DNA of 64,000 nt from Oscillospiraceae bacterium (GTDB taxonomy: Bacteria > Bacillota > Clostridia > Oscillospirales > Ruminococcaceae): the NCBI GenBank assembly GCA_030539275.1, contig JAUNSK010000003.1, positions 128,263 to 192,262 on the forward strand. Reading direction: 5' to 3'. This document shows positions 1 through 64,000 of this stretch, in pieces. The notes under the pieces are model-generated. The model worked only from the letters and a program-made list of their open reading frames with translations. It was not told the DNA's origin and made no database searches. The position numbers were made by a program, and so were the translations under genes. The number at the start of each line of letters is the position of its first letter. The stretch's first letter is position 1.

Positions 1-152
1 CAGGGCTTTCCGGTCGCCCTGCACCTTCGGATAGTCATTACTGCACTTTTGGATTTTTAAAATAATACGAAAGGAAGGAGATTGCTCTCTGCGGAGAGCA
101 GCAGGGCTTTCCGGTCACCCTGCACCTTCGGATAGTCATTACTGCACTTTGG
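1..152. repeat. Two 51-bp direct repeats
   Basis: Two near-identical copies lie at 1-52 and 102-152, about 101 bp apart. Each opens with CAGGGCTTTCCGGTC and ends with CATTACTGCACTTT; they differ by one G/A substitution and a one-base length change. Each copy can fold a small CAGGG/CCCTG hairpin, and the 49-bp spacer holds a GCTCTC/GAGAGC hairpin (84-99). No gene is seen in 1-203. The array may continue beyond the left edge. Function unknown. Confidence 0.7.
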
Positions 153-203
153 GAGAATAAGATATTTAAATTATAACTCAACGGGATGATTTTGTAAAGG
201 TGA

Positions 204-959
204 TTACCAGTTGTGTTCGGTGAGAAAGGAGAAGATGCGTTTTTCACGGTCGCGTTTGGTTGCAGGGTCGTATTTGCCGAGGTAGAGTTCGCCGTCTATT
301 CTGCCGTCGGCGAGGTAGAGGAGGCGGGTGGCACGGGCGGCGGCTTTGATGTCGTGAGTTACCATTACGATGGACTGGCCTTTGTTGTTGAGGTCTGTAA
401 ATATATCAAGAACCTGGGTTCCCATGGAGGAGTTAAGGGCTCCAGTAGGTTCGTCGCCGAAAATGACCTTTGCTCCGCCTATAAGGGCTCTGCCTATGGC
501 AATTCTCTGCTGCTGGCCGCCTGAGAGTTCGGATGGGTACTTGTTTTCGGAATCTGAAAGCTCGAGCATTTCAAGCAGCTCATGTGTTTTCTTGTTTATG
601 GCTTCCTTTTTGTCTGTACCGTAGCCGCAGTAGGCGATATTTTCAAAGGCATTGAGGTCCGGCAGAAGGTTCATACTCTGAAATACAAATGAAATGTCTT
701 TCTTTCTTACCATTGCTGTCTTTACCGGCGAGAGTTCTGATATTTCACTGCCAAGAAGATTTACTTTGCCGCTTGTCGGTTTATCCATTGTTGATATGTT
801 ATAAAGCAGAGTCGATTTTCCGCTTCCGGAGCTGCCCATTATGATCGTAAAATCTCCTTCATAGATCTCAAGATCGATATTCCTCAGTACGTTGTTTGAT
901 GTCTTTCCTGTTATAAAGCTCTTGCACAGTTTCTGAGTTTTTATAATTACGTTTTTCAT
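204..959 (-). CDS. ABC transporter ATP-binding protein (MacB/LolD type)
   Basis: A 251-residue cytoplasmic ATPase that powers the adjacent FtsX-type permease. Walker A is GSSGSGKST (about 42-50), the signature LSGGQQQR is near 145, Walker B VIFGDEPTGAL near 165, and the H-loop is VTHD. The pattern DEPTGAL and the Q-loop FQSMNLLP are typical of the MacB/LolD/FtsE-like subclass used for extrusion of peptides or lipoproteins rather than import. GAAGGGA sits four bases before the ATG. It follows the permease gene (stop at 971) with an 11-bp gap, so the two form one minus-strand operon with the permease first. No two-component system is adjacent, so the substrate cannot be guessed. Start and family are clear. 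Confidence 0.95.
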   Translation of the reverse strand: MKNVIIKTQKLCKSFITGKTSNNVLRNIDLEIYEGDFTIIMGSSGSGKSTLLYNISTMDKPTSGKVNLLGSEISELSPVKTAMVRKKDISFVFQSMNLLPDLNAFENIAYCGYGTDKKEAINKKTHELLEMLELSDSENKYPSELSGGQQQRIAIGRALIGGAKVIFGDEPTGALNSSMGTQVLDIFTDLNNKGQSIVMVTHDIKAAARATRLLYLADGRIDGELYLGKYDPATKRDREKRIFSFLTEHNW

Positions 960-970
960 ATTATCCCTTC

Positions 971-3271
971 CTATTCTTCCATGAGGTCTTTCGGCAGTAC
1001 CTTTTTAAGCGGAATCGAAAACAGCAGTGTTATGATGATTATTGCAAGTATCAGTATTCCTGTTACACCACATGTAATGGCTGTGTTGTAAATAAGTCCT
1101 TCTACACAGATCACACAAAAAAAGAATGCCTGCGAAAACAAAAGATGTACTGCAAGTGCAGCGGCAGCTGCTATAACAGTAAGTATCATTATTTTAAGAA
1201 GTCCGCGTATACAGATATATGAGTCTGTAAATCCCATAGCCTTCAGAATTCCGAACTGTCGTCTGTTTTCAAGGTTATTCATAAGCAGAAGATTTATTAT
1301 ATTCAGTACGCTGAACAGTGAAAATATTATTACAAGCATTGTTGTGAGAGGACCTGAAACTATCAGCAGTGCATTTATAGTACCGTCCAGAAATGACGGA
1401 CTGTCAGATATTTCGTAGTCAATGCCGTTTGCTTTGCAGTCATCTGTAAAATCCTCAATAGTTATGCCATCTGCGAGTTTAACATAAATACCGGTGTAGC
1501 CCGTATCGGTTGAGAAGTTTGTATACTCGTCACCATTCATCATCAGGCTTTTTCCCATATTGTACATGCTTGAATAAGTTCCGGTAATAAGATAGTCATT
1601 TGAATAGCTGTCATTTGATACAGAAAACCAGTCTCCTGTATCAAGACCCAGGGATCTCATAAATGAATACGACATGAGGATCTCATCATTTGCCTTCGGA
1701 TATCGTCCGTCAATCAGAGGAATGCCCATTGCTTTTTCGGACAGATCACTGCTTATGGTCAGATACACCTCATTCGGATTGAAGCTTTTGTCTGATGAAA
1801 GACCGACCATGCGTACATCATTGTTATAATATGTGTAGCTGACGACCATATCATTATCAGTCAGATAGTCCTCACACTTTTTATCACCTGTCATGATGAT
1901 CGCGTCATGCTCAGGAAGGGCGAACCATCTGCTTGTATTGTCTCCGAGCTTTTCTATTGAATAATTAACAGTCGAAAACATAAGTGACATATAGAAGGAA
2001 ACTATTAAAATGAGGATCGTCAGAATGCTTGCTTTCTTCCTGCGGAAAATATCATTGACCGCTGTTGAGAGAGGAGAGTAGGCATTTTTGATAAGTGATC
2101 TACCTATTTTGCTTTTTGTAGAGGCTGATTCAATTGAAAATGCTTCAACAGGTGTAATTTTTCTTATTTTCTTAAGTGAAAGCAGAATACCTGATGTAAG
2201 AAGCAAAATAAGCAGTACTGCGCAGCCGGCTGCTATATATACAGAAATGCTTGTTACCCTGAATTCACCGATATCACGCAGCACTGATGAGCAAAAGTAC
2301 TGGGCAAGCGGCATACTCAGAAAAATGCCTGCAGTTATTCCGGCACTTCCTGCGAAAAGAAAGCTTTTAAGGTAAAACCCTATGATCTGTGAGTTTGTAA
2401 ATCCAAGTGCCTTATATGTACCTATTGATCTGTATTCTTTCGACAGAGTAGAGGTAATAATAAAATTAATGATAACCAGTGATACTACAAATATGACCAG
2501 TGAAGCAATAATTCCGATACCTCCGAAAATATCGCTGATATATGAAATGCTCTGTCCTACATTTATTGAATTTGTCAGCTGAAATGCATTTTCTTTAAAT
2601 TCGTCCGGAAGCATCTTAAGGTACTCATCACATTCTACACTTGGGTCGCCGGTGTAAAATGATATGGACTGTGCAGGAGTTCCGCCGAATTTTTCTGCTG
2701 TTGCCCTGTTCATATAAAAAGGTGTCAGTCCCATCATAGGTGAAGGACATACAGGAACTGCAACGATACCGCTTACGGTAACATTAAGTGAACCGTCGTC
2801 ACCAAGCTGCAGTATGTCACCGACTTTTAAATTATTGGAATCAGCACATACACTGCATATCCAGATCTCATCATTACCGGGACATTTTTTCTTTTCACCG
2901 TCTGTTATTTCAATATTATAAATGAAGTTATCCACATCAGATATATAATTTACAACAGTTGCAAAGCTTCTTACTTTTTTGCTGCCTGAGTAAAAGCTTT
3001 TGTCAAGAATCGCTGCATCTGTGAACAGTATTTCTTTTGTGTCAGCCATCAGTTCATCTTGCCGGGAAAAATAATCATAGTCATAATTCCTGTCGACAAG
3101 AGCGACAATGCGCGGACAATTTTCGTATGAAGTGAAGTTTTTTGTGAAGATTTTTGTTTCTGCCACAAAGCATATGCATGCTGAGAAGATCGTCATGGTA
3201 AACATAAGCATAAGTCCGGTAAGCAGAAACTGAAATTTCTTTTTCTTAAGTTTTTTTAGCCACATATTCAT
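971..3271 (-). CDS. FtsX-like ABC transporter permease
   Basis: A 766-residue membrane protein, partner of the ATPase at 204-959. It has an N-terminal membrane anchor (about 14-36), a large extracytoplasmic MacB-type periplasmic core, three clustered transmembrane segments (about 255-370), a second extracytoplasmic domain, and three C-terminal segments (about 640-755). This two-FtsX-domain, 750-850-residue layout is standard for the MacB-like permeases of Clostridia. The sequence after each first helix carries the expected RSIGTYKALGFT and RQFGILKAMGFT coupling loops. The first ATG is only two bases from AAAGGAAC, so the third codon, also ATG (3265), is the better spaced start. Cargo is unknown. 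Confidence 0.93.
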   Translation of the reverse strand: MNMWLKKLKKKKFQFLLTGLMLMFTMTIFSACICFVAETKIFTKNFTSYENCPRIVALVDRNYDYDYFSRQDELMADTKEILFTDAAILDKSFYSGSKKVRSFATVVNYISDVDNFIYNIEITDGEKKKCPGNDEIWICSVCADSNNLKVGDILQLGDDGSLNVTVSGIVAVPVCPSPMMGLTPFYMNRATAEKFGGTPAQSISFYTGDPSVECDEYLKMLPDEFKENAFQLTNSINVGQSISYISDIFGGIGIIASLVIFVVSLVIINFIITSTLSKEYRSIGTYKALGFTNSQIIGFYLKSFLFAGSAGITAGIFLSMPLAQYFCSSVLRDIGEFRVTSISVYIAAGCAVLLILLLTSGILLSLKKIRKITPVEAFSIESASTKSKIGRSLIKNAYSPLSTAVNDIFRRKKASILTILILIVSFYMSLMFSTVNYSIEKLGDNTSRWFALPEHDAIIMTGDKKCEDYLTDNDMVVSYTYYNNDVRMVGLSSDKSFNPNEVYLTISSDLSEKAMGIPLIDGRYPKANDEILMSYSFMRSLGLDTGDWFSVSNDSYSNDYLITGTYSSMYNMGKSLMMNGDEYTNFSTDTGYTGIYVKLADGITIEDFTDDCKANGIDYEISDSPSFLDGTINALLIVSGPLTTMLVIIFSLFSVLNIINLLLMNNLENRRQFGILKAMGFTDSYICIRGLLKIMILTVIAAAAALAVHLLFSQAFFFCVICVEGLIYNTAITCGVTGILILAIIIITLLFSIPLKKVLPKDLMEE

Positions 3272-3427
3272 GTTCCTTTCTAAGTGATAATGCTATTGTA
3301 CATCGTATTTCTTACAATACTGCAACACAAATATAAATAAAGTATAACATGAAAATGAGAAAAATGTCTTTATTTTTGTTTTTAACTTCATAAGTATAAA
3401 CTCTCTGGTCTCATCATTCCCTGTAAA

Positions 3428-3456
3428 TTGACATCTTGTTTCAGGTATGATATACT
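3428..3456 (+). promoter_or_regulatory. Sigma-A promoter for the TerB/BrxD/helicase operon
   Basis: TTGACA (3428-3433), a 17-bp spacer and TATACT (3451-3456) lie about 70 bp before the GTG start at 3529. This is the only strong promoter-like match in the 3272-3528 gap. Confidence 0.75.
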
Positions 3457-3528
3457 TTATTTAAATATGTACAGATTAAGCTGATTATTTTGTATTATCA
3501 ACAGTATTTTTTGTCTGGAGGCGGCAGT

Positions 3529-5091
3529 GTGTCAGATGTCAATGAACTTATCAGCAAAATAGTAATGAGTATCAAAAGCAGAAACCCGGATAGCAGTGAT
3601 GCAAAGGTTTATCATGATGAACCTATAATCAAAACGGCCAGACAGCTGTCAAACTTTGTGCCGCCTGAGATAAAGAAAATGAAGCAGCTGGCAACAGGCT
3701 ATGATTATTATCAGCATTCACTTGAGTATCTCTTCTATAAGCAGGGAAAGCTTATGGAGGACTATGAGGATGATTATGAATTTCACGGGGAATTCAACAG
3801 ATATTTTCCGGATTATCAGTTTATGAACAATGATCAGCTCAGAGGATATTTTTCCTGGAGGACAAAGGTCAGACACGGAACCGTAGAAAAGACATGTACT
3901 TCGTTTGCATTTCTATATATTTATGAGCTGATAAATATGATCGGGGTAAAAACACCTGAAGAAGGCTTTGATACACTTGTTAAGTTTGCGGGACAATACA
4001 GGCAATTTGATGAACATATAGATTTTTATATGAGGATATGGCTGTGTGACTATGTTGTCTATTATAATCTTGACAGATCACTTCTGAATGAATATACTGA
4101 TACTGACTTTGACAGTGCACTTATGGTCCTTCTCTCTTACAGATCAAAGAGTGACGAGGAACTGTTTGATGCGATATCTCATCTTTCCTCATATAATATA
4201 ATCGGTTCAAAGTTCTTTAAACAGTATCCCGAAGTTGTAAAAAGCATAGTTTGTTCAGTTTTTAAAAGCATATCTGAGTACAGTGACAAAAACAGAAAGA
4301 GGAGCTACTGTGAAAAGCTGTTCGGAAACGGTACGTACAGTTCATACTATATGTTCAGCTCAGCTGTGTTTTATGACCATATCAAGTATCAGGACTATAA
4401 GTATGTAATAAATGATATTCACAGTTACAGATGTAAAAACGGCAACTGGGTCTGTGAAAAATATTACAGAAACCGCGGCAGATCAAAAGAGCTCGGGTCA
4501 GTACTCAAGGCAGTTGACTGTATGCTCAGGCAGAAGTATGAGTTCAGATATCCGCTTAAACAGGAAAAGACGACGAAGCTTCTGACCGGGATGATAGAAA
4601 AGGCAGCAGATGAATATATTGCCCTGCAGAAGAAAAATGCTGCACCGGTCATTGAAATAGATCTGTCAAAGCTTCAGGGCATCAGAAATTCGTCAGAAAT
4701 AATCAGAGACAAGCTTATAGTTGATGAAGAGGAGATCGTTTATTCCAAGGATATACTTAGTCAGCAGGAAAACGATCTCCCGAAAGTTACTCAGAAAGAG
4801 CCGGAACCCGGGTTAAATAATGAACAGCCTGAGATACCTTGTACGGACAAACAGGATGAAGCGGATCAGATCCTGAATGAAACAGAGTACAGGCTTATGC
4901 AATACCTTCTTTACGGCGGGGATTACAGTTCATTTATCAGACAAAAGGGCGAGATGCTCTCTGTGGTAATTGATTCTATAAATGAAAAGCTTTTTGATAT
5001 GTTTTCTGATACTGTAATAATGTTTGACGGTGATACGCCTGAGATCATTGAGGATTACACAGAAGAACTGAAAGGAATAGTAGCAAAATGA
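3529..5091 (+). CDS. TerB_N / TerB_C domain protein
   Basis: About 520 residues, soluble. The N-terminal half carries the TerB_N signature: a conserved PDYQFMNNDQLRGYFSW stretch followed by a basic turn and the helix FAFLYIYELINMIGV. After a charged, variable linker (about 385-450) the C-terminus (about 450-520) resembles TerB_C, with a late acidic EDYTEEL motif. TerB-family domains are helical proteins linked to tellurite/phage stress systems and proposed to act as metal-sensing or assembly modules. I place the start at GTG 3529, seven bases after GGAGG; an upstream in-frame TTG at 3490 has no ribosome site. The stop overlaps the next gene (ATGA), implying translational coupling to the BrxD-like ATPase. 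Exact role unknown. Confidence 0.85.
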   Translation: MSDVNELISKIVMSIKSRNPDSSDAKVYHDEPIIKTARQLSNFVPPEIKKMKQLATGYDYYQHSLEYLFYKQGKLMEDYEDDYEFHGEFNRYFPDYQFMNNDQLRGYFSWRTKVRHGTVEKTCTSFAFLYIYELINMIGVKTPEEGFDTLVKFAGQYRQFDEHIDFYMRIWLCDYVVYYNLDRSLLNEYTDTDFDSALMVLLSYRSKSDEELFDAISHLSSYNIIGSKFFKQYPEVVKSIVCSVFKSISEYSDKNRKRSYCEKLFGNGTYSSYYMFSSAVFYDHIKYQDYKYVINDIHSYRCKNGNWVCEKYYRNRGRSKELGSVLKAVDCMLRQKYEFRYPLKQEKTTKLLTGMIEKAADEYIALQKKNAAPVIEIDLSKLQGIRNSSEIIRDKLIVDEEEIVYSKDILSQQENDLPKVTQKEPEPGLNNEQPEIPCTDKQDEADQILNETEYRLMQYLLYGGDYSSFIRQKGEMLSVVIDSINEKLFDMFSDTVIMFDGDTPEIIEDYTEELKGIVAK

Positions 5092-6410
5092 AGATACCTA
5101 AAAGAATAGCATCAGCAGTAATAAATTCACTTAAGGGCGGAGTAGTTCCGAGAATAGGTCTGCCGTATATAACTGTCGGAAGGGAAACAGAGATAAATGC
5201 CCTTCTTCATGATGTTGATATAATAGCAGACGGAGGTGCATCTTTCCGCTTTATAGTCGGCAGATACGGAAGCGGCAAGAGCTTTTTGCTGCAGACTATC
5301 AGAAACTATGTAATGGACAGAAATTTTGTAGTAGTGGATGCTGACCTTTCACCTGAAAGAAGACTTCAGGGTACAAAGGGTCAGGGTCTGGCAACATACA
5401 AGGAGCTTATCAGAAATATGTCTACAAAGACAAGACCTGAGGGCGGTGCTCTGACTCTTATTTTAGACAGATGGATAAATTCTGTGCAAAACGATACCAT
5501 GACAGAGAGCGGACTTTCTCCTGATGATCCTGCATTCGGCAAAGAGGTGCAGAAGAAGATATATGAAGTTATAGGTTCTCTTAACGAAATGGTTCACGGC
5601 TTTGATTTTGCAAGGCTTCTGAGCGTTTACTACAAATCATATACTGACGGTGATGATGAGACCAAGTCTAAGGTTGTAAAATGGTTTCGCGGAGAATATG
5701 TAAATAAGACTGAAGCAAAATCAGAGCTTGGAGTCAACATTATTATCACAGATGATGACTGGTACGAATATATCAAGTTATTTGCAGTTTTCCTCAGGAA
5801 GGCAGGCTATAACGGACTCCTTATGCTGGTCGATGAGCTTGTAAATATCTATAAGATCCCTAACAGCATAACAAGACAGTACAACTATGAAAAGATACTT
5901 ACCATGTACAACGATACTCTTCAGGGTAAGGCAGGATATCTGGGCATAATTATGTGCGGTACACCGCAGTGTATAGAGGATACAAGGCGAGGGGTATACA
6001 GCTATGAGGCACTGAGATCACGTCTGGCTGAGGGAAGATTCGGCAGAGACAGTGTAAAGGATATGCTCGCACCGGTTATTAAGCTTCTGCCTCTTACAAA
6101 TGAAGAGATGCTTATCCTTATAGAAAAGCTGGCCGATATACATTCACAGCTGTTCGGCTATGAACAGAAGCTGAGTCAGGATGACCTTATAAGCTTTATA
6201 AAAATAGAATTCAGCAGGATAGGAGCGGACACAAAAATAACCCCGCGTGAGGTGATCCGTGATTTCATAGAGCTTCTCAATATCGTATATCAGAATCCAC
6301 AGATAAATGTAACGCAGCTGCTTACTTCAGAAGGGTTTGAATATGCAGGCAGTCAGTCATCAGATGATGAGTCAGCTGTCAGCGAGCAGTTTGCTGAGTT
6401 TGAAATATAG
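5088..6410 (+). CDS. BrxD-like P-loop ATPase (DUF2791 / BrxC_BrxD family)
   Basis: A 440-residue AAA-like ATPase. The N-terminus has the family pattern VPRIGLPYITVGRETEINAL followed by Walker A VGRYGSGKSF (about residue 60) and, further on, a Walker B-like LLMLVDELVNIY (about 245). Length and motif layout match BrxD, the small ATPase that accompanies the helicase BrxHI in type 2 BREX loci, and the DUF2791 ATPases associated with TerB_N proteins. The start codon overlaps the upstream TerB stop, and the helicase begins five bases downstream, so the three proteins are almost certainly made together. Likely an ATP-dependent DNA-associated switch or loader; the substrate is inferred. No pglX, pglZ or brxC is in the window. 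Confidence 0.88.
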   Translation: MKIPKRIASAVINSLKGGVVPRIGLPYITVGRETEINALLHDVDIIADGGASFRFIVGRYGSGKSFLLQTIRNYVMDRNFVVVDADLSPERRLQGTKGQGLATYKELIRNMSTKTRPEGGALTLILDRWINSVQNDTMTESGLSPDDPAFGKEVQKKIYEVIGSLNEMVHGFDFARLLSVYYKSYTDGDDETKSKVVKWFRGEYVNKTEAKSELGVNIIITDDDWYEYIKLFAVFLRKAGYNGLLMLVDELVNIYKIPNSITRQYNYEKILTMYNDTLQGKAGYLGIIMCGTPQCIEDTRRGVYSYEALRSRLAEGRFGRDSVKDMLAPVIKLLPLTNEEMLILIEKLADIHSQLFGYEQKLSQDDLISFIKIEFSRIGADTKITPREVIRDFIELLNIVYQNPQINVTQLLTSEGFEYAGSQSSDDESAVSEQFAEFEI

Positions 6411-6415
6411 GTGTC

Positions 6416-8653
6416 ATGATGAATATTTTTAACAGATATGCACCGTTTGTGCAGGACTTTATTTATCAGAACAACTGGGAGGCATTAAGGGCAATACAGG
6501 TTGCAGCCGGTGATGCCATATTCAATACAGATGATAATGTCCTTCTGTCAGCCTCAACCGCTTCCGGAAAAACAGAAGCGGCTTTTTTTCCGATACTGAC
6601 GCTTTTTTCAGAGGATATGCCGTCGAGTGTCGGCGCTGTTTACATCGGACCGCTGAAGGCACTTATAAATGACCAGTTCATGCGTCTGAATGATCTCTGT
6701 GATGAGGCTGATATTCCTGTATGGCACTGGCATGGCGACGTTTCACAGTCACACAAGAACAAGCTGCTCAAACATCCGTCAGGAATACTTCAGATAACGC
6801 CTGAGTCACTGGAAGCTATGCTTATCCATAAGCATGCTGCTATTTCAAAGCTTTTCGGAGACTTAAGATTTATTGTTATCGATGAGGTGCATTCACTCAT
6901 GCGCGGCGACAGGGGAGGACAGACTCTGTGCCTTATCGAACGTCTGTCAAAGCTTGCAGGGGTCAATCCGAGAAGAATAGGTCTGTCTGCAACAATAGGC
7001 GATCTTGAGACTACAGGTGAATTCCTTTCATCTGGTACAGGCAGAAAAACAGTTATTCCGAAGATAGAGAACAAGGGTATAAAATGGCGCCTGTCAATGG
7101 AACACTTTTATGTACAGGGAGCACAGTCAGCTGATTCGTCAAAAGATATCAGTGCACTCGGAGTCCTGGAAGAGCCGACAGACCAGGCACCTGTTAATGC
7201 TGATCCCGGGATCGGCTATATATTTGAACGTACCAGGGGTAAAAAGTGTCTTATCTTTGTAAATTCCAGAGAAGAATGTGAAGCCGTTACAACTACTCTC
7301 AGGCAGTACTGTGAGGCAAAGCATGAACATGATCGTTTCCTTATACATCACGGAAATCTGTCGGCTTCTTACAGGGAGACGGCTGAGGCTGTAATGAAGG
7401 ATGAGGATGCGTTCATGACTACAGTCACAACTGCCACTCTGGAACTCGGAATAGATATAGGACGTCTTGAGCGGGCTTTTCAGATAGATGCACCGTTTAC
7501 AGTATCGTCATTTCTTCAGCGGATGGGACGGACAGGCAGACGTGATCTTCCGCCGGAGATGTGGTTTGTAATGCGTGAAGAACAGCCTGAATCAAGGGCA
7601 ATGCTCCCTGAAACTATTCCATGGACACTTATTCAGGGAATAGCACTCGTTCAGCTGTACCTTGAGGAACGCTGGGTCGAACCGCCTAAACTGGACAGAC
7701 TTCCGTTCAGTCTGCTGTATCATCAGACAATGAGTACACTTGCTTCCTGCGGTGAGATGACGCCGGCACAGCTTGCATCACGAGTTCTGACACTCAGTTA
7801 TTTTCATCGTATCTCAGAGGATGACTATAAGGTACTGCTCAGGCATATGCTTGAAACTGATCATATCCAGCGTACTGAAAACGGCGGACTTATAACAGGA
7901 CTTGCAGGCGAGAGAATAACTAATTCATTCAAGTTCTATGCTGTATTTCAGGAGAATGAGGAGTATACGGTCAGATGGGGTTCGCAGGAGCTTGGAACTA
8001 TAGTAAAACCACCTCCGGCAGGTGAAAAGATAGCACTGGCAGGTCATGTCTGGGTAGTTGAGGAGGTTGATCATAAACGTCATCTTGTCTACTGTGAGCA
8101 GATAAAAGGAAAAGTTCCGGCATACTTCGGTGAATGTCCGGGAGATATAAATACTAAAATACTTGAACGCATGAGAGAAGTACTCGGTGAAACAAAATCG
8201 TATCCGTATCTCATGAAAAATGCTGTCTCAAGACTTGAACATGCAAGACATACGGCGAAAAATTCACACATATATGATGATCCGCTTATCAGTCTCGGCG
8301 GTGACATGTGGTGCCTGTTTCCGTGGCTTGGCTCATATGCTTTTCTTGCACTTGAACGTTTTATAAAGGTAAAATGTGCGCCTGTTCTGAAGATATCCGG
8401 AATGAATTCGTCAAGACCGTATTTTATCCAGTTTACAATGAAGGCTGACAGGGAGACATTTTTCAGTGTTATGTCAGAAATGGAAAAAGAGCCGCTGGAT
8501 CCGATGGAGCTTGTCTATCCCAGGGAGGTTCCGCTCTTTGAAAAATATGATGAATTTCTGCCCGTCAGTCTTGTCAAAAAGGGATTTGCATACGGAATAC
8601 TTGATATCGACGGGATGAAGGCCAGGATAAGAAGCTGGAAGAACATAGTCTGA
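6416..8653 (+). CDS. Lhr/BrxHI-like DEAD/DEAH-box helicase
   Basis: A 745-residue superfamily 2 helicase. Motif I is SASTASGKTEAAF (about 45), motif II is the DEVH box (about 160), motif III LSATIGD (about 190), and motif VI RMGRTGRRD (about 365), followed by an Lhr-like C-terminal extension of about 350 residues. This is the architecture of BrxHI and of helicases paired with DUF2791 ATPases. Two ATG codons (6416 and 6419) are possible starts; the ribosome site is weak, consistent with coupling to the upstream gene. It ends the operon before the hairpin at 8667. Likely acts on DNA in a defence or repair process together with the ATPase and TerB-type protein. Confidence 0.9.
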   Translation: MMNIFNRYAPFVQDFIYQNNWEALRAIQVAAGDAIFNTDDNVLLSASTASGKTEAAFFPILTLFSEDMPSSVGAVYIGPLKALINDQFMRLNDLCDEADIPVWHWHGDVSQSHKNKLLKHPSGILQITPESLEAMLIHKHAAISKLFGDLRFIVIDEVHSLMRGDRGGQTLCLIERLSKLAGVNPRRIGLSATIGDLETTGEFLSSGTGRKTVIPKIENKGIKWRLSMEHFYVQGAQSADSSKDISALGVLEEPTDQAPVNADPGIGYIFERTRGKKCLIFVNSREECEAVTTTLRQYCEAKHEHDRFLIHHGNLSASYRETAEAVMKDEDAFMTTVTTATLELGIDIGRLERAFQIDAPFTVSSFLQRMGRTGRRDLPPEMWFVMREEQPESRAMLPETIPWTLIQGIALVQLYLEERWVEPPKLDRLPFSLLYHQTMSTLASCGEMTPAQLASRVLTLSYFHRISEDDYKVLLRHMLETDHIQRTENGGLITGLAGERITNSFKFYAVFQENEEYTVRWGSQELGTIVKPPPAGEKIALAGHVWVVEEVDHKRHLVYCEQIKGKVPAYFGECPGDINTKILERMREVLGETKSYPYLMKNAVSRLEHARHTAKNSHIYDDPLISLGGDMWCLFPWLGSYAFLALERFIKVKCAPVLKISGMNSSRPYFIQFTMKADRETFFSVMSEMEKEPLDPMELVYPREVPLFEKYDEFLPVSLVKKGFAYGILDIDGMKARIRSWKNIV

Positions 8654-8666
8654 ATATAATAAAAAA

Positions 8667-8693
8667 AGGCTGCCGCATTTTTTGCGGCAGCCT
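8667..8693. terminator. Bidirectional terminator
   Basis: Perfect 11-bp stem AGGCTGCCGCA with a five-base loop. Read on the minus strand it is followed by seven T residues, so it is a strong terminator for the gene at 8887-10362; on the plus strand, after the helicase, the T-tract is weak. The rest of the gap up to 8886 shows no gene. Confidence 0.85.
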
Positions 8694-8886
8694 CGTCCTT
8701 GTAATCTTCTTTACCAGGAACTTTCTTTCCGTTAGTTATAAAGAGTTTGATCTTGGCTAAGGAAAGTGAGCGGTCAGTATGAGCTTTCTCATACAGCCTA
8801 TTAAATATTATATGATTAATATTTATTAACATATACTATTATAACATATAAGTAATTATTTGTCAATTAATATGAGTTTTTATTAT

Positions 8887-10362
8887 CTATCTAAAAGTAA
8901 ACAAACATTCTATATTATTTACTAACTCTTTATTATGAATGTTACAGCCATATGCTTCAATATATCCGTCTTCAGAGATCTTTATTCCTACGCCGTATCT
9001 GGCCAACTTTTTAGCAGCGGCCGTACGTCCGCCTCCGCTACTTCCTGCTTCGACAGAAACAATAGAACCGGCACAGTAAAATGATCCATCAAGTGATACA
9101 ACCGTTGCACCGTCGAGTCCTAATATCTCCTTGCGAAGTACCTTATCTATATTGAAAAAAGAATTGATCCTGGTGTTCGGATATTTCAGAAGATAAGACA
9201 ATATTTCAATTTTCTCCTTACTTTCCTCACTGATGCTTAAAAGCATTTTATTATCTTGTGTATCAGTCTCATACAGATCTATTCTCTCATTTATTGTATC
9301 AGCAAGCTGGTTTTCTTTTTCCTTCAGAATTATTGCTATACATCCTCCGGTATGAGCAAATGAAACATCCAGCAATGTACAGTAAAGTTCTTTGATATTT
9401 TGTCTGATTTTGGCTTCACAGTCAGATTCTTTTATTTCAGCTGAGTTGTCCGAAAGAAAATATGGCCGTAATTTACAGTATACGCGCTGCCAGTCAAATA
9501 CTACCCATTTATTTCCACGCTTTGCATAGCATATAGATCTGTCTTTAATTATAATGATTTCTCCATTTGTCATAGCTATAACGCCTATTGATGATCCTGA
9601 ACAATGATATGCCAGGTCCAGAAATTGAAAAGGAACAAACGGATCCTTCTGACTTTTGATTTTACAACAGGAAGGCCTGGTATTTCGAGACAGAAAAGAC
9701 AGTATATGACCTGCGCAATCCAGTAGAATTCCGCTGAATACACCGTCAGTAAATACTGCACTGCTGTCATTGTTTAAAAACTTCAGATAGTCGGCTTTTG
9801 AGTCATTTGATGTTTTATCAAAGTCGATGACAATTCCAAACGGTATATTCTTGCCTTCATATGTACGGCTGGCCCAGTTTACCATGTGGCAAATGACTGT
9901 ATGAAGGACAAATGCATTTTCTTCTGTTTTTGTAAGTCCTCTGCAAAGGCCAAGTTCAAAAGCAAGGTTCATTGAGCGTTCCTTATATGATGCCTGTCTG
10001 ACCAATGATTTTCCATAGGATCGCTGTCTTGTATATGTTATGTAGTTGTATTCAGCAATCTTCAGCAGTTCATTCAGAATAGTTCTTGCGCGTTTAACTA
10101 TTGATTTGCTGTTATATGAAACAATACTATAGCAAAAATGAGCTTTTTTGTTTGAATATACTGCTGAATAAAAAAACAAATATTCTTTGTTATTGTCTTT
10201 TTTGTCAACTGATATTTCTATAAGTTCTTTATTGGAGAACTTTTTATGACATATATCTCCTTTGTTGCTTCTGACATCAAACAGGGGAAGAATATAAGTT
10301 TCTATAATCTCTTTGAATTCATCTCGTGCGGATAAATAGTTTTCTGATACTTCGGTACACAT
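8887..10362 (-). CDS. Protein with degenerate diadenylate cyclase (DAC)-type C-terminal domain
   Basis: About 490 residues, soluble. The last ~170 residues align by eye with the DAC/DisA_N fold: a strand pattern near GGCIAIIL, then the conserved LDGATVV (about 419-425, the DGA motif), and a segment GGGRTAAAKKLA (about 446-457) at the position of the catalytic GTRHRAA motif, followed by ISEDG where cyclases have SEE. The RHR triplet is not conserved (GRT instead), so cyclic-di-AMP synthesis is doubtful; a nucleotide-sensing role like the DAC-related sensor families is more likely. The N-terminal ~300 residues are not recognised. GGAG abuts the first ATG (10371), so I prefer the fourth codon, ATG at 10362. 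It converges on the TerB/BrxD/helicase operon. Domain call is by eye. Confidence 0.6.
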   Translation of the reverse strand: MCTEVSENYLSARDEFKEIIETYILPLFDVRSNKGDICHKKFSNKELIEISVDKKDNNKEYLFFYSAVYSNKKAHFCYSIVSYNSKSIVKRARTILNELLKIAEYNYITYTRQRSYGKSLVRQASYKERSMNLAFELGLCRGLTKTEENAFVLHTVICHMVNWASRTYEGKNIPFGIVIDFDKTSNDSKADYLKFLNNDSSAVFTDGVFSGILLDCAGHILSFLSRNTRPSCCKIKSQKDPFVPFQFLDLAYHCSGSSIGVIAMTNGEIIIIKDRSICYAKRGNKWVVFDWQRVYCKLRPYFLSDNSAEIKESDCEAKIRQNIKELYCTLLDVSFAHTGGCIAIILKEKENQLADTINERIDLYETDTQDNKMLLSISEESKEKIEILSYLLKYPNTRINSFFNIDKVLRKEILGLDGATVVSLDGSFYCAGSIVSVEAGSSGGGRTAAAKKLARYGVGIKISEDGYIEAYGCNIHNKELVNNIECLFTFR

Positions 10363-10412
10363 TTCGATCATCTCCGTTGTTTATTAATAAAGTATATATT
10401 GCCATATAATAC

Positions 10413-10441
10413 ATTATACAATTATTTCCGAAAATAATCAA
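10413..10441 (-). promoter_or_regulatory. Sigma-A promoter for the DAC-like gene
   Basis: On the minus strand TTGATT (10441-10436), a 17-bp spacer and TATAAT (10418-10413) lie about 50 bp upstream of the start at 10362. Confidence 0.65.
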
Positions 10442-10490
10442 TATATAGTAATAGAACATGATAAATTTATATTAAAAAGCCGGCTTTCTA

Positions 10491-11120
10491 TCAGATTATC
10501 CTGCATATCTCCGATACTGGTTTCATTACCTTCTGTCTGGGTGTATAAGCCGGTTTTCCTATAGGCACAATGCTCATGAGCCTGTATCCTTCCGGGATGC
10601 CGATAAATTCATTGATCTCTGCCTGCGCAACAACAGGATCATTCATCCAGCATCCGCCGAGCCCCATATCGTGGGCGGCAAGTAGCATATTTTCAATGGC
10701 CGCTCCTACAGAAAGAATATCGGGGCTGCCCAGCATATCAAGCATTGTATCATGATCATAGCCGTTTTGTTCATAAAACCGGGTTACACGAGGGTCATGA
10801 TAATTCATTATGGTTTTATAAACACATATTACAAGCGGCGCATTTCTGAAAAATGTAGTCTGCCTGATCCTTGAACTTAAAAATGCATCATCACCGCAAT
10901 CCTTGTAAAATCTCTCAACACCCTTCTGAGTGGCAAGTGCAAGACCGTCTATCATTTCACGGGATTTTACACAGGCAAAATACCAGCACTGGCTGTTGCA
11001 GCCGCTTGGTGCAGCAGCAGCTGCATTTATCAATGCTTCTGTCTGTTCGTCACTTACAGGGTCACTGCAGTATTTACGGATGCTTCTGCGGGTGTTGATA
11101 GTACTGAACATATTATTCAT
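10491..11120 (-). CDS. Nitroreductase family protein
   Basis: A 209-residue FMN-dependent oxidoreductase of the nitroreductase superfamily. The N-terminus has the hallmark TINTRRSIRKY with FMN-phosphate-contacting arginines, then AAAAAPSGCNSQCWYF (about 33-48), and near 147-160 the GAAIENMLLAAHDMGLGGCW segment that closes the dimer and flavin site. The C-terminal VPIGKPA is also typical. Physiological substrate is unknown; members reduce nitro groups, quinones or flavins with NAD(P)H. GAGGT sits eight bases before the ATG. It stands alone on the minus strand, with its stop about 130 bp from the DAC-like gene's start, so read-through into that gene is possible. Confidence 0.93.
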   Translation of the reverse strand: MNNMFSTINTRRSIRKYCSDPVSDEQTEALINAAAAAPSGCNSQCWYFACVKSREMIDGLALATQKGVERFYKDCGDDAFLSSRIRQTTFFRNAPLVICVYKTIMNYHDPRVTRFYEQNGYDHDTMLDMLGSPDILSVGAAIENMLLAAHDMGLGGCWMNDPVVAQAEINEFIGIPEGYRLMSIVPIGKPAYTPRQKVMKPVSEICRII

Positions 11121-11178
11121 GATATTTACCTCTTTTATATTTAATTTGTTTATTTTTAAACTATCTTTATATTTTTTA

Positions 11179-11207
11179 TTGACATAAACTGTAAAATAAG
11201 ATATAAT
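11179..11207 (+). promoter_or_regulatory. Sigma-A promoter for the 490-residue unknown gene
   Basis: TTGACA (11179-11184), a 17-bp spacer and TATAAT (11202-11207) point rightward and imply a leader of about 190 bases before the gene at 11404. The leader is AT-rich and I see no riboswitch in it. Confidence 0.7.
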
Positions 11208-11403
11208 AAAGATATTCTAAAATATCTTGTAAAAAATGTTGATAATTATAAAAATAAATGTTATACTTTATTAAAGTAATGATTTTTAAAACTATTTATC
11301 GACTATATTCGTTAATATGACTAATTATTATGAGCCGATAAATATTATCGGATAACAAATTTTTACTATTTTTAAGTTTTTAAAATGAACAGGAGGGACA
11401 GTT

Positions 11404-12876
11404 ATGGATAAAAGTTTTTCAGTTTTTTTTCTCGATAAGACCTACAGGTTTCCGGAAGGGCTTAACACTTATTTAGGCCTGCTCAGATTTTTTCTGAGAA
11501 TGCAGGAAGATCTATGTTATTGTGCACAGAAAAAGGCGGAGTCTGCGAAGAACAGACCGTTAAGCACTAAGGATATTATGCCTGAGATCGATATTAACCT
11601 TCATAAAGTAATATCTATTTTATCAGAGAACGGAATTGATAACAGGACTCTTTCAGATTATACTGATAACAGTAAAGGCTTAAAGGATTTCGAAAAAGTA
11701 TGCAATGCCAGAAGTAACTTAACAGGCATGTCATCTCTGGATATTAACTCAGACAGCAGTAATCCTGAAAAATCTGCTGAAAAGAAGTTCTCCACAACTG
11801 CTGCTTCTATGGCATATGAGTACAGCTGTTATAAGAGGGAGCAGAATAATAATAACTCTGAAAATCAAAAAAACAATATTGAAAACGATTATTTAGAGGA
11901 AGCAAAACAGCATCTTACACATTTTGTTTATGAAGTGATGGATCTGTTTATGGTTGACGTGATAAATGCTGAAAAGTTTCATGAGGAAGTTCTCAGACAT
12001 GCTGATTTCAGAGCATCACAGGCAGCTCTCGGACAGCTGAAGGTAAACGCTGATAAACAGTCTGTACTGGAAAAAGCATTTATTCTGTGCCCATATAATG
12101 AAAACATATATGATGAAATTCTTAAGCGCAATATGCTGAATGCACAGACATACAAAACTGCTAATTATTTTTGTCCTGATATAAAGATTGCGCAGCAGAT
12201 ATTTGATATGTGCACAATAAATGACGTTACAAAAAAGTATTCAGCCGAATACAAACGAATAAGTCCATATCTGCCGATACTGTCTGCTCAGTTAAGACTG
12301 AGTGAAAATGCCACAGTCAAATTTATGTTTAATAAGGCATACGGTTCATTTGTTAAAACATTTGAGACTCTTGAGAAAATTCCGTCCTACTCCAAAAAAG
12401 AGATGAAGGAATTTGTAAGTAAAAATATTTCAAATGAGGGTGAATATATATACTCACTTTCACAGGGACAGATCGAACTTACAATGCAGACATTTGTAAA
12501 AACAAGAATTGATATGGATAACTATGGTTTTCTTCTGAGCCATGGATTTAAGTTTGAAAAGATTCCTGCCCAGGTATCTGTTGAGAATTATTTTGCATCA
12601 AAAATTTCTCAGGCAGTTGTTGCATATATAGCAGAGTGCAGAACAAACAGAAGAAAGCTTGAAGATCTTAAGTCCACTTATGAAGGAGATATGAATATAA
12701 AAACCAACAATATCCTTCTTCTTGAAATGGAGTTATCCGATACCGGTGTGTTCGCACTGCAAAAGAAAAAAGAACTTAAGGAGAAGCTTGCATCTGCAAA
12801 GAAAGAGGCAGAGGAATATAAAACCTCGTCTGCATATCCTGATGAAAAGGATAAGTTTGACTCAGTTTATATCTGA
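11404..12876 (+). CDS. Hypothetical helical protein with C-terminal coiled coil
   Basis: 490 residues, not recognised. It has no signal peptide or membrane segment. The composition is helix-rich; residues about 110-165 are Asn/Ser/Glu-rich and probably disordered. Around 225-240 there is a motif AFILCPYNENIYDEIL that resembles tetratricopeptide-like repeats found in many Firmicutes proteins of unknown role. The C-terminal ~70 residues are a Lys/Glu-rich coiled coil. AGGAGGGA lies well spaced before the ATG. It has its own sigma-A promoter and terminator, so it is a monocistronic gene. No partner is suggested by the neighbours. Confidence 0.75.
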   Translation: MDKSFSVFFLDKTYRFPEGLNTYLGLLRFFLRMQEDLCYCAQKKAESAKNRPLSTKDIMPEIDINLHKVISILSENGIDNRTLSDYTDNSKGLKDFEKVCNARSNLTGMSSLDINSDSSNPEKSAEKKFSTTAASMAYEYSCYKREQNNNNSENQKNNIENDYLEEAKQHLTHFVYEVMDLFMVDVINAEKFHEEVLRHADFRASQAALGQLKVNADKQSVLEKAFILCPYNENIYDEILKRNMLNAQTYKTANYFCPDIKIAQQIFDMCTINDVTKKYSAEYKRISPYLPILSAQLRLSENATVKFMFNKAYGSFVKTFETLEKIPSYSKKEMKEFVSKNISNEGEYIYSLSQGQIELTMQTFVKTRIDMDNYGFLLSHGFKFEKIPAQVSVENYFASKISQAVVAYIAECRTNRRKLEDLKSTYEGDMNIKTNNILLLEMELSDTGVFALQKKKELKEKLASAKKEAEEYKTSSAYPDEKDKFDSVYI

Positions 12877-12951
12877 AAATACGATAGAAATTATTTTGAC
12901 TGCGCTTATATATTATATCATAAATACTGGCCTATAAAATGAATAAAAATT

Positions 12952-12997
12952 AAAGATTCCTTGAGACAATTAATAGCTGTTTTGAGGAATCTTTTTT
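12952..12997 (+). terminator. Rho-independent terminator
   Basis: AAGATTCCT pairs with AGGAATCTT and is followed by a T-run. It closes the gene at 11404-12876. The remainder of the 12877-13214 gap holds only the promoter at 13116. Confidence 0.8.
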
Positions 12998-13115
12998 ATA
13001 AATAAATCCGATCAGATATTATATTTTTCGCATAAAAAAACAGTAAAAAGTACATTGTATTTTTATTAGTCAGTTTTTTTGATACGAAACATAAAATAAT
13101 ACTAAAAAAAAAGAA

Positions 13116-13144
13116 TTGACATAATTATTTTAGTGATGTATACT
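13116..13144 (+). promoter_or_regulatory. Sigma-A promoter for the PqqD-like gene
   Basis: TTGACA (13116-13121), a 17-bp spacer and TATACT (13139-13144), about 70 bp upstream of the start at 13215. Confidence 0.75.
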
Positions 13145-13214
13145 AAAAATATAAGATTTATTGGATACGAAAAACAAATGATGAGAGAAATTCTAAAATT
13201 AAGAGAGGAAGATA

Positions 13215-13475
13215 ATGATGAAACTTAAAAGATCTGTTATCACAGACTATACGAACGGAGCGTCCGGAATGCTGCCTGATTACAGCTTTGACAATATAGG
13301 ACTCAAAAGCAACTGTACGGCTGATTTTATATTTTCACATATGAAAACCGACACAACCGAGAAACAGCTTGCCTCAGACATACTAAATCAGTATGATGTC
13401 ACCGCTTTTTCAGCCACGCGTGATGCCGGCAGGATCATAAGCGGACTCAGGGATGCAGGACTTCTTGATGAATAG
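13215..13475 (+). CDS. PqqD-like (RiPP recognition element) small protein
   Basis: 86 residues. The pattern of a short beta-rich N-terminus, then a helical half with LASDILNQYDV and a final GLRDAGLL matches the PqqD family, whose wHTH fold binds leader peptides of ribosomally made, modified peptides. Two adjacent ATG codons (13215 and 13218) follow GAGAGGA; the second has slightly better spacing. It is flanked by its own promoter and terminator, with no precursor peptide or radical SAM gene next to it. The nearest radical SAM enzymes are 30 kb away. It could serve in trans or be a remnant of a lost cluster. The family call is good, the role open. Confidence 0.7.
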   Translation: MMKLKRSVITDYTNGASGMLPDYSFDNIGLKSNCTADFIFSHMKTDTTEKQLASDILNQYDVTAFSATRDAGRIISGLRDAGLLDE

Positions 13476-13501
13476 ACTTTTCTAAGGGATTTAAAATATG
13501 T

Positions 13502-13539
13502 AATGGTCATGCCGTTTGCCGCGGTATGGCCATTTTTTG
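13502..13539 (+). terminator. Rho-independent terminator
   Basis: A 13-bp stem (AATGGTCATGCCG with its partner, two GU pairs) followed by six T residues, just after the PqqD-like gene. Confidence 0.85.
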
Positions 13540-13703
13540 TGTCTGTATAATTGAGCATACTTGATTTTAATATACAGGTACAGTTGAATGTGCCGGTATA
13601 ATCTTGCAGCACACTGCTCCGGGTAACGATTATTAATTTAACGGATCATTTGCAGTCGTGTGTAAAAAATAAAATAGAAAAAAATATATTTTATTACATA
13701 TAC

Positions 13704-13732
13704 TGTTACATTTAAAAAACCGGGAACGTATT
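13704..13732 (+). promoter_or_regulatory. ECF-type promoter, copy 1
   Basis: TGTTAC (13704-13709), 17 bp, CGTATT (13727-13732), followed by TATAAGTGAAAGTACTTTTA. The same two boxes with identical spacing and the same downstream sequence occur before the sigma-factor gene (15637-15665). The form (AAC-type -35, CGT-type -10) is that of extracytoplasmic-function sigma promoters. It is the only element I see in 13540-13884 besides the ribosome site AAGGAG before 13885. Confidence 0.65.
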
Positions 13733-13884
13733 ATAAGTGAAAGTACTTTTATATTTTTTGCGCAGGGAGAAATCGGTGTCTATATATACCGGATAATTTA
13801 CAGTACTTTTGATCAGATGGCTATTAATAATTTTAGTTGAAGAGATTCGCAGTCCCGGTCAGTGACTGAAAGGAGACGATCAAT

Positions 13885-15255
13885 ATGATAAACAAAAGAA
13901 CTGCAGCCGTGGCAGGTGCAGCAATACTGATATTTGCTGCTTGGGCTGCCGCAGTAATAATTAATTTAAATAAAGATGGCTCTGATGCTGATAGTCAGAC
14001 AGCACTATCAGCAGTGATCACGGCATCAGCAAAGCAAAGTGAAAACAGCATTGTCAGTACAACCACTAAACAGACAACTGTATATGAAACAGCTCAGAAA
14101 AGTGATACACAGACATCACAGGCGGTTGATGCTGATGAACCGGTAAAAACAAAATCCGGTTTTGAATCAAAAGAAGAACTTCTGAGTTATATTGCCTCAA
14201 ATACAGCAGATATATCTCCTCTGAAGGTCGGCTACGAAGCAACTGGTTATGCTCAGACATACTCAGAATTTTATAATGTTGAATTTACAGATGAAGGATA
14301 TAAATGTACAGTTGCTGACAGCGACGCAAGAAAAGGATGGGAGCCCCTTTTTCCAACATACAATGAAGATACACATATTATCAGGCAGGTGACAAAATGT
14401 GAACTGTCAAAAGAAGATATTTCTGATTTTTCACGGATATTTTCATATATTAATAAAACTGCAGGCGAGGACAGTTACTATATTTACGATGTTTATAAAT
14501 ATGACTTCAGAATTGACTATAATGGATGCGGAAATCATCATATATCAGATACGTCTGAAAGATCAGACTTCTGTGTTGAAATAATCCTCAAAGACTATTA
14601 TGATAAATTTAAAAAATTTGATTTTGATTATTCAGACTTTACAGTTACTTATATGATCGTTAATACTCATACTTTCTCTGATGATAATTCATCTGAGCCT
14701 GTTGTGAAAGATACAGACTCCGTCCTGATAAGTGAATATCCTTATTTCAGAAGATCTCATGAGATCTCAGAGGCTTTCCTTAACGAATTCAATGAACTCT
14801 ATAGTGATTATGCTGTTACTATCGGATGTTTTGAATATGGCGGATCAACTGGTGTTGCCAGACCTTTCACATCATGGATCAGAAATACTGCTTTAAACGA
14901 TTTTTATTACGGTTATTATCTGCAGAGTTACTCAGAATCGGCCTGTGCTGAAAATATGACACCACAGACGGAGGATCCGTATCTGAATATATCTTTGTAT
15001 TTCAAACCTTCAACGACAGAAGAAGAGGTAACTGCACACTTAAGAGAAATGAAACCGCTTCTTACAAAGTATAATGTTTATAATATTACTTCCGATGTTC
15101 TTACCAATGAAAATGATTTTGTGAGGATCAAAGGAAGCGGAGGTTATATACCAGACAAATTAATAAATTCTTCAACGTCCTCACCTGATAAATTCAATAG
15201 GATAAACAGATATCACTGTTCATCATTGGACTTTTATCCATGGGGAGCAAGATAA
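13885..15255 (+). CDS. Membrane-anchored sensor domain protein, paralogue of the anti-sigma factor downstream
   Basis: 456 residues: a single N-terminal membrane segment (about 7-27), a Thr/Ser/Gln-rich linker (about 30-90), then a ~360-residue extracellular domain. That domain is clearly homologous to the one in the protein at 16213-17802: both have FYNVxFTDxGYxCTV, INKTAG, FLNEFNxLYSDYAVTIG and a near-C-terminal SGGYIPD. Unlike the downstream copy it lacks the ~70-residue cytoplasmic part that would bind a sigma factor. It lies behind an ECF-type promoter matching that of the sigma gene. It may be a decoy or co-receptor made under control of the same sigma factor. The extracellular domain is not recognised. 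Confidence 0.8.
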   Translation: MINKRTAAVAGAAILIFAAWAAAVIINLNKDGSDADSQTALSAVITASAKQSENSIVSTTTKQTTVYETAQKSDTQTSQAVDADEPVKTKSGFESKEELLSYIASNTADISPLKVGYEATGYAQTYSEFYNVEFTDEGYKCTVADSDARKGWEPLFPTYNEDTHIIRQVTKCELSKEDISDFSRIFSYINKTAGEDSYYIYDVYKYDFRIDYNGCGNHHISDTSERSDFCVEIILKDYYDKFKKFDFDYSDFTVTYMIVNTHTFSDDNSSEPVVKDTDSVLISEYPYFRRSHEISEAFLNEFNELYSDYAVTIGCFEYGGSTGVARPFTSWIRNTALNDFYYGYYLQSYSESACAENMTPQTEDPYLNISLYFKPSTTEEEVTAHLREMKPLLTKYNVYNITSDVLTNENDFVRIKGSGGYIPDKLINSSTSSPDKFNRINRYHCSSLDFYPWGAR

Positions 15256-15304
15256 TTCAGAAAAAGTTTTTAATATATTTTTACCTGCGCTTGACAGTTG
15301 CCAT

Positions 15305-15378
15305 GTTATGAGTAAAAATACCTTTAAATCTGATATGGTTACAAGATTAAACCGTGGGTGACACTGCTTTTAGTACTT
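15305..15378 (+). pseudogene. Decayed copy of the sigma-gene 5' region
   Basis: About 74 bp here align with 15663-15738, running from just inside the -10 region through the leader to the first codons of the sigma gene: shared CTTTAAATCTGA, GACNCTGCTTT and AGTACT blocks in the same order. No reading frame is preserved. It looks like debris of the tandem duplication that made the two sensor genes. The rest of 15256-15728 carries only a hairpin and the promoter. Confidence 0.5.
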
Positions 15379-15409
15379 GTGAACTGCAGTTAATCCTCCT
15401 TATATACCC

Positions 15410-15444
15410 AAACAGCCCTGAAAGCTTAGCTTTCAGGGCTGTTT
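15410..15444. terminator. 16-bp hairpin, probable terminator
   Basis: Perfect 16-bp stem AAACAGCCCTGAAAGC with a three-base loop; the T-tract is short. A near copy follows the second sensor gene at 17841-17877, so the hairpin was duplicated together with the gene. Confidence 0.65.
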
Positions 15445-15636
15445 GTGAAAATGCATATTCTGACTGCAATACGCTTCTGATACTGAGATTCTGAAAAACT
15501 GATGACAAGCTTATTTCGGATACGGCTGGTATTTTCAAGGGCGATCGTGAAATAAAAAACTCTTTGATGTTGAAAATCACAGGTAATTATCGATATTAAA
15601 TAAATAGAGAAAGTATTATAATTATTAGCAGGATTC

Positions 15637-15665
15637 TGTTACCTTTTAAAGGTCGTATCCGTATT
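15637..15665 (+). promoter_or_regulatory. ECF-type promoter, copy 2 (likely autoregulatory)
   Basis: TGTTAC (15637-15642), 17 bp, CGTATT (15660-15665), then the same TATAAGTGAAAGTACTTTTA as at copy 1. It sits about 60 bp before the sigma-factor gene, the usual place for an autoregulated ECF promoter. Confidence 0.7.
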
Positions 15666-15728
15666 ATAAGTGAAAGTACTTTTAAATCTGACAAATATAT
15701 AAGATAACACCGGAGGGAGGACGCTGCT

Positions 15729-16223
15729 TTGAGTACTGAAAGACAGGAAAGGTTTGAGTGCATTCTGAGAGAATACGGGGATAGTATTTATAAAATTGCG
15801 TGGCTTCACACAAAGAGTGAAATGGATGCACAGGATATCGTTCAGGAGGTGTTCCTGAGGTATTCTAAATCAGAAAAAAATTTTGAATCGAAAGAACATA
15901 TAAAGGCATGGCTTATCAGAGTTACAATAAACCGCTGCAATGATCTGAAGAGATCACAGATGAAAGCAAATGCCACTGCACTTAATGAAAACACGGTTGA
16001 TTCACATGAGTACTTCGGTACTGAAAGTACTTTAAGTCTGGCAGTTAAGAAATTGCCTGAAAAGTACAGGAGCGTTATACACTTGTTTTACTATGAGGGC
16101 TACAGTATAAAAGAGATAGGTAAAATAACAAATACAACAGAAGGGGCTGTCAAGATGCAGCTGTCTCGAGGAAGAGGACTTCTGAAAAACATTCTGAAGG
16201 GAGAGTCAGAATATGCGTTTTGA
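15729..16223 (+). CDS. ECF RNA polymerase sigma factor
   Basis: 164 residues, sigma-70 family group 4. Region 2 includes ESMDAQDIVQEVFL-like sequence (here SEMDAQDIVQEVFLRY, about 32-47) and a WLIRVTINRCND segment; region 4 has LPEKYRSVIHLFYYEG and an HTH with IKEIGKITNTTEGAVKMQLSRG. The start is a TTG seven bases after GGAGGGAGG. The stop overlaps the following anti-sigma gene by 11 bp, the usual coupling of sigma and anti-sigma. It probably transcribes its own operon and the paralogous sensor gene at 13885 from the matched ECF promoters. The inducing signal would be sensed by the extracellular domain of the partner. Confidence 0.95.
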   Translation: MSTERQERFECILREYGDSIYKIAWLHTKSEMDAQDIVQEVFLRYSKSEKNFESKEHIKAWLIRVTINRCNDLKRSQMKANATALNENTVDSHEYFGTESTLSLAVKKLPEKYRSVIHLFYYEGYSIKEIGKITNTTEGAVKMQLSRGRGLLKNILKGESEYAF

Positions 16224-17802
16224 TGATGAGTACAGGAAAGACATGGACAATAAAAAACTGAGTGATGAATTTATAAAAAAACTGTCTGCAAAAATGGATG
16301 CTCAGGCAGGGGACGGTAATGACGATCCGTGCAAATATCTGGATGAGACAGAAGAAATGACCGAGGAAGCAGCACTTGTTAAAATTCACGACGAAAGGAG
16401 AGGACGTATTATGATCAGAAGAATAACAGCAGCAGCTGCTGCGGCAGTTGTAGTATTTGGTGGAGCGATAGCAGCAATATATAAAAACAGACCTGATATT
16501 GAACCGGGCGATAATACGTATGATACCAGTATTACCAGTGAGACCTTAACAGATGTAACTGTCACAACAATCAGTGTTCAGACAAAACAGACTACGAAAT
16601 CAGTAACCGGCACGACATCACTGCCTGTTACAACAAATCCTGATAATGCACAGACAACCAAAGTCACTGCGGCAGATAATAATTCTCAGACAGAGGTGAA
16701 CTTTGCTTCAAAGGATGAACTTGTGAATTTCGTCAATGCAAGAACAGCAGAAAATTCACCTCTGGCAACGTCATATGAAGCAGCAGGATACGACAGAATA
16801 TACAGTCAGTTCTATAATGTCAGCTTTACAGATTCAGGATACAGATGCACAGTATCTGATTCTGAGGCAAGAAGAGGCCTTGCCGGATACTGGCCTGTAT
16901 ATTACGAGGACTCTTATGACGTAATGCAGGCAACATCAGATAAACTTAATGAAGATGATCTTGATGATTTTTCACGTATAATCTCTTATATAAATAAAAC
17001 TGCCGGAAGAGACAATTACTATATCCATGATATCTATAAGTATGACATCAGCCGCAGTTATTATCAGGTCGGCAGTGATGTAACCGAAGATACAGAGAAA
17101 AAACCGAATTATTGTGTAGAAATCGTTCTGAAGGATTATTATGAGCAGTATAAGCTTTATAATTATAATAAAGAAGATTTTGTTGTATCATATGCACTGG
17201 AGCATACTCATATAGTCGATGACGCAACACAATACGACGGAGGTAAATCTGAAAAATATCATGATAACGTGGTACTCACTGAATATCCGTATTTTAATAA
17301 AACGCAGGAGTTATGCAGGAATTTTCTCAATGAGTTTAATTCGCTGTACAGTGATTATGCAGTTACGATCGGAAATGTAAGCTACAAGCAGGATTATACG
17401 ATCGACGGTCCGTTTACTTCATGGGTCAGAAATACTGTACAGGATGATGTATACTTCAGATACCATATAGATCAGTACCTTGTGCCGGCATGTGCAGAAA
17501 ATGAAAGCCCTGATTTTTCAGAAACTGACATGAGGGTATGCTTATATTTCAAACCCGGAACGGATGAAAGCTTTGTAGATTCCTGTCTGAATCATATGAA
17601 GCCATTGTTCGATAAGTATAATATTAATTTTATGACAACTGATGTACTGACTGATCAAAGTGATTTCGACAGAATAAAGAACAGCGGCGGTTATATACCT
17701 GATATGCAGATCAGTTCCTCATCATCAGCTCCTTCACTGGAAAATTATATTGAAAGATATCATAACAAGGGCAACGATTTTCAATCCTGGAGTTCTAAAT
17801 AG
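16213..17802 (+). CDS. Transmembrane anti-sigma factor with large extracellular sensor domain
   Basis: 529 residues. The first ~70 are cytoplasmic and charged (putative sigma-binding region), followed by one membrane segment (about 73-92), a Thr-rich linker (about 95-150), and a ~370-residue extracellular domain homologous to the protein at 13885-15255. There is no HxxxCxxC zinc finger, so sigma binding uses another fold, as in RsiV/RsgI-like anti-sigmas. Overlap with the sigma gene and the topology make the anti-sigma role likely, though the sigma-binding segment is not a family I can name. The extracellular domain, with conserved FASKDEL and IPD motifs, is unknown. The gene ends at a strong hairpin. 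Confidence 0.8.
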   Translation: MRFDDEYRKDMDNKKLSDEFIKKLSAKMDAQAGDGNDDPCKYLDETEEMTEEAALVKIHDERRGRIMIRRITAAAAAAVVVFGGAIAAIYKNRPDIEPGDNTYDTSITSETLTDVTVTTISVQTKQTTKSVTGTTSLPVTTNPDNAQTTKVTAADNNSQTEVNFASKDELVNFVNARTAENSPLATSYEAAGYDRIYSQFYNVSFTDSGYRCTVSDSEARRGLAGYWPVYYEDSYDVMQATSDKLNEDDLDDFSRIISYINKTAGRDNYYIHDIYKYDISRSYYQVGSDVTEDTEKKPNYCVEIVLKDYYEQYKLYNYNKEDFVVSYALEHTHIVDDATQYDGGKSEKYHDNVVLTEYPYFNKTQELCRNFLNEFNSLYSDYAVTIGNVSYKQDYTIDGPFTSWVRNTVQDDVYFRYHIDQYLVPACAENESPDFSETDMRVCLYFKPGTDESFVDSCLNHMKPLFDKYNINFMTTDVLTDQSDFDRIKNSGGYIPDMQISSSSSAPSLENYIERYHNKGNDFQSWSSK

Positions 17803-17840
17803 AAATAGTACAAGATCAGAGGTTAGTCCTCATATATACA

Positions 17841-17877
17841 ACAACAGCCCTGAAAGCGCAGCTTCCAGGGCTGTTGT
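17841..17877. terminator. Bidirectional terminator hairpin
   Basis: 17-bp stem with one mismatch (ACAACAGCCCTG and partner) and a three-base loop between two convergent genes. Related in sequence to the hairpin at 15410. Confidence 0.75.
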
Positions 17878-17900
17878 GATGTATGCATACTGATTTAGTG

Positions 17901-19364
17901 TCATGCACTTATAACACTGTATCTTTCGGCGCAAATAATATCAAGCATCATCTTTAAAGGCTCAAGTTCTCCTTTCTTTACCATGTCAAAGATCTTAGGG
18001 GATGAACCTGAGACAAGTGCTGCTCCGGAGTCATGCATTCTGACCGGAACCTGCTGTGTTTTGCTGTTTACGTTCCAGAATACTACACCGGGAAGCTTAT
18101 ATCCATATCCTTTATATCCTGCCTTTGCATTTTCAAAGTTTGTCAGACTGCCGTTTCTTACGCATCGGTCAAATTCCATATCTGAAAATATGTAGACAGT
18201 ATCAGGAAGTTCGGACTGTGGGAGTGAGTATTTTACTGCAGTTTTAAGTATAAGATCAAACACAGCTTCGATATTTGTATTGGCAACTTCATTAAAGCCT
18301 GCTGCAAACTGTGCCTTCTCTGATATATCGGAGCCGGTTATTTTAATTAAGCGCGGATTCTGAGAGAAAGTAATAAAATGATCGTGAAATTTGCCTTTAG
18401 TGTGCTGTGCAAAATAAATTCCCAGAGACAGCGCAGCCTCGTACGGTTTCGGAGAGTTCATAGAGCAGTACATTGAACCTGAACCGTCGATCACCGCTAT
18501 TGAGTTATTATTTCCTTCACAGCTTTCGAGATTGTTCCATGCCGCATCAAGATAAGCTCTCTGTTCCGGTGTCTGATCAGAGCTCAGAGCTTCTCTGATA
18601 ATGTCATAAGGATATAAAGTGCCTGTATTGATCTTTGCTTTGCCGCCTGCTGCATCTGCAATAAATTTTCTATACCTGTCGGCATCGTTTCTTACAAATG
18701 CTTTTTTATACTTGAAAAGTGCTCTTGAAGTCTGTTTGCTGTAATCAAATGTATAGTCCGTTTTACGAAGGCGGTTTTCAATAATGTCGATATATCTGCG
18801 AAGTCCGGAAAGAGTCTTGCGGTAAACTGCCTGAGACATTCCTGTCGCCCTGGCGATATCACGGGCAGTTTTTACAGCCTCTGCGTTTGAAGTGTTGACA
18901 GACGGGAGCCATTTTGCAAGAAGTGAGATATTTTCTGATTGTTCCTTCACAGCCTTAATATCTTTTTTAAGTGTATCTGAAATAAGCTCTGTAACGCTGT
19001 TCCTGCATGGAGTATCAAGAAGACAGAGTATATCATCATATCTTCCGAATTCACCTATGTACTTAAGATTTTTTACAATACGGGAAGGGTAATTTTCTGC
19101 GAGCCATCTCAGACATATTCTGAATAACCTTCGTTCACCAAGACCGCCTCTGATATCCCTTGCGAAGAAGAGGATTTTAAGACAGATATCGGGGTCCTCA
19201 GCAAACGCTCTTGAGAAAATGAGTATAATTCTTTTTTCGTCTGCATCTCTTAATGCGCCTGCCAGATAAAAAAAGTCAAGACAGAAGCTCTGTGATGATA
19301 TATATGATGAAGCACCATTTTGAGTAAATGTTTTGTTTGCTTCGTTTCTTAAGTATTCAGGCAT
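17901..19364 (-). CDS. Ro60-like vWA protein (DUF2828 family)
   Basis: 487 residues. The N-terminal ~260 are helical repeats with the DUF2828 hallmark ICLKILFFARDIRGGLGERR (about 62-81) and FGRYDDILCLL. The C-terminal ~220 form a von Willebrand A domain with an intact MIDAS start, AVIDGSGSMYCS (about 292), and a late FSDMEFD. This repeat-plus-vWA layout is that of Ro60/TROVE proteins, which bind Y RNAs and misfolded RNA. It is encoded downstream of rtcB on the same strand, with tRNA-like RNA sequence in the 344-bp gap, the same order of parts as in known Ro60-Y RNA-RtcB operons. AGGATG lies before the ATG. The RNA-binding role is inferred from family and context. Confidence 0.85.
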   Translation of the reverse strand: MPEYLRNEANKTFTQNGASSYISSQSFCLDFFYLAGALRDADEKRIILIFSRAFAEDPDICLKILFFARDIRGGLGERRLFRICLRWLAENYPSRIVKNLKYIGEFGRYDDILCLLDTPCRNSVTELISDTLKKDIKAVKEQSENISLLAKWLPSVNTSNAEAVKTARDIARATGMSQAVYRKTLSGLRRYIDIIENRLRKTDYTFDYSKQTSRALFKYKKAFVRNDADRYRKFIADAAGGKAKINTGTLYPYDIIREALSSDQTPEQRAYLDAAWNNLESCEGNNNSIAVIDGSGSMYCSMNSPKPYEAALSLGIYFAQHTKGKFHDHFITFSQNPRLIKITGSDISEKAQFAAGFNEVANTNIEAVFDLILKTAVKYSLPQSELPDTVYIFSDMEFDRCVRNGSLTNFENAKAGYKGYGYKLPGVVFWNVNSKTQQVPVRMHDSGAALVSGSSPKIFDMVKKGELEPLKMMLDIICAERYSVISA

Positions 19365-19452
19365 CTTAGTTCATCCTTTCTATATAACCAGATGAGTTTA
19401 AATGAATCAGTATCTGATATAATGCAAAGATCACATCAGATACTGTGCTGCC

Positions 19453-19560
19453 ACGACACATTTATTGTACTGCTCTACCAGCTGAGCTACAGTATATATT
19501 AAATACTGACCGGAATCTAACCGGTGACACGTATGTTCATATTATTGCTGTAAGTGTCGT
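19453..19560 (-). ncRNA. Candidate Y RNA with permuted tRNA-like domain
   Basis: Read on the minus strand, 19560 to 19453, the parts are: ACGACAC (19560-19554), an internal stretch, a T-arm ACCGGTTAGATTCCGGT (19525-19509), a closed acceptor-like hairpin with CAGTAT/ATACTG stem (19508-19490), a canonical D-arm GCTCAGCTGGTAGAGC (within 19489-19471), and GTGTCGT (19459-19453), which pairs with the first heptamer to close the molecule. T-arm before D-arm with a closed acceptor end and open anticodon end is the arrangement described for the tRNA-like domain of Salmonella YrlA. Downstream, ACAGTAT (19446-19440) can pair instead with ATACTGT (19495-19489) or with a second strand at 19418-19408. Position between rtcB and a Ro60-like gene supports a Y RNA. 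A decayed tRNA cluster is the alternative. Confidence 0.6.
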
Positions 19561-19696
19561 TATGCAGGATTACAAGACACGTTTTTTTTCCACAAAAAAA
19601 GTATTGCTGTTTGTGTCTTTATTACACGATACATACGGATTTGAACCGTTATTACATTGGTAGATGTAAAATCACAAAGATTGCTGTGTGTATCGT
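19544..19696 (-). repeat. Three direct repeats in the tRNA-like region
   Basis: ATTGCTGTNNGTGTC-like 17-mers (plus strand) lie at 19544-19560, 19603-19619 and 19680-19696. On the transcript each supplies the 5' strand of a stem: the cloverleaf acceptor, an AAGACAC/GTGTCTT hairpin (19620-19575) and the Y-type closing stem. The region thus looks built of repeated modules. Confidence 0.65.
19626..19696 (-). ncRNA. tRNA-like cloverleaf RNA next to rtcB
   Basis: On the minus strand this 71-base segment folds as a cloverleaf: acceptor ACGATACA/TGTATCGT (8 bp), a D-like arm CACA/TGTG, an anticodon-like arm TTACAT/ATGTAA with six-base loop CTACCA, and a canonical T-arm ACGGTTCAAATCCGT. It lacks the D-loop GG, U33 and a usable anticodon and no CCA follows, so it is not a working tRNA. 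It begins 12 bases after the rtcB stop. It could be an RNA-repair substrate mimic, a second Y-type RNA or a processing signal. Confidence 0.55.
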
Positions 19697-19708
19697 TCTT
19701 AGTTTATT

Positions 19709-20944
19709 TTATCCTTTGACTACACCAATAGTAAACAGCTTTTTAACTGGTCTTACAAGATCAGTTTCATTTGCAATTACTGCTTCTATATCCTTATAAG
19801 CAAAACGTGATTCTTCTGCAACATCTGCTTTGTTGTGCTTGCCGAGTATTACCCTGTTTTCCTTCAGGTCACTTATAACACTTTCTGTGCTGAATGCTGC
19901 CATTGCCCCTGTCCGTGAATAGCGGCGGCCGGCGCCGTGTGATGATGAGCAGAAGCTTTCAGGATTGCCGAGTCCTTCTGTTATATAACTGTATGAACCC
20001 ATAGCACCAGGTATTATAGCCAGTTCACCTTCTCCTGCTCTTATTGCTCCTTTTCTGTGGACCCACACATCTTTGCCGTAATGGTTTTCAAGTGCTGCAT
20101 AGTTATGATGACAGTTGATTTCATTGCTGAAGTATGGAGTAATGCCGGTGTACTTGTCAGTAAGACGGGTCAGAATATCTCTGACCTTTGCAAGCATGCA
20201 GGCTCTGTTTTCATAGGCAAAATCCATAGCCAGCTGCATCCATGTAATATATCTCTTACCTTCATCACTGTCAGCAGGAAGAAAAGGCAGATTGTAAGAA
20301 GCGGGAACAGAGGAGTACCATTTTTCGTTGAGTGAACGGGCTGTTTTATTAAAGTACTGTCCGATCTTGTTTCCGAAATGTCTGCTTCCTGAGTGAAGCA
20401 TGATACAGACAAAACCGTCTTCGTCCTCCTGGAGCTCTATAAAATGATTTCCGCCTCCGAGAGTCCCGGTCTGGAAGTATCCGTCGTCTATCTGTAAAAT
20501 GAGTTCACTGTCAGCACAATATTTATCGATCTCAGCCTTTGCGCGGTCAAGCACTGCGCTTTGCTGTGGTTTCTTATGATGACCGAATCCTGTCGGAATA
20601 TTTCTCAGAATATCTGAAACAACAGCCTGCAGGAGTGTGCCGTTTCCGGTAGGAGTTTCACGCAGTAGCTGTGCTCTTATATCTGTCTGGATAAATGCCA
20701 TTCCGCATCCGATATCTACACCGACTGCATTAGGAATGACTACCCCGTCACATGCGATTACTCCTCCGATAGGCATTCCTTTTCCGGTATGTGTATCAGG
20801 CATTATGCTTACCCACTTGTGTATAAAAGGAAGATTTGAAAGGTTGACAGTCTGTTCAAGGCAGCTGTCCTCCATGTCATGTATATCATTAAGCCATATT
20901 TTTATTGGATGCTGCGTTATTCCTTTTTCAAAATGAACTGTCAT
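19709..20944 (-). CDS. rtcB: RNA ligase RtcB
   Basis: About 411 residues, full length for the family. RtcB joins RNA 2',3'-cyclic phosphate ends to 5'-OH ends with GTP and Mn2+. Visible motifs in order: GVDIGCGMAF with the metal-binding Asp and Cys, GGGNHFIEL, HSGSRHFG, CHHNYA, and SSSHGAGRRYSRTGA with the histidine that is guanylylated. I prefer the ATG at 20944 (eight bases after AAAGGA) over the ATG at 20953, which overlaps that site. It is first in a minus-strand operon with the tRNA-like region and the DUF2828 gene. Two WYL regulators diverge from it, probably controlling it in response to RNA damage. Confidence 0.97.
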   Translation of the reverse strand: MTVHFEKGITQHPIKIWLNDIHDMEDSCLEQTVNLSNLPFIHKWVSIMPDTHTGKGMPIGGVIACDGVVIPNAVGVDIGCGMAFIQTDIRAQLLRETPTGNGTLLQAVVSDILRNIPTGFGHHKKPQQSAVLDRAKAEIDKYCADSELILQIDDGYFQTGTLGGGNHFIELQEDEDGFVCIMLHSGSRHFGNKIGQYFNKTARSLNEKWYSSVPASYNLPFLPADSDEGKRYITWMQLAMDFAYENRACMLAKVRDILTRLTDKYTGITPYFSNEINCHHNYAALENHYGKDVWVHRKGAIRAGEGELAIIPGAMGSYSYITEGLGNPESFCSSSHGAGRRYSRTGAMAAFSTESVISDLKENRVILGKHNKADVAEESRFAYKDIEAVIANETDLVRPVKKLFTIGVVKG

Positions 20945-21039
20945 TGCTCTCATCCTTTCTGTTTGTTTGGTATGACCATATTGTAGCAGAGATAAACATT
21001 TTAATCATATAAAAAAAGGTGCGAGAATTATCGTAATAC

Positions 21040-21068
21040 TTGAAGACAAGAAAATCATCTGCTATAAT
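21040..21068 (+). promoter_or_regulatory. Sigma-A promoter for the WYL-WYL-RlaP operon
   Basis: TTGAAG (21040-21045), a 17-bp spacer and TATAAT (21063-21068), about 28 bp before the ATG at 21096, in the intergenic region shared with rtcB. Confidence 0.75.
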
Positions 21069-21095
21069 GAAGTTGTTGACAGGTGGTGGAATAAA

Positions 21096-22337
21096 ATGAG
21101 TGAATATTCAGAGCTTATCAAAAACTTTGACAAGATTAGGGATTACATGCGCGATTTTTTTATTTACGGCTATAAAACCAGAAGTGATTTCGCATTAAAA
21201 AGTCCGCGTACATATGATAATGAAAAAAGAAGGATCGAAAGCTGGCTTGGCGATTATATAAGATTTGATAACTCAAAAAAGGGAAAGAGTGTTTCAATCG
21301 GGATCGACTCAAGACAGCTTGGTGAAAATCCACTGTACAAAGCATATAAGTCAAAAAGCTTTACAGATAATGATATATGTCTTCATTTTTTTCTGCTTGA
21401 TGTTCTGAAAACAGATGAAGCATATGATGTTGAGCAGATAACAGATATTATTTGTGACAGGTATTCACGTTACTTTGAGCCGCAGACTATAAGACTTAAA
21501 CTTCGTGAGTATGTGTCTGAAGGAATAGTGAGAGCTGTAAGATCAGGAAAAAAGTACATGTACAGCATCAGCACGGATTACGCTGAAACATTTTGCTGCG
21601 ACTGGGCGGCTCTTAAGGATTCGCTGAGATATTTCTCACAGGTCCTGCCGTTCGGAGTGGCGGCGTCCTTTCTTATGGATCAGAGTGATATAAAAAATGA
21701 TATTTTTCTTTTCAAGCATAACTATATAGTACACACTCTCGAGGATAATATTCTGGCCATACTTCTTGAAGCAATGCATGAAAAAAGAAGAGTTGAAATA
21801 GATAACTTCGGAAAAAAGAAGACTCTGACTGCCCAGACGGGTGTTCCTGTTCAGATATCCGTTTCTCTTGCGACAGGGAGACGATACCTGATAATGTATG
21901 TAGACCGTGTAAAAAGATTTGCATCCTACAGGCTCGATTATATCAGATCTGTTAAAATAAATGATGTCTGCAGTTCATATGATGATCTCAGACAAAAGTG
22001 TGAAAACAATATAGATAAATGCTGGGGCATAACATTCGGGTCAGTACGCAGCAGCGGTAATTATGAAAACCTGAAAATGACTTTGCATATTGATGAGAAA
22101 AAAGAATCATTCATAACCCAGAGACTGATGCGTGAGGGAAGAAACGGAACTGTTGTAAAAACAGGTGAAAATACATTTATGTATACTGCAGAAATATTTG
22201 ATGCCGGGGAAATGATGAACTGGATCAAAAGCTTTACGGGCCGGATCGAATCAATAGAGTCAGACAATAAGACTGCTGTGAAAAGATTCAGATCTGATAT
22301 AAAAAGAATGTATGATATGTATCATGAGGAGGAATAG
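21096..22337 (+). CDS. WYL-domain transcriptional regulator, first of two
   Basis: 413 residues. The N-terminus has RDFFIYGYKTRSDF and YDNEKRRIESWLGDYI, seen in clostridial WYL proteins, followed by a winged-helix-like region (about 115-165) with QTIRLKLREYVSEGIV. The WYL sensor domain spans about 225-320 (AMHEKRRVEIDNFGKK and a central TGRRYLIMYVD in place of the canonical WYL), followed by a WCX-type C-terminal domain. WYL domains bind nucleic acid or nucleotide ligands and often control defence and RNA-repair genes. It overlaps nothing but is two bases from the second WYL gene, so they are co-translated. Likely regulator of rtcB and its neighbours. Confidence 0.88.
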   Translation: MSEYSELIKNFDKIRDYMRDFFIYGYKTRSDFALKSPRTYDNEKRRIESWLGDYIRFDNSKKGKSVSIGIDSRQLGENPLYKAYKSKSFTDNDICLHFFLLDVLKTDEAYDVEQITDIICDRYSRYFEPQTIRLKLREYVSEGIVRAVRSGKKYMYSISTDYAETFCCDWAALKDSLRYFSQVLPFGVAASFLMDQSDIKNDIFLFKHNYIVHTLEDNILAILLEAMHEKRRVEIDNFGKKKTLTAQTGVPVQISVSLATGRRYLIMYVDRVKRFASYRLDYIRSVKINDVCSSYDDLRQKCENNIDKCWGITFGSVRSSGNYENLKMTLHIDEKKESFITQRLMREGRNGTVVKTGENTFMYTAEIFDAGEMMNWIKSFTGRIESIESDNKTAVKRFRSDIKRMYDMYHEEE

Positions 22338-22339
22338 AG

Positions 22340-23314
22340 TTGTTGCTTTTCAGTGAGATCTACAGCTGTTACTTTAATGCAGCAGCAAAAATTCTGGGCC
22401 ATGCGCCTATGAGTGAAAAAGAGGCAGAGGAGCTGATACGTGAAAATGCCTTTAATGATTCACCGCTGTACATATTGCCGAAGCTTAAAAATGAGAAAGC
22501 ATGGGGGCTTATAAAGAAAAAAGGTTCTCTGCTGTATTCAGTACTTAAAAACAAGCCGGTTATGCCGGTTACTCTTCTTCAGAAAAGATGGCTCCGATCG
22601 ATGTGTGATGATAAGAGAGCCGGATTATTCTTTTCTGATGAGGTCCTTTGGGAACTTAAGAATAAATTAAAAGATGTAAGACCTCTGTTTGATGACAGAT
22701 ACTTCAGATACTTTGACAGGAATTCAGATGCTGATAATTATGAGGATGAATTATACAGAGCAAATTTTAAAGTGATCCTTAAGGCTGTCAGAGAGAAAAG
22801 GGTTGTGAATATATCATTTTCATCAGGAAAGGGAGAACGCATATCACATAATTATCTTCCGTACCGTATTGAGTATTCACCAAAGGATGATAAATTTCGT
22901 ATTTATGCTGCACAGATGAGCGATAACAAAACAGTGAAGCTCTGGACAATAAATCTGTCAAGGATAACAAAAATAACCGAAACCGACAGATTTTATCGTG
23001 TTCAACCGGATATGAAGAGAATATTCTCAAGCCGGAAATGCAGTTGTCCTGTTACTGTTGAGGTGAGCCGTGAACGAAACGCTGTCGAGAGGTTTATGAC
23101 TGAATTTGCAGGCTTTGAGAAGCATACAGAGTATGATGAATGCACCGGCAGATGCAATGTAATACTGTGGTATGATAAAAATGATATAACAGAGATAATA
23201 ATCAGATTACTGGCATATGGTCCGGTAATTAAAGTAACAGGACCTGCAGTGATAAGAGATGAAATAAAAAGACGTGTTGAAATGCAGTACAGTTATATGA
23301 ATGAGTCTATATAA
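22340..23314 (+). CDS. WYL-domain protein, second of two
   Basis: 324 residues, starting at a TTG seven bases after AGGAGG. The N-terminal ~130 residues are not recognised as a standard HTH. The WYL domain spans about 140-225, with VREKRVVNISFSSGK, the strand YLPYRIEYSPKDDKFRIYA and LWTINLSRITKI. A WCX-like domain (about 235-320) follows. It is smaller than and only distantly similar to the WYL protein upstream. Paired WYL regulators in one operon suggest a hetero-oligomer. It lies between the first WYL gene and the nucleotidyltransferase at 23340. Confidence 0.85.
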   Translation: MLLFSEIYSCYFNAAAKILGHAPMSEKEAEELIRENAFNDSPLYILPKLKNEKAWGLIKKKGSLLYSVLKNKPVMPVTLLQKRWLRSMCDDKRAGLFFSDEVLWELKNKLKDVRPLFDDRYFRYFDRNSDADNYEDELYRANFKVILKAVREKRVVNISFSSGKGERISHNYLPYRIEYSPKDDKFRIYAAQMSDNKTVKLWTINLSRITKITETDRFYRVQPDMKRIFSSRKCSCPVTVEVSRERNAVERFMTEFAGFEKHTEYDECTGRCNVILWYDKNDITEIIIRLLAYGPVIKVTGPAVIRDEIKRRVEMQYSYMNESI

Positions 23315-23339
23315 CAGGCTTATAAAATGAGGTGAGAAG

Positions 23340-24113
23340 ATGGATAAAAATATTTTAATGACCATTCAGCGGAAGCTGACTGAAATAGAAGAGCAGGAAG
23401 ATGTAAAAATCATTCACTGTGTAGAATCCGGCAGCCGTGCATGGGGATTTGAATCACCTGACAGTGATTATGATGTACGCTTCATATATGTCAGAAAACC
23501 TGAGTATTATCTGAAACTTGAGAGGACACGTGATGTTATAGAATGGCAGCTAGATGGTACACTGGATATAAACGGTTGGGATCTTCAGAAAGCACTGAGG
23601 CTTCTTCATAATTCTAATCCGACAATATTTGAGTGGAACAGTTCGCCGATAGTATACAGGACGACGCAACAATACGATCAGATAAGATCTGTGATAAACG
23701 ATTATTTCATTTCAAAGTCAGGTATTTATCACTATCTGAGTACCGCAAAGAAGAATTACAGAGAATATCTCAGAGGTGAGACAGTAAAGCTTAAGAAATA
23801 TTTTTATGTCCTTCGTCCTCTTCTTGCCTGCATGTGGATCATTGATAAAGGCACTCCGCCTCCGATGCTGTTTTCAGAGCTTATGGAGTCTGAGCTTAAT
23901 AATGATCTTGTGCCTGCTGTAACTGAGCTTGTAAGACTAAAAATGAATACCCCTGAAATAGGGGAGGGCAAAAGAATTGATGTTATCAATCAGTATATAG
24001 AAGAAAATATCCGTGATATCGGGAATATTGCCGAGAATATGAAAATAGAACATACTAATGGATGGAATGAACTCGATAGGCTGTTTTATGATATTGTTGG
24101 TATAAAAAGTTGA
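23340..24113 (+). CDS. RlaP-type nucleotidyltransferase (DNA polymerase beta fold)
   Basis: 257 residues. The polymerase-beta nucleotidyltransferase core is seen at the N-terminus: ESGSRAWGFESPDSDYDVRF (about 29-48), with the GSRAWG loop and the DYDVRF metal-binding aspartates, and a third acidic position near DINGWDLQ. This is the pattern of the PF10127 family, named RlaP for its link to RNA-repair pathways. It likely adds a nucleotide to an RNA end or to a protein, before or after sealing by RtcB. It is third in the WYL-WYL-RlaP operon, opposite the rtcB operon, and has its own GAGGTGA site. The reaction is inferred from family context. Confidence 0.87.
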   Translation: MDKNILMTIQRKLTEIEEQEDVKIIHCVESGSRAWGFESPDSDYDVRFIYVRKPEYYLKLERTRDVIEWQLDGTLDINGWDLQKALRLLHNSNPTIFEWNSSPIVYRTTQQYDQIRSVINDYFISKSGIYHYLSTAKKNYREYLRGETVKLKKYFYVLRPLLACMWIIDKGTPPPMLFSELMESELNNDLVPAVTELVRLKMNTPEIGEGKRIDVINQYIEENIRDIGNIAENMKIEHTNGWNELDRLFYDIVGIKS

Positions 24114-24144
24114 TCAACTTAAAAAGACAGAGTTGATGGAAAAT

Positions 24145-24184
24145 AAAAAATCAGCATGTTCCTGCGAACATGCTGATTTTTTTT
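24145..24184. terminator. Bidirectional terminator
   Basis: Perfect stem AAAAAATCAGCATGTTC with a CTGC loop and T-runs on both strands, between the convergent genes ending at 24113 and 24192. Confidence 0.92.
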
Positions 24185-24191
24185 GAAAGGA

Positions 24192-27100
24192 TTATTTGAT
24201 AACACCGATACCCCAGATGGTGAAGTCAGAAGAAGCATTATCCATGCTTATTGAGACATCAAGAGTACCTGATGTATTTTGTATATATGCAAGATCTGCG
24301 TCAGGACCGCCCCAGGCGTAGAGCTTGTTGCCGTTTATAGAGGATTTCTTTCCGTTTACAGTAACATTAAGAGTTCCGAGGGATGAATTCTGATTTGATT
24401 TGAATACTATAAATATTCCTTTTCCCTGTGTTGTAAATGTCATTGGAGTATTTGCTGAATTTTTCTGGAATGTAAATCCGTACGGGAATCTGTTGTAGCT
24501 GTTGTCAGTCTTGAATGAACCTGTGTTCAGATTTTTAAGTTCACTCAGAGATGCCATTGTTGCTGTTGAGTATTCACTGCCGTAAACGGTAGTTGAAGGA
24601 ATGACATAAGTATCAGATGCATTTTCTGTCTTGAGTGCCTGACGGTAGAAGTATGAGATACAGTCTGAAATAAGCTTGCATCCGTCAGCATGTGGATGGT
24701 ACTCGTCCGTATAATAATCTTCCTTCTTAAGGAGGCCTGAATCAAATGCTTTTGTAAGTGCGTTATCCATGCTTATTACAGGTACGTTATAATTCTTGCC
24801 TATGGCTGCCATCTGGGTCTGCATCGAATAGCCTCCTTTTGCACGGTTGATAAGAATTATTACGGCAGGAGCATTTTCCTGTGACAGACACTGTTTAACA
24901 AGTGATTCATAGCTCTTCTTGTAGATATCCTCAGGGTGGTCATTAACTGAGAACTCAAGGAAGATAACATCAGGTTTAGCATTCAGAATATCATTCTGAG
25001 CACGCATAAGACCAACTACTGATGAAGTTCCTGAAAGTCCCGCATTAATGTATTTAACATTGTTTCCTGTACCAAATGTATCTTTGAAATAGTTATATGA
25101 ACGATTTGCATAGCATGTATCGAGATGGTTGCCTTCAGTAATAGAACCTCCGAGATAAGCGACGGTAACATTCTGTCCGCTCTGTGCCTTTGCAACCTTA
25201 TCCCAGAGTCTGCTTGTGTTGCCCATCTGGTAAATTGAATTAGCATAGAATTGCTGCATCTGAGGCGAAGCAGTTTCCTGATATGTATCCCAGATATTAT
25301 CCGGAACAGGGAACTCATCGATAATACCCATTACAAAGCTCTGTAAAAGCTGTATGTCTTTTACCTCTGCTTTTGAGTTCTTGTCTACGTCAGCAGCAAG
25401 CTTTTCACTCTGGTCTTTAAAGCCTTCGAGTACTCTGTTTCTTCCCAGACATACATCAAGAATGTCAACCTTGCCGTCATAATTTATATCGCCTTTGGTA
25501 AGTATCTTTTCAGCCGGACCTGCTACTTGTGTACCTTCCTTAGCGCCTATTGCTTCATCTACATAAAAATCTGTATCAGAGCTTTCAGTTTCAATATACA
25601 GATTCAATTCGGTTGCATCAGCAGGAATAGTATAGCCTGAGTTTGCAAGCTGTACCCATGATCCGCTCATAGAAGAACCCTGTGCAACCTGTGAATAATT
25701 TGTATCTCCGTTACTGTCAACATACTGAAGCTTCATAAAGAATGTTTCACTGGTCTGTGTGTTCTGCATTACATCAGCACTGAAGCTGTATGTTTTGCCC
25801 GGCACAAACTGTGTTTCGTTTAAAGCTAATGAAGCACCGTTCCATGCTGCAGTTCTGCCTGAAACAAAGAGGGAACCAGTTCCATTGTAAGCCTCCTTGC
25901 TGCTTGCTGCAACAGTTGCAGCACCTCTTCCTGTAAAGGATTCCTTGCCGCTCTCAAATGTACAATGGAATATGTAATCATTATTATCCGGATCGGTAAC
26001 ACCTGGACCATCAGGATTATCTGTACCGGGCTCTGTTGACGAAACACCGCCGAACTGCCACCAGTCAGCGTTAAAGAGATATCCGCTGCTGCCTGAAAAT
26101 CTCATAAACAGATCATGTGTGCCTTTTGCTCCGCTGACAGGTGTAGTGAATGTTTTCCATGACTGCCAGCCGTCAGTTCCGGTAATATTGCACACGCCGA
26201 TAATAGGTCCTGAAATACTGTCAAGATGGAGCTCTATTGCACCGCCGCTCGTATTTGAAGCAGCACTTATTGTAAAGCTGTCAGCACCTGTGCTGAAGTC
26301 AACACCGCTTAATTTAACATAATCACCGTTTTCAATGTTTGCTATATTAATGCCGCCGCTGCTGCATTTTTCAGTTTCAATTCCGGACTCCCAGCTCATA
26401 GTCTCTGCCTGGGTTTTTTTATAAGGATTCAGATATGAGATCTGTTTCGGTCCGTCTTCGGTTCTTGCAATCTTCGGAATGCTGCCGTCGGCATTATAAG
26501 AAAATTCTTCGACTGCTACGCTTCGTGTAAATCCGCCTCCGCCCGGGAGAAGACCGTTATGATAGAAGAAATATGATTTTCCTTTATAGTCACATACACC
26601 GCTGTGATTTGTGAAGCTGCCTCCGCCTGACCCCATTATCTCGCCGCGGTATGTCCATGGTCCCTCAGGTGAGCTGCTTGTTGAGTAGCAGATATTTTCA
26701 GGAATGCCTGATGCAGCGTACATCAGATAATAAAGACTGCCTCTCTTATAGAACCAGGGACCCTCTTCATAAAGAGTCTTATGACGGTCATCACCCTCGC
26801 TCCTTGTTCCGAATCCTGAGGTAGTTAAGTTGATTTTATTTATCTGTCCCGTATATGAGATCATGTCTTCATTGAGCTTTACATAGTATGGCTGAGGATT
26901 CCCGAAGTAAAGATATGCCTGATCATTATCATCAATATAAACTGTAGGATCGATATAATCCCAGTTAGGACCACAGAGAGGTTTTCCCAGCGCATCCTTA
27001 AACGGGCCTTCCGGACTGTCTGCAACAGCTACTCCTATTGCTCGTCCTCCTCCGGCTGCGGGAACAAGTGTAACATACATGTAGAACTTACCGTTTCGCT

Positions 27101-27416
27101 CAATACACTGGGCAGCCCACGCACTGTCTGCTTCTGCCCATGCAAAGTCATCACATGAAAGAATAGTGCCGTGATTTGTCCAGTTTTTCATATCGGTCGA
27201 TGAATAGCACTGCCAGTCAGGCATAGTAAAGTATGTAGAGCCGTCTGCATCATGACCGGTATAGACATAACAGGTATTATTGTATACCATTGGTGCCGGA
27301 TCAGAAGTATAAATAGTCTGGACTATCGGATTTTCAGCATGACAGACATATGCTCCGACGCCGCAGGCCGCCGTCAGTCCGACTGCTGCTGCAATAACCG
27401 GAATAAAACGTTTCAA
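24192..27416 (-). CDS. Multimodular cellulosomal enzyme: GH43-CBM6-CBM-dockerin-SGNH esterase
   Basis: 1074 residues, secreted (signal peptide about 1-27). Modules: GH43 (about 30-330) with catalytic base in SDPAPM, the DYIDPTVY aspartate and YEEGPW acid; CBM6 (about 333-460) starting QAETMSWESG; a CBM4/9/22-like beta sandwich (about 480-635) starting FHCTFESG; type I dockerin (about 638-705) with two Ca-loops, GDINYDGKVD and ADVDKNSKAE; SGNH esterase (about 745-925) with GGSITEG, SVND and DEYHPH blocks; and an unassigned C-terminal beta domain. The activity is probably arabinofuranosidase/xylosidase plus acetyl-xylan deacetylation. An internal dockerin places enzymes on both sides of the scaffold anchor. 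Start is TTG, seven bases after AAGGAGG. Confidence 0.92.
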   Translation of the reverse strand: MKRFIPVIAAAVGLTAACGVGAYVCHAENPIVQTIYTSDPAPMVYNNTCYVYTGHDADGSTYFTMPDWQCYSSTDMKNWTNHGTILSCDDFAWAEADSAWAAQCIERNGKFYMYVTLVPAAGGGRAIGVAVADSPEGPFKDALGKPLCGPNWDYIDPTVYIDDNDQAYLYFGNPQPYYVKLNEDMISYTGQINKINLTTSGFGTRSEGDDRHKTLYEEGPWFYKRGSLYYLMYAASGIPENICYSTSSSPEGPWTYRGEIMGSGGGSFTNHSGVCDYKGKSYFFYHNGLLPGGGGFTRSVAVEEFSYNADGSIPKIARTEDGPKQISYLNPYKKTQAETMSWESGIETEKCSSGGINIANIENGDYVKLSGVDFSTGADSFTISAASNTSGGAIELHLDSISGPIIGVCNITGTDGWQSWKTFTTPVSGAKGTHDLFMRFSGSSGYLFNADWWQFGGVSSTEPGTDNPDGPGVTDPDNNDYIFHCTFESGKESFTGRGAATVAASSKEAYNGTGSLFVSGRTAAWNGASLALNETQFVPGKTYSFSADVMQNTQTSETFFMKLQYVDSNGDTNYSQVAQGSSMSGSWVQLANSGYTIPADATELNLYIETESSDTDFYVDEAIGAKEGTQVAGPAEKILTKGDINYDGKVDILDVCLGRNRVLEGFKDQSEKLAADVDKNSKAEVKDIQLLQSFVMGIIDEFPVPDNIWDTYQETASPQMQQFYANSIYQMGNTSRLWDKVAKAQSGQNVTVAYLGGSITEGNHLDTCYANRSYNYFKDTFGTGNNVKYINAGLSGTSSVVGLMRAQNDILNAKPDVIFLEFSVNDHPEDIYKKSYESLVKQCLSQENAPAVIILINRAKGGYSMQTQMAAIGKNYNVPVISMDNALTKAFDSGLLKKEDYYTDEYHPHADGCKLISDCISYFYRQALKTENASDTYVIPSTTVYGSEYSTATMASLSELKNLNTGSFKTDNSYNRFPYGFTFQKNSANTPMTFTTQGKGIFIVFKSNQNSSLGTLNVTVNGKKSSINGNKLYAWGGPDADLAYIQNTSGTLDVSISMDNASSDFTIWGIGVIK

Positions 27417-27652
27417 AAAAATTCCTCCTTGTATTAAGTGGTTAATCTACAATTTATCATTTGTCATCATTTGTATTTAAATGATAACATAATTGTATGA
27501 ATATCATCAACCCACATTATACATAAAAAGTAGATAAAATAAACATATCTTTTGAATAAAGTTTATGGCTTATAGTATAAGTTATAAAAAATTATAATAA
27601 AAATTAAAATATGATAAGTTTTTTCTGGGTTTCTGATATTCCCGGACAGGAA
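27417..27652. other. AT-rich intergenic region upstream of the cellulosomal enzyme
   Basis: No coding sequence or structured RNA recognised. It contains the AAGGAGG site at 27424-27430 for the enzyme gene. A partial dyad (ATCATTTGTCATCATTTG and an inverted ATTTAAATGAT) near 27457-27487 could be an operator; no consensus promoter stands out. Confidence 0.4.
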
Positions 27653-27695
27653 AACAGCGTACCTCCGTGTCAGTATGACCTGAGTGTACGCTGTT
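27653..27695. terminator. Terminator hairpin
   Basis: AACAGCGTAC pairs with GTACGCTGTT. The better T-tract is on the plus strand, but by position it most likely ends the minus-strand metal-binding lipoprotein gene at 27761. Confidence 0.65.
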
Positions 27696-27760
27696 ATTTT
27701 TATTGGTATATATGTGTTATTCAGTTGTTATAAGATCAGGACACTTATAAAAGTATTAAA

Positions 27761-28759
27761 TCAGTCCAGTGCTTCTTTAAGCACTTCAAGATTTTTGCTC
27801 ATAACAGACAGATAAGTTACTCCGTTTTTAATATCATCCGAGTTTGTGGTCTGCATTGAATCAAGTGCGAGAATTTTCCGGTTTTTATCGTTTGAGTTTG
27901 AGATGATAGTCTGAGCGATCTTGCTGCTGGTTTTTTCTGTTGTCATAACATGACTGAGTCCCAGTTCGTTGAGTTTGCCTGCAAGGAATGCTATAGTATT
28001 AAAGCTTGCTTCTGTTTCAGCAGAGCAGCCAACGAAAGCTGCGTAATAATCGATATTGTAGTCATCAGTCATGTAACGGAACGGGAACCTGTCTCCGAAC
28101 AGGAGTGTTTTATGTTTTGCTTTGTCAACGGCTGTTTTGTATTCATTGTCGAGAGTCCTGAGCTCACTTATATACTTGTCTGCATTTTCTTTATAATTAT
28201 CTGCATTCCTTATATCAATTTCGCAAAGTGAATCGGATATTGATTTACAGATTATCTCAGCATTTCTTATTGAAAGCCATACATGCTCGTCATTTTCGAT
28301 CTCCTCAGCGGAGTCTTCATCCTCATGTTCTTCTGCCTGCATTCCTTCTACAACTTCTTCTGATTTTACGTTGTCACCGAGCACATCCAGAAGATTTATA
28401 ACTTTCATATTTTTATTTACACTGGATTTCAGTGCATCGTCAACCCAGACATCAGATTCGCCTCCGACATATATAAAAAGGTCACAGTCCGAGATCTTTG
28501 CAACATCTTCAACAGATGGCTGGTAGCTGTGAAGATCAGTGCCGTTATTGAGAAGAAGTGTAATTTCAGCATTATCCTGATTTTCACCGATAATCTGTTT
28601 TGCCCAGTCATATTCCGGAAATATGGTTGCAACTACAGATAGTTTGTCGCTGCCCTGCGAACCCTGATTACTGCTTTTGATTGTGCTGTCTTCTTTACAT
28701 CCTGTAAGACTAAAAAGTGCTATTGCAGCAGTCATTGCTGCACAGATTAAACGTTTCAT
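27761..28759 (-). CDS. Metal ABC transporter substrate-binding lipoprotein (ZnuA/AdcA-like)
   Basis: 332 residues. A lipoprotein signal peptide ends in LFSLTGC. The rest matches cluster A-I metal-binding proteins: VVATIFPEYDWAKQI, a first histidine in TDLHSYQPS, FIYVGGESDVW, an acidic His/Glu/Asp loop (about 140-160) before DEHVWLSIRNA, LLFGDRFPFRYM and the closing ALDSMQTT. The acidic loop before the second histidine suggests zinc (ZnuA), though iron or manganese cannot be excluded. It follows a Fur-family regulator gene on the same strand (74-bp gap). No cognate permease or ATPase gene is in the window, so it must pair with a transporter encoded elsewhere. Confidence 0.9.
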   Translation of the reverse strand: MKRLICAAMTAAIALFSLTGCKEDSTIKSSNQGSQGSDKLSVVATIFPEYDWAKQIIGENQDNAEITLLLNNGTDLHSYQPSVEDVAKISDCDLFIYVGGESDVWVDDALKSSVNKNMKVINLLDVLGDNVKSEEVVEGMQAEEHEDEDSAEEIENDEHVWLSIRNAEIICKSISDSLCEIDIRNADNYKENADKYISELRTLDNEYKTAVDKAKHKTLLFGDRFPFRYMTDDYNIDYYAAFVGCSAETEASFNTIAFLAGKLNELGLSHVMTTEKTSSKIAQTIISNSNDKNRKILALDSMQTTNSDDIKNGVTYLSVMSKNLEVLKEALD

Positions 28760-28833
28760 TAATAAGAACCTCCGTTATTTGTTATAAACATATTTATTAT
28801 CTGGTAATCATGGGCGCCTTTTAAGCGTGTCAG

Positions 28834-29262
28834 TTAAATATATGTCGTACTGCTGCATGCATCACATATTCCGTAAAATACAGTCTGCTGAAGATCAACG
28901 CTGAAGTTATGTTTAGTCAGAAGAAGATGAGAAATATCATTGAGCTCGTTGCTCTGTATATGAATAAGTCTTCCGCACAGCTTGCACTTGCAGTGAAAAC
29001 AGTTGACTTCATGGCAGACCTTCTGTTCTCCGATATACTCATAGCATGCGCTGCTTGTTTCATCAATGATATATTTACGGACAATTCCTTCATCTGTCAT
29101 TCTTTCGAGATGTCTGTAAAGAGTAGCTGTTCCGATCGCTTTGCCGCTTCTTTCGAAATATTCTTTCAGATCATTTACTGTAACATGTACATGTGGTATA
29201 GTTTCAAGATATGTTATCAGTTCTCTTAACTGTTTTGTTTTATACTGTCCTTTCGATTCCAA
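28834..29262 (-). CDS. Fur-family metalloregulator
   Basis: 142 residues. N-terminal winged helix with YLETIPHVHVTVNDLKEYF, then TATLYRHLERMTDEGIV; C-terminal metal/dimer domain with CHEVNCFHCKCKLCGRLIH and a final GICDAC, giving two CxxC pairs for structural zinc. The start is TTG, eight bases after AGGAGG. Its promoter is flanked by two perfect copies of a Fur box, so it is autoregulated together with the metal-binding lipoprotein downstream. Zur would suit the ZnuA-like neighbour, but the boxes read like Fur boxes, so the metal specificity is open. Confidence 0.93.
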   Translation of the reverse strand: MESKGQYKTKQLRELITYLETIPHVHVTVNDLKEYFERSGKAIGTATLYRHLERMTDEGIVRKYIIDETSSACYEYIGEQKVCHEVNCFHCKCKLCGRLIHIQSNELNDISHLLLTKHNFSVDLQQTVFYGICDACSSTTYI

Positions 29263-29278
29263 GAATAATGCCTCCTGA

Positions 29279-29300
29279 TTTGATAATCATTTTCAATTTA
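29279..29300 (-). promoter_or_regulatory. Fur box 1
   Basis: Minus strand TTGAAAATGATTATCAAAT, containing TGAAAATGATTATCA, 14 of 15 bases of the 7-1-7 Fur consensus TGATAATNATTATCA. It lies just downstream of the -10 box. Confidence 0.8.
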
Positions 29301-29328
29301 TTATACATTATGTTATCTATATTGTCAA
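29300..29328 (-). promoter_or_regulatory. Sigma-A promoter of the fur-znuA-like operon
   Basis: Minus strand TTGACA (29328-29323), 17-bp spacer, TATAAT (29305-29300): consensus in both boxes, bracketed by the two Fur boxes. Confidence 0.85.
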
Positions 29329-29334
29329 TATGAA

Positions 29335-29357
29335 TTTGATTATCATTTTCAATTTTT
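29335..29357 (-). promoter_or_regulatory. Fur box 2
   Basis: Minus strand TTGAAAATGATAATCAAAT, a near copy of box 1, immediately upstream of the -35 box. The two boxes are about 57 bp apart, so bound dimers would bracket RNA polymerase. Confidence 0.78.
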
Positions 29358-29430
29358 AATGAAAGTTCAGTAAATATAATATCATTATTGACTGAGTTTG
29401 TAATAAATAACAAATAAAACGAAAATAAAT

Positions 29431-29458
29431 AAAAAAAATGCAGCTGTTTTCAGCTGCA
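29431..29458 (-). terminator. Terminator of the permease-gapN operon
   Basis: Minus strand TGCAGCTG-AAAA-CAGCTGCA followed by eight T residues. Confidence 0.9.
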
Positions 29459-29482
29459 GAAGATTTTAGCAAAGGTATACGG

Positions 29483-30946
29483 TTACAGGTTAATATTTAT
29501 GATCGTTGCCTTAGGTCTGGTCATGGATTCTATTGAGTATTTGATTCCCTGGGTTCCCATTCCTGATGCCTTAACGCCGAGGAAAGGGAAGTGATCAGGT
29601 CCGCGTTCTGTTTTGTTGTTTACCTGGACTGTTCCGACCTCAAGCTTGTCAGCAACATAAAAGGCATCATTAATATTGTTTGTAAAAACAGAGCTCTGAA
29701 GACCGTATTCTGATTCGTTGGCTATTTTTATAGCTTCATCCTTGTCATGTACTCTTATCACCGGAACAACCGGTCCGAACGGTTCTTCCCACGCCAGACG
29801 CATATCTAAGGTAACGTAGTCAAAAAGGGTAGGCTCAACAAGATTTCCTGTCCTGCTTCCTCCGGCGATGAGCTTTGCTCCTTTTTGTTTTGCATCATCG
29901 ATAAGTCCGCAGACAAAGTCTGCGGACTTTGTACTGATAAGAGGAACAACATCAAGTGCTTCATGTTCGAGGGGGTTTCCGACTTTGAGATCCAGTATCT
30001 TATTACGAAGGAGTTCAACTAGCTTATCCGCAACTGTATCTATAACAATGATACGTTTTACGGCTGTACATCTCTGTCCGGAGTAAGAAAAAGCTCCGGC
30101 TACTATCTGACCTGCTGTCATTTCAAGATCTGCATCGGCAAGTACAATAGCTGCATCCTTGCCCCCAAGCTCCATAAGTGCCGGTACCATTTCTGTGATC
30201 TTCGAAATATGCCTGCCTATTTCTGTGCTACCTGTGAAGTTTATAAAGTCTACATCCTTATGCGTAGTAATATAATCACCTATTTCGCTGCCCTTACCCG
30301 TTACAGTGTTAAGAACACCGTCAGGAATTCCTGCGTGCTGAAATAGTCTTGCAAGATAGAGTCCTGAAAGGCTGCCCTGTGTTGCAGGTTTAAGAACGAC
30401 AGTATTACCTGCTACAAGTGCCGGAGCTATTTTCGATACTGACAGATTTACCGGATAGTTAAACGGAGATATTGCAAGAACAACTCCGAGCGGTTCTCTT
30501 TTTACTACGGAGATCTTATTGTTCTTAAAGCCCGGGAAGCTGTCACCAGGTAAGCTTTCACCGGTGATATTTTTGCCGCTGTCTGCTGTAAAACGAAGAA
30601 AATCAGCTGTTCTTACGACTTCTGAACGTGCACTCTTATGATCTTTTCCTATTTCAAGGATCAGAAGATTTGCGATCTCTTCCTGATTTTCTATCAGCAG
30701 ATCTGCTGCAGCATTGAGGATTTCCGCACGTTCACTAACAGTTTTTATGCGCCATGCATCCTGTGCATTTCTTGCAGCTTCCATTGCTTCATCGACTTCT
30801 CCGGTTGTCATGGCAGGAACACGCCCGACTATGCTGTCGTCGAGCGGTGAACGTATTTCTATAAATCTGCCGCTTGTACTGTCCTTCCATTCACCGTTTA
30901 CAAGATTTCGGAATGATTTTTCTTCACTTCTTATTACACTGAACAT
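29483..30946 (-). CDS. gapN: NADP-dependent glyceraldehyde-3-phosphate dehydrogenase (GapN)
   Basis: 487 residues, aldehyde dehydrogenase superfamily. Non-phosphorylating GapN oxidises glyceraldehyde 3-phosphate directly to 3-phosphoglycerate and makes NADPH. Seen: ISPFNYPVN with the catalytic Asn, LKPATQG, FTGSTEIG, the general-base Glu in MELGGKDAAIVL, the nucleophile Cys in YSGQRCTAVKR, and EEPFGPVVPV. The C-terminal segment NNKTERGPDHFPFLGVKASG is specific to the GapN branch. GGAGG lies seven bases before the ATG. The 5' end overlaps the small TauE/SafE gene by 23 bp, placing it in that operon. Assignment is firm. Confidence 0.95.
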   Translation of the reverse strand: MFSVIRSEEKSFRNLVNGEWKDSTSGRFIEIRSPLDDSIVGRVPAMTTGEVDEAMEAARNAQDAWRIKTVSERAEILNAAADLLIENQEEIANLLILEIGKDHKSARSEVVRTADFLRFTADSGKNITGESLPGDSFPGFKNNKISVVKREPLGVVLAISPFNYPVNLSVSKIAPALVAGNTVVLKPATQGSLSGLYLARLFQHAGIPDGVLNTVTGKGSEIGDYITTHKDVDFINFTGSTEIGRHISKITEMVPALMELGGKDAAIVLADADLEMTAGQIVAGAFSYSGQRCTAVKRIIVIDTVADKLVELLRNKILDLKVGNPLEHEALDVVPLISTKSADFVCGLIDDAKQKGAKLIAGGSRTGNLVEPTLFDYVTLDMRLAWEEPFGPVVPVIRVHDKDEAIKIANESEYGLQSSVFTNNINDAFYVADKLEVGTVQVNNKTERGPDHFPFLGVKASGMGTQGIKYSIESMTRPKATIININL

Positions 30947-31343
30947 TATTATTGCCTCCGGATAAATTAAGATTTTTATCAGATTTTTTTGACTTTGAAA
31001 AAATGTCCTTTAAACCTGCAAATATTATAAATACAGCGAATACCTTTCTCAGCCACTGGTTATCCAGTGCATGAGCCACATAAAATCCGGCTACGACCGC
31101 CACAGCCCCGATTGCAGAACAGATAAGCGCAGTCTTTATATCTATCATTTTGTTTTTAATATGAAGTATCACTGCAAGGATAGTTATTGGTATGAAAAAA
31201 AGAAGGTTGATGCCCTGTGCGCCCTTCTGGGCAGTTTCAGTAAACAAAGCAAGGTATACTACCAGAACAAAACCTCCGCCAAGTCCCATTGAAGCAAGTA
31301 TACCTGCTGCAAATCCTACCAGAGACGAAAAAAAGAAATTCAT
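30924..31343 (-). CDS. TauE/SafE family half-permease, second subunit
   Basis: 139 residues, about four membrane helices. The N-terminal GFAAGILASMGLGGGFVLV is the TauE/SafE repeat signature; the C-terminus ends in a soluble Lys/Asn-rich tail. TauE/SafE exporters (sulfite, sulfonates and related anions) usually have about 250 residues with two such repeats in one chain; here each repeat is its own gene. The start overlaps the stop of the other half (ATGA), so the two are co-translated, probably as an obligate heterodimer. It runs into gapN. Substrate unknown. Confidence 0.87.
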   Translation of the reverse strand: MNFFFSSLVGFAAGILASMGLGGGFVLVVYLALFTETAQKGAQGINLLFFIPITILAVILHIKNKMIDIKTALICSAIGAVAVVAGFYVAHALDNQWLRKVFAVFIIFAGLKDIFSKSKKSDKNLNLSGGNNNVQCNKK

Positions 31344-31705
31344 GAGAACAACATCACCGTCCCTGATACAGCAAGTATCAGACCGAAGAGACGGTGAAGC
31401 TTGTCTGTTTTTATTTTTTTAAGGACAAACGTTCCGAGTACAGCACCGCATAATCCTCCGGGTACAAACATAAGTCCGTTTTTGTATTCAATATGTCCGT
31501 ATACTGCATAAAAAGCAAAGCTTATTATACTCATGACCAGTATCATAAGAGTAGCGCTGGCGTGAGCTTTACGTTCATCTCCTATAAGATTTCTCAGAAA
31601 CATTACTGCAACTACACCGCCGCCGCTTCCGAACAGACCATTGAGAAATCCGCTTATAACTCCTGCAGCTGTCAGCTTTACCGGCCGTTTATTATTTTCA
31701 TCCAC
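31340..31705 (-). CDS. TauE/SafE family half-permease, first subunit
   Basis: 121 residues, about four membrane helices, with GVISGFLNGLFGSGGGVVAV as the family repeat signature. The likely start is GTG at 31705 after GCGGAG. It is the first gene of a three-gene minus-strand operon ending in gapN. Together with the overlapping 139-residue protein it reconstitutes a normal-sized TauE/SafE transporter of about 260 residues. There is no frameshift scar; the junction is a clean ATGA overlap. Confidence 0.87.
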   Translation of the reverse strand: MDENNKRPVKLTAAGVISGFLNGLFGSGGGVVAVMFLRNLIGDERKAHASATLMILVMSIISFAFYAVYGHIEYKNGLMFVPGGLCGAVLGTFVLKKIKTDKLHRLFGLILAVSGTVMLFS

Positions 31706-31947
31706 ATACTCCGCACCTTTCGTATTTTAATATCAGGTATTGTTTCACATTCATGTCCGGATTATGTGTTTTTAGTATTGCTGTCTTAAAAAAGAAAGAA
31801 ATAAAATTTTAAAAAAAACAGATAAAGGTATTTAATAATTATTTATTGTATATTACACCATATGGGATAAGATAATATATATGGAAAATATACCATTTTT
31901 GTAATAAAAAAATTATATGAAAATTGAAATAAATTCACAAAAAATAT

Positions 31948-31976
31948 TGAATATTGTTAATTAATATGGTATAATA
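31948..31976 (+). promoter_or_regulatory. Sigma-A promoter with long leader before the GNAT gene
   Basis: TTGAAT (31948-31953), a 17-bp spacer and TATAAT (31971-31976). Transcription would begin near 31983, about 460 bases before the GNAT start. The 31706-31947 stretch before it is AT-rich with nothing else recognised. Confidence 0.65.
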
Positions 31977-31982
31977 ACTTCA

Positions 31983-32443
31983 ATAGGTCTCATATGAAAG
32001 TTTCTTATGGGACATGCTTATAAGGGGGATGATAGTTTTTCAGTATTTTATGATTTCTGATCCGGCGTTTAATAATATGTGGATATCAACGACGACCGAC
32101 AATATTTATCTTATTAACATAACATACACAACCTCACCAATACTTTTTATCAATGATGTATGATGTTCTGCTTCATAAAAGTTCACAGCACCAAAAGCTT
32201 AACATAAACAAACACGATAAGATAAAAAGTAATTCATACTAAAACTTCAGAAATAATTTTTGTGAATACATAACATTGAAGTAATTATATCCACACAGAT
32301 TCTTTGCGTAAATTATGCATGATAGAAGAGTGATGAAAGAATTTAGTTTGAGGAAAACAGTCCTGTTTGGCATATCTGTTTTATGCCTTTTCTGCAATTT
32401 GTTATGAAAATCACATAATTATTATTTTACGGGGGGTTTAGTT
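31983..32443 (+). other. Long untranslated leader or small RNA region
   Basis: The 5' end can form a hairpin (GTCTCATA with TTATGGGAC, 31987-32013). A 44-codon frame opens at ATG 32029 directly after AAGGGGG and ends at 32163, but the ribosome site is too close and the peptide has no recognisable features. No known riboswitch or terminator was recognised up to the GGGGGG site before 32444. Confidence 0.35.
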
Positions 32444-32998
32444 ATGAAAGTTAAAACAACAAATACCAAAGTACAAGATAATACACAAGACAATAAAATA
32501 GTTCTCAGGAGGCTTGAGGATTCGGATGTCAGGTTAGTAGAAAAATGGCTTCACGTTTCTCATGTAGCCCAGTGGTATCATGAGCCTTCCGAGTGGATCG
32601 ATGAAATAAAGAAACGTAAAAGTGATTACAGATGGCTGCATCATTTTATTGCTGAGCATGATGGAGTTCCTATAGGTTTCTGTCAGTACTATGAATACCA
32701 GAAAAGCGGTGAGACATGGAATGGAGAAACTGATCCTGACGGAGCATACAGTATAGATTATATGATAGGGGATTCATATTATCTGAACAAAGGTTATGGA
32801 AAAGAAATGGTCAAGCAGCTGATGGAAAAAATAGAGAAGTTATCAGATTCAAAGCGAATCATCGTTCAGCCTGATGAAGAGAATATTGTATCCTGCAATA
32901 CGCTTATATCCTGCGGATTTCAGTTTGACGGAACTGATGAGATCTATGTACTTAACTTTGAATCTGAAAATGACCAGATGGATGATTTTATTTTTTGA
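32444..32998 (+). CDS. GNAT-family N-acetyltransferase, AAC(6')-like
   Basis: 184 residues. After ~18 polar residues the GNAT fold begins at IVLRRLEDSDVRLVEKWLH, followed by HFIAEHDGVPIGFCQYY, YSIDYMIGDSYYLNKGYGKEMVKQLME (acetyl-CoA pyrophosphate loop, about 106-130) and the final NTLISCGFQFDG. The WYHEPSEW and ENxxSCNTL patterns are shared with aminoglycoside 6'-N-acetyltransferase-like GNATs, but most such chromosomal proteins have unknown substrates, so resistance should not be assumed. It is monocistronic, between a long leader and the terminator at 33091. Confidence 0.9.
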   Translation: MKVKTTNTKVQDNTQDNKIVLRRLEDSDVRLVEKWLHVSHVAQWYHEPSEWIDEIKKRKSDYRWLHHFIAEHDGVPIGFCQYYEYQKSGETWNGETDPDGAYSIDYMIGDSYYLNKGYGKEMVKQLMEKIEKLSDSKRIIVQPDEENIVSCNTLISCGFQFDGTDEIYVLNFESENDQMDDFIF

Positions 32999-33312
32999 GA
33001 GAAAATAGAGAAAAGTATAAAAGTATAAAAAAATTTGGGTTAAGAGTTTACCGGACAGTATTAGAAAAAAGAATAATAATTGAATTTGTACAAAAGCGCT
33101 GACGTCAGTATATGATGTCAGCGCTTTTGTATGTATATATCATTTTTTAACAATTATTTTTTTGTATAAAAACATATCTTTCTCACACAATAAAATCATA
33201 TTACATCATTTTGGCATTCTTTTTTCAGTCATATTTTTATCATTGTCTTTATAATGAAATCTGCAAGAAATATGAACTGGGCCAAGAAAGATATATTTGG
33301 AGGTTTATAAAT
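32999..33312. other. Intergenic region between GNAT and sugar importer
   Basis: Contains the terminator at 33091-33129 and an AT-rich stretch with a TATAAT near 33249 that may be the importer promoter; its -35 is not clear. TTTGGAGG is the ribosome site for 33313. Confidence 0.5.
33091..33129 (+). terminator. Terminator after the GNAT gene
   Basis: CAAAAGCGCTGACGTCA pairs with TGATGTCAGCGCTTTTG; T-run within the 3' arm. Confidence 0.88.
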
Positions 33313-34710
33313 ATGAAAATTAAAAAAATTGCTGCAGCAATGCTTTCTGCAGTATTGATGTCGGCAGTTGTGACTGGCTGCGGCAGCAACGGAAGTTCAG
33401 GATCATCAGGCGGACAGTCTGGTTCATCTGCTTCAGGATCTTCACAATCAGCTAATGTCAAATCCATCAGATATCTGAACTTCAAACCTGAAATTGCAGG
33501 AGCATACCAGAAGATCTCTGATGCTTATAAAGAAGAGACCGGAATAGAGGTCATAGTAGATACAGCTGCCAACAACACATATGAACAGACACTGGCAGCA
33601 AAGATGTCAACAAGTGAGGCACCGGCAATATTCCAGATAAACGGACCCAGAGGATATCTGAGCTGGAAGGACTACTGCGCTGATCTTACAGATACCGAAC
33701 TTTACAAGCATCTGACAGACAAGTCACTGGCTGTTATGGCAGATGATAAGGCATATGGTATTCCGTATGTTGTTGAAGGTTATGGAATCATCTATAACAA
33801 CGCAATCATGGAAAAATATTTTCAGTCGGATTTCAAAGGTGTAAACTACAATTCAATGGAAGAGGTCAGGAGCTTCTCAGCACTTAAGGAAGTGGCTGAG
33901 GATATGCAGAGTCATGCATCTGAGCTTGGCATTACAGGTGTATTTGCAAATACTTCTCTGAAATCAGGCGAGGACTGGAGATGGCAGACACACCTTGCAA
34001 ATATTCCGATTTACTATGAATTTACCAAGAATCAGACAGACCTTACAAGTGATGCTGTAAAGCAGATAAAGTTTGAGTATGCTGATAATTACCGTAATAT
34101 TTTTGATCTGTATACTGATAATTCAACAGTTGACAAGAAGCTTCTCGGATCAAAGCTTGTTGATGAATCAATGGCTGAATTTGCTCTGGGACAGTGCGCT
34201 ATGGTACAGAACGGAAACTGGGCATGGGGACAGATAAGTTCAGTTGCAGGAAATGTTGTCAGCGAAAATGATATAAAATATCTTCCGATATATACAGGTA
34301 TCGAAGGTGAGGAAAATCAGGGACTGTGTATAGGAACTGAAAACTTCTACTGTGTAAATGCCAAAGCAAGTGAAGAAGTCCAGAAGGCAGCCGAAGACTT
34401 CCTTTACTGGCTCTACTCATCAGACAAGGGCAAACAGTTTGTAATCAAGGATCTCGGATTTATTCCTCCGTTTGACACATTTACTGAGCAGGAATCACCT
34501 GATGATCCTCTTGCAAAAGAAATAATCAGATGGATGAAAAAAGATAAGATCAATACAATTCCGTGGAACTTCACACTGTTCCCGAGCCAGACTTTCAAGG
34601 ATAATTTCGGATCAGCCCTCCTGCAGTATGCACAGGGAAAAATGACATGGGATCAGGTCAAGGAACTTGTAGTAAATGACTGGTCATCAGAATATGAAGC
34701 AATAGGTTAG
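33313..34710 (+). CDS. Sugar (maltodextrin-type) ABC transporter substrate-binding lipoprotein
   Basis: About 465 residues. The signal peptide MKIKKIAAAMLSAVLMSAVVT ends at a lipobox Cys (VTGCG), followed by a Ser/Gly linker and a family 1 extracellular solute-binding domain (IRYLNFKPEIAGAYQKISDA, then ALGQCAMVQNGNWAWGQI and FLYWLYSSDKGKQFV). The start at 33313, eight bases after GGAGG, gives this clean signal peptide; an upstream in-frame ATG (33211) would bury it. It is first in an operon with two MalF/MalG-like permeases and a MalQ-MalP fusion, which makes malto-oligosaccharides the likely ligand. No ATPase gene is present; a shared MsmX-type ATPase is expected. Confidence 0.92.
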   Translation: MKIKKIAAAMLSAVLMSAVVTGCGSNGSSGSSGGQSGSSASGSSQSANVKSIRYLNFKPEIAGAYQKISDAYKEETGIEVIVDTAANNTYEQTLAAKMSTSEAPAIFQINGPRGYLSWKDYCADLTDTELYKHLTDKSLAVMADDKAYGIPYVVEGYGIIYNNAIMEKYFQSDFKGVNYNSMEEVRSFSALKEVAEDMQSHASELGITGVFANTSLKSGEDWRWQTHLANIPIYYEFTKNQTDLTSDAVKQIKFEYADNYRNIFDLYTDNSTVDKKLLGSKLVDESMAEFALGQCAMVQNGNWAWGQISSVAGNVVSENDIKYLPIYTGIEGEENQGLCIGTENFYCVNAKASEEVQKAAEDFLYWLYSSDKGKQFVIKDLGFIPPFDTFTEQESPDDPLAKEIIRWMKKDKINTIPWNFTLFPSQTFKDNFGSALLQYAQGKMTWDQVKELVVNDWSSEYEAIG

Positions 34711-34728
34711 AGCGCTTAATACAGACTG

Positions 34729-34755
34729 CAGTGCCTCACTTTATGCGGGGCACTG
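34729..34755 (+). terminator. Intercistronic hairpin after the binding-protein gene
   Basis: CAGTGCC pairs with GGCACTG between the binding-protein and permease genes, with no T-tract. It probably protects the upstream message or attenuates read-through, as is common for such operons. Confidence 0.6.
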
Positions 34756-34773
34756 TGTTAAAGGGGAAGAGTT

Positions 34774-35619
34774 ATGAATAAAAGACTGAACAGATACATG
34801 CCTCTGTTTGTACTGCCTACACTTATAGCTTTTATTATATTTTTTGTCATTCCTTTTATCATGGGTATTTATCTGTCATTTACAAAGTTTACGACAGTAA
34901 CAAATACTCAGTGGGTTGGATTCGGCAACTACGTAAGAGCATTTAAAACAAATAATGATTTCACACATGCATTATGGTTTACCGTAAGGTTTACAATTGT
35001 ATCTGTAATTACTGTAAATGTATTTGCTTTTCTCTTGGCACTTGCACTTACTAAATCACTCAAGGGGACAAACGTATTCCGTACAATATTTTTTATGCCT
35101 AATCTGATAGGCGGTATTGTGCTGGGTTATATATGGAATCTTATTATCAACGGTGTGCTTCATTATTTTGGTGTTGATATCACATTTGATGCAAGGTATG
35201 GTTTCTGGGGACTTGTCATACTGATGAACTGGCAGCTGATAGGTTATATGATGGTTATTTATATTGCCGGACTTCAGAATATTTCAGGCGATCTTCTGGA
35301 GGCAGCCTCGATAGACGGAGCATCATCTGCTACAAAACTGTTTAAGATCACTATTCCGATGGTTATGCCTTCGATAACGATCTGCATGTTTCTGACGCTT
35401 ACAAATTCCTTCAAGCTTTTCGATCAGAACCTTGCACTTACGTCAGGTGCACCAGGCAGAGAAACTGCAATGCTTGCACTTGATATTTATGATACTTTTT
35501 ACGGCAGAATAGGCTGGCAGGGTGTAGGACAGGCCAAGGCAGTTGTATTTTTTATTATTGTAGCGATAATTGCATTTATACAGCTGAGATTAACCAGAAG
35601 CAAGGAGATAGATAACTAG
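34774..35619 (+). CDS. Sugar ABC transporter permease (MalF-like)
   Basis: 281 residues, six membrane helices. The EAA loop that contacts the ATPase is EAASIDGASSATKLFKITIP (about 173-192), canonical for CUT1 permeases. The N-terminal helix (about 10-30) and YLSFTKFTTVTNTQWVGFGNY are also typical. It acts with the MalG-like partner two bases downstream and the lipoprotein upstream in import of malto-oligosaccharides, inferred from the MalQ-MalP enzyme in the same operon. AAGGGGAAG precedes the ATG. Confidence 0.95.
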   Translation: MNKRLNRYMPLFVLPTLIAFIIFFVIPFIMGIYLSFTKFTTVTNTQWVGFGNYVRAFKTNNDFTHALWFTVRFTIVSVITVNVFAFLLALALTKSLKGTNVFRTIFFMPNLIGGIVLGYIWNLIINGVLHYFGVDITFDARYGFWGLVILMNWQLIGYMMVIYIAGLQNISGDLLEAASIDGASSATKLFKITIPMVMPSITICMFLTLTNSFKLFDQNLALTSGAPGRETAMLALDIYDTFYGRIGWQGVGQAKAVVFFIIVAIIAFIQLRLTRSKEIDN

Positions 35620-35620
35620 T

Positions 35621-36466
35621 ATGAGTATTAACAGTAAAAATAAAGTATCTGCAGCGTGGCTGACAGCATTGCTTTGTCTGTTGTCTGTCATATTTCTGGC
35701 TCCTGTATTTATAATACTGATAAATTCCTTCAAGTCAAAGCTGTATATAATGGGTACTCCGTTTACGTTGCCGAACCCGGATACATTTGTCGGATTTCAG
35801 AATTATGTAAACGGCGTAAAATCATCAGATCTTATACTTTCATTCGGCCGGTCAGTGTTCATTACTGTATTTTCAGTATTTGCGATAATTTTTCTGACAT
35901 CAATGACTGCTTGGTTTATTGTCAGGGTCAATAACGCATTTACAAAGATCATCTACTATGCTTTTGTATTCAGTATGATCGTCCCTTTCCAGATGGTCAT
36001 GTTTACGATGACTTATACAGTTAATGTTCTGAGATTCAACAATCCTGTCGGTATAATTCCGGTCTATCTGGGATTCGGATCAGGGCTTTCAGTCTTTATG
36101 ATGACAGGCTTTCTGCGAAGTGTACCTATGGATCTTGAAGAAGCCGCTATGATAGACGGTTGTACAGGACCTCAGATCTTCTTCAGAATAGTATTTCCGA
36201 TAATGAAGCCGACCCTTATAACAGTAGCGATCCTTAATGCGATGTGGATATGGAATGATTATCTGCTGCCTTATCTTATACTAGGCAGTACAAATAAAAC
36301 GATGCCTGTAGCGATCCAGCTTGCAATGCAGGGCGCTTACGGTTCTGTTGACTGGGGTGGATTTATGGCTATGCTTGTGCTTGCGATCATACCTATTGTC
36401 ATATTCTATCTGTTCGGACAAAAGTATATTATCAAGGGTGTAATGGCCGGTGCTGTTAAGGGATGA
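35621..36466 (+). CDS. Sugar ABC transporter permease (MalG-like)
   Basis: 281 residues, six membrane helices, with the EAA loop EEAAMIDGCTGPQIFFRIVFP (about 172-192) and the C-terminal YIIKGVMAGAVKG ending that is typical of MalG-type CUT1 subunits. It begins one base after the stop of the MalF-like gene, with its AAGGAG site inside that gene, so the two are translationally linked. It completes the importer's membrane pore; the ATPase is not encoded nearby. Confidence 0.95.
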   Translation: MSINSKNKVSAAWLTALLCLLSVIFLAPVFIILINSFKSKLYIMGTPFTLPNPDTFVGFQNYVNGVKSSDLILSFGRSVFITVFSVFAIIFLTSMTAWFIVRVNNAFTKIIYYAFVFSMIVPFQMVMFTMTYTVNVLRFNNPVGIIPVYLGFGSGLSVFMMTGFLRSVPMDLEEAAMIDGCTGPQIFFRIVFPIMKPTLITVAILNAMWIWNDYLLPYLILGSTNKTMPVAIQLAMQGAYGSVDWGGFMAMLVLAIIPIVIFYLFGQKYIIKGVMAGAVKG

Positions 36467-36508
36467 CGTTTACAGCATATAAAAACACAGGATATGAAAT
36501 ACAGATTT

Positions 36509-36550
36509 TCAGGACTGACGGCGATTATTTATAACCGCTGCAGTTCCTGA
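36509..36550 (+). terminator. Intercistronic hairpin before the MalQ-MalP gene
   Basis: An imperfect stem (TCAGGACTG with CAGTTCCTGA) in the 137-bp gap. No T-run follows, so it is more likely a message-stability element than a full terminator. Confidence 0.5.
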
Positions 36551-36603
36551 AGCGTTATGGTGTCTTATTTTAAGACTACATAAGGCTTAATTGGAGGTTT
36601 AAA

Positions 36604-39600
36604 ATGAGAGCAAGCGGAATACTGATGCATATTTCTTCACTTCCGTCGGAGTACGGAATAGGTACACTTGGCAAAGAAGCGTACAGATTTGTAGATTTTC
36701 TTGTTGAGAGCGGCCAGACATACTGGCAGATACTTCCTGTATGTCCTACCGGTTACGGTGATTCGCCATACCAGAGTTTTTCTACATTTGCCGGTAATCC
36801 TTATTTTATTGATCTTGATATACTTAATAAGGAAGGCCTGCTTGACAAGTCTGATTATGCAGATCTTGACTGGGGCAGCAACATAAAACTTACTGACTAT
36901 GAAATAATGTACTATACAAAATATCCTGTTCTGCGGAAAGCATTTATAAGGTTCAAGGAACAGATTCCTTATGATTTTGAAGTTTTCAGTCGTGATAATG
37001 CTTACTGGCTTGATGATTATTGCGCGTATATGTCGCTCAAGGATTATCATGAAGGAAAAGCCTGGTCACAGTGGGATAAAAACTACCGGGATAAAGGATC
37101 AAGGGAAGTATCAGAGTTTATAGAAATTCATAAAAATGATACCCTGTTTTATAAAATGCTTCAGTATCTGTTCTACAAACAGTGGAATGCACTGAAAAAA
37201 TATGCAAACAAAAAAGGAATATGGATAATAGGAGATATTCCGATCTATGTAGCAGCAGACAGTGCAGATACCTGGTCAGCACCTTCACAGTTTCAGCTGG
37301 ACAGTGATTTTCTGCCGGTTCGTGTAGCCGGCTGCCCTCCTGACAGTTTTTCAGCAACCGGACAGCTGTGGGGAAATCCTCTCTATGACTGGGATAAAAT
37401 GAAGCAGGACAGATACAGCTGGTGGATCACCAGGATGAAACATGCCTCTTGCGTGTATGATGTAATAAGAATAGATCATTTCAGAGGTTTTGATTCGTAC
37501 TATTCGATACCATATGGAAATACGACAGCTGAGAATGGTGAATGGGTAAAAGGACCGGGTATTGACTTTATAAATGAAATAAAAAGCAGACTTTCAGATG
37601 TTAGAATCATCGCAGAGGATCTGGGATTTCTGACAGAGTCGGTAGTAAAGCTGCTTCATGATTCCGGCTTTCCGGGAATGAAGGTTCTGCAGTTTGCATT
37701 TGATTCACGGGAAGACAGTGATTATCTTCCGCACAATTATCCGCATAACTGTGTAGTATATACAGGAACCCATGACAATGATACAATACTAGGCTGGCTT
37801 GAAAATGTAGCGCCGGCTGATCGTGAGCTTGCTGTAAAATATATGAGACTCAATAAAGAAGAGGGATACTGCTTCGGTATGATCTGTACAGCAATGGCAA
37901 GTGCCGGTGATACAGTAATAATAACAATGCAGGATCTCCTTGAGCTCTCAAGTGAGGCACGTATGAATACTCCGTCAACATGTGGCGGAATAAACTGGAG
38001 ATGGAGAGCCCGGCCGGACTATATTACTAAAGAGCTTACAAGAAAACTATATACATGTACTGAGGTTTATAAAAGATTGCAGAGGAAAAGTGATATGAGT
38101 TTTGATTTAACGAACAGTATAGAATTTTTAGCTAAAGCACAATACCGCAAACAGGTTCAGGAGCTTGATGTACATGAGCTTCATAACTGCCTGTCAAGAT
38201 CAGTAATGGCAGATATTGCAGACAGCTGGGAGAAGAGTTCATACAGACATAAACAGGGAAGATGCGCATACTATTTCTCGGCAGAATTCCTTGTCGGACG
38301 TCTGATCTTCAATAATCTTCTGTGCCTTGGAAAAATTGAGGAGGCAAGGGAAGCTCTTGAGAAGTTCGGCTTCGATCTTTCATGTATGGAAGAAATAGAG
38401 GACGCTGCACTTGGCAACGGCGGTCTGGGAAGACTTGCAGCATGCTTTCTTGATTCGGCAGCAACGCTGTCTATTCCTCTTGACGGATACGGCATCAGAT
38501 ATAAGTACGGAATATTCAGACAGAGTATAGAAAACTGTGAGCAGACTGAATATGCAGATGACTGGACTCATTTCGGAGATCCATGGTCTGTACGGCGGGA
38601 AGAGGATACCCAGATCGTTGAGTTTGCAGACTTCAGGGTCAAGGCTGTACCATATGACATGCCGGTTATAGGGTATATGACTGAGAATAAGGGTACGCTC
38701 AGACTATGGCAGTGCGAGCCTGTTGAAGAATTTAACTTCACGGCATTCAATAATCAGAAATATGATGTTTCTGTTGAGGATAAAAACAGGGCTGAAAATA
38801 TTTCACGTGTACTGTATCCGAATGACTCAACAGATGACGGCAGAAAACTGCGCCTGAGTCAGCAGTATTTTTTCTGCAGTGCATCGCTTAAGGATATAAT
38901 CAAAAGCTATAAGAAGTTTCACGGCGACGATTTCTCGCAGTTCAGTGATTATGTAACTATTCAGTTAAATGATACACATCCGGTCATTTCCGTCCCTGAA
39001 CTTATACGTCTTCTTACGACACAGGAAAAAATGTCATTTGAAAATGCACTTGCAGCAGCAATGAAAACATTTAACTATACAAATCACACAGTAATGCTTG
39101 AGGCACTTGAAAAATGGGATCTGGAGCTGATGGAGAGCCTTCTGCCTGAAGTAACAGCCATAATCGTCAAAATAAATGCTGCAATGCAGGCTGAGTTTAA
39201 AAGCAGTGTCGATAAAAAAATACTCGATAAGATAAAAATTATCAGTGACGGCAAAGTGAACATGGCATATCTTGCGATATACTGCAGCTCTTATGTAAAT
39301 GGCGTTGCACAGATCCATACTGATATTCTGAAAAATGATGTTCTCAAGGAATGGTATTCGATCTATCCTCAGCGATTCAGAAACAAAACAAACGGTATAA
39401 CACAGAGAAGATGGCTTGCACTGTGCAATGCACAGCTTTCGTCCCTGATCACAGAGCTGCTTGGAAATGATGAGTGGATCACAGATCTCACACAGCTTAA
39501 AAATCTTGAAAAGTATCAGGATGATGATGAGATCATCTCACGCTTTACGCTTATAAAGGCGCAAAAGAAGAGGGAGCTGTGCGAATATATATTAAAACAG

Positions 39601-40449
39601 GAAAAAACGTCTATAGATGAAAACAGTATATTTGATATACAGATCAAACGTCTGCATGAATACAAGAGACAGTTTTTAAATATTCTTGCGATCATTGAGC
39701 TTTATTTTGAGATCAAGGAGGGATCACTTACGGATTTTGCTCCTACAACATTTATCTTCGGTGCAAAATCAGCTCCGGGATATGAGAGAGCAAAGGGCAT
39801 TATCAAGCTTATCAATACAGTAGCTGCGGTTATCGAAAATGATCCTGAGGTCAATAAAATTATAAAGGTAATATTTATTTCTAACTATAATGTTTCATAT
39901 GCTGAAAAACTTGTTGCAGCTGCAGATGTTTCAGAGCAGATCTCAACTGCCGGAACAGAGGCGAGCGGAACCGGAAATATGAAGTTTATGTTAAACGGTG
40001 CAGTTACGCTCGGAACTCTTGACGGAGCAAACGTTGAGATAGTCAGAGAAGCCGGTGAGGAGAACAACTATATTTTCGGTGCAAAGGTCGGGGATATAGA
40101 AAGTATCCGTGATAAATATGACCCGACACAGCTGTATGAAAATGATAAAAAAATCAAGAGAGTTCTTGATTCGCTTATTGACGGAACATTCAGTGATGAC
40201 AGCGGAATATTCAAAGAACTCAGAAACTCGATACTCAAGGGCGCTTCATGGCATAAACCTGACCAGTACTTCCTTCTTCTTGATTTTGAAAGCTATCTTG
40301 AAGAGAAGATACGCGTAAACAGGGAATACAAGGACACAAAGAGCTTTATGAAAAAATGCTGGATCAATATGTGCAATGCAGGATTTTTCTCCTCAGACAG
40401 AACAATTGCAGAATATGCAAAGGATATATGGAAGATAGATAAAATTTAA
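36604..40449 (+). CDS. Bifunctional 4-alpha-glucanotransferase / alpha-glucan phosphorylase (MalQ-MalP fusion)
   Basis: 1281 residues in one frame. Residues 1 to ~490 are a complete GH77 amylomaltase with VIRIDHFRGFDSYY (nucleophile Asp), IIAEDLGFLTESV (acid/base Glu) and YTGTHDNDT. Residues 498 to 1281 are a complete GT35 phosphorylase with DDWTHFGDPW, QLNDTHPVI, KRLHEYKRQFLN and EASGTGNMKFMLNGAVTLG, whose Lys binds pyridoxal phosphate. Together they would turn imported malto-oligosaccharides into longer glucans and glucose 1-phosphate. Residue 498 is an ATG (38095) preceded eight bases earlier by AGAGGA, so a free phosphorylase could also be made by internal initiation, or the site is a relic of two ancestral genes. 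Both parts are of normal length. Confidence 0.95.
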   Translation: MRASGILMHISSLPSEYGIGTLGKEAYRFVDFLVESGQTYWQILPVCPTGYGDSPYQSFSTFAGNPYFIDLDILNKEGLLDKSDYADLDWGSNIKLTDYEIMYYTKYPVLRKAFIRFKEQIPYDFEVFSRDNAYWLDDYCAYMSLKDYHEGKAWSQWDKNYRDKGSREVSEFIEIHKNDTLFYKMLQYLFYKQWNALKKYANKKGIWIIGDIPIYVAADSADTWSAPSQFQLDSDFLPVRVAGCPPDSFSATGQLWGNPLYDWDKMKQDRYSWWITRMKHASCVYDVIRIDHFRGFDSYYSIPYGNTTAENGEWVKGPGIDFINEIKSRLSDVRIIAEDLGFLTESVVKLLHDSGFPGMKVLQFAFDSREDSDYLPHNYPHNCVVYTGTHDNDTILGWLENVAPADRELAVKYMRLNKEEGYCFGMICTAMASAGDTVIITMQDLLELSSEARMNTPSTCGGINWRWRARPDYITKELTRKLYTCTEVYKRLQRKSDMSFDLTNSIEFLAKAQYRKQVQELDVHELHNCLSRSVMADIADSWEKSSYRHKQGRCAYYFSAEFLVGRLIFNNLLCLGKIEEAREALEKFGFDLSCMEEIEDAALGNGGLGRLAACFLDSAATLSIPLDGYGIRYKYGIFRQSIENCEQTEYADDWTHFGDPWSVRREEDTQIVEFADFRVKAVPYDMPVIGYMTENKGTLRLWQCEPVEEFNFTAFNNQKYDVSVEDKNRAENISRVLYPNDSTDDGRKLRLSQQYFFCSASLKDIIKSYKKFHGDDFSQFSDYVTIQLNDTHPVISVPELIRLLTTQEKMSFENALAAAMKTFNYTNHTVMLEALEKWDLELMESLLPEVTAIIVKINAAMQAEFKSSVDKKILDKIKIISDGKVNMAYLAIYCSSYVNGVAQIHTDILKNDVLKEWYSIYPQRFRNKTNGITQRRWLALCNAQLSSLITELLGNDEWITDLTQLKNLEKYQDDDEIISRFTLIKAQKKRELCEYILKQEKTSIDENSIFDIQIKRLHEYKRQFLNILAIIELYFEIKEGSLTDFAPTTFIFGAKSAPGYERAKGIIKLINTVAAVIENDPEVNKIIKVIFISNYNVSYAEKLVAAADVSEQISTAGTEASGTGNMKFMLNGAVTLGTLDGANVEIVREAGEENNYIFGAKVGDIESIRDKYDPTQLYENDKKIKRVLDSLIDGTFSDDSGIFKELRNSILKGASWHKPDQYFLLLDFESYLEEKIRVNREYKDTKSFMKKCWINMCNAGFFSSDRTIAEYAKDIWKIDKI

Positions 40450-40467
40450 TAAATTTTAAGCTGTACA

Positions 40468-40499
40468 AAAACTCCCCGGTCATCAGACCGGGGAGTTTT
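40468..40499. terminator. Bidirectional terminator
   Basis: Perfect 13-bp stem AAAACTCCCCGGT between convergent genes, with T residues in both 3' arms. Confidence 0.92.
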
Positions 40500-40514
40500 G
40501 TTTATATGAAATGA

Positions 40515-41678
40515 TCAGTAATTTTCTTTTCTTACTTCAAAGTAACTCTGCGGATGTTTGCAGACAGGACATACATCAGGAGCTTTTTTGCCCATAACGA
40601 GATGTCCGCAGTTGCGGCATTCCCACATAGTCTCTTCGCTCTTTTCAAATACTGCCTTCATCTCAACATTGTTAAGAAGTGCACGGTAACGTTCCTCATG
40701 AGCCTTTTCAATCTGTCCTACGGCACGGAACTGAGCAGCAAGTTCAGGAAAACCTTCTTCTTCAGCATCCTTTGCAAAGCTTTCGTACATATCGGTCCAT
40801 TCGTAGTTTTCTCCATCAGCAGCAGCTTTGAGGTTATCAGCTGTTTTATTCAGTGCACCGAGAGCCTTGAACCAGAGTTTTGCGTGTTCTTTTTCATTTG
40901 CTGCAGTCTGTTCAAAAATTGATGCAATCTGCTCATATCCCTCTTTCTTTGCCACACTTGCAAAGTAGGTATACTTGTTTCTTGCCTGTGATTCACCTGC
41001 GAATGCTGCTTCGAGATTTTTTTCAGTTTTAGTTCCTTTGATGTTCATATCAGTCTCTCCTTTGTCATCGTTGTTGTTGATTTTTATGAAATCAGATGCT
41101 CCGTGTTTGCACAGCGGGCATATGAAGTCAGGCGGTAATTCTTCACCCTCATACACGTATCCGCATACTGCACATACCCAGCCGGTTTTCTTCTCAGGCT
41201 TAGGTGCTGGCTTGATTCGTGTCTGATAGTAGTTATATGTTAAACTCTCTTTTTCGCAGAGGCTTTCAGCTCCGGTTATCCTGGCATGAAACAGAGTATG
41301 AGTTCCGAAATCAGTTGAACCTGTTACTTTGCATGTGATATAGCCATTTGTCTTTTCAGGCAGATACACAATACCGTTATCTGCTCTTGCACAGTTTGTA
41401 TAGTCAGCAAACTTGTCTGTTTTTCGTCCTGACGCAAAACCAAAATGTTTTATAATATCAAAGTCAGAGTCAACTGTAAGAAATGATACATTGAAAACAC
41501 CTGTGTTCATTATCATGTCATGGGTAAGATTTTTTTTGTTTACTGCAGCCACACATGACGGTGGATTATCTGATACCTGCATAAGTGTATTGATAATACA
41601 TCCGTTGTCTTTAGAGCCTTCCTTTGCTGTAATGACATACAGTCCATAGCCTATTTTGAAGAGAGTTTTTTTATCCAT
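40515..41678 (-). CDS. Flavin reductase-rubredoxin-rubrerythrin fusion
   Basis: About 387 residues. Order: a flavin-reductase-like FMN-binding domain (about 1-150, with [16 protein letters not shown] and [19 protein letters not shown]-type strands); rubredoxin with [12 protein letters not shown] and ICPLCKHG; then a full rubrerythrin (from about 212) with diiron helices ([36 protein letters not shown]) and its own C-terminal rubredoxin ([17 protein letters not shown]). It would carry electrons from NAD(P)H to peroxide in one chain. Start is ATG 41678 after AAGGAGG, overlapping the regulator's stop. The linker before the rubrerythrin is encoded by AAGGAGAGACTGAT-ATG (ATG at 41048), an internal ribosome site that could yield free rubrerythrin. 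Confidence 0.92.
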
Positions 41679-42054
41679 CATTATCCTCCTTGCAGTTAAT
41701 ACATCTGCCGGTGAAAATAAGCTCATAATCATCTGCTTTCAGGCCCGGATTAAGAGCATCATCGGCTTTTACAGGTTCTTTTATATTGTAATCAAATACT
41801 TTCCCGCACAAGCGGCATCTGAAATGAGCATGTGAAACCGTTGTATGATCAAAACGATCAGGTGCATTTGCAACAGCAACTCTGCGGACAGTTCCTTCCT
41901 GCGCCAGTGTGCCGAGATTTCTGTAGACTGTTCCCTTACTTATTCCCGGATACTTTAAAGTAAGTGCGTCGTATATCTGATCAGCAGTCGGGTGATCATC
42001 CATAGAACGTACACAGTCTGCAATAAGGATCTTCTGAATAGTGTTCCTTTTCAT
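41671..42054 (-). CDS. PerR-like Fur-family regulator
   Basis: About 127 residues. HTH with [32 protein letters not shown], then [19 protein letters not shown] (metal-binding His and first CxxC) and CINCKED (second CxxC). Oxidant-sensing PerR is favoured because the next gene, overlapping by 8 bp, is a rubrerythrin fusion for peroxide removal. I use ATG 42054, 11 bases after AAGGAG; a GTG at 42066 overlaps that site. The sigma-A promoter at 42090-42118 carries TATAAT/ATTATA half-sites near the -10, compatible with a PerR box. Confidence 0.9.
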
Positions 42055-42089
42055 AATGATAATCACTCCTTATTAGTAACTGTTCTTAT

Positions 42090-42118
42090 ATTATAGCAAT
42101 ATTACTTTAAAAAGTCAA
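42090..42118 (-). promoter_or_regulatory. Sigma-A promoter of the perR-rubrerythrin operon
   Basis: Minus strand TTGACT (42118-42113), 17-bp spacer, TATAAT (42095-42090), about 35 bp before the start at 42054. Confidence 0.78.
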
Positions 42119-42240
42119 TATATTTTGAAAAAAATATATATTTTTTATGTTTCTGATTATATCATATATTATTAGCAGTTTCAATTGAAAAAAAATATAT
42201 TCTGAATATTTTATATTGAATATAAAATGCACCTATATGG

Positions 42241-42269
42241 TTGAAAATGTATAAATTTTATGATACAAT
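42241..42269 (+). promoter_or_regulatory. Sigma-A promoter for the 225-residue membrane protein
   Basis: TTGAAA (42241-42246), 17-bp spacer, TACAAT (42264-42269). The remaining 42119-42372 DNA is very AT-rich with no other feature seen. Confidence 0.65.
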
Positions 42270-42372
42270 AAACCATAAGAATTATCGTGCATCAATATAC
42301 ATACTTATTTATATTATGTGCAGATAAATCATATATAAGAAAACAAAAATTATTAATTTATGAGGTGCAGTG

Positions 42373-43047
42373 TTGGATAAGAATAACTTTTTTAATTTAT
42401 ATGGAACAGATCTCAGGCAGAAAAACAATATGACAGATGGCTTTAATCTGCAGATGACCCCGCAGATGAGACGGATGTTTTCAGGCGCTGAGCAGTCAAT
42501 AAATCCTCTCGAAATGGAGGCTTCTCCGGCTTTGCTTTATAAATGCATAGGTCCGAAAGAGCTTAAGACACGTCCGATCACAAAAGAAGAGTACAGCAGA
42601 CTGTCATCGTCACAGACTCATATTTCAAGACGTCTGCAGTATGGTCAGCTTGCAGTCATTCTTGCACTTGCTGTGGTTCTGTTTATATGTATCTTTAAAA
42701 ATCTTGGTGAATTTTCAGTAAAGGAGACATCATTAATATTGCTCTTTATTGCCGGATTGTTGTTTTTCTTTGGGTTAAAAATAAAAAATGCAGTTGACAG
42801 CGTAATAAAACCTGGTGAACTTATCGCAGAAGGAACTGCAATATTTTTCAGTGTTGAGACAACTAACAGAGGAAATAAAAACTCGACGAACAGATATCTG
42901 GTTTCTGCAGCCTTTCATGATCAGAAGTCTTTTATGAAAAAAATAATCTGCTGTAAGGATGATTTTTCAAAAATGAGTCTTGATTCAAAGGTATATGTCA
43001 AAGTTAAGGGATCCAAAGCGATGGCTTTTGCAGCTGAGCAGAACTGA
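42373..43047 (+). CDS. Hypothetical membrane protein, two transmembrane segments
   Basis: About 224 residues, not recognised. A cytoplasmic N-terminal ~90 residues precede two adjacent hydrophobic helices (about 92-110 and 118-136) with a short loop, then a ~85-residue C-terminal beta-rich domain (ELIAEGTAIFFSVETTNRGNK and YVKVKGSKAMAF). The hairpin-plus-beta layout is like DUF-type proteins that process or shield a soluble partner, but I cannot name a family. The start is TTG 42373, five bases after GAGGTG; a GTG one codon earlier is too close. It precedes the dockerin/radical SAM units but is separated from them by 155 bp and their own upstream element. Confidence 0.7.
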   Translation: MDKNNFFNLYGTDLRQKNNMTDGFNLQMTPQMRRMFSGAEQSINPLEMEASPALLYKCIGPKELKTRPITKEEYSRLSSSQTHISRRLQYGQLAVILALAVVLFICIFKNLGEFSVKETSLILLFIAGLLFFFGLKIKNAVDSVIKPGELIAEGTAIFFSVETTNRGNKNSTNRYLVSAAFHDQKSFMKKIICCKDDFSKMSLDSKVYVKVKGSKAMAFAAEQN

Positions 43048-43085
43048 TTTATTCACCAGTGCTCTATAATATTATTTATAAATAG

Positions 43086-43120
43086 TGTAGCTTTCAGGGT
43101 AGTTGTTTAGTATTAATAAT
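43086..43120 (+). promoter_or_regulatory. Conserved upstream element of dockerin/rSAM unit 1
   Basis: TGTAGCTTTCAG, 11 bases, AGTATTAATAAT. The same 12-base box, the same 11-base spacing and AGTATTACTAAT recur before unit 2 (45116-45150). It lies 83 bp before the precursor ATG, where a promoter or activator site would be. The sigma factor or regulator is unknown. Confidence 0.6.
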
Positions 43121-43202
43121 GATTTTTGTTTTGCAGTATAATGTGTATATTATGGATCTCAGGTACATTAGAAGGTCTGGGAAATTATAAAGGAGAGATA
43201 AT

Positions 43203-43829
43203 ATGAAAAAAACCAAAAGAACACTTATTACAGCAGCAGTACTTACTACAGCAGCACTTAATCCGAAATTATCCAGTCAGGCTGATGATAATGCTGAAGC
43301 TATGGCACCTGTGTATGGTCCGCCTTCATATTTTTATGAGAAAGGCGATGTGAATATGGACGGCAAAGTCAATATTCTTGACTGCTGTCTGATGCGAAGT
43401 GCAGCACTTGGTCAGAAAGGTTATACTGAGGATTCACTTACTGATATAAACACAGACGGCATAATAGATTCCAGGGATGTTCTTGCAATTCAGAACTTTA
43501 TGCTTGCAAAAAGTCAGTCAGTACAATATCGTGAAGATGAGACTACACAGCCTGAATACGGAGTTGTGACTGCAACCGAAACAACGACCCAGCCAGTATA
43601 CGGAACTATGCCGGCTACAGAAACAACGACCCAGGCAGTACCAGTATACGGAACAATGCCGGCTACCGAAATGTCTGAAGAGACAACAACGACCCAGCCG
43701 GTTTATGAATCCTTTCCTGTTACGGAAGAACCGATAGTTACATCACCTCAGCCAGTATATGGAACATGGCAGGCTGATGAAGAAACTGAGCCTGAATATG
43801 AAAATTCCAATAATGATGAGGTGAAATAA
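43203..43829 (+). CDS. Secreted dockerin protein with Tyr-Gly repeats, candidate RiPP precursor 1
   Basis: 208 residues. A basic, moderately hydrophobic N-terminus (about 1-26) looks like a signal peptide. It is followed by APVYGPPSYFY (36-45), a complete type I dockerin (about 47-104; GDVNMDGKVN and DINTDGIIDS calcium loops), then a Thr/Glu/Pro-rich tail with five PxY repeats: QPEYGV, QPVYGTMPATE, VPVYGTMPATE, QPVYES and QPVYGTW (Tyr 119, 133, 149, 168, 186) and a final EPEYEN. Its TAA overlaps the ATG of a radical SAM/SPASM enzyme (TAATG). Repeats of one aromatic motif directly before a SPASM maturase are typical of multi-core RiPP precursors; the dockerin would fix the product to a cellulosome. 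Modification is inferred. Confidence 0.8.
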   Translation: MKKTKRTLITAAVLTTAALNPKLSSQADDNAEAMAPVYGPPSYFYEKGDVNMDGKVNILDCCLMRSAALGQKGYTEDSLTDINTDGIIDSRDVLAIQNFMLAKSQSVQYREDETTQPEYGVVTATETTTQPVYGTMPATETTTQAVPVYGTMPATEMSEETTTTQPVYESFPVTEEPIVTSPQPVYGTWQADEETEPEYENSNNDEVK

Positions 43830-44881
43830 TGCTTAACATAATTCAAAAAAAGAAGCGCATGCGTGAACTGACCGCCGCTGAAAAAGTTACATTAAAATAT
43901 CTTTTTCTTGAACTCACAGTACGCTGCAATGAGCATTGTCTTCATTGCGGAAGCAGGTGCGGAGATGTCAGCGCCGAAGAACTTACCCCAACACAATATC
44001 ACGATTTTCTCAAACAAACAGCAGAGGACTTTGACACAAAGAAGTTTACTCTTTGTGTAACCGGCGGTGAGCCGCTGGTACGCAGTGATTTTTTTGATAT
44101 TATGTCTGATGCCAATGATCTCGGCTATCTCTGGGGTATGACTTCAAACGGAATACTTATTACACCTGAAGTAGCCAAAGACCTGAAACGCTGCGGAATG
44201 AAGACGATCTCTATAAGTATTGATGGTACTGAGGCCACTCACGATGCTTTCCGTTCAACTCCGGGCGGATGGAAAAAAGCTATGGATGGAATAGAGAACC
44301 TTATAAAAACGGGCGGATTCAAGCATATTCAGGTTACAACAGTGGTAACTCATCAGAATATCACTCAGCTCGATGAGCTTTATAATATATTCAGGGATAT
44401 GGATATCGACTCGTGGAGAATAATTAACATCGATCCTATAGGAAGGGCAAAGCTGCACCCCGAGCTTCTGATGACTCAAGAGGACTATGTAACTATGTTT
44501 GAGTACATCCGTAATAAACGTATGGCTGCTGAGCCTGTGACATACGGATGTGAACATTATCTTGGTATGGACTACGAACGTGAGGTACGTGACTGGTACT
44601 TTCACTGCGTAGCAGGCAAGGAGATCGCAAGCATAATGAGCAACGGTGATATCACAGCCTGCCTTGATATAGAACGCAGACCTGAGTTTATAATGGGCAA
44701 TATTTTTAAGGACCGTCTTATTGATGTCTGGGAAAATGGTTTTCAGATATTCAGAAAAGGACTCAGCTGTGAAAACTGCCAGAAGTGCGGAGATTTCGAG
44801 TTCTGCAAGGGCGGAGCTTATCATACATGGAATTTTGATGAGAACAGACCTAATGTATGTTTTAAGGACGTGCTGTTCTGA
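43829..44881 (+). CDS. Radical SAM/SPASM peptide maturase 1
   Basis: 350 residues. The radical SAM cluster motif is CNEHCLHC (CxxxCxxC, about 33-40), with GGEP at about 79-82. The C-terminal SPASM region has Cys in YGCEHY, HCVAG, ITACLDIER, CENCQKCGDFEFC and a final NVC near the end, enough for two auxiliary iron-sulfur clusters. Such enzymes install carbon-carbon or thioether crosslinks in ribosomal peptides. It is 1 nt overlapped with the dockerin-repeat gene, the predicted substrate. It resembles enzymes annotated as FibroRumin-system maturases, recalled from memory. No separate leader-binding domain is evident. About 85% identical by eye to the copy at 45790. Confidence 0.92.
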   Translation: MLNIIQKKKRMRELTAAEKVTLKYLFLELTVRCNEHCLHCGSRCGDVSAEELTPTQYHDFLKQTAEDFDTKKFTLCVTGGEPLVRSDFFDIMSDANDLGYLWGMTSNGILITPEVAKDLKRCGMKTISISIDGTEATHDAFRSTPGGWKKAMDGIENLIKTGGFKHIQVTTVVTHQNITQLDELYNIFRDMDIDSWRIINIDPIGRAKLHPELLMTQEDYVTMFEYIRNKRMAAEPVTYGCEHYLGMDYEREVRDWYFHCVAGKEIASIMSNGDITACLDIERRPEFIMGNIFKDRLIDVWENGFQIFRKGLSCENCQKCGDFEFCKGGAYHTWNFDENRPNVCFKDVLF

Positions 44882-44898
44882 TCACTTAATACATACTG

Positions 44899-44934
44899 AA
44901 AACAGCGGATCTCAGAATAGAGATTCGCTGTTTC
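44899..44934 (+). terminator. Terminator after dockerin/rSAM unit 1
   Basis: AAAACAGCGGATCT pairs with AGATTCGCTGTTT. A similar hairpin ends unit 2. The following 44935-45115 is AT-rich with no gene. Confidence 0.75.
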
Positions 44935-45115
44935 TTAAACTTCGCAGATTTTTTTATCTCAGTTACTATTCAGATCAAAAAAATCAATATTTCTATGAAG
45001 GGATCATAGGAAAAGGTTTTTGACCGCATATAAGTACTGTATGACTATACTCTATTGATACCGCTCCTATAAAACATAATGTTTGATTATCAGATAGCAT
45101 ATTATTGAAAATAAT

Positions 45116-45150
45116 TGTAGCTTTCAGCATTTATACAAAGTATTACTAAT
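45116..45150 (+). promoter_or_regulatory. Conserved upstream element of dockerin/rSAM unit 2
   Basis: TGTAGCTTTCAG, 11 bases, AGTATTACTAAT, matching 43086-43120 in both boxes and spacing, 75 bp before the precursor ATG. Confidence 0.6.
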
Positions 45151-45224
45151 ACAGTATGCATTATATCAGATGCTTTGTTACATCCAGTAGCAATAAAAAG
45201 TAAAGTATGTGAAGGAGAATTGTA

Positions 45225-45785
45225 ATGAAAAAAACCAGCAGAACAATAATGACTGCAGCTGTTCTTACAGCAGCGGCAACTCTTAATCCTGCGGCATCAG
45301 TTAATTCAGGAGAGAACGTTGATGCTATGGCTCCTGTATACGGCCCGCCGTCATATTTTTATGATAAAGGCGATGTCAATACGGACGGAAAAATCAACAT
45401 TCTTGATTACTGTCTTATGAGAAATATTGCCCTTGGCGGCAACGGATATTATGAGAGCAGTCTGACTGATGTTAATCAAGACGGTATAGTTGACTCCAGG
45501 GATGTTTTAGCTCTCCAGAATTTCATGCTTACAAAAGCAGGTGAAGTTGTTTTTCCTGAAGAGACTACCATGCCGGTAACTCAGCCTGCTTATGGAACAT
45601 ATCCTGTGACATCATCGGTGGTACAGACTAAATACGGAGTGTTTCCTGCAACAGTTCCGAACACTGAAATTACCGGGACAAATCCTGAAGAAACCGAACC
45701 CCCTGTAACGACAATACCTGATAAATGGGGTACTCAGTCAATTCCGGGTGAGACCGATGAGGGCGGACATCAGATAACGAGGTGA
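45225..45785 (+). CDS. Secreted dockerin protein with Tyr/Trp-Gly repeats, candidate RiPP precursor 2
   Basis: 186 residues, paralogue of the protein at 43203. Signal-like N-terminus, the identical APVYGPPSYFY segment (36-46), a type I dockerin (about 48-105; GDVNTDGKIN and DVNQDGIVDS loops), then a shorter tail with three repeats: PAYGTYP, TKYGVFP and DKWGTQS. The leader and dockerin are well conserved while the tail differs in length and sequence, as expected if the tail is a diversifying product region. In unit 2 the third motif has Trp in place of Tyr. It is followed four bases later by its own radical SAM enzyme. AAGGAG precedes the ATG. Confidence 0.8.
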   Translation: MKKTSRTIMTAAVLTAAATLNPAASVNSGENVDAMAPVYGPPSYFYDKGDVNTDGKINILDYCLMRNIALGGNGYYESSLTDVNQDGIVDSRDVLALQNFMLTKAGEVVFPEETTMPVTQPAYGTYPVTSSVVQTKYGVFPATVPNTEITGTNPEETEPPVTTIPDKWGTQSIPGETDEGGHQITR

Positions 45786-45789
45786 CATA

Positions 45790-46842
45790 ATGCTTAATAT
45801 AATGCAAAAAAAGAAACATATGAGAGAGTTGGCAGCGACTCAGAAATATAAACTGAATCATCTTTTTCTTGAACTGACTGTACGATGCAATGAGCGCTGT
45901 CTGCATTGCGGTAGTAAATGCGGTGATGTTAAAGCCGAAGAAATGACGCCTTTGCAGTATCATGAGTTTCTTAAACAGACAGCAGAGGATCTTGATACCA
46001 GAAGCTTCACTCTGAATATAACAGGCGGTGAACCTCTGGTACGAAGTGATTTTTTTGATATTGTGTCTGATGCCAGTGATCAGGGATATCTCTGGGGAAT
46101 GACTTCAAACGGAACTCTTATTACTCCTGATGTAGCAAAAGATCTTAAACGCTGCGGCATGAAGACTATATCAATAAGTATTGACGGCAATGAAGCAACA
46201 CATGATGCATTCAGAAGAACGCCCGGAGGCTGGAAGAAGGCAATGGACGGAATTGAGAATCTTATCAGAACAGGCGGATTTCAGCATATTCAGGTCACAA
46301 CAGTAGTTACCCATCAGAACATTGGACAGCTTGATGAACTATACAGTATTTTCAAGGAAATGGATATAGATTCATGGAGAATAATTGAAATGGATCCGAT
46401 AGGCAGAGCGACTCAGCATCCGGAGCTTCTGATGACCAATGAGGATACTGTCACAATGATGGAGTATATCAGGAATAAACGAATGGCGGCTGAACCGGTT
46501 TCTTACGGTTGTTCACATTATGTTGGCATGGATTACGAACGTGAGATACGTGACTGGTATTTTCACTGTGTAGCTGGCAAGGAAATTGCCAGCATCATGT
46601 GTAACGGCGATATTACTGCCTGTCTCGATATTGAACGCAGGCCTGAGTTTATTATGGGTAATATTTTTAAAGACCGTTTCAGAGACGTCTGGGAAAATGG
46701 TTTTCAGATATTCAGAAAAGGAGTCACATGTGAAAACTGTGAGAAGTGCAGCGATTATGAATTCTGCAGGGGCGGTTCATATCACACGTGGAATTTTGAT
46801 GAGAACAGACCTAATGTATGCTTTAAAGACGTTCTGTTCTGA
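45790..46842 (+). CDS. Radical SAM/SPASM peptide maturase 2
   Basis: 350 residues, close paralogue of the enzyme at 43829: same length, CNERCLHC cluster motif, GGEP, and the same SPASM cysteines including CENCEKCSDYEFC and a final CFKDVLF ending. GAGGTG lies before the ATG at the end of the precursor gene. Having a dedicated enzyme for each precursor suggests recent tandem duplication of the whole unit, with each maturase matched to its substrate. Terminated at 46862. Confidence 0.92.
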   Translation: MLNIMQKKKHMRELAATQKYKLNHLFLELTVRCNERCLHCGSKCGDVKAEEMTPLQYHEFLKQTAEDLDTRSFTLNITGGEPLVRSDFFDIVSDASDQGYLWGMTSNGTLITPDVAKDLKRCGMKTISISIDGNEATHDAFRRTPGGWKKAMDGIENLIRTGGFQHIQVTTVVTHQNIGQLDELYSIFKEMDIDSWRIIEMDPIGRATQHPELLMTNEDTVTMMEYIRNKRMAAEPVSYGCSHYVGMDYEREIRDWYFHCVAGKEIASIMCNGDITACLDIERRPEFIMGNIFKDRFRDVWENGFQIFRKGVTCENCEKCSDYEFCRGGSYHTWNFDENRPNVCFKDVLF

Positions 46843-46861
46843 TATTTTATACATACTAAAG

Positions 46862-46896
46862 CAGCGTATCTCAAAAATGAGATACGCTGTTATTTA
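46862..46896 (+). terminator. Terminator after dockerin/rSAM unit 2
   Basis: Perfect 12-bp stem CAGCGTATCTCA with an AAAA loop and a T-rich tail. Confidence 0.88.
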
Positions 46897-46984
46897 TTGA
46901 TGGGTGCACAATTATGTAAAAATGAAAATGAATATTTGGTTTCAGACTGTAAAATGTTCAAGTGAGGGCTGCGCCTTTATGCTT

Positions 46985-47746
46985 TCAAGGGTTAGAGGGA
47001 CTGAAAATTTCATCAGGTCTGTCACCGTTCTTTATTTTTTCAAGAAGTTCACAGATACTCTGACTATCATAATCAGATAGGATTTTCTTAACTTCTTCTT
47101 TGCTGTCAAGATAGTTATAGTATCTCTGTGTGTCATCTGATGCATAAAAGTATTCAGATTTTGCTAACTTATTAAGATCAGTTGAGGATATCATTTCTTC
47201 CGGGAACTCATCTATATGGCTTAAGTAATCATATCTCTCCCTGTAGTCATTTTGCAGGGCAAGGCCTTCGTCGAACCAGACAGGAAGTTCTGACCTTGAA
47301 AGAAATTTTCCTGAGTCAGTTCTTTCGTGCGTTTCAGCATGAGTCAATTCATGGGCAATGATATCTGTTGTCAGCCATTTTGAAGAAATAGATGTATAAC
47401 ACTTAACACCACCTAACATGACAATCATTGTATCATGATCTCCTCCGAGTCTGATGATCTTCTTCTGGTTATCAGTGATTATTATTACAGGTGAACTTTT
47501 GGTCACTCCGAAGTAATCAGAAACTCTGCTGTGTGCTTCATCTATTATGTCAAGAGCTTCCTGTTTGTCTCCGGTATAATCCTTATCAAACCATACATTA
47601 TCTGCTGCCTGTTCAAAACCGTGAAATTTTACGGACAGTCTGTATCCGACCGTGTTGAAATTAAAATATATGAGACTTGCAGCTATTAAAATCATGATCA
47701 CTGATATAAATAATACTGATGCTATTTTCGCTTTTTTGCTTTTCAT
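46985..47746 (-). CDS. Membrane-anchored gluzincin metalloprotease (peptidase MA-like)
   Basis: 253 residues. One N-terminal membrane segment (about 9-29), then an extracytoplasmic protease domain with the zinc motif HELTHAETH (HExxH, about 130-138) and the third ligand Glu in PVWFDEGLALQ (about 158). This is the peptidase MA family pattern. It is third in a minus-strand operon after an ECF sigma factor and an anti-sigma/signal-peptidase fusion, so it may be a sigma target, or process envelope proteins or the fusion itself. AAAGGTG precedes the ATG. Confidence 0.85.
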   Translation of the reverse strand: MKSKKAKIASVLFISVIMILIAASLIYFNFNTVGYRLSVKFHGFEQAADNVWFDKDYTGDKQEALDIIDEAHSRVSDYFGVTKSSPVIIITDNQKKIIRLGGDHDTMIVMLGGVKCYTSISSKWLTTDIIAHELTHAETHERTDSGKFLSRSELPVWFDEGLALQNDYRERYDYLSHIDEFPEEMISSTDLNKLAKSEYFYASDDTQRYYNYLDSKEEVKKILSDYDSQSICELLEKIKNGDRPDEIFSPSNP

Positions 47747-47779
47747 ATTTTATTTCACCTTTCATTTTGTCAGTAAAAG

Positions 47780-48457
47780 TTATAAAGAAAATAAAACTTT
47801 CAGATAAATGTCTTTTCTGGATATAGATCCGAAACGTATAAACCTGCTGTCATTTGAACAATCAGGGTTGTCACCGATAAGAAAGTATTGATCCTCGCAA
47901 AGCGTTACTGGATATGTAATATCACCGGATTTAAGTTCATCCGGCAGATACGGCTCACTGCAAAGCTCACTGTTAATATAAAGCTTTCCGTCACTGATCT
48001 CCACTTTGTCTCCGGGTATGCCTATAACACGCTTGATAACAGTTGAGTTTTCTGTATTTGCTATTACTATGTCACCGCGTTCAGGGGAAGAAATAAGGTA
48101 ACTCAGTTTGCTTGATACTATATAGTCACGGTCATTGAATGTCGGACTCATGCTGCTGCCGGAAGTCAGCAGTACAGGAAACGCAGCACTTGCAAAGATG
48201 CATGCTGCAAGACAAAAAAAGATCACTGATATAATTATGATCCTTCTTCTTTTTTTCAGCCGTTTAGCAAGGTTCCCATAGGCTATGTCCTGAGATTCAT
48301 CTGACTTTATTGATATGCTGTCATAGTATTTAGCACACTCGCTGCAGATATTCAGGTGCGACTTTATTACACGGGCTGCTTCTTCACTCGTTTTGTCTGT
48401 TTTATAGTCAGTCATAAGTTCTTTTACAAGAATACAGATCATATCCTCATGCTCCAT
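47780..48457 (-). CDS. Anti-sigma zinc finger fused to signal peptidase I
   Basis: 225 residues. The first ~60 hold a zinc-finger anti-sigma signature, HLNICSECAKYY (HxxxCxxC, about 34-45). A basic KRLKKRRR stretch and one membrane helix (about 71-92) follow. The outer ~130 residues are a complete type I signal peptidase: SGSSMSPTF with the catalytic Ser (about 99), VIKRVIGIPGD with the catalytic Lys (about 141), and GDNPDCSNDSR. The finger faces the cytoplasm and the protease the outside, on one helix. It overlaps the sigma gene by 11 bp. I know of no such fusion; it could couple secretion load or proteolysis to sigma release. Both halves look intact. Confidence 0.85.
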   Translation of the reverse strand: MEHEDMICILVKELMTDYKTDKTSEEAARVIKSHLNICSECAKYYDSISIKSDESQDIAYGNLAKRLKKRRRIIIISVIFFCLAACIFASAAFPVLLTSGSSMSPTFNDRDYIVSSKLSYLISSPERGDIVIANTENSTVIKRVIGIPGDKVEISDGKLYINSELCSEPYLPDELKSGDITYPVTLCEDQYFLIGDNPDCSNDSRFIRFGSISRKDIYLKVLFSL

Positions 48458-48953
48458 AGTCGATTACCTCCATTTGTTCTTTCAGCTTCTTTCTTGCTCT
48501 GCAGTAAATTATTCGTGCATTCTCTTCACTCATTCTCATTATTTTTGATATCTCAGAGAACTGCATGTCATGATATAGTCTGTATATGAGTATATCACGA
48601 TATTTTTTTTTCTGTTTTAAAATGCACTTAAGTATATCGGCACCAGTCTGGGAATTTTCAGCTATGTATGAAGGATCCTGAACGCTGTCGGGAGTAATAT
48701 CAGGTTTATTATCCTCAAGAAATATCTCATGTCGGTTTTTTCTGTAGTGTCGGAAACTCACGTTTTTTGCAATTCTGCACAGCCATGTACTTACCTGACA
48801 ATCGCCGCGGAACTTATGAAAGGATACAAAAGCCTGATAAAACGTCTCTTCGCACAGATCTTCAGCAACTGATGCGTCTGAATTATTAAGCAGGAACAAA
48901 AACTTATATACCTGCAGATAATACCTCTTGTAAACAGATTCAAAATCCTCCAA
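48447..48953 (-). CDS. ECF RNA polymerase sigma factor
   Basis: 168 residues. Region 2 has DASVAEDLCEETFYQAFVSFHKFRG (about 24-48) and STWLCRIAKNVSFRHYRK; region 4 has KYRDILIYRLYHDMQFSEISKIMRMSEENARIIYCRARKKLKEQ. The start is TTG, seven bases after CGGAGG. Its stop overlaps the anti-sigma/signal peptidase gene. An ECF-like promoter precedes it (48991-49022). It is unrelated in detail to the sigma factor at 15729. Confidence 0.94.
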   Translation of the reverse strand: MEDFESVYKRYYLQVYKFLFLLNNSDASVAEDLCEETFYQAFVSFHKFRGDCQVSTWLCRIAKNVSFRHYRKNRHEIFLEDNKPDITPDSVQDPSYIAENSQTGADILKCILKQKKKYRDILIYRLYHDMQFSEISKIMRMSEENARIIYCRARKKLKEQMEVIDYGA

Positions 48954-48990
48954 CTCATCACCTCCGTATGTTTATTTTCAGATATCTGTA

Positions 48991-49022
48991 TATTAGAGTC
49001 ACTACGTTCTCATTTCGTTACA
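48991..49022 (-). promoter_or_regulatory. Possible ECF-type promoter of the sigma/signal-peptidase operon
   Basis: Minus strand TGTAAC (49022-49017), 18 bases, CTCTAATA (48998-48991), about 38 bp before the sigma start. The -35 AAC motif fits ECF sigmas; the -10 is less typical. Confidence 0.35.
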
Positions 49023-49114
49023 CTTTTCTGAAAATATTTATACATAAAAATTATACTATTGTGGAACTTATTTATCAATGAGTCTTAAGAGAAAATGATG
49101 TGCAGACATTGATA

Positions 49115-49143
49115 TTGATAAAATGTCCGTGTTGTTGTATAAT
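49115..49143 (+). promoter_or_regulatory. Sigma-A promoter for the TetM-NYN gene
   Basis: TTGATA (49115-49120), 17-bp spacer, TATAAT (49138-49143), with a leader of about 70 bases. Confidence 0.78.
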
Positions 49144-49222
49144 TAAAAACAGCAGCCTGTTATTTTACTGTAACAGAGCCGTTTTTAGTATAAATACTGT
49201 GCCTTAGAGAGGATTAATATAA

Positions 49223-51808
49223 ATGAAACGACTGGTTATCGGAGTTCTGGCTCATGTTGACTCAGGAAAAACTACTCTTTCAGAGGGTATGCTTTACTGC
49301 TGCGGTGCAATAAGAAAGCTTGGACGTGTAGACCATAAAAATGCATTTCTTGATAATTATGAGCTTGAGAGGGAAAGAGGCATCACTATATTTTCGAAAC
49401 AAGCTGTAATAAACTATGGAGATACAGAAATAACACTGCTTGACACACCGGGGCACGTAGACTTTTCTACAGAAATGGAACGTACACTCCAGGTACTTGA
49501 TTATGCAGTTCTCGTAATAAGCGGGAGTGACGGAGTCCAGAGCCATACAAGGACGCTGTGGAAACTGCTTGCGCACTATAATATTCCTGTTTTCATATTT
49601 GTTAATAAGATGGATATCGCGGGTTCTGACAGACAGGTTCTGATGGACGAACTAAAAAGCAAGCTGTCTGAGCAATGCTGTTTCTTTGATGATGATGACA
49701 AGTCAGAGCAGTTTTATGAAGATATAGCACTTGGCAGTGAGGAGCTGATGCAGGAGTTTCTGGATAAAGGTGTTGTGCCTGAAGATCAGATAGTAAGCAG
49801 CATAAAAAAACGTGAGATCATTCCATGCTGTTTTGGCTGTGCACTGAAGCTGCAGGGGGTTGAGAAATTTCTTGAGCTTCTTGACAGATATACAATAGCT
49901 CAGGATGATAAGTCTGAATTTGCCGCAAAGATATTCAAGATCTCCGAGGATGATCAGGGCAACAGACTTACATTTATGAAAATAACCGGCGGTTCGCTCA
50001 GGGCAAGAACAATGCTGTCACATCAGGATAAATGGACTGAGAAGATCAATCACATCCGTATATACAACGGGGCAAAGTTTTCGCAGACAGCCGAAGCTTT
50101 TCAGGGAATGGTATGTGCAGTAACAGGACTTACTCAGTCATATCCGGGTGAAGGTCTGGGAGCTGAGGCTGACAGTGAATCATCTATGCTTGAACCTGTT
50201 CTGACATATATGGCAGTAATAAATGATGATACAGATATAAATACTGCACTCAAGGCATTCAGAAGGCTTGAGGATGAGGATCCGGCTCTTCATATCATAT
50301 GGAATGAACAGTTAAGGGAAATACATGTTCAGGTCATGGGGGAGATTCAGCTTGAAATACTCAGGAGTGTTCTGAAGCAGAGATTTTCAATGGATGCTGA
50401 TTTTGTTCATGGAGGAATTGCATATAAGGAGACGATTGCATCACCGGTGGAGGGGGTAGGTCATTATGAACCTCTTCGTCATTATGCTGAGGTCCATCTG
50501 CTTCTCGAACCGGGTGAGCAGGGCAGCGGTCTTCAGTTTTTCTCTGACTGCAGGGAAGATGATCTTGATAAGAACTGGCAGAGACTGATAATGACACATC
50601 TCAGGGAAAAAACTCATTTAGGTGTTCTTACAGGTTCACCGGCAACAGATATAAAGATCACACTCAAAGCAGGACGTGCCCATCTCAAGCATACTGAGGG
50701 CGGAGACTTCAGGCAGGCTACCTACAGGGCTGTAAGACAGGGCCTTAGATCTGCTGAGAGTATACTGCTTGAACCCTGGTATAATTTTATACTTGAAATT
50801 CCTTCAGAGTATATCGGTCGTGCAATGGCTGATCTGACAAGAATGGAATGTGAATTTACCCCGCATCAGATAAATCCTGATAATACCGCTGTTATAACCG
50901 GAAATGCTCCTGTAGCATCGATACGTGACTATCAGACTGAGATAACCGGATATACAAAAGGAAAAGGGAAACTTATGTGTTCTCTCAGAGGATATGCCAG
51001 ATGCCATAATGAAGAAGAGGTAATTGAAAAAATAAATTATAACTGTGACAGTGATACCGATAACTCATGTGACAGTATCTTCTGTTCGCACGGAGCCGGG
51101 TTTGTAGTAAAGTGGGATCATGTACCGGAATATATGCATATTGCCAGTGTTCTGAAAACGCAGGAAAATGAACAGCCTGAACCCAGGACACAAAAGACGC
51201 AGACAGCAGTGAATGAGTACCGCAGGCAGTCTGATCAGGATAAGGAACTGATGGACATTTTTGAAAAGACATATGGAAAAGTCAATCAGGAAAAAAAGAA
51301 AAATGCCTTCAGGACAAAAAAAGACAAGGAGCTGACCGACGTTTCATACCGTGGTAAACCTCTGCCGGAGGGACCAGAGTATCTGCTCGTTGACGGATAT
51401 AATATAATCTTTTCGTGGGATGAACTAAAAAAAGAAGCTGCGGTTAATCTTGATCTTGCCAGAAGCATGCTGATAAATATAATGAGCAATTATCAGGGGA
51501 TAAAACAGTGTGAGGTCATAGTCGTGTTTGATGCGTATAAGGTGAAAGGTGCATCCCGTGAAATAGAAAGATTTCATAATATCAATGTTGTTTATACAAA
51601 GGAAGCAGAAACTGCTGACATGTATATAGAAAAGGTTACTCATCAGCTCAGTCATCAGCACCGTGTAAGAGTTGCAACATCTGACGGACTCGAGCAGATA
51701 ATAATCCTCGGAAACGGAGCTTTCAGGATTTCATCAGCTGAACTGTACGACGAGGTAAGACTTATGCAGAAGACTATAGATGATTTTATTAAATTCAATA
51801 CAAAATAA
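49223..51808 (+). CDS. TetM/EF-G-like ribosomal GTPase fused to a YacP/Rae1-type NYN nuclease
   Basis: 861 residues. The N-terminal ~640 form a translation GTPase of the tetracycline-resistance ribosomal-protection type: AHVDSGKTTLSEG (G1), RGITIFSKQA (G2), DTPGHVDFSTEMER (G3), NKMD (G4) and EF-G-like domains. A charged linker (about 645-705) leads to a C-terminal NYN domain (about 708-855) with LLVDGYNIIFSWDEL, VVFDAY and ATSDGLEQ, the YacP family whose member Rae1 cleaves mRNA in the ribosomal A site. Both halves act on the ribosome, so the chimera may dislodge or cut at stalled ribosomes. Tetracycline protection is possible but such chromosomal proteins are often not resistance genes. Confidence 0.92.
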   Translation: MKRLVIGVLAHVDSGKTTLSEGMLYCCGAIRKLGRVDHKNAFLDNYELERERGITIFSKQAVINYGDTEITLLDTPGHVDFSTEMERTLQVLDYAVLVISGSDGVQSHTRTLWKLLAHYNIPVFIFVNKMDIAGSDRQVLMDELKSKLSEQCCFFDDDDKSEQFYEDIALGSEELMQEFLDKGVVPEDQIVSSIKKREIIPCCFGCALKLQGVEKFLELLDRYTIAQDDKSEFAAKIFKISEDDQGNRLTFMKITGGSLRARTMLSHQDKWTEKINHIRIYNGAKFSQTAEAFQGMVCAVTGLTQSYPGEGLGAEADSESSMLEPVLTYMAVINDDTDINTALKAFRRLEDEDPALHIIWNEQLREIHVQVMGEIQLEILRSVLKQRFSMDADFVHGGIAYKETIASPVEGVGHYEPLRHYAEVHLLLEPGEQGSGLQFFSDCREDDLDKNWQRLIMTHLREKTHLGVLTGSPATDIKITLKAGRAHLKHTEGGDFRQATYRAVRQGLRSAESILLEPWYNFILEIPSEYIGRAMADLTRMECEFTPHQINPDNTAVITGNAPVASIRDYQTEITGYTKGKGKLMCSLRGYARCHNEEEVIEKINYNCDSDTDNSCDSIFCSHGAGFVVKWDHVPEYMHIASVLKTQENEQPEPRTQKTQTAVNEYRRQSDQDKELMDIFEKTYGKVNQEKKKNAFRTKKDKELTDVSYRGKPLPEGPEYLLVDGYNIIFSWDELKKEAAVNLDLARSMLINIMSNYQGIKQCEVIVVFDAYKVKGASREIERFHNINVVYTKEAETADMYIEKVTHQLSHQHRVRVATSDGLEQIIILGNGAFRISSAELYDEVRLMQKTIDDFIKFNTK

Positions 51809-51831
51809 ACTATCGGAAAGAAGAATACAGT

Positions 51832-52314
51832 ATGACAGATTACGTAAAAAAAGCCGGAGATTTGTTTTCAGAGGGATATAACTGTGCACAGTCAGTATTT
51901 CTGGCTTTTGCTGAAGATTTTGATATGGATACTCAGACAGCACTTATGCTGTCATCCTCATTCGGAGGAGGAATGGGAAGACTCAGGGAAGTATGCGGTG
52001 CTGTAAGCGGTATGTTTATGGCAGCCGGTTTGTATTATGGTTATGATTCGCCATCTGATATACAGGCAAAAACCGATCATTACAAACTGATTCAGGAACT
52101 TGCCGCACGTTTTAAAGAAAAAAACTCCAGTATCATATGCCGGGAACTGCTCGGACTCAGTTCATCCGGACCGGACTCATATGTTCCTGAAAAAAGGACA
52201 AATGAGTATTACAAAAAACGTCCGTGCAGGGAACTGGTCATGATTGCAGCGCAGATCCTTACTGATTATCTCAGGGAGCATGCTCCGCAAACGAAAGTGA
52301 AGACAAAGATTTAA
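51832..52314 (+). CDS. C_GCAxxG_C_C family redox protein
   Basis: 160 residues. It has the family's cysteine pattern: GYNCAQSV (about 17-24), REVCGAVSG (about 55-63), ICRELLG near 102 and RPCRELV near 127. These small proteins are predicted to bind metal or act in redox reactions, with no agreed substrate. It starts 23 bp after the TetM-NYN gene and shares its transcript. A 22-bp terminator follows. Confidence 0.88.
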   Translation: MTDYVKKAGDLFSEGYNCAQSVFLAFAEDFDMDTQTALMLSSSFGGGMGRLREVCGAVSGMFMAAGLYYGYDSPSDIQAKTDHYKLIQELAARFKEKNSSIICRELLGLSSSGPDSYVPEKRTNEYYKKRPCRELVMIAAQILTDYLREHAPQTKVKTKI

Positions 52315-52370
52315 AAGAATCTGATAAGTATGATAATCAGTTTTAAGTATCGATGATTAAATTGCAGTAC

Positions 52371-52423
52371 AAAAACATCAAAACGGCTCACAGTCTGATA
52401 ATGTGAGCCGTTTTGATGTTTTT
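52371..52423. terminator. Strong bidirectional terminator
   Basis: A 22-bp stem (AAAAACATCAAAACGGCTCA and partner) with T-runs in both 3' arms, between convergent genes. Confidence 0.93.
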
Positions 52424-52427
52424 GTGA

Positions 52428-55043
52428 TTAATGCTGCTGTGTCAGAGTCTTGTCGGAACTGGAAATAAGAACCTGAGTTTTTTCTGAATATGATCTGAAA
52501 AAGTCAAGTTTTGCTTTTGATATGCTGTCATCTGACTGTCTTATAAATGCATCATCAATGATGAACGGCATTGATGTATTGTTGTCAGAAATAAGTTCAA
52601 CAAATGCCATGCGCATTGCAAGATACAGTGAATTAAGAGTTTTGTCAGCTGACTGTGTGCTGTCAGCCGGCATTTTCATAATGTTGTCTGCTGCCATTTT
52701 CAGATCATCCTCAGATGCGATCTCAGGAACAGGTTTTCCTGGATTAAGCTTTTTGAAAATATCTGAGATCCTTGTTATCAGTACTTCTTTATGATCTTTT
52801 TTAAAGCTTCTGAGTGATTCATCAAGTGTTTCCGATACTATTGTTTTTATATTCTGCTTGTTTTCGAGTACAACCAGAGCATTCTGAAGGGCGGTCAGTC
52901 TCTTGTCAGTACATGCAACATTAAGACTGTCCTTGTACTGTAGTTTAAGATTTGTAACAGCATTTATGTATTCATCTTTGGTACGAAGTGATTCGTTAAG
53001 AGTTTTATTTGCCTTGTCCTGAAGTTTGATAAACTGTTCAGGTGTAAGCTTAACGGCATTTTTCTTTGAGTTGAGTTTAAAGATCTTTTCTTCAAGTGCT
53101 TTGATCTTAATCTTTAACTTAAAGCTCTCAGAATCAGATTTATCCTTGTTGTTATATGCTAATAGCTTGCTGTTGAGCTCATTGATCGAGTTTTCAAGAG
53201 CTACAGCCTTTTCCATATAATCAAGAGCTTCACTGATTGATGATATCTGTGAAAGACTCTTGACAGATGAAAACAGTTTATCACACATTGTCTTATTTTC
53301 ATTATCACAGTTGACGATGCTGTCTTCAATTTTTTTCAGCTGATCCTTAAAAGCAAAGAAGCGTGGGTCAGGAGGCGTGATCTTTGCTTCCTCAAGGCTT
53401 TTCTGTTTCTGATAAAAGTTGAGGTTTTCCTTGGTCTGAAGGATCCTCTTGCCAAGCTTTTCAATCTCTTCCTTAAGGGATTTTTCTGTATCGAGAAGTT
53501 TCTTGTACTTATCTTTTTCAGATTCAACTTTATATCTGTGGCCGTCTTTTTCTGTGCTGTATTTATTTTTTATGCCTCGCATTTCACGCTCGGCGTCTCT
53601 GAGATTGTTCTCATTTACACGTGCAAGCTTGTTCTTCTTGGATTTTGTCAGCCTGTCGCAGATTGCATAGACTACAGAGGCGATAACTGCACAGATTATT
53701 ACAACCATTACGATGTTGTTAAGAAAAACTATAAGCAGAAGTGCAAGCGCAATAGTAAGAAACAGTGAAAGGATAAAGTTTGAACTTAGTTTAGGAGGTT
53801 CTGTATTGACAAGTTCACTTGCATTATGGAGTTTTTCTTCTGCAAGAAGTATACGGTGCTGAGAGATCTCTTCAAAATGTGAGTACTCATTTTCAGCTGT
53901 TTTGAGTCTGTACTTGGCGTCAGTTATCTTCTCGTGAAGTTTGATAAGTTCCTGCTGCTTTTCGTTTGACAGGTTCTGGAGCTGACGGACAGAATAGGAT
54001 ATATCTGATATCTGACTCTTGGCTTCACAGATAGTATCAAGTATTTCTGCATTGTCCTGCGGAATATACTTGTTTACCTCGGCACTGACACTCGCTCTGG
54101 AAGCATCAAGACTTTTGCGTATTTCGATGTTCTCATTTATAGCACTATAGATGCTTTTGCATTCGTTGAACACTTCTTTGTTTCTGTCAGCCCTCATGTT
54201 ATGAAATTCAGAAGATTTTTTTTCATATGAATCTGAAATATCAAGGAAATTATCATGAGAAATTTCTGATTTTTTAAGCTGTTCAAGTTCTGCAAGCAGT
54301 TCCTGTACTTTAATATCAGTATTTAACTTTTCACACTGTTCATTGATCTTGTCAAATTTTTTCTTCAGTGCTATGCAGTCATGCTGCTCTTTTAATTTTG
54401 TGGTTTCCTCAATACGTGCCTGATTGAGTTCACTTCTCAGTGAAGAGATCTGAAGATTCTTTTCACGTATTCTGGAACTGAGCATTTCATATTTGCCGGA
54501 CAGTTCATTTGAATCAAGCCGCGAGCATATTTTTTTATACGAAGTTTTCTCATCACCTGAAGAAACAAAATTTATAAGCATCTCTGTAAGAAGATCTGAA
54601 ACGGACAGCTTTGAATCAGTTGGTATGATCAGCGGCAAAATATATATACAGCGCTCAAAATCATACTGTGTAATTGAGAGAAGCAAAGATCCCGGTGTTT
54701 CATTTTCAGGTACTGAAATTTCTTTATCTGAAGAAAGATCTGTGATCTTTATAGTATCCTCGGCTACTGTTGAAGAAAAGGTTCGTTCTATAGAATATGA
54801 AACATTGTTGATTTCAAGTGTAAGACATCCGGCCATTGCCATGCCGTTGGTCGGTTCATATCTGAATCGTATGCTGTTTTTATCAGCCTGTGAAGCTCCG
54901 AACAGCATTATAGTCAGAAAATTGACAAGAGCGATCTGATCAATGTCACTGTCTTTTCTGATAATACTGAAACTGTTTTCCGGTTCTATGCTGAAGTCAC
55001 TGATATTTCCGAAATTTTTAATGTATATTCTTTTAATCTTCAT
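52428..55043 (-). CDS. YhaN/SbcC-like coiled-coil protein with degenerate ATPase motifs
   Basis: 871 residues. The N-terminus follows the YhaN/SbcC pattern (MKIKRIYIKNFGNISDFSIE, then FLTIMLFGAS) but where Walker A should be, the sequence reads FSIIRKDSDIDQIALV with no GxxxxGK[ST]. Long coiled coils (about 185-400 and 460-720) flank a hydrophobic hairpin (about 412-455), as in YhaN. The C-terminus keeps a Walker B-like MPFIIDDAF (about 834-842), but the ABC signature (LSxGT) is replaced by SADKTLNSLYL. So it probably does not hydrolyse ATP normally. Its start overlaps the SbcD/YhaO-like nuclease gene by 11 bp; the two should form a complex at the membrane. Confidence 0.82.
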   Translation of the reverse strand: MKIKRIYIKNFGNISDFSIEPENSFSIIRKDSDIDQIALVNFLTIMLFGASQADKNSIRFRYEPTNGMAMAGCLTLEINNVSYSIERTFSSTVAEDTIKITDLSSDKEISVPENETPGSLLLSITQYDFERCIYILPLIIPTDSKLSVSDLLTEMLINFVSSGDEKTSYKKICSRLDSNELSGKYEMLSSRIREKNLQISSLRSELNQARIEETTKLKEQHDCIALKKKFDKINEQCEKLNTDIKVQELLAELEQLKKSEISHDNFLDISDSYEKKSSEFHNMRADRNKEVFNECKSIYSAINENIEIRKSLDASRASVSAEVNKYIPQDNAEILDTICEAKSQISDISYSVRQLQNLSNEKQQELIKLHEKITDAKYRLKTAENEYSHFEEISQHRILLAEEKLHNASELVNTEPPKLSSNFILSLFLTIALALLLIVFLNNIVMVVIICAVIASVVYAICDRLTKSKKNKLARVNENNLRDAEREMRGIKNKYSTEKDGHRYKVESEKDKYKKLLDTEKSLKEEIEKLGKRILQTKENLNFYQKQKSLEEAKITPPDPRFFAFKDQLKKIEDSIVNCDNENKTMCDKLFSSVKSLSQISSISEALDYMEKAVALENSINELNSKLLAYNNKDKSDSESFKLKIKIKALEEKIFKLNSKKNAVKLTPEQFIKLQDKANKTLNESLRTKDEYINAVTNLKLQYKDSLNVACTDKRLTALQNALVVLENKQNIKTIVSETLDESLRSFKKDHKEVLITRISDIFKKLNPGKPVPEIASEDDLKMAADNIMKMPADSTQSADKTLNSLYLAMRMAFVELISDNNTSMPFIIDDAFIRQSDDSISKAKLDFFRSYSEKTQVLISSSDKTLTQQH

Positions 55044-56172
55044 TGAATCCTACCTCACCGTCAAAAGCTTTTAATCCGAGATAAAGAGCATTTTCATAGG
55101 TTGCCTTATCAGATTCATTTGTGCACAGCTGCATTTTCTTGAGCATTTTCTGAACAAAAATACCTTTCAGTGAAAAATCTGATGCAAGTGCGCTGATATT
55201 TATATCAGGGCGTGAATTGTTCTCTACTGTAACGTAATACAGTGAATCGGAGAGATCAAGAGCTATTGATTTTGAATCAGGTAAAAAACCTTCGGGGTAT
55301 TTTCCGGTAAGAGTTATTTTATATAAGTTTTCTGCAAAATTTTCAGGATAGAGATGCTCAAGTTTTTTAATAATAGCGTTTTTAATCTGATTGTTTGAAG
55401 TAAGTGAAGTAATATCAAAGCTTACATCCGCAAAAATTCTGCTGCTTGTATTGATAAAGTTAAGTTTAACATTTCCTTTGGATACCTCACCGATATAAAC
55501 GCCTTTTTTTCCGGTTTCATCAAAGCCGTTTCCGTCAGGTGTTCCGGAGTATGCATAGTATGTATTGCCGGCTTTCTGGATTTCGGAAGCTTTATGAATA
55601 TGACCCAGGGCCACATAGTCAAAGCCGGACGAGCTCAGCTGTTTTACAGTTATAGGATTATACATGCTGGTCTGATTATCTGTAACAATGTCACCATGAT
55701 AGATCAGAATATTTATCATGTCGTCATCCGGAACAGAAAAACTGTTGTTATTTTTATTCTGATAGCTGCTGATAAATGAAGAGCCGTAAAGACGAAGATT
55801 TTTTTCCGGAATCTCTATCATCGAATAGCTGCTGAAAAAAATGATAACATTCCTTGACCAGTCCTCATCACTGTACGGTGAATCAACAGCATAATAATCA
55901 TGATTTCCGGCTACAATTGCAACAGTAAGTGCCGGGACAGCTGCAAACATTTTCTTGACTGCTGATACTATATTAATATCTGCATGATTGCTGTCAAAAA
56001 GGTCGCCGGCTATAATAAGAAGATCTGTCATGTTGGTACTGCATAAATTAACGATACGCTGAAGTGTATTCAGAACTTCAAGTTTCCTGTTTTTAGCCTT
56101 GCTTTTCAGAAATGATAACTCAGCGCACAGGTGAAGGTCAGAACAATGCAGAATCTTTATTTTGTCGGACAT
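55033..56172 (-). CDS. YhaO/SbcD-like metallophosphoesterase
   Basis: 379 residues. All calcineurin-type motifs are present: LHCSDLHLC (DxH), IIAGDLFDSNH (GDxxD), VAGNHDYY (GNHD), IYHGDIV and VALGHIHKAS (GHxH). The layout is that of SbcD/Mre11 DNA nucleases, most like B. subtilis YhaO, which pairs with YhaN. AAGGAGG lies before the ATG. It is first in a two-gene operon with the coiled-coil protein, whose ATPase motifs are lost, so the nuclease may act without the usual ATP gating. Confidence 0.9.
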   Translation of the reverse strand: MSDKIKILHCSDLHLCAELSFLKSKAKNRKLEVLNTLQRIVNLCSTNMTDLLIIAGDLFDSNHADINIVSAVKKMFAAVPALTVAIVAGNHDYYAVDSPYSDEDWSRNVIIFFSSYSMIEIPEKNLRLYGSSFISSYQNKNNNSFSVPDDDMINILIYHGDIVTDNQTSMYNPITVKQLSSSGFDYVALGHIHKASEIQKAGNTYYAYSGTPDGNGFDETGKKGVYIGEVSKGNVKLNFINTSSRIFADVSFDITSLTSNNQIKNAIIKKLEHLYPENFAENLYKITLTGKYPEGFLPDSKSIALDLSDSLYYVTVENNSRPDINISALASDFSLKGIFVQKMLKKMQLCTNESDKATYENALYLGLKAFDGEVGFNED

Positions 56173-56229
56173 ATAAATCCTCCTTGATGTTATGTTTAAC
56201 TAAGAGTTTTTCTCATTTCTTACCGTATT

Positions 56230-56258
56230 ATTATATCACATATTTATTTTCAAGTAAA
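56230..56258 (-). promoter_or_regulatory. Sigma-A promoter of the yhaO/yhaN-like operon
   Basis: Minus strand TTTACT (56258-56253), 17-bp spacer, TATAAT (56235-56230), about 60 bp before the start. Confidence 0.6.
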
Positions 56259-56339
56259 GATGTTTTTAAATTACAAAATACTTACAAATTACTGACTTTT
56301 TTTATGATATATAACCGTTTCAAGTATTTGACTTATTTA

Positions 56340-56368
56340 TTGACAAAGACTAAATAATGTTATATAAT
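56340..56368 (+). promoter_or_regulatory. Sigma-A promoter of the TerY-P operon
   Basis: TTGACA (56340-56345), 17-bp spacer, TATAAT (56363-56368): full consensus. The leader to 56517 is about 140 bases, AT-rich, with no recognised structure. Confidence 0.82.
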
Positions 56369-56516
56369 AAATAAAATCTATGTATTATGTATATGCAATA
56401 TATATAATCAGCTCACATGAACCTAAAATCTGTATATATTTTTTGTACAATAAGGTTTATGACGGTAAATAGATTTTAGTTAAATAAACAACAACATGGA
56501 TGGAGATGGATGAAAA

Positions 56517-57158
56517 ATGTCAGACTTTACAAGGAGACTGCCTGTATACCTGCTTCTCGATACTTCAGGTTCTATGAATGGTGAACCTATCGAGGCGGTA
56601 AGACAAGGCGTAAAGGCATTATTAATGGAACTCAGAAGTGATCCGCAGGCACTTGAAACTGCTTATCTGTCAGTTATAACTTTTGACAGCATAGCAAGAC
56701 AGGTATGCCCTCTGACGGAACTTATGGAATTTAAGGAACCGGACCTGAACGCTAACGGTATCACATCACTTGGTGCAGCTCTGAGACTGCTGAGTGAATG
56801 CATTGATGCTGAAGTTCGTAAGTCAAGTCCTCAGCAGAAGGGCGACTGGAAGCCTCTGGTTTTCATTCTTACAGACGGCGCACCGACAGATGAATGGGAG
56901 TCAGCTGTAACAGAACTCAGGGCAGCAAAACCTGCAAATATTATTGCATGTGCTGCAGGAGCTCAGGCAGATACTTCAGTACTCAAGAAGATAACTGACA
57001 ACGTTCTTATGATGAACAGTCTTTCAGCAGGAGACCTTGCACAGTTCTTTGCATGGGTATCCGGTTCTATAAAAATGTCATCAGGCAGTATAGATGCAAT
57101 GCCGGGTGAGGCAATCCAGCTTCCGGCACCTCCTCAGGGATTCGTTATAGTACCGTAA
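56517..57158 (+). CDS. TerY-like von Willebrand A protein
   Basis: 213 residues, a single vWA domain with intact MIDAS: VYLLLDTSGSMNGEP (DxSxS, about 8-22), the Thr in ITSLGAAL (about 82-89) and the Asp in LTDGAPTDEW (about 120). This is the TerY type found as the first member of the TerY-P triad with a PP2C phosphatase and a kinase, exactly the two genes that follow (34 and 11 bp gaps). It likely serves as a metal-dependent scaffold binding those enzymes and TerD. GGAGATGG precedes the ATG. Confidence 0.92.
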   Translation: MSDFTRRLPVYLLLDTSGSMNGEPIEAVRQGVKALLMELRSDPQALETAYLSVITFDSIARQVCPLTELMEFKEPDLNANGITSLGAALRLLSECIDAEVRKSSPQQKGDWKPLVFILTDGAPTDEWESAVTELRAAKPANIIACAAGAQADTSVLKKITDNVLMMNSLSAGDLAQFFAWVSGSIKMSSGSIDAMPGEAIQLPAPPQGFVIVP

Positions 57159-57192
57159 GCCGCATCTAAATTGATTATAGGCTGGTGATGAT

Positions 57193-58755
57193 TTGAATAT
57201 GATTGACAATCTTCTGAATGCACTCAGAAAAATCGGGGTGACCGATATCCCGCTTGATATGCTGAGTATATCAGAAAACGTACAGCAGGCACAGGAATTA
57301 CTTGATAAAATAAATAATTCAGAAATATGCAATGTTACAGATCTGGTATCCTATTTCGGAAAGATACCGGATAAAAAATATGAAAAGATGTTCAGCAATT
57401 CTATTACAGTTGTTGACGTCGATCCCAGTGAACTCAGGAGCATCAGTGATGAAAAGGAAAACGTCATTGATGAACCTGCTGTTTCAGATCATGAAGATCT
57501 GAAACAGCAGGAAACGATCCGGGATGATGAAAAGAAACCTGAAGCTTCATCAGAAGCGGCACCGAAGAACGTTATGGACAAAACTTCTGTGCTGTGGAAA
57601 TACAAGCCTGTTCCGGAGGATGATCCTGAACCATACCCTGAGTACGTAAAAAAATATGAAAAAATGCAGGGAAGCTGTGTAACAGCAGCAAGGGTAAGAG
57701 GCAGAAAACATAAGCATGAAGGAACAAACTGTGATGACTGGTTTGAAACTTCATCATCCGGAAACTGGACGATTGCAGCTGTTTCAGATGGTGCTGGTTC
57801 CAGAAAGTTTTCACGTATCGGTGCGAAGGAATCCTGCACCAGTGCGGTTGCGTATATCAAAGAAACACTCGCAGGCAGTGCAGCCAAAGCCCTTGAACAT
57901 AACCTCAGCCTCCCTATGAATGATCCTGAATTTATGGCAGGGTGCAGCTTTTTTGCTCAGCTTATTCAGGATTCGGTGCAGAAAGCATTTGAGTCTCTTG
58001 AAAATGCATATAATGACCGTCAGGCAAAGTTTGAATATTTAAAGCTGCTTGGAAGGGATATGGATATTAAGGATTTAGCTTGTACGCTCCTTATATGTAT
58101 GATACTTCCTGTTAAGGTAAATAATAAACAGGAGCATTTTGTACTGTCATGCCAGATAGGGGACGGAATGATATGTTCTGTAAACTCCAGGGCCGGCTCA
58201 GACAGTGCTCTGAAACTTCTTGGTGAAGCTGACAGCGGAGAATATTCAGGCGAAACAGATTTTATCACTTCTGAAGCTGCAAGACGCAGAGAATCGCTTA
58301 TGGGCAAGACAAAGATCATGCGCGGCGCAGTTACGGACATATTACTTATGACTGACGGAGTTGCAGACGACTATTTTCCGAATGATCCTCAGCTGCTGAG
58401 ATTTGAAATTGATCTGATGCTCAACGGAATCATCAGACCGCGTGATACCGAGAATACCGTTGATAAGGAAACAGCAGAGAAAATACCTCAGCCGGTTTGT
58501 TATCCATGGGTAAATGACAACGAAGTAAAGGTTGCTTCAGCTTATGCATCAAGAGTAGCCGGAAGCTTGTCCATATCAGTAAAGGAACTCTGGGATAAAC
58601 CGGAGATCATAAAAGCTGCAGGTCTGGAGGCAGCCGGATGTGATCTGCCTGTAAGTCCGGATGAGAGACTGCAGAGATGGCTTGATAATTACTCAGAGAG
58701 AGGATCATTTGATGACCGTACTGCTGTAGTAATCTCTCTTAACTGCGATAAGTGA
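57193..58755 (+). CDS. PP2C-type protein phosphatase of the TerY-P triad
   Basis: 520 residues. The N-terminal ~150 are variable (an acidic, helix-rich segment) and not recognised. The PP2C domain spans about 155-515: AAVSDGAGSRKFSRIGAKES (metal-binding Asp), ILLMTDGVADDYF and SFDDRTAVVIS. This phosphatase would reverse phosphorylation by the kinase encoded 11 bp downstream. The start could be TTG 57193 or ATG 57199; GGTG favours the first. It is the second gene of the Ter operon. Confidence 0.9.
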   Translation: MNMIDNLLNALRKIGVTDIPLDMLSISENVQQAQELLDKINNSEICNVTDLVSYFGKIPDKKYEKMFSNSITVVDVDPSELRSISDEKENVIDEPAVSDHEDLKQQETIRDDEKKPEASSEAAPKNVMDKTSVLWKYKPVPEDDPEPYPEYVKKYEKMQGSCVTAARVRGRKHKHEGTNCDDWFETSSSGNWTIAAVSDGAGSRKFSRIGAKESCTSAVAYIKETLAGSAAKALEHNLSLPMNDPEFMAGCSFFAQLIQDSVQKAFESLENAYNDRQAKFEYLKLLGRDMDIKDLACTLLICMILPVKVNNKQEHFVLSCQIGDGMICSVNSRAGSDSALKLLGEADSGEYSGETDFITSEAARRRESLMGKTKIMRGAVTDILLMTDGVADDYFPNDPQLLRFEIDLMLNGIIRPRDTENTVDKETAEKIPQPVCYPWVNDNEVKVASAYASRVAGSLSISVKELWDKPEIIKAAGLEAAGCDLPVSPDERLQRWLDNYSERGSFDDRTAVVISLNCDK

Positions 58756-58766
58756 GGTTATAATAT

Positions 58767-60245
58767 ATGAGCAGACTTGGCAGGGCTCTTCTTTCAGACG
58801 GAAATGAAATTGAATATGTTATAACAGATAATCCGCCCCGCGGAGGAATGAAATACACATATTTTACACCAGACAAATCATACGTAATCCAGTTTTTCAA
58901 CAACAGGGAGGATGCTGAGGACCCTCAGCTCCAGGAACGAATCAAGGCTATAATCGGCAAATACAATCCAACCCTGTCAGAAGCACACGGCGGTGCAAAC
59001 GGAAACGATGAACTTACAGCAGCATATTTTGCAAAACGGTTCTGCTGGCCTGTAGCTATAGTAGTCAGGCCTGAATTCGGCATTGTATGCCCCGCGTATC
59101 CTCCGAACTTTTTCTTTGATGCAAATGCTTCTCAGATACTTAAGCTTCAGGGGAAGGATAAGAAAAGCAACTGGTTTACAAACAAAAACAGAAAGTATCT
59201 CAACAGTCAGGAACTCGGAAATTTCAGATCGATGCTGCAGATGTCACTGCTGCTTGCAAGATCCCTGAGACGTATGCATCAGGCGGGACTTGCACATTCA
59301 GATCTGTCATTCAACAATGTGCTTATAGACCCGAAGTCAGGAACATGTGTAATAATTGATATCGATTCACTGGTTGTTCCCGGACTGTTTCCTCCTGAAG
59401 TTATAGGAACAAGGGGTTATGTAGCACCGGAAGTACTTGAAACACTCGGACTGCCTAATGATAAAAGAAATTTTCCGGGACTGTATACGGATCTTCATTC
59501 AATGGCAGTTCTGATATATGAGTATATTTTTTTAAGACATCCTCTTATGGGGCCGAAAATATATTCACAGGACGCCGAACAGGATGATTATCTCGGACTT
59601 GGAAAACTGGCAACATTTATAGAAGACCCCGATGATACATCAAACCGTCCGGATTCTCTTGATGTGAAAATCAGCGACATGGGTCCTTACCTTGAGCAGC
59701 TGTTTATCAGATCTCTGTCAAAGGGGCTTCATTCACCTGATCTGAGACCGACAGCCATGGAATGGGAAAACGGTCTTGTCAAGACGTGGAACATGCTTCA
59801 CAGCTGTTCAAATCCTAACTGCGAAAAAAAATATTTTATTATGCATGACATGAAAAATCCTGTATGTCCGTTCTGCAGAACAAGGGTGAAGGACAAAACG
59901 CTTCTGAGACTGTCATTTATGACACAGAGAAGAGGCAGCAGCGGAAGATGGTTCAAGACAGCAGATCTTGTCGCTGAAAATAATACACCGATCTGTCTGT
60001 GGGATCTGTATGCAAATGTGTTTCCTGATGAGAAAACATCTGACCGCAGTGTTAAGGCATATATAAGATATTGCGACGGCCAGTATTATCTTGTTAATCT
60101 GGGACAGAACAACCTGTTGTCGCCGCGTGGAAATCTTGTACCGATAGGGTATTCGGTTCAGCTCCAGGATGGAATGATATTCCGTCTGGTACGGGATGAA
60201 AACAGTCACCTGATAAAGGTGGATATGTTTGAAAATAATAAATAA
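58767..60245 (+). CDS. Ser/Thr kinase of the TerY-P triad with zinc ribbon and FHA-like tail
   Basis: 492 residues. Kinase core: catalytic loop LAHSDLSFNNVLID (HxDLxxxN, about 173-186) and, at the DFG position, IIDIDSLVV (Asp kept, Phe-Gly replaced), then GTRGYVAPEVLE. After the kinase (about 350) a zinc ribbon is seen, CSNPNCEKKY with CPFCRTRV, followed by a C-terminal ~100-residue beta domain that resembles FHA (YYLVNLGQNNLL, VQLQDGMIFRL). A kinase linked to its own phospho-reader fits a signalling triad with the vWA protein and PP2C phosphatase upstream. Targets may include TerD proteins; inferred. Confidence 0.9.
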   Translation: MSRLGRALLSDGNEIEYVITDNPPRGGMKYTYFTPDKSYVIQFFNNREDAEDPQLQERIKAIIGKYNPTLSEAHGGANGNDELTAAYFAKRFCWPVAIVVRPEFGIVCPAYPPNFFFDANASQILKLQGKDKKSNWFTNKNRKYLNSQELGNFRSMLQMSLLLARSLRRMHQAGLAHSDLSFNNVLIDPKSGTCVIIDIDSLVVPGLFPPEVIGTRGYVAPEVLETLGLPNDKRNFPGLYTDLHSMAVLIYEYIFLRHPLMGPKIYSQDAEQDDYLGLGKLATFIEDPDDTSNRPDSLDVKISDMGPYLEQLFIRSLSKGLHSPDLRPTAMEWENGLVKTWNMLHSCSNPNCEKKYFIMHDMKNPVCPFCRTRVKDKTLLRLSFMTQRRGSSGRWFKTADLVAENNTPICLWDLYANVFPDEKTSDRSVKAYIRYCDGQYYLVNLGQNNLLSPRGNLVPIGYSVQLQDGMIFRLVRDENSHLIKVDMFENNK

Positions 60246-60258
60246 CAAGGAGATTGTA

Positions 60259-62979
60259 ATGGAAGATTCGAATAAAAAGCACTTTGGTCTTACTGACAAG
60301 CAGGTCGAAGAGTCAAAGGCCAGGTATGGCTCAAATGCGTTGAGCGAGGTAAAGGGTGAGACATTCTGGGATAAGCTCAAGGGTAATCTCGCGGATCCGA
60401 TGATCAAAATACTCTGCGTAGCTCTCGGAGTAAATGTACTGATCTATCTTCTCGGCGCCTTTAAAATACTCTCAAATGTTGATGTTGAGTGGTATGAGCC
60501 GGTAGGTATTGCTATTGCTATTGCACTGGCAACTCTTGTTTCAACTTTTTCGGAATTCAGAAACGAGAATGCTTTCCAGAAGCTTCAGGAAGAGGCTTCA
60601 AAGATCACATGTAAGATATACAGAAACAATACAATTAAAGAGGTTCCGATCGATGACATAGTTGTCGGTGACTGCATACTTCTTCAGTCCGGAGACAAGA
60701 TACCGGCAGACGGTAAAATAGTTGACGGTGATATAAAGGTTGACCAGTCGGTTCTCAACGGCGAATCCAAGGAAGCAAAGAAAATTGTAACTCCTGAAAA
60801 CTATTCAGATGAAGGAGAGGCAATGGACTTTCTCAATCCTTACAAGGTTTTCAGAGGCTCTGTAGTCTGCACAGGAAACGCTGTTATGGAAGTTACAGTA
60901 GTCGGCGATAAGTCAGTTTACGGACAGATTGCAAAGGAACTTCAGCAGGATGATGACCGTGACAGCCCGCTTAAGGTCAAGCTTGCAAATCTTGCCGGCG
61001 GAATCAGCAAGTTCGGTTATATCGGCGGTATTGCAATAGCAGTAGCACTTATGATCCAGAGAATGCTCGCAGTTGACGGAGGAATCGGTGCATATTTCAC
61101 ACAGGGCTTTGCTCCGGTATTAGCTGATGTGCTTGATGCAGTTATCCTTGCAGTTATTATCATAGTTATGGCAGTTCCTGAAGGACTTCCGCTTATGATA
61201 GCTCTTGTTTCCGCAATGAATATGGGTAAGATGCTTAAGGACAACGTCCTTGTAAGAAAGATATCCGGTATTGAAACAGCCGGAAGTCTTAATATACTTT
61301 TCAGTGATAAGACAGGTACTATAACAAAGGGCAAACTTGAAGTTGTAACGTTTGTAAACGGTGATATAAAGGATTATTCAAAAGCTTCCGAAGTTACCGG
61401 AGAGCTTGGAAAGATAATGACGGCTGCGATCCAGCACAATACAACTTCACTTATTACAAAAGAAGGCAATGAAGTTAAGGTAGTAGGCGGAAATGCTACT
61501 GAAAAAGCAGTTCTCGGTTTTGTTGCAGATGCTGCTGATGATAATCTCAGACTTGAAAAAGTATCTTCAATTCCGTTCAACAGTACCAACAAGTATTCAG
61601 CTACACAGGTCAGGGGTGATTACAACTATACATTTATCAAGGGTGCTCCTGAAAAGATCCTTTCAAGATGTAAATATTACTTTGATGAGAACGGAGAGAA
61701 AAAGCCGTTTACAAATGCAAAGAGCCTTGATGACAAGATAAATGAGCTTGCAAACCGTGCTATCCGTGTTCTTGGTCTTGCAGCAGCAGATGAGAACCTC
61801 GGTGAGGATTCACTTCCTGACGGAGACTGGACACTTATCGGTGTTCTTGGAATCCGTGATGAAGTACGTCCTGAATCAGTAACAGCTATTCATGAGGTTC
61901 AGCAGGCAGGTGTACAGGTCGTTATGATAACTGGTGACCGTAAGGACACAGCAGTTGCGATCGCAAAGGAAGCTAACCTTCTTCAGAAGGAAACAGATGT
62001 CGTTCTTACTTCAGATGAGCTTCAGGGAATGTCAGACGAGGATATCAAAAAGGTACTTCCTGATATCAGAGTTATTGCACGTGCACTTCCTACAGATAAG
62101 AGCCGTCTTGTAAGACTTGCTCAGGAGCTTGAGCTTGTTGTAGGTATGACAGGTGACGGTGTTAATGACTCACCGGCTCTTAAGAAAGCAGATGTCGGCT
62201 TTGCAATGGGCGGCGGTACAGAAGTTGCCAAGGAAGCCAGTGATATAGTTATCCTTGATGATAACTTCAATTCAATAGACAAAGCTATTCTGTACGGACG
62301 TACAATATTCAACAGCATCAGAAAGTTCGTTGTTTTCCAGCTGACGATCAATGTTGCAGCTGTTCTTGTTTCTTTCGTTTGCCCTCTTCTTCATATAGAT
62401 GAACCGCTTACAGTTATTCAGATCCTCTGGGTAAATCTCGTAATGGATACACTCGCAGCTCTGGCATTCGGCGGAGAACCGGCTCTCAAGAGATACATGA
62501 AGGAAAAACCGAAAAAGCGTTCAGAGAGCATTGTCAGCAAATATATGTGGAGCAGTATTATTACAGGCAGTATCTGGGTATTCATTCTGAGCCTTATTAT
62601 GCTTATATTCGGACCTCTTCAGAGAGTATTTGTTGAAGGAGCAGAGATAACAAAGAACTTCAATCCTGCTGACATGGACAATCCTGCTTACCTTGAGCTT
62701 GGAACAGCATATTTTGCTTTCTTTATATTCGCATCAGTATTTAATGCATTCAATGCACGTACAGACAAGACAAACCTGTTTGAGAATATAGGCGGCAACA
62801 AGGGATTTCTTAAGGTTCTTGCACTTATCACAATAGTTCAGATAGTTATGACATATGTCGGCGGAAGTGTTCTCAGATGTCACGGCCTCGATTTTGTTGA
62901 ATGGCTTGTAGTATTAGTTATGGCAATTTCAATTATACCAGTTGATCTTATAAGAAAAACAATAGTAAAATCCAGATAA
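60259..62979 (+). CDS. Calcium-transporting P-type ATPase
   Basis: About 906 residues. Motifs in order: VLNGESKEA (TGES-like actuator), VPEGLPLMIALV (Ca-binding helix 4), LFSDKTGTITKG with the phosphorylated Asp, KGAPEKIL (nucleotide site), MITGDRKDTA, and VGMTGDGVNDSPALKKADVGFAMG. Helix 6 carries LWVNLVMDTLAAL. It is most like PMCA/LMCA1-type Ca2+ pumps, which export Ca2+. The start at 60259, six bases after AAGGAG, avoids the overlap with the kinase gene that an upstream ATG (60229) would give. It sits between the TerY-P triad and the Ca2+-binding TerD proteins, pointing to Ca2+ as part of the system. Confidence 0.95.
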   Translation: MEDSNKKHFGLTDKQVEESKARYGSNALSEVKGETFWDKLKGNLADPMIKILCVALGVNVLIYLLGAFKILSNVDVEWYEPVGIAIAIALATLVSTFSEFRNENAFQKLQEEASKITCKIYRNNTIKEVPIDDIVVGDCILLQSGDKIPADGKIVDGDIKVDQSVLNGESKEAKKIVTPENYSDEGEAMDFLNPYKVFRGSVVCTGNAVMEVTVVGDKSVYGQIAKELQQDDDRDSPLKVKLANLAGGISKFGYIGGIAIAVALMIQRMLAVDGGIGAYFTQGFAPVLADVLDAVILAVIIIVMAVPEGLPLMIALVSAMNMGKMLKDNVLVRKISGIETAGSLNILFSDKTGTITKGKLEVVTFVNGDIKDYSKASEVTGELGKIMTAAIQHNTTSLITKEGNEVKVVGGNATEKAVLGFVADAADDNLRLEKVSSIPFNSTNKYSATQVRGDYNYTFIKGAPEKILSRCKYYFDENGEKKPFTNAKSLDDKINELANRAIRVLGLAAADENLGEDSLPDGDWTLIGVLGIRDEVRPESVTAIHEVQQAGVQVVMITGDRKDTAVAIAKEANLLQKETDVVLTSDELQGMSDEDIKKVLPDIRVIARALPTDKSRLVRLAQELELVVGMTGDGVNDSPALKKADVGFAMGGGTEVAKEASDIVILDDNFNSIDKAILYGRTIFNSIRKFVVFQLTINVAAVLVSFVCPLLHIDEPLTVIQILWVNLVMDTLAALAFGGEPALKRYMKEKPKKRSESIVSKYMWSSIITGSIWVFILSLIMLIFGPLQRVFVEGAEITKNFNPADMDNPAYLELGTAYFAFFIFASVFNAFNARTDKTNLFENIGGNKGFLKVLALITIVQIVMTYVGGSVLRCHGLDFVEWLVVLVMAISIIPVDLIRKTIVKSR

Positions 62980-62985
62980 AAAAAT

Positions 62986-63010
62986 ATAACCCGTATTTAT
63001 TACGGGTTAT
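62986..63010 (+). terminator. Hairpin between the ATPase and terD genes
   Basis: Perfect 10-bp stem ATAACCCGTA with loop TTTAT. No T-run follows on the plus strand, so it is more likely a stability or processing element than a terminator. Confidence 0.55.
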
Positions 63011-63041
63011 AAAAATAAATAAAAAACGGAGGTTTGAAAAG

Positions 63042-63623
63042 ATGGCTGTAAACTTACAAAAAGGTCAGAAGGTAGATCTGACCAAAGGAAATGCGGGACT
63101 TAAAAAAGTTGTAGTAGGACTTGGATGGGATGAAGCCCAGAAGAGAGGATTTTTCAGCAGGGGCGCTGATTTTGACTGTGATGCAGAAGCTATTCTGCTT
63201 ACTGATGACAAGCTCACAGATAAAAGCGATGTAGTATTCTATAATAACCTCAGACACAAATCAGGATGCGTTATTCATCAGGGAGATAATCTCACAGGCG
63301 GCGGAGATGGTGATGACGAACAGATCGTAGTATTCCTCAATGACCTTCCGCAGTCATATAACAGAATAGTATTTACCGTTACAATATACCAGGCTTATGA
63401 AAGAAAACAGCACTTCGGAATGATTAAAAATGCATTTATCAGAATAGTTAATGCAGATAATAATCAGGAACTGTGCAGATTCAATCTTACAGATAATTAT
63501 GATCAGAAGACATCAATGGTATTTGGTGAGCTTTACAGAAGAAACGGCGAGTGGAAGTTCAATGCAGTTGGAGACGGTACTCAGGATGACGGCATTTCTC
63601 AGGTTATTAAAAGATATATCTGA
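63042..63623 (+). CDS. TerD-family protein, copy 1
   Basis: 193 residues, full length. TerD pattern: GLGWDEAQ, DFDCDAEAILL, VVFYNNL, HQGDNLTGGGDGDDEQIVV (acidic Ca2+-binding loop, about 86-104), TVTIYQAYERKQHFGMIKNAFIRI and the terminal ELYRRNGEWKFNAVGDG. TerD proteins bind Ca2+ and are part of tellurite and phage-resistance complexes. GGAGG lies nine bases before the ATG. It has a Cys in the usual DLDA position (DCDA), and an insertion after GLGWDEA relative to copy 2. Confidence 0.95.
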   Translation: MAVNLQKGQKVDLTKGNAGLKKVVVGLGWDEAQKRGFFSRGADFDCDAEAILLTDDKLTDKSDVVFYNNLRHKSGCVIHQGDNLTGGGDGDDEQIVVFLNDLPQSYNRIVFTVTIYQAYERKQHFGMIKNAFIRIVNADNNQELCRFNLTDNYDQKTSMVFGELYRRNGEWKFNAVGDGTQDDGISQVIKRYI

Positions 63624-63664
63624 TATAAAATAAAAATATAAATACAGATGGAGGTAAAAAAATT

Positions 63665-64000
63665 ATGGCAGTAAATCTTTCAAAAGGACAGAGAGTAAGT
63701 CTTGACAAGGGAATTGTAAAGGCTCTTATAGGACTTGGATGGGACACAAATCAGTATGACGGCGGATATGATTTTGACCTTGATGCAGCCGCTTTTTTAC
63801 TGGGCGAAAACGGAAAAGTAACTTCAGATGAGGATTTTATTTTCTATAATAATCTCAAGAGCAAGACTGAAGCTGTAGTTCATACAGGTGATAATCTTAC
63901 AGGTGCCGGAGACGGTGATGATGAAGTTATTCTTATCGACTTCGCTAAAATGCCTCAGGAAGTCAAGAAAATAGCAATCACTGTTACTATACACGATGCA
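63665..64000 (+). CDS. TerD-family protein, copy 2 (cut by window end)
   Basis: 112 codons are visible and run off the right edge. The sequence starts [16 protein letters not shown] and has the canonical [37 protein letters not shown] and VTIHDA motifs, so the Ca2+-binding part is complete. It follows copy 1 by 41 bp with a GGAGG site. The two copies are clear paralogues and the operon probably continues with further ter genes beyond the window. Confidence 0.95.

Follow-up and report, generated by a model that had tools for sequence, protein, structure and literature searches.

Each of the two tandem gene pairs described here probably consists of a substrate and a PlpX-like splicease, the enzyme excising tyramine at the X-Tyr-Gly (XYG) sites of a cellulosome-targeted protein, where the resulting ketoamides may inhibit proteases. 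The substrates would probably be modified proteins and not released RiPP peptides. Both pairs lie on the plus strand of the window, i.e. the whole stretch of 64,000 nucleotides that was analysed, at positions 43203-44881 (unit 1) and 45225-46842 (unit 2).

The unit 1 substrate (43203-43829, 208 aa) has an N-terminal signal or leader, assigned by eye, followed by a V-Y-G-P-P motif (residues 37-41, 43311-43325), a type I dockerin (residues 47-100, 43341-43502; Pfam PF00404, E 6.5e-13) and a tail (43503-43826) with EYG, VYG, VYG, a degenerate VYE, VYG and a degenerate EYE. The radical SAM/SPASM enzyme of this unit, the candidate splicease, spans 43829-44881 (350 aa). Its ATG overlaps the TAA stop codon of the substrate gene by 1 base, and a GAGGTG within the end of the substrate gene (43818-43823) is its likely ribosome-binding site. 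Unit 2 is built alike. Its substrate (45225-45785, 186 aa) again starts with a signal or leader recognised by eye and continues with V-Y-G-P-P (residues 38-42, 45336-45350), a dockerin (residues 48-101, 45366-45527; PF00404, E 5.5e-12) and a tail with AYGTYP, KYGVFP and KWGTQS (45528-45782). The candidate splicease, also of 350 aa (45790-46842), follows after 4 nt and is likely served by the GAGGTG at 45779-45784. In both units the V-Y-G-P-P motif precedes the dockerin, and several relatives have it at the same place. Both enzymes exceeded the Pfam cut-offs of Radical_SAM (PF04055) and SPASM (PF13186), and both small proteins that of Dockerin_1, covering profile positions 1-56 of 57. The exact coordinates and the Pfam domains thus confirm the claim of the first-pass annotation that a SPASM enzyme overlaps or abuts a dockerin protein in two tandem units. 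Its statement that leader and dockerin are constant while the tail varies was borne out. The enzymes are 85% identical, with dS of 1.56 and dN of 0.09.

Five Tyr-Gly sites were found in unit 1 (VYGPPS, EYGVVT, VYGTMP twice and VYGTWQ) and three in unit 2 (VYGPPS, AYGTYP and KYGVFP). The window proteins also contain degenerate forms, i.e. VYES (VYESFP) and EYEN (EYENSN) in unit 1 and KWG (KWGTQS) in unit 2. The repeat numbers given earlier, five and three with one Trp, hold only if the V-Y-G-P-P ahead of the dockerin is counted, as is evident from the sites of each unit. The PxYGxxP consensus proposed at the same time describes some sites, but not others such as TKYGVFP. Compared with shuffled sequences, the five YG of unit 1 (shuffled mean 0.53) were reached in 0 of 20,000 shuffles and the three of unit 2 (mean 0.78) in 639 of 20,000, which is weak on its own. 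Yet the enrichment is solid because it is conserved in relatives. A chance origin of the repeats was ruled out by these relatives and by background segments, unit 2 being weak by itself. An 11-base YGPP pattern occurred at 11 places of the own genome, two of them in the window proteins, versus 23 places for the reversed control. When the own genome was searched with the unit 2 protein, the third-ranking hit (E 3.5e-9) lay within a frame of 1084 aa.

The pairing of enzyme and YG protein is, judged from gene neighbourhoods, a trait of the lineage. The enzyme was present in 10 of 11 genomes of the genus, and the same 10 encode short YG-dockerin proteins. Three of these 10 lack an adjacent repeat protein, and each has YG-dockerin proteins elsewhere. 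Homologous enzymes in genomes without any repeat protein, which according to the first-pass annotation would speak against the idea, were looked for in the genus and did not occur in any of the 10 enzyme-bearing genomes. In the family outside the genus, all nine enzyme-bearing genomes of one search had an adjacent YG-site protein. A further 18 loci from 10 genera, fetched only after the idea had been formed and not independent (six from one genus, g586, and three from another, g131), showed a YGPP neighbour by rule in 13 cases, an XYG protein by eye in four that had failed the rule (L111, L123, L124 and L125) and a contig end in one (L112, which was kept). A nineteenth locus, L110, was dropped as it is the same as L028. 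In the order and class searches the best five candidates of most genomes were scored. As a background, a similar YGPP-neighbour rule was satisfied by 0 of 103 window segments.

The carriers of the sites differ between a lipoprotein, a DUF805 membrane protein and a dockerin protein, while the enzyme and the V-Y-G-P-P motif stay. In 48 carrier ORFs, which were hand-picked for having YG and include near relatives and some frames longer than the gene, 142 YG sites had V at -1 in 96, P at +1 in 111 and P at +2 in 112. The system is not specific to cellulosomes, for in many genomes enzymes of this lineage are paired with lipoproteins and membrane proteins. We tentatively suggest that a single splicease lineage may have made the XYG splice site a portable tag for display, with the V-Y-G-P-P array passing between lipoproteins, membrane proteins of the DUF805 type, short transmembrane proteins and the dockerin proteins of cellulolytic Ruminococcus. 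On a cellulosome, such a multivalent array of ketoamide warheads might amount to a backbone-edited equivalent of the cellulosomal serpins, pluggable into a cohesin.

The best NCBIfam model of the window enzymes was TIGR04133 with 273.5 and 272.4 bits, and neither enzyme reached the cut-off of any NCBIfam family (425 for TIGR04133). TIGR04103, presumably identical to IPR026482, ranked fourth and fifth with 129.0 and 122.5 bits, far short of its cut-off of 725; it was outscored by the models of the heme b synthase AhbD (139.8 and 136.8 bits) and of mycofactocin (138.8 and 149.9 bits). The FibroRumin model suggested initially, TIGR04136 (rSAM_FibroRumin), was absent from the best 25 NCBIfam models listed for the window enzymes. 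In the own genome it matched only two other loci (C33 and C2), both below cut-off, and not the window enzymes, so that their membership in this family is not supported. Ten distant radical SAM sequences with solved structures were found (best E 1.5e-15). A phage origin was rejected; 29 phage records matched, all with less than 60% identity among the matches listed (10 of 29).

In a tree of 49 enzymes, 37 labelled XYG and the unlabelled L101 formed one clade with a support of 97/83, some labels being soft: the partner of L033 is an unannotated ORF of 68 aa, that of L096 one of three DUF1843 YG peptides, those of L111 and L123-L125 were judged by eye and the substrate of L006 is in trans. The XYG label arose once in 98% of the 200 bootstrap trees; the 11 other enzymes, among them MftC and NirJ, form an outgroup taken entirely from plasmid records and lacking AhbD and PlpX. 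This second tree takes in 9 of the 18 later loci; PqqE, two Rhizobium enzymes and one enzyme of the own genome were removed from it for their long branches, and neither tree contains near-copies or L016. In the first tree (38 rows) the XYG label needed two changes, because L101 was counted there as 'other'. The clade of the window enzymes includes a Nostoc nif11-class maturase 3, which scored 853 bits, above the TIGR04103 cut-off, and adjoins a Nif11 precursor with the core ALYGLPPELF.

This grouping and the XYG motif favour tyramine excision of the PlpX type, and for the same reasons the earlier idea of a crosslink with a loss of 2 Da per repeat has become less likely. In that case Tyr would be linked by the SPASM enzyme to a residue close by, for example through an ether or as a cyclophane. 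Many SPASM enzymes make such links and repeated cores would fit; moreover, aromatic residues are found near YG, with Y, W or F at +4 in at least 36 and F or Y at +5 in at least 55 of the 142 sites, as counted from the eight commonest letters. On the other hand, what stays constant is X-Y-G with Pro, and not a pair of residues a fixed distance apart. The models of crosslinking maturases also scored low relative to TIGR04133 (WgkB 100.3 and 99.3, PapB 72 and 81.3, DynA 80.9 and 75.3 bits), although WgkB was not far below TIGR04103. We consider crosslinking unlikely. Some other chemistry at Tyr, e.g. decarboxylation or the formation of a C-C bond as in mycofactocin, would be in line with the higher score of the mycofactocin model and with the preference for V-Y. 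MftC acts on a C-terminal Val-Tyr, but the Tyr of the present sites lies within the chain, with Gly next to it, YG having been the selection criterion, and then mostly Pro; in addition, the two MftC enzymes fell outside the XYG clade. Such chemistry is quite improbable in our estimate. Finally, the repeats could be an ordinary Thr/Pro-rich linker with the enzyme acting elsewhere. The tails are of low complexity and unit 2 is weak by shuffling, but it is the V-Y-G motif that is common to carriers and phyla, not the linker or the fold, and the sites are found on both sides of the dockerin in the window proteins and ahead of it in L010 and L012. A mere linker appears very improbable.

If tyramine excision is correct, the dockerin protein would be made in the cytoplasm, where the splicease, by analogy with the chemistry of PlpXY, would remove tyramine at the XYG sites and leave alpha-keto-beta-amino acids, with a mass change of about -135 Da (-135.07) per site. 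The modified protein may then be exported by its N-terminal signal, and its dockerin could dock onto a scaffoldin cohesin. The own genome contains seven cohesin matches, five of them above cut-off, and many dockerins. As the least certain step, the most likely task of the exposed ketoamides might be to inhibit cysteine or serine proteases in the vicinity of the cellulosome by reversible covalent binding. In two congeners (L006 and L009) the gene directly after the enzyme encodes a C1 (papain-family) protease with a dockerin (Pfam for L006). The available parts of the literature report protease inhibition by spliceotides and a proposal that serpin-dockerins protect cellulosomes. These points speak against a different job of the same splicing, in which ketoamides would bind amines or other nucleophiles, be it on mucus, on plant fibre or on proteins nearby, for adhesion or stabilisation. 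We regard this job, which overlaps with protease inhibition up to the function, as possible, on the doubtful side of even. It is favoured by the many unrelated surface carriers of the lineage and by the fact that, by pattern, a C1 protease lies in the retrieved flanks of just three of eight genus loci (L006, L007 and L009). The genome of the window has five C1 proteases, none on the contig of the window.

Were protease inhibition by spliced dockerin proteins true, cellulosomes would bear backbone-edited proteins with keto-beta-amino acids, and spliceotides would gain a concrete role, the control of proteases around a fibre-degrading machine. A 2022 review, in the portion available, states that no natural spliceotide has been isolated and that the biological role is not known. 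The enzymes would be compact (350 aa) and work on a short portable tag without a visible RRE partner, and the mass signature of about -135 Da per site could be searched for in secretome data of rumen Ruminococcus. The open-licence literature contained no mention of FibroRumin or TIGR04133; dockerin, radical SAM, RiPP and Ruminococcus never appeared together in it, nor did splicease and lipoprotein. The present family may have been reported elsewhere. Radical SAM and dockerin are co-mentioned there, as listed, for three C. thermocellum transcriptomes and one Klebsiella genome.

PlpXY, the splicease of the Pleurocapsa plp cluster, and its spliceotides were reportedly described by Morinaka in 2018 and Scott in 2022. 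PlpX requires the RRE protein PlpY. Neither a PlpY-like gene nor an RRE-sized extension was seen in the two units by a profile search that is insensitive, because the small Nostoc partner P0009 also lacked an NCBIfam match. The accessible portions of the published work assign PlpX to IPR026482 and describe the removal of C8H9NO; the published tags contain LYGLPI and GYGVVFP, and PlpXY is selective in that FtsZ was modified at two of the 16 insertions of a tag listed, GPIRPLYGLPI at G55 not being among them. This selectivity and the higher scores of the AhbD and mycofactocin models count against the splicease reading of the window enzymes. As far as these portions go, PlpXY resembles the window units in the radical SAM/SPASM enzyme and in having X-Tyr-Gly sites close to a Pro; a substrate can hold several of them, and the leader is dispensable. 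In contrast, the window substrates are dockerin proteins without a Nif11 or nitrile-hydratase leader, and searches with E values up to 1 in NCBIfam and up to 0.1 in Pfam gave no match of either one to a leader family.

The FibroRumin maturase is likewise a SPASM enzyme, and its name points to rumen fibre degraders. Mycofactocin MftC shares the action of a SPASM enzyme on Val-Tyr and differs in the architecture of the substrate. TIGR04133 (rSAM_w_lipo), known from Bacteroidota and Treponema, is the best-scoring family and has an exported-type partner with a YG motif near the anchor cysteine; the lipoproteins beside such enzymes carry CEYGSP, CEYGTP or CYGMP. That partner is a 'radical SAM-associated putative lipoprotein', whereas the window partner is a multi-site dockerin protein. 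Ruminococcus flavefaciens has serpins and cysteine peptidases with dockerins, which, as described in the available part of the source, share the targeting of protease control to the cellulosome. There the inhibitor is a folded serpin, while here it would be a modified tail.

The two tandem units lie on the forward strand. Unit 1 consists of a dockerin protein of 208 amino acids (43203-43829), the candidate substrate, and an enzyme of 350 (43829-44881), the candidate splicease; in unit 2 the corresponding genes encode 186 (45225-45785) and 350 amino acids (45790-46842). In unit 1 the stop codon of the small protein and the enzyme start overlap by 1 base, in unit 2 the genes are separated by a 4-nt gap, and in both GAGGTG is located directly 5' of the enzyme start within the 3' end of the substrate gene. 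Both small proteins start with a putative signal sequence, recognised by eye as basic and then hydrophobic. APVYGPPSYF follows, then a type I dockerin that scored above the Pfam cut-off, and a tail rich in T, P and E. The two share 58% identity, the front being conserved and the tail variable. In both enzymes the radical SAM and SPASM domains scored above the Pfam cut-off. The enzymes share 85% identity with a dS of 1.56 and a dN of 0.09, and thus selection has long kept both copies. A putative HExxH peptidase (46985-47746; Peptidase_MA_2, below cut-off) is convergent directly downstream of unit 2. Two further single ORFs were assigned by Pfam, a 4-alpha-glucanotransferase/glycogen phosphorylase fusion of 1281 amino acids (36604-40449) and an EF-G-like GTPase of 861 amino acids with a C-terminal YacP-like NYN domain (49223-51808).

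The units with repeated Tyr-Gly (YG) sites that the first-pass annotation had noted are confirmed. Unit 1 contains five Tyr-Gly pairs compared to 0.53 expected, and none of 20,000 shuffles reached five. The three pairs of unit 2 (0.78 expected; reached by 639 of 20,000 shuffles) are unconvincing alone. That the YG sites are more than chance follows from the relatives, which settle the question. Among 12 loci from named genomes an adjacent YG-site protein was found in nine (L015 judged by eye), in L006 and L009 none was adjacent, and in L016 it appeared only with TGA read as glycine. The enzyme was present in 12 of 197 family genomes, own genome included, and 11 of these carried an adjacent YG-site protein, the exception being G096. 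Newly drawn genomes, with the own genome counted each time, had the enzyme in 6 of 394 (order) and 16 of 391 (class). The draw yielded 19 loci, one a duplicate of an earlier locus; of the 18 left, from 10 genera, 13 had a YGPP neighbour by a mechanical rule, four further had an X-Tyr-Gly (XYG) protein recognised by eye, and one starts at a contig end. As a control, the window outside the locus was divided into 103 overlapping 3-kb segments, none of which satisfied a similar rule. Enzyme and motif are strongly associated.

Within the genus, 10 of 11 genomes possess the enzyme, and a YG-dockerin gene adjoins it in seven. In the other three (G096, G593, G598) there was none within the fetched flank of the enzyme; YG-dockerin proteins are encoded elsewhere in each, in G096 at least five short ones, the dockerin of one being below cut-off. 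The genome lacking the enzyme, G600 (88% complete), gave five matches to the YG-dockerin profile. The four listed of these sit in frames of 312 to 973 amino acids, and the two loci fetched among the matches held no YG-dockerin. This pattern indicates that an enzyme can have several substrates, in trans, and, on the evidence of 11 genomes of which some are incomplete, that enzyme and substrate are gained and lost together.

No curated model reached its cut-off on the window enzymes. The best was TIGR04133 (rSAM_w_lipo) with 273.5 and 272.4 bits (cut-off 425); TIGR04103 (nif11-class maturase 3), which we take to be identical with IPR026482, followed with 129.0 and 122.5 bits in 4th and 5th rank behind AhbD and mycofactocin. 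The proposed kinship to FibroRumin maturases did not hold, as TIGR04136 matched two other loci of the own genome, both below its cut-off, and not the window enzymes. In a tree of 49 enzymes, 37 labelled XYG (the labels of L033, L096, L111 and L123-L125 being soft and the substrate of L006 in trans) and the unlabelled L101 formed one clade with support 97/83. MftC, NirJ, TIGR04053, TIGR04347 and four others fell outside; the outgroup comprised 11 enzymes, all from plasmid records and none of them AhbD or PlpX. Of 200 bootstrap trees, 98% gave the clade a single origin. An earlier tree with 38 enzymes had given a clade of 29 (97/92) with L101, then labelled 'other', inside.

The carriers vary while the motif is kept. 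In lipoproteins it is often 2-5 residues past the lipobox cysteine (L014, L026, L108, L114) or much farther away (L109, L113). Other carriers are DUF805 membrane proteins (L013, L025, L028), short transmembrane-type proteins (L015, L123, L125) and, in L023, five tandem small proteins of one genome, mostly lipoprotein-like. In L010 and L012 the YG repeats are N-terminal and the dockerin comes last. In 48 hand-picked carrier ORFs with 142 YG sites, V precedes Tyr in 96, and P is the first residue after Gly in 111 and the second in 112. At a greater distance, lipoproteins with CEYGSP, CYGMP and CEYGTP are neighbours of annotated TIGR04133 enzymes in Parabacteroides and Treponema and of an enzyme from Phocaeicola, itself unannotated, that groups with them in the tree. 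A Nostoc enzyme with 853 bits for TIGR04103 (cut-off 725) adjoins a Nif11-type precursor with a C-terminal ALYGLPPELF.

Several loci merit separate mention. L111 (1029-3186) encodes a family enzyme whose C-terminal region is JAB/MPN-like (E 4.4e-4, below cut-off) next to an FHA-domain protein with VLYGCPNA, a possible cytoplasmic substrate. The Tropicibacter enzyme of L101 (206-3982), which falls in the XYG clade, has as neighbours a trypsin-like peptidase protein and a phosphotransferase that carries DFYGLPPGTRF at its N-terminus. DUF1843 peptides lie by nif11-class-3-like maturases in L096 (1196-1366) and L100 (483-952); PYGAGI near the N-terminus in one of three of L096, and LYGGAM and PYGVAI in two of three of L100, suggest that these may be XYG substrates, too. 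The enzyme's relative in L016 (3287-4330; CAMKSF010000026.1) is on a contig labelled Clostridia with a GC of 25% and has 13 in-frame TGA at Gly positions. SR1/Gracilibacteria read TGA as Gly, which seems to apply here, and the label may reflect a misbin. Read in this way, at least five small YG proteins surround the enzyme on the same strand.

The own genome has seven cohesin matches, five above cut-off, and the unit 2 protein has 83 matches there (E up to 10), among those listed mostly larger frames. A multimodular dockerin protein in the window (24192-27416) combines GH43, CBM6, CBM4_9, dockerin and GDSL lipase. Five papain-family proteases are encoded in the own genome; one (L103) ends in a dockerin-like motif, and other loci were truncated at the flank. 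The enzyme gene is directly followed by that of a dockerin-bearing papain-family protease in the congeners L006 and L009 (by Pfam for L006); in L038 and L039 a protease of this kind also follows, truncated at the locus end. Another C1 protease precedes the substrate gene of L007 by about 2.3 kb. By pattern, a C1 protease was nearby in three of eight genus loci of the named-genome set and absent from the window. Published accounts describe spliceotides as protease inhibitors (PMC11117315; PMC10373908) and propose serpin-dockerins as protectors of the R. flavefaciens cellulosome (PMC5301203). Because of these neighbours and precedents, protease inhibition is our leading guess for the modified sites, perhaps an even bet if splicing is right.

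The first-pass annotation had taken the repeats to be crosslinked. We consider this less likely than splicing, i.e. PlpX-like excision of tyramine at XYG leaving ketoamides, and read the window enzymes as probable spliceases; the predicted mass change is about -135.07 Da per modified site. The known system behind this reading is PlpXY (PMC11002830; PMC10373908), and PlpX is a member of IPR026482. PlpXY has an RRE partner, PlpY, and a Nif11 or nitrile-hydratase leader, whereas no RRE partner is visible for the window enzymes and their substrates are without such a leader. A ten-residue tag is described as enough without leader in some proteins, with 2 of 16 listed insertions in FtsZ accepted, and the tag letters LYGLPI and GYGVVFP resemble the window sites VYGPPS, VYGTMP and KYGVFP. 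Taken together, the units would combine splicease chemistry with an anchor-swapped surface carrier, here in its dockerin form.
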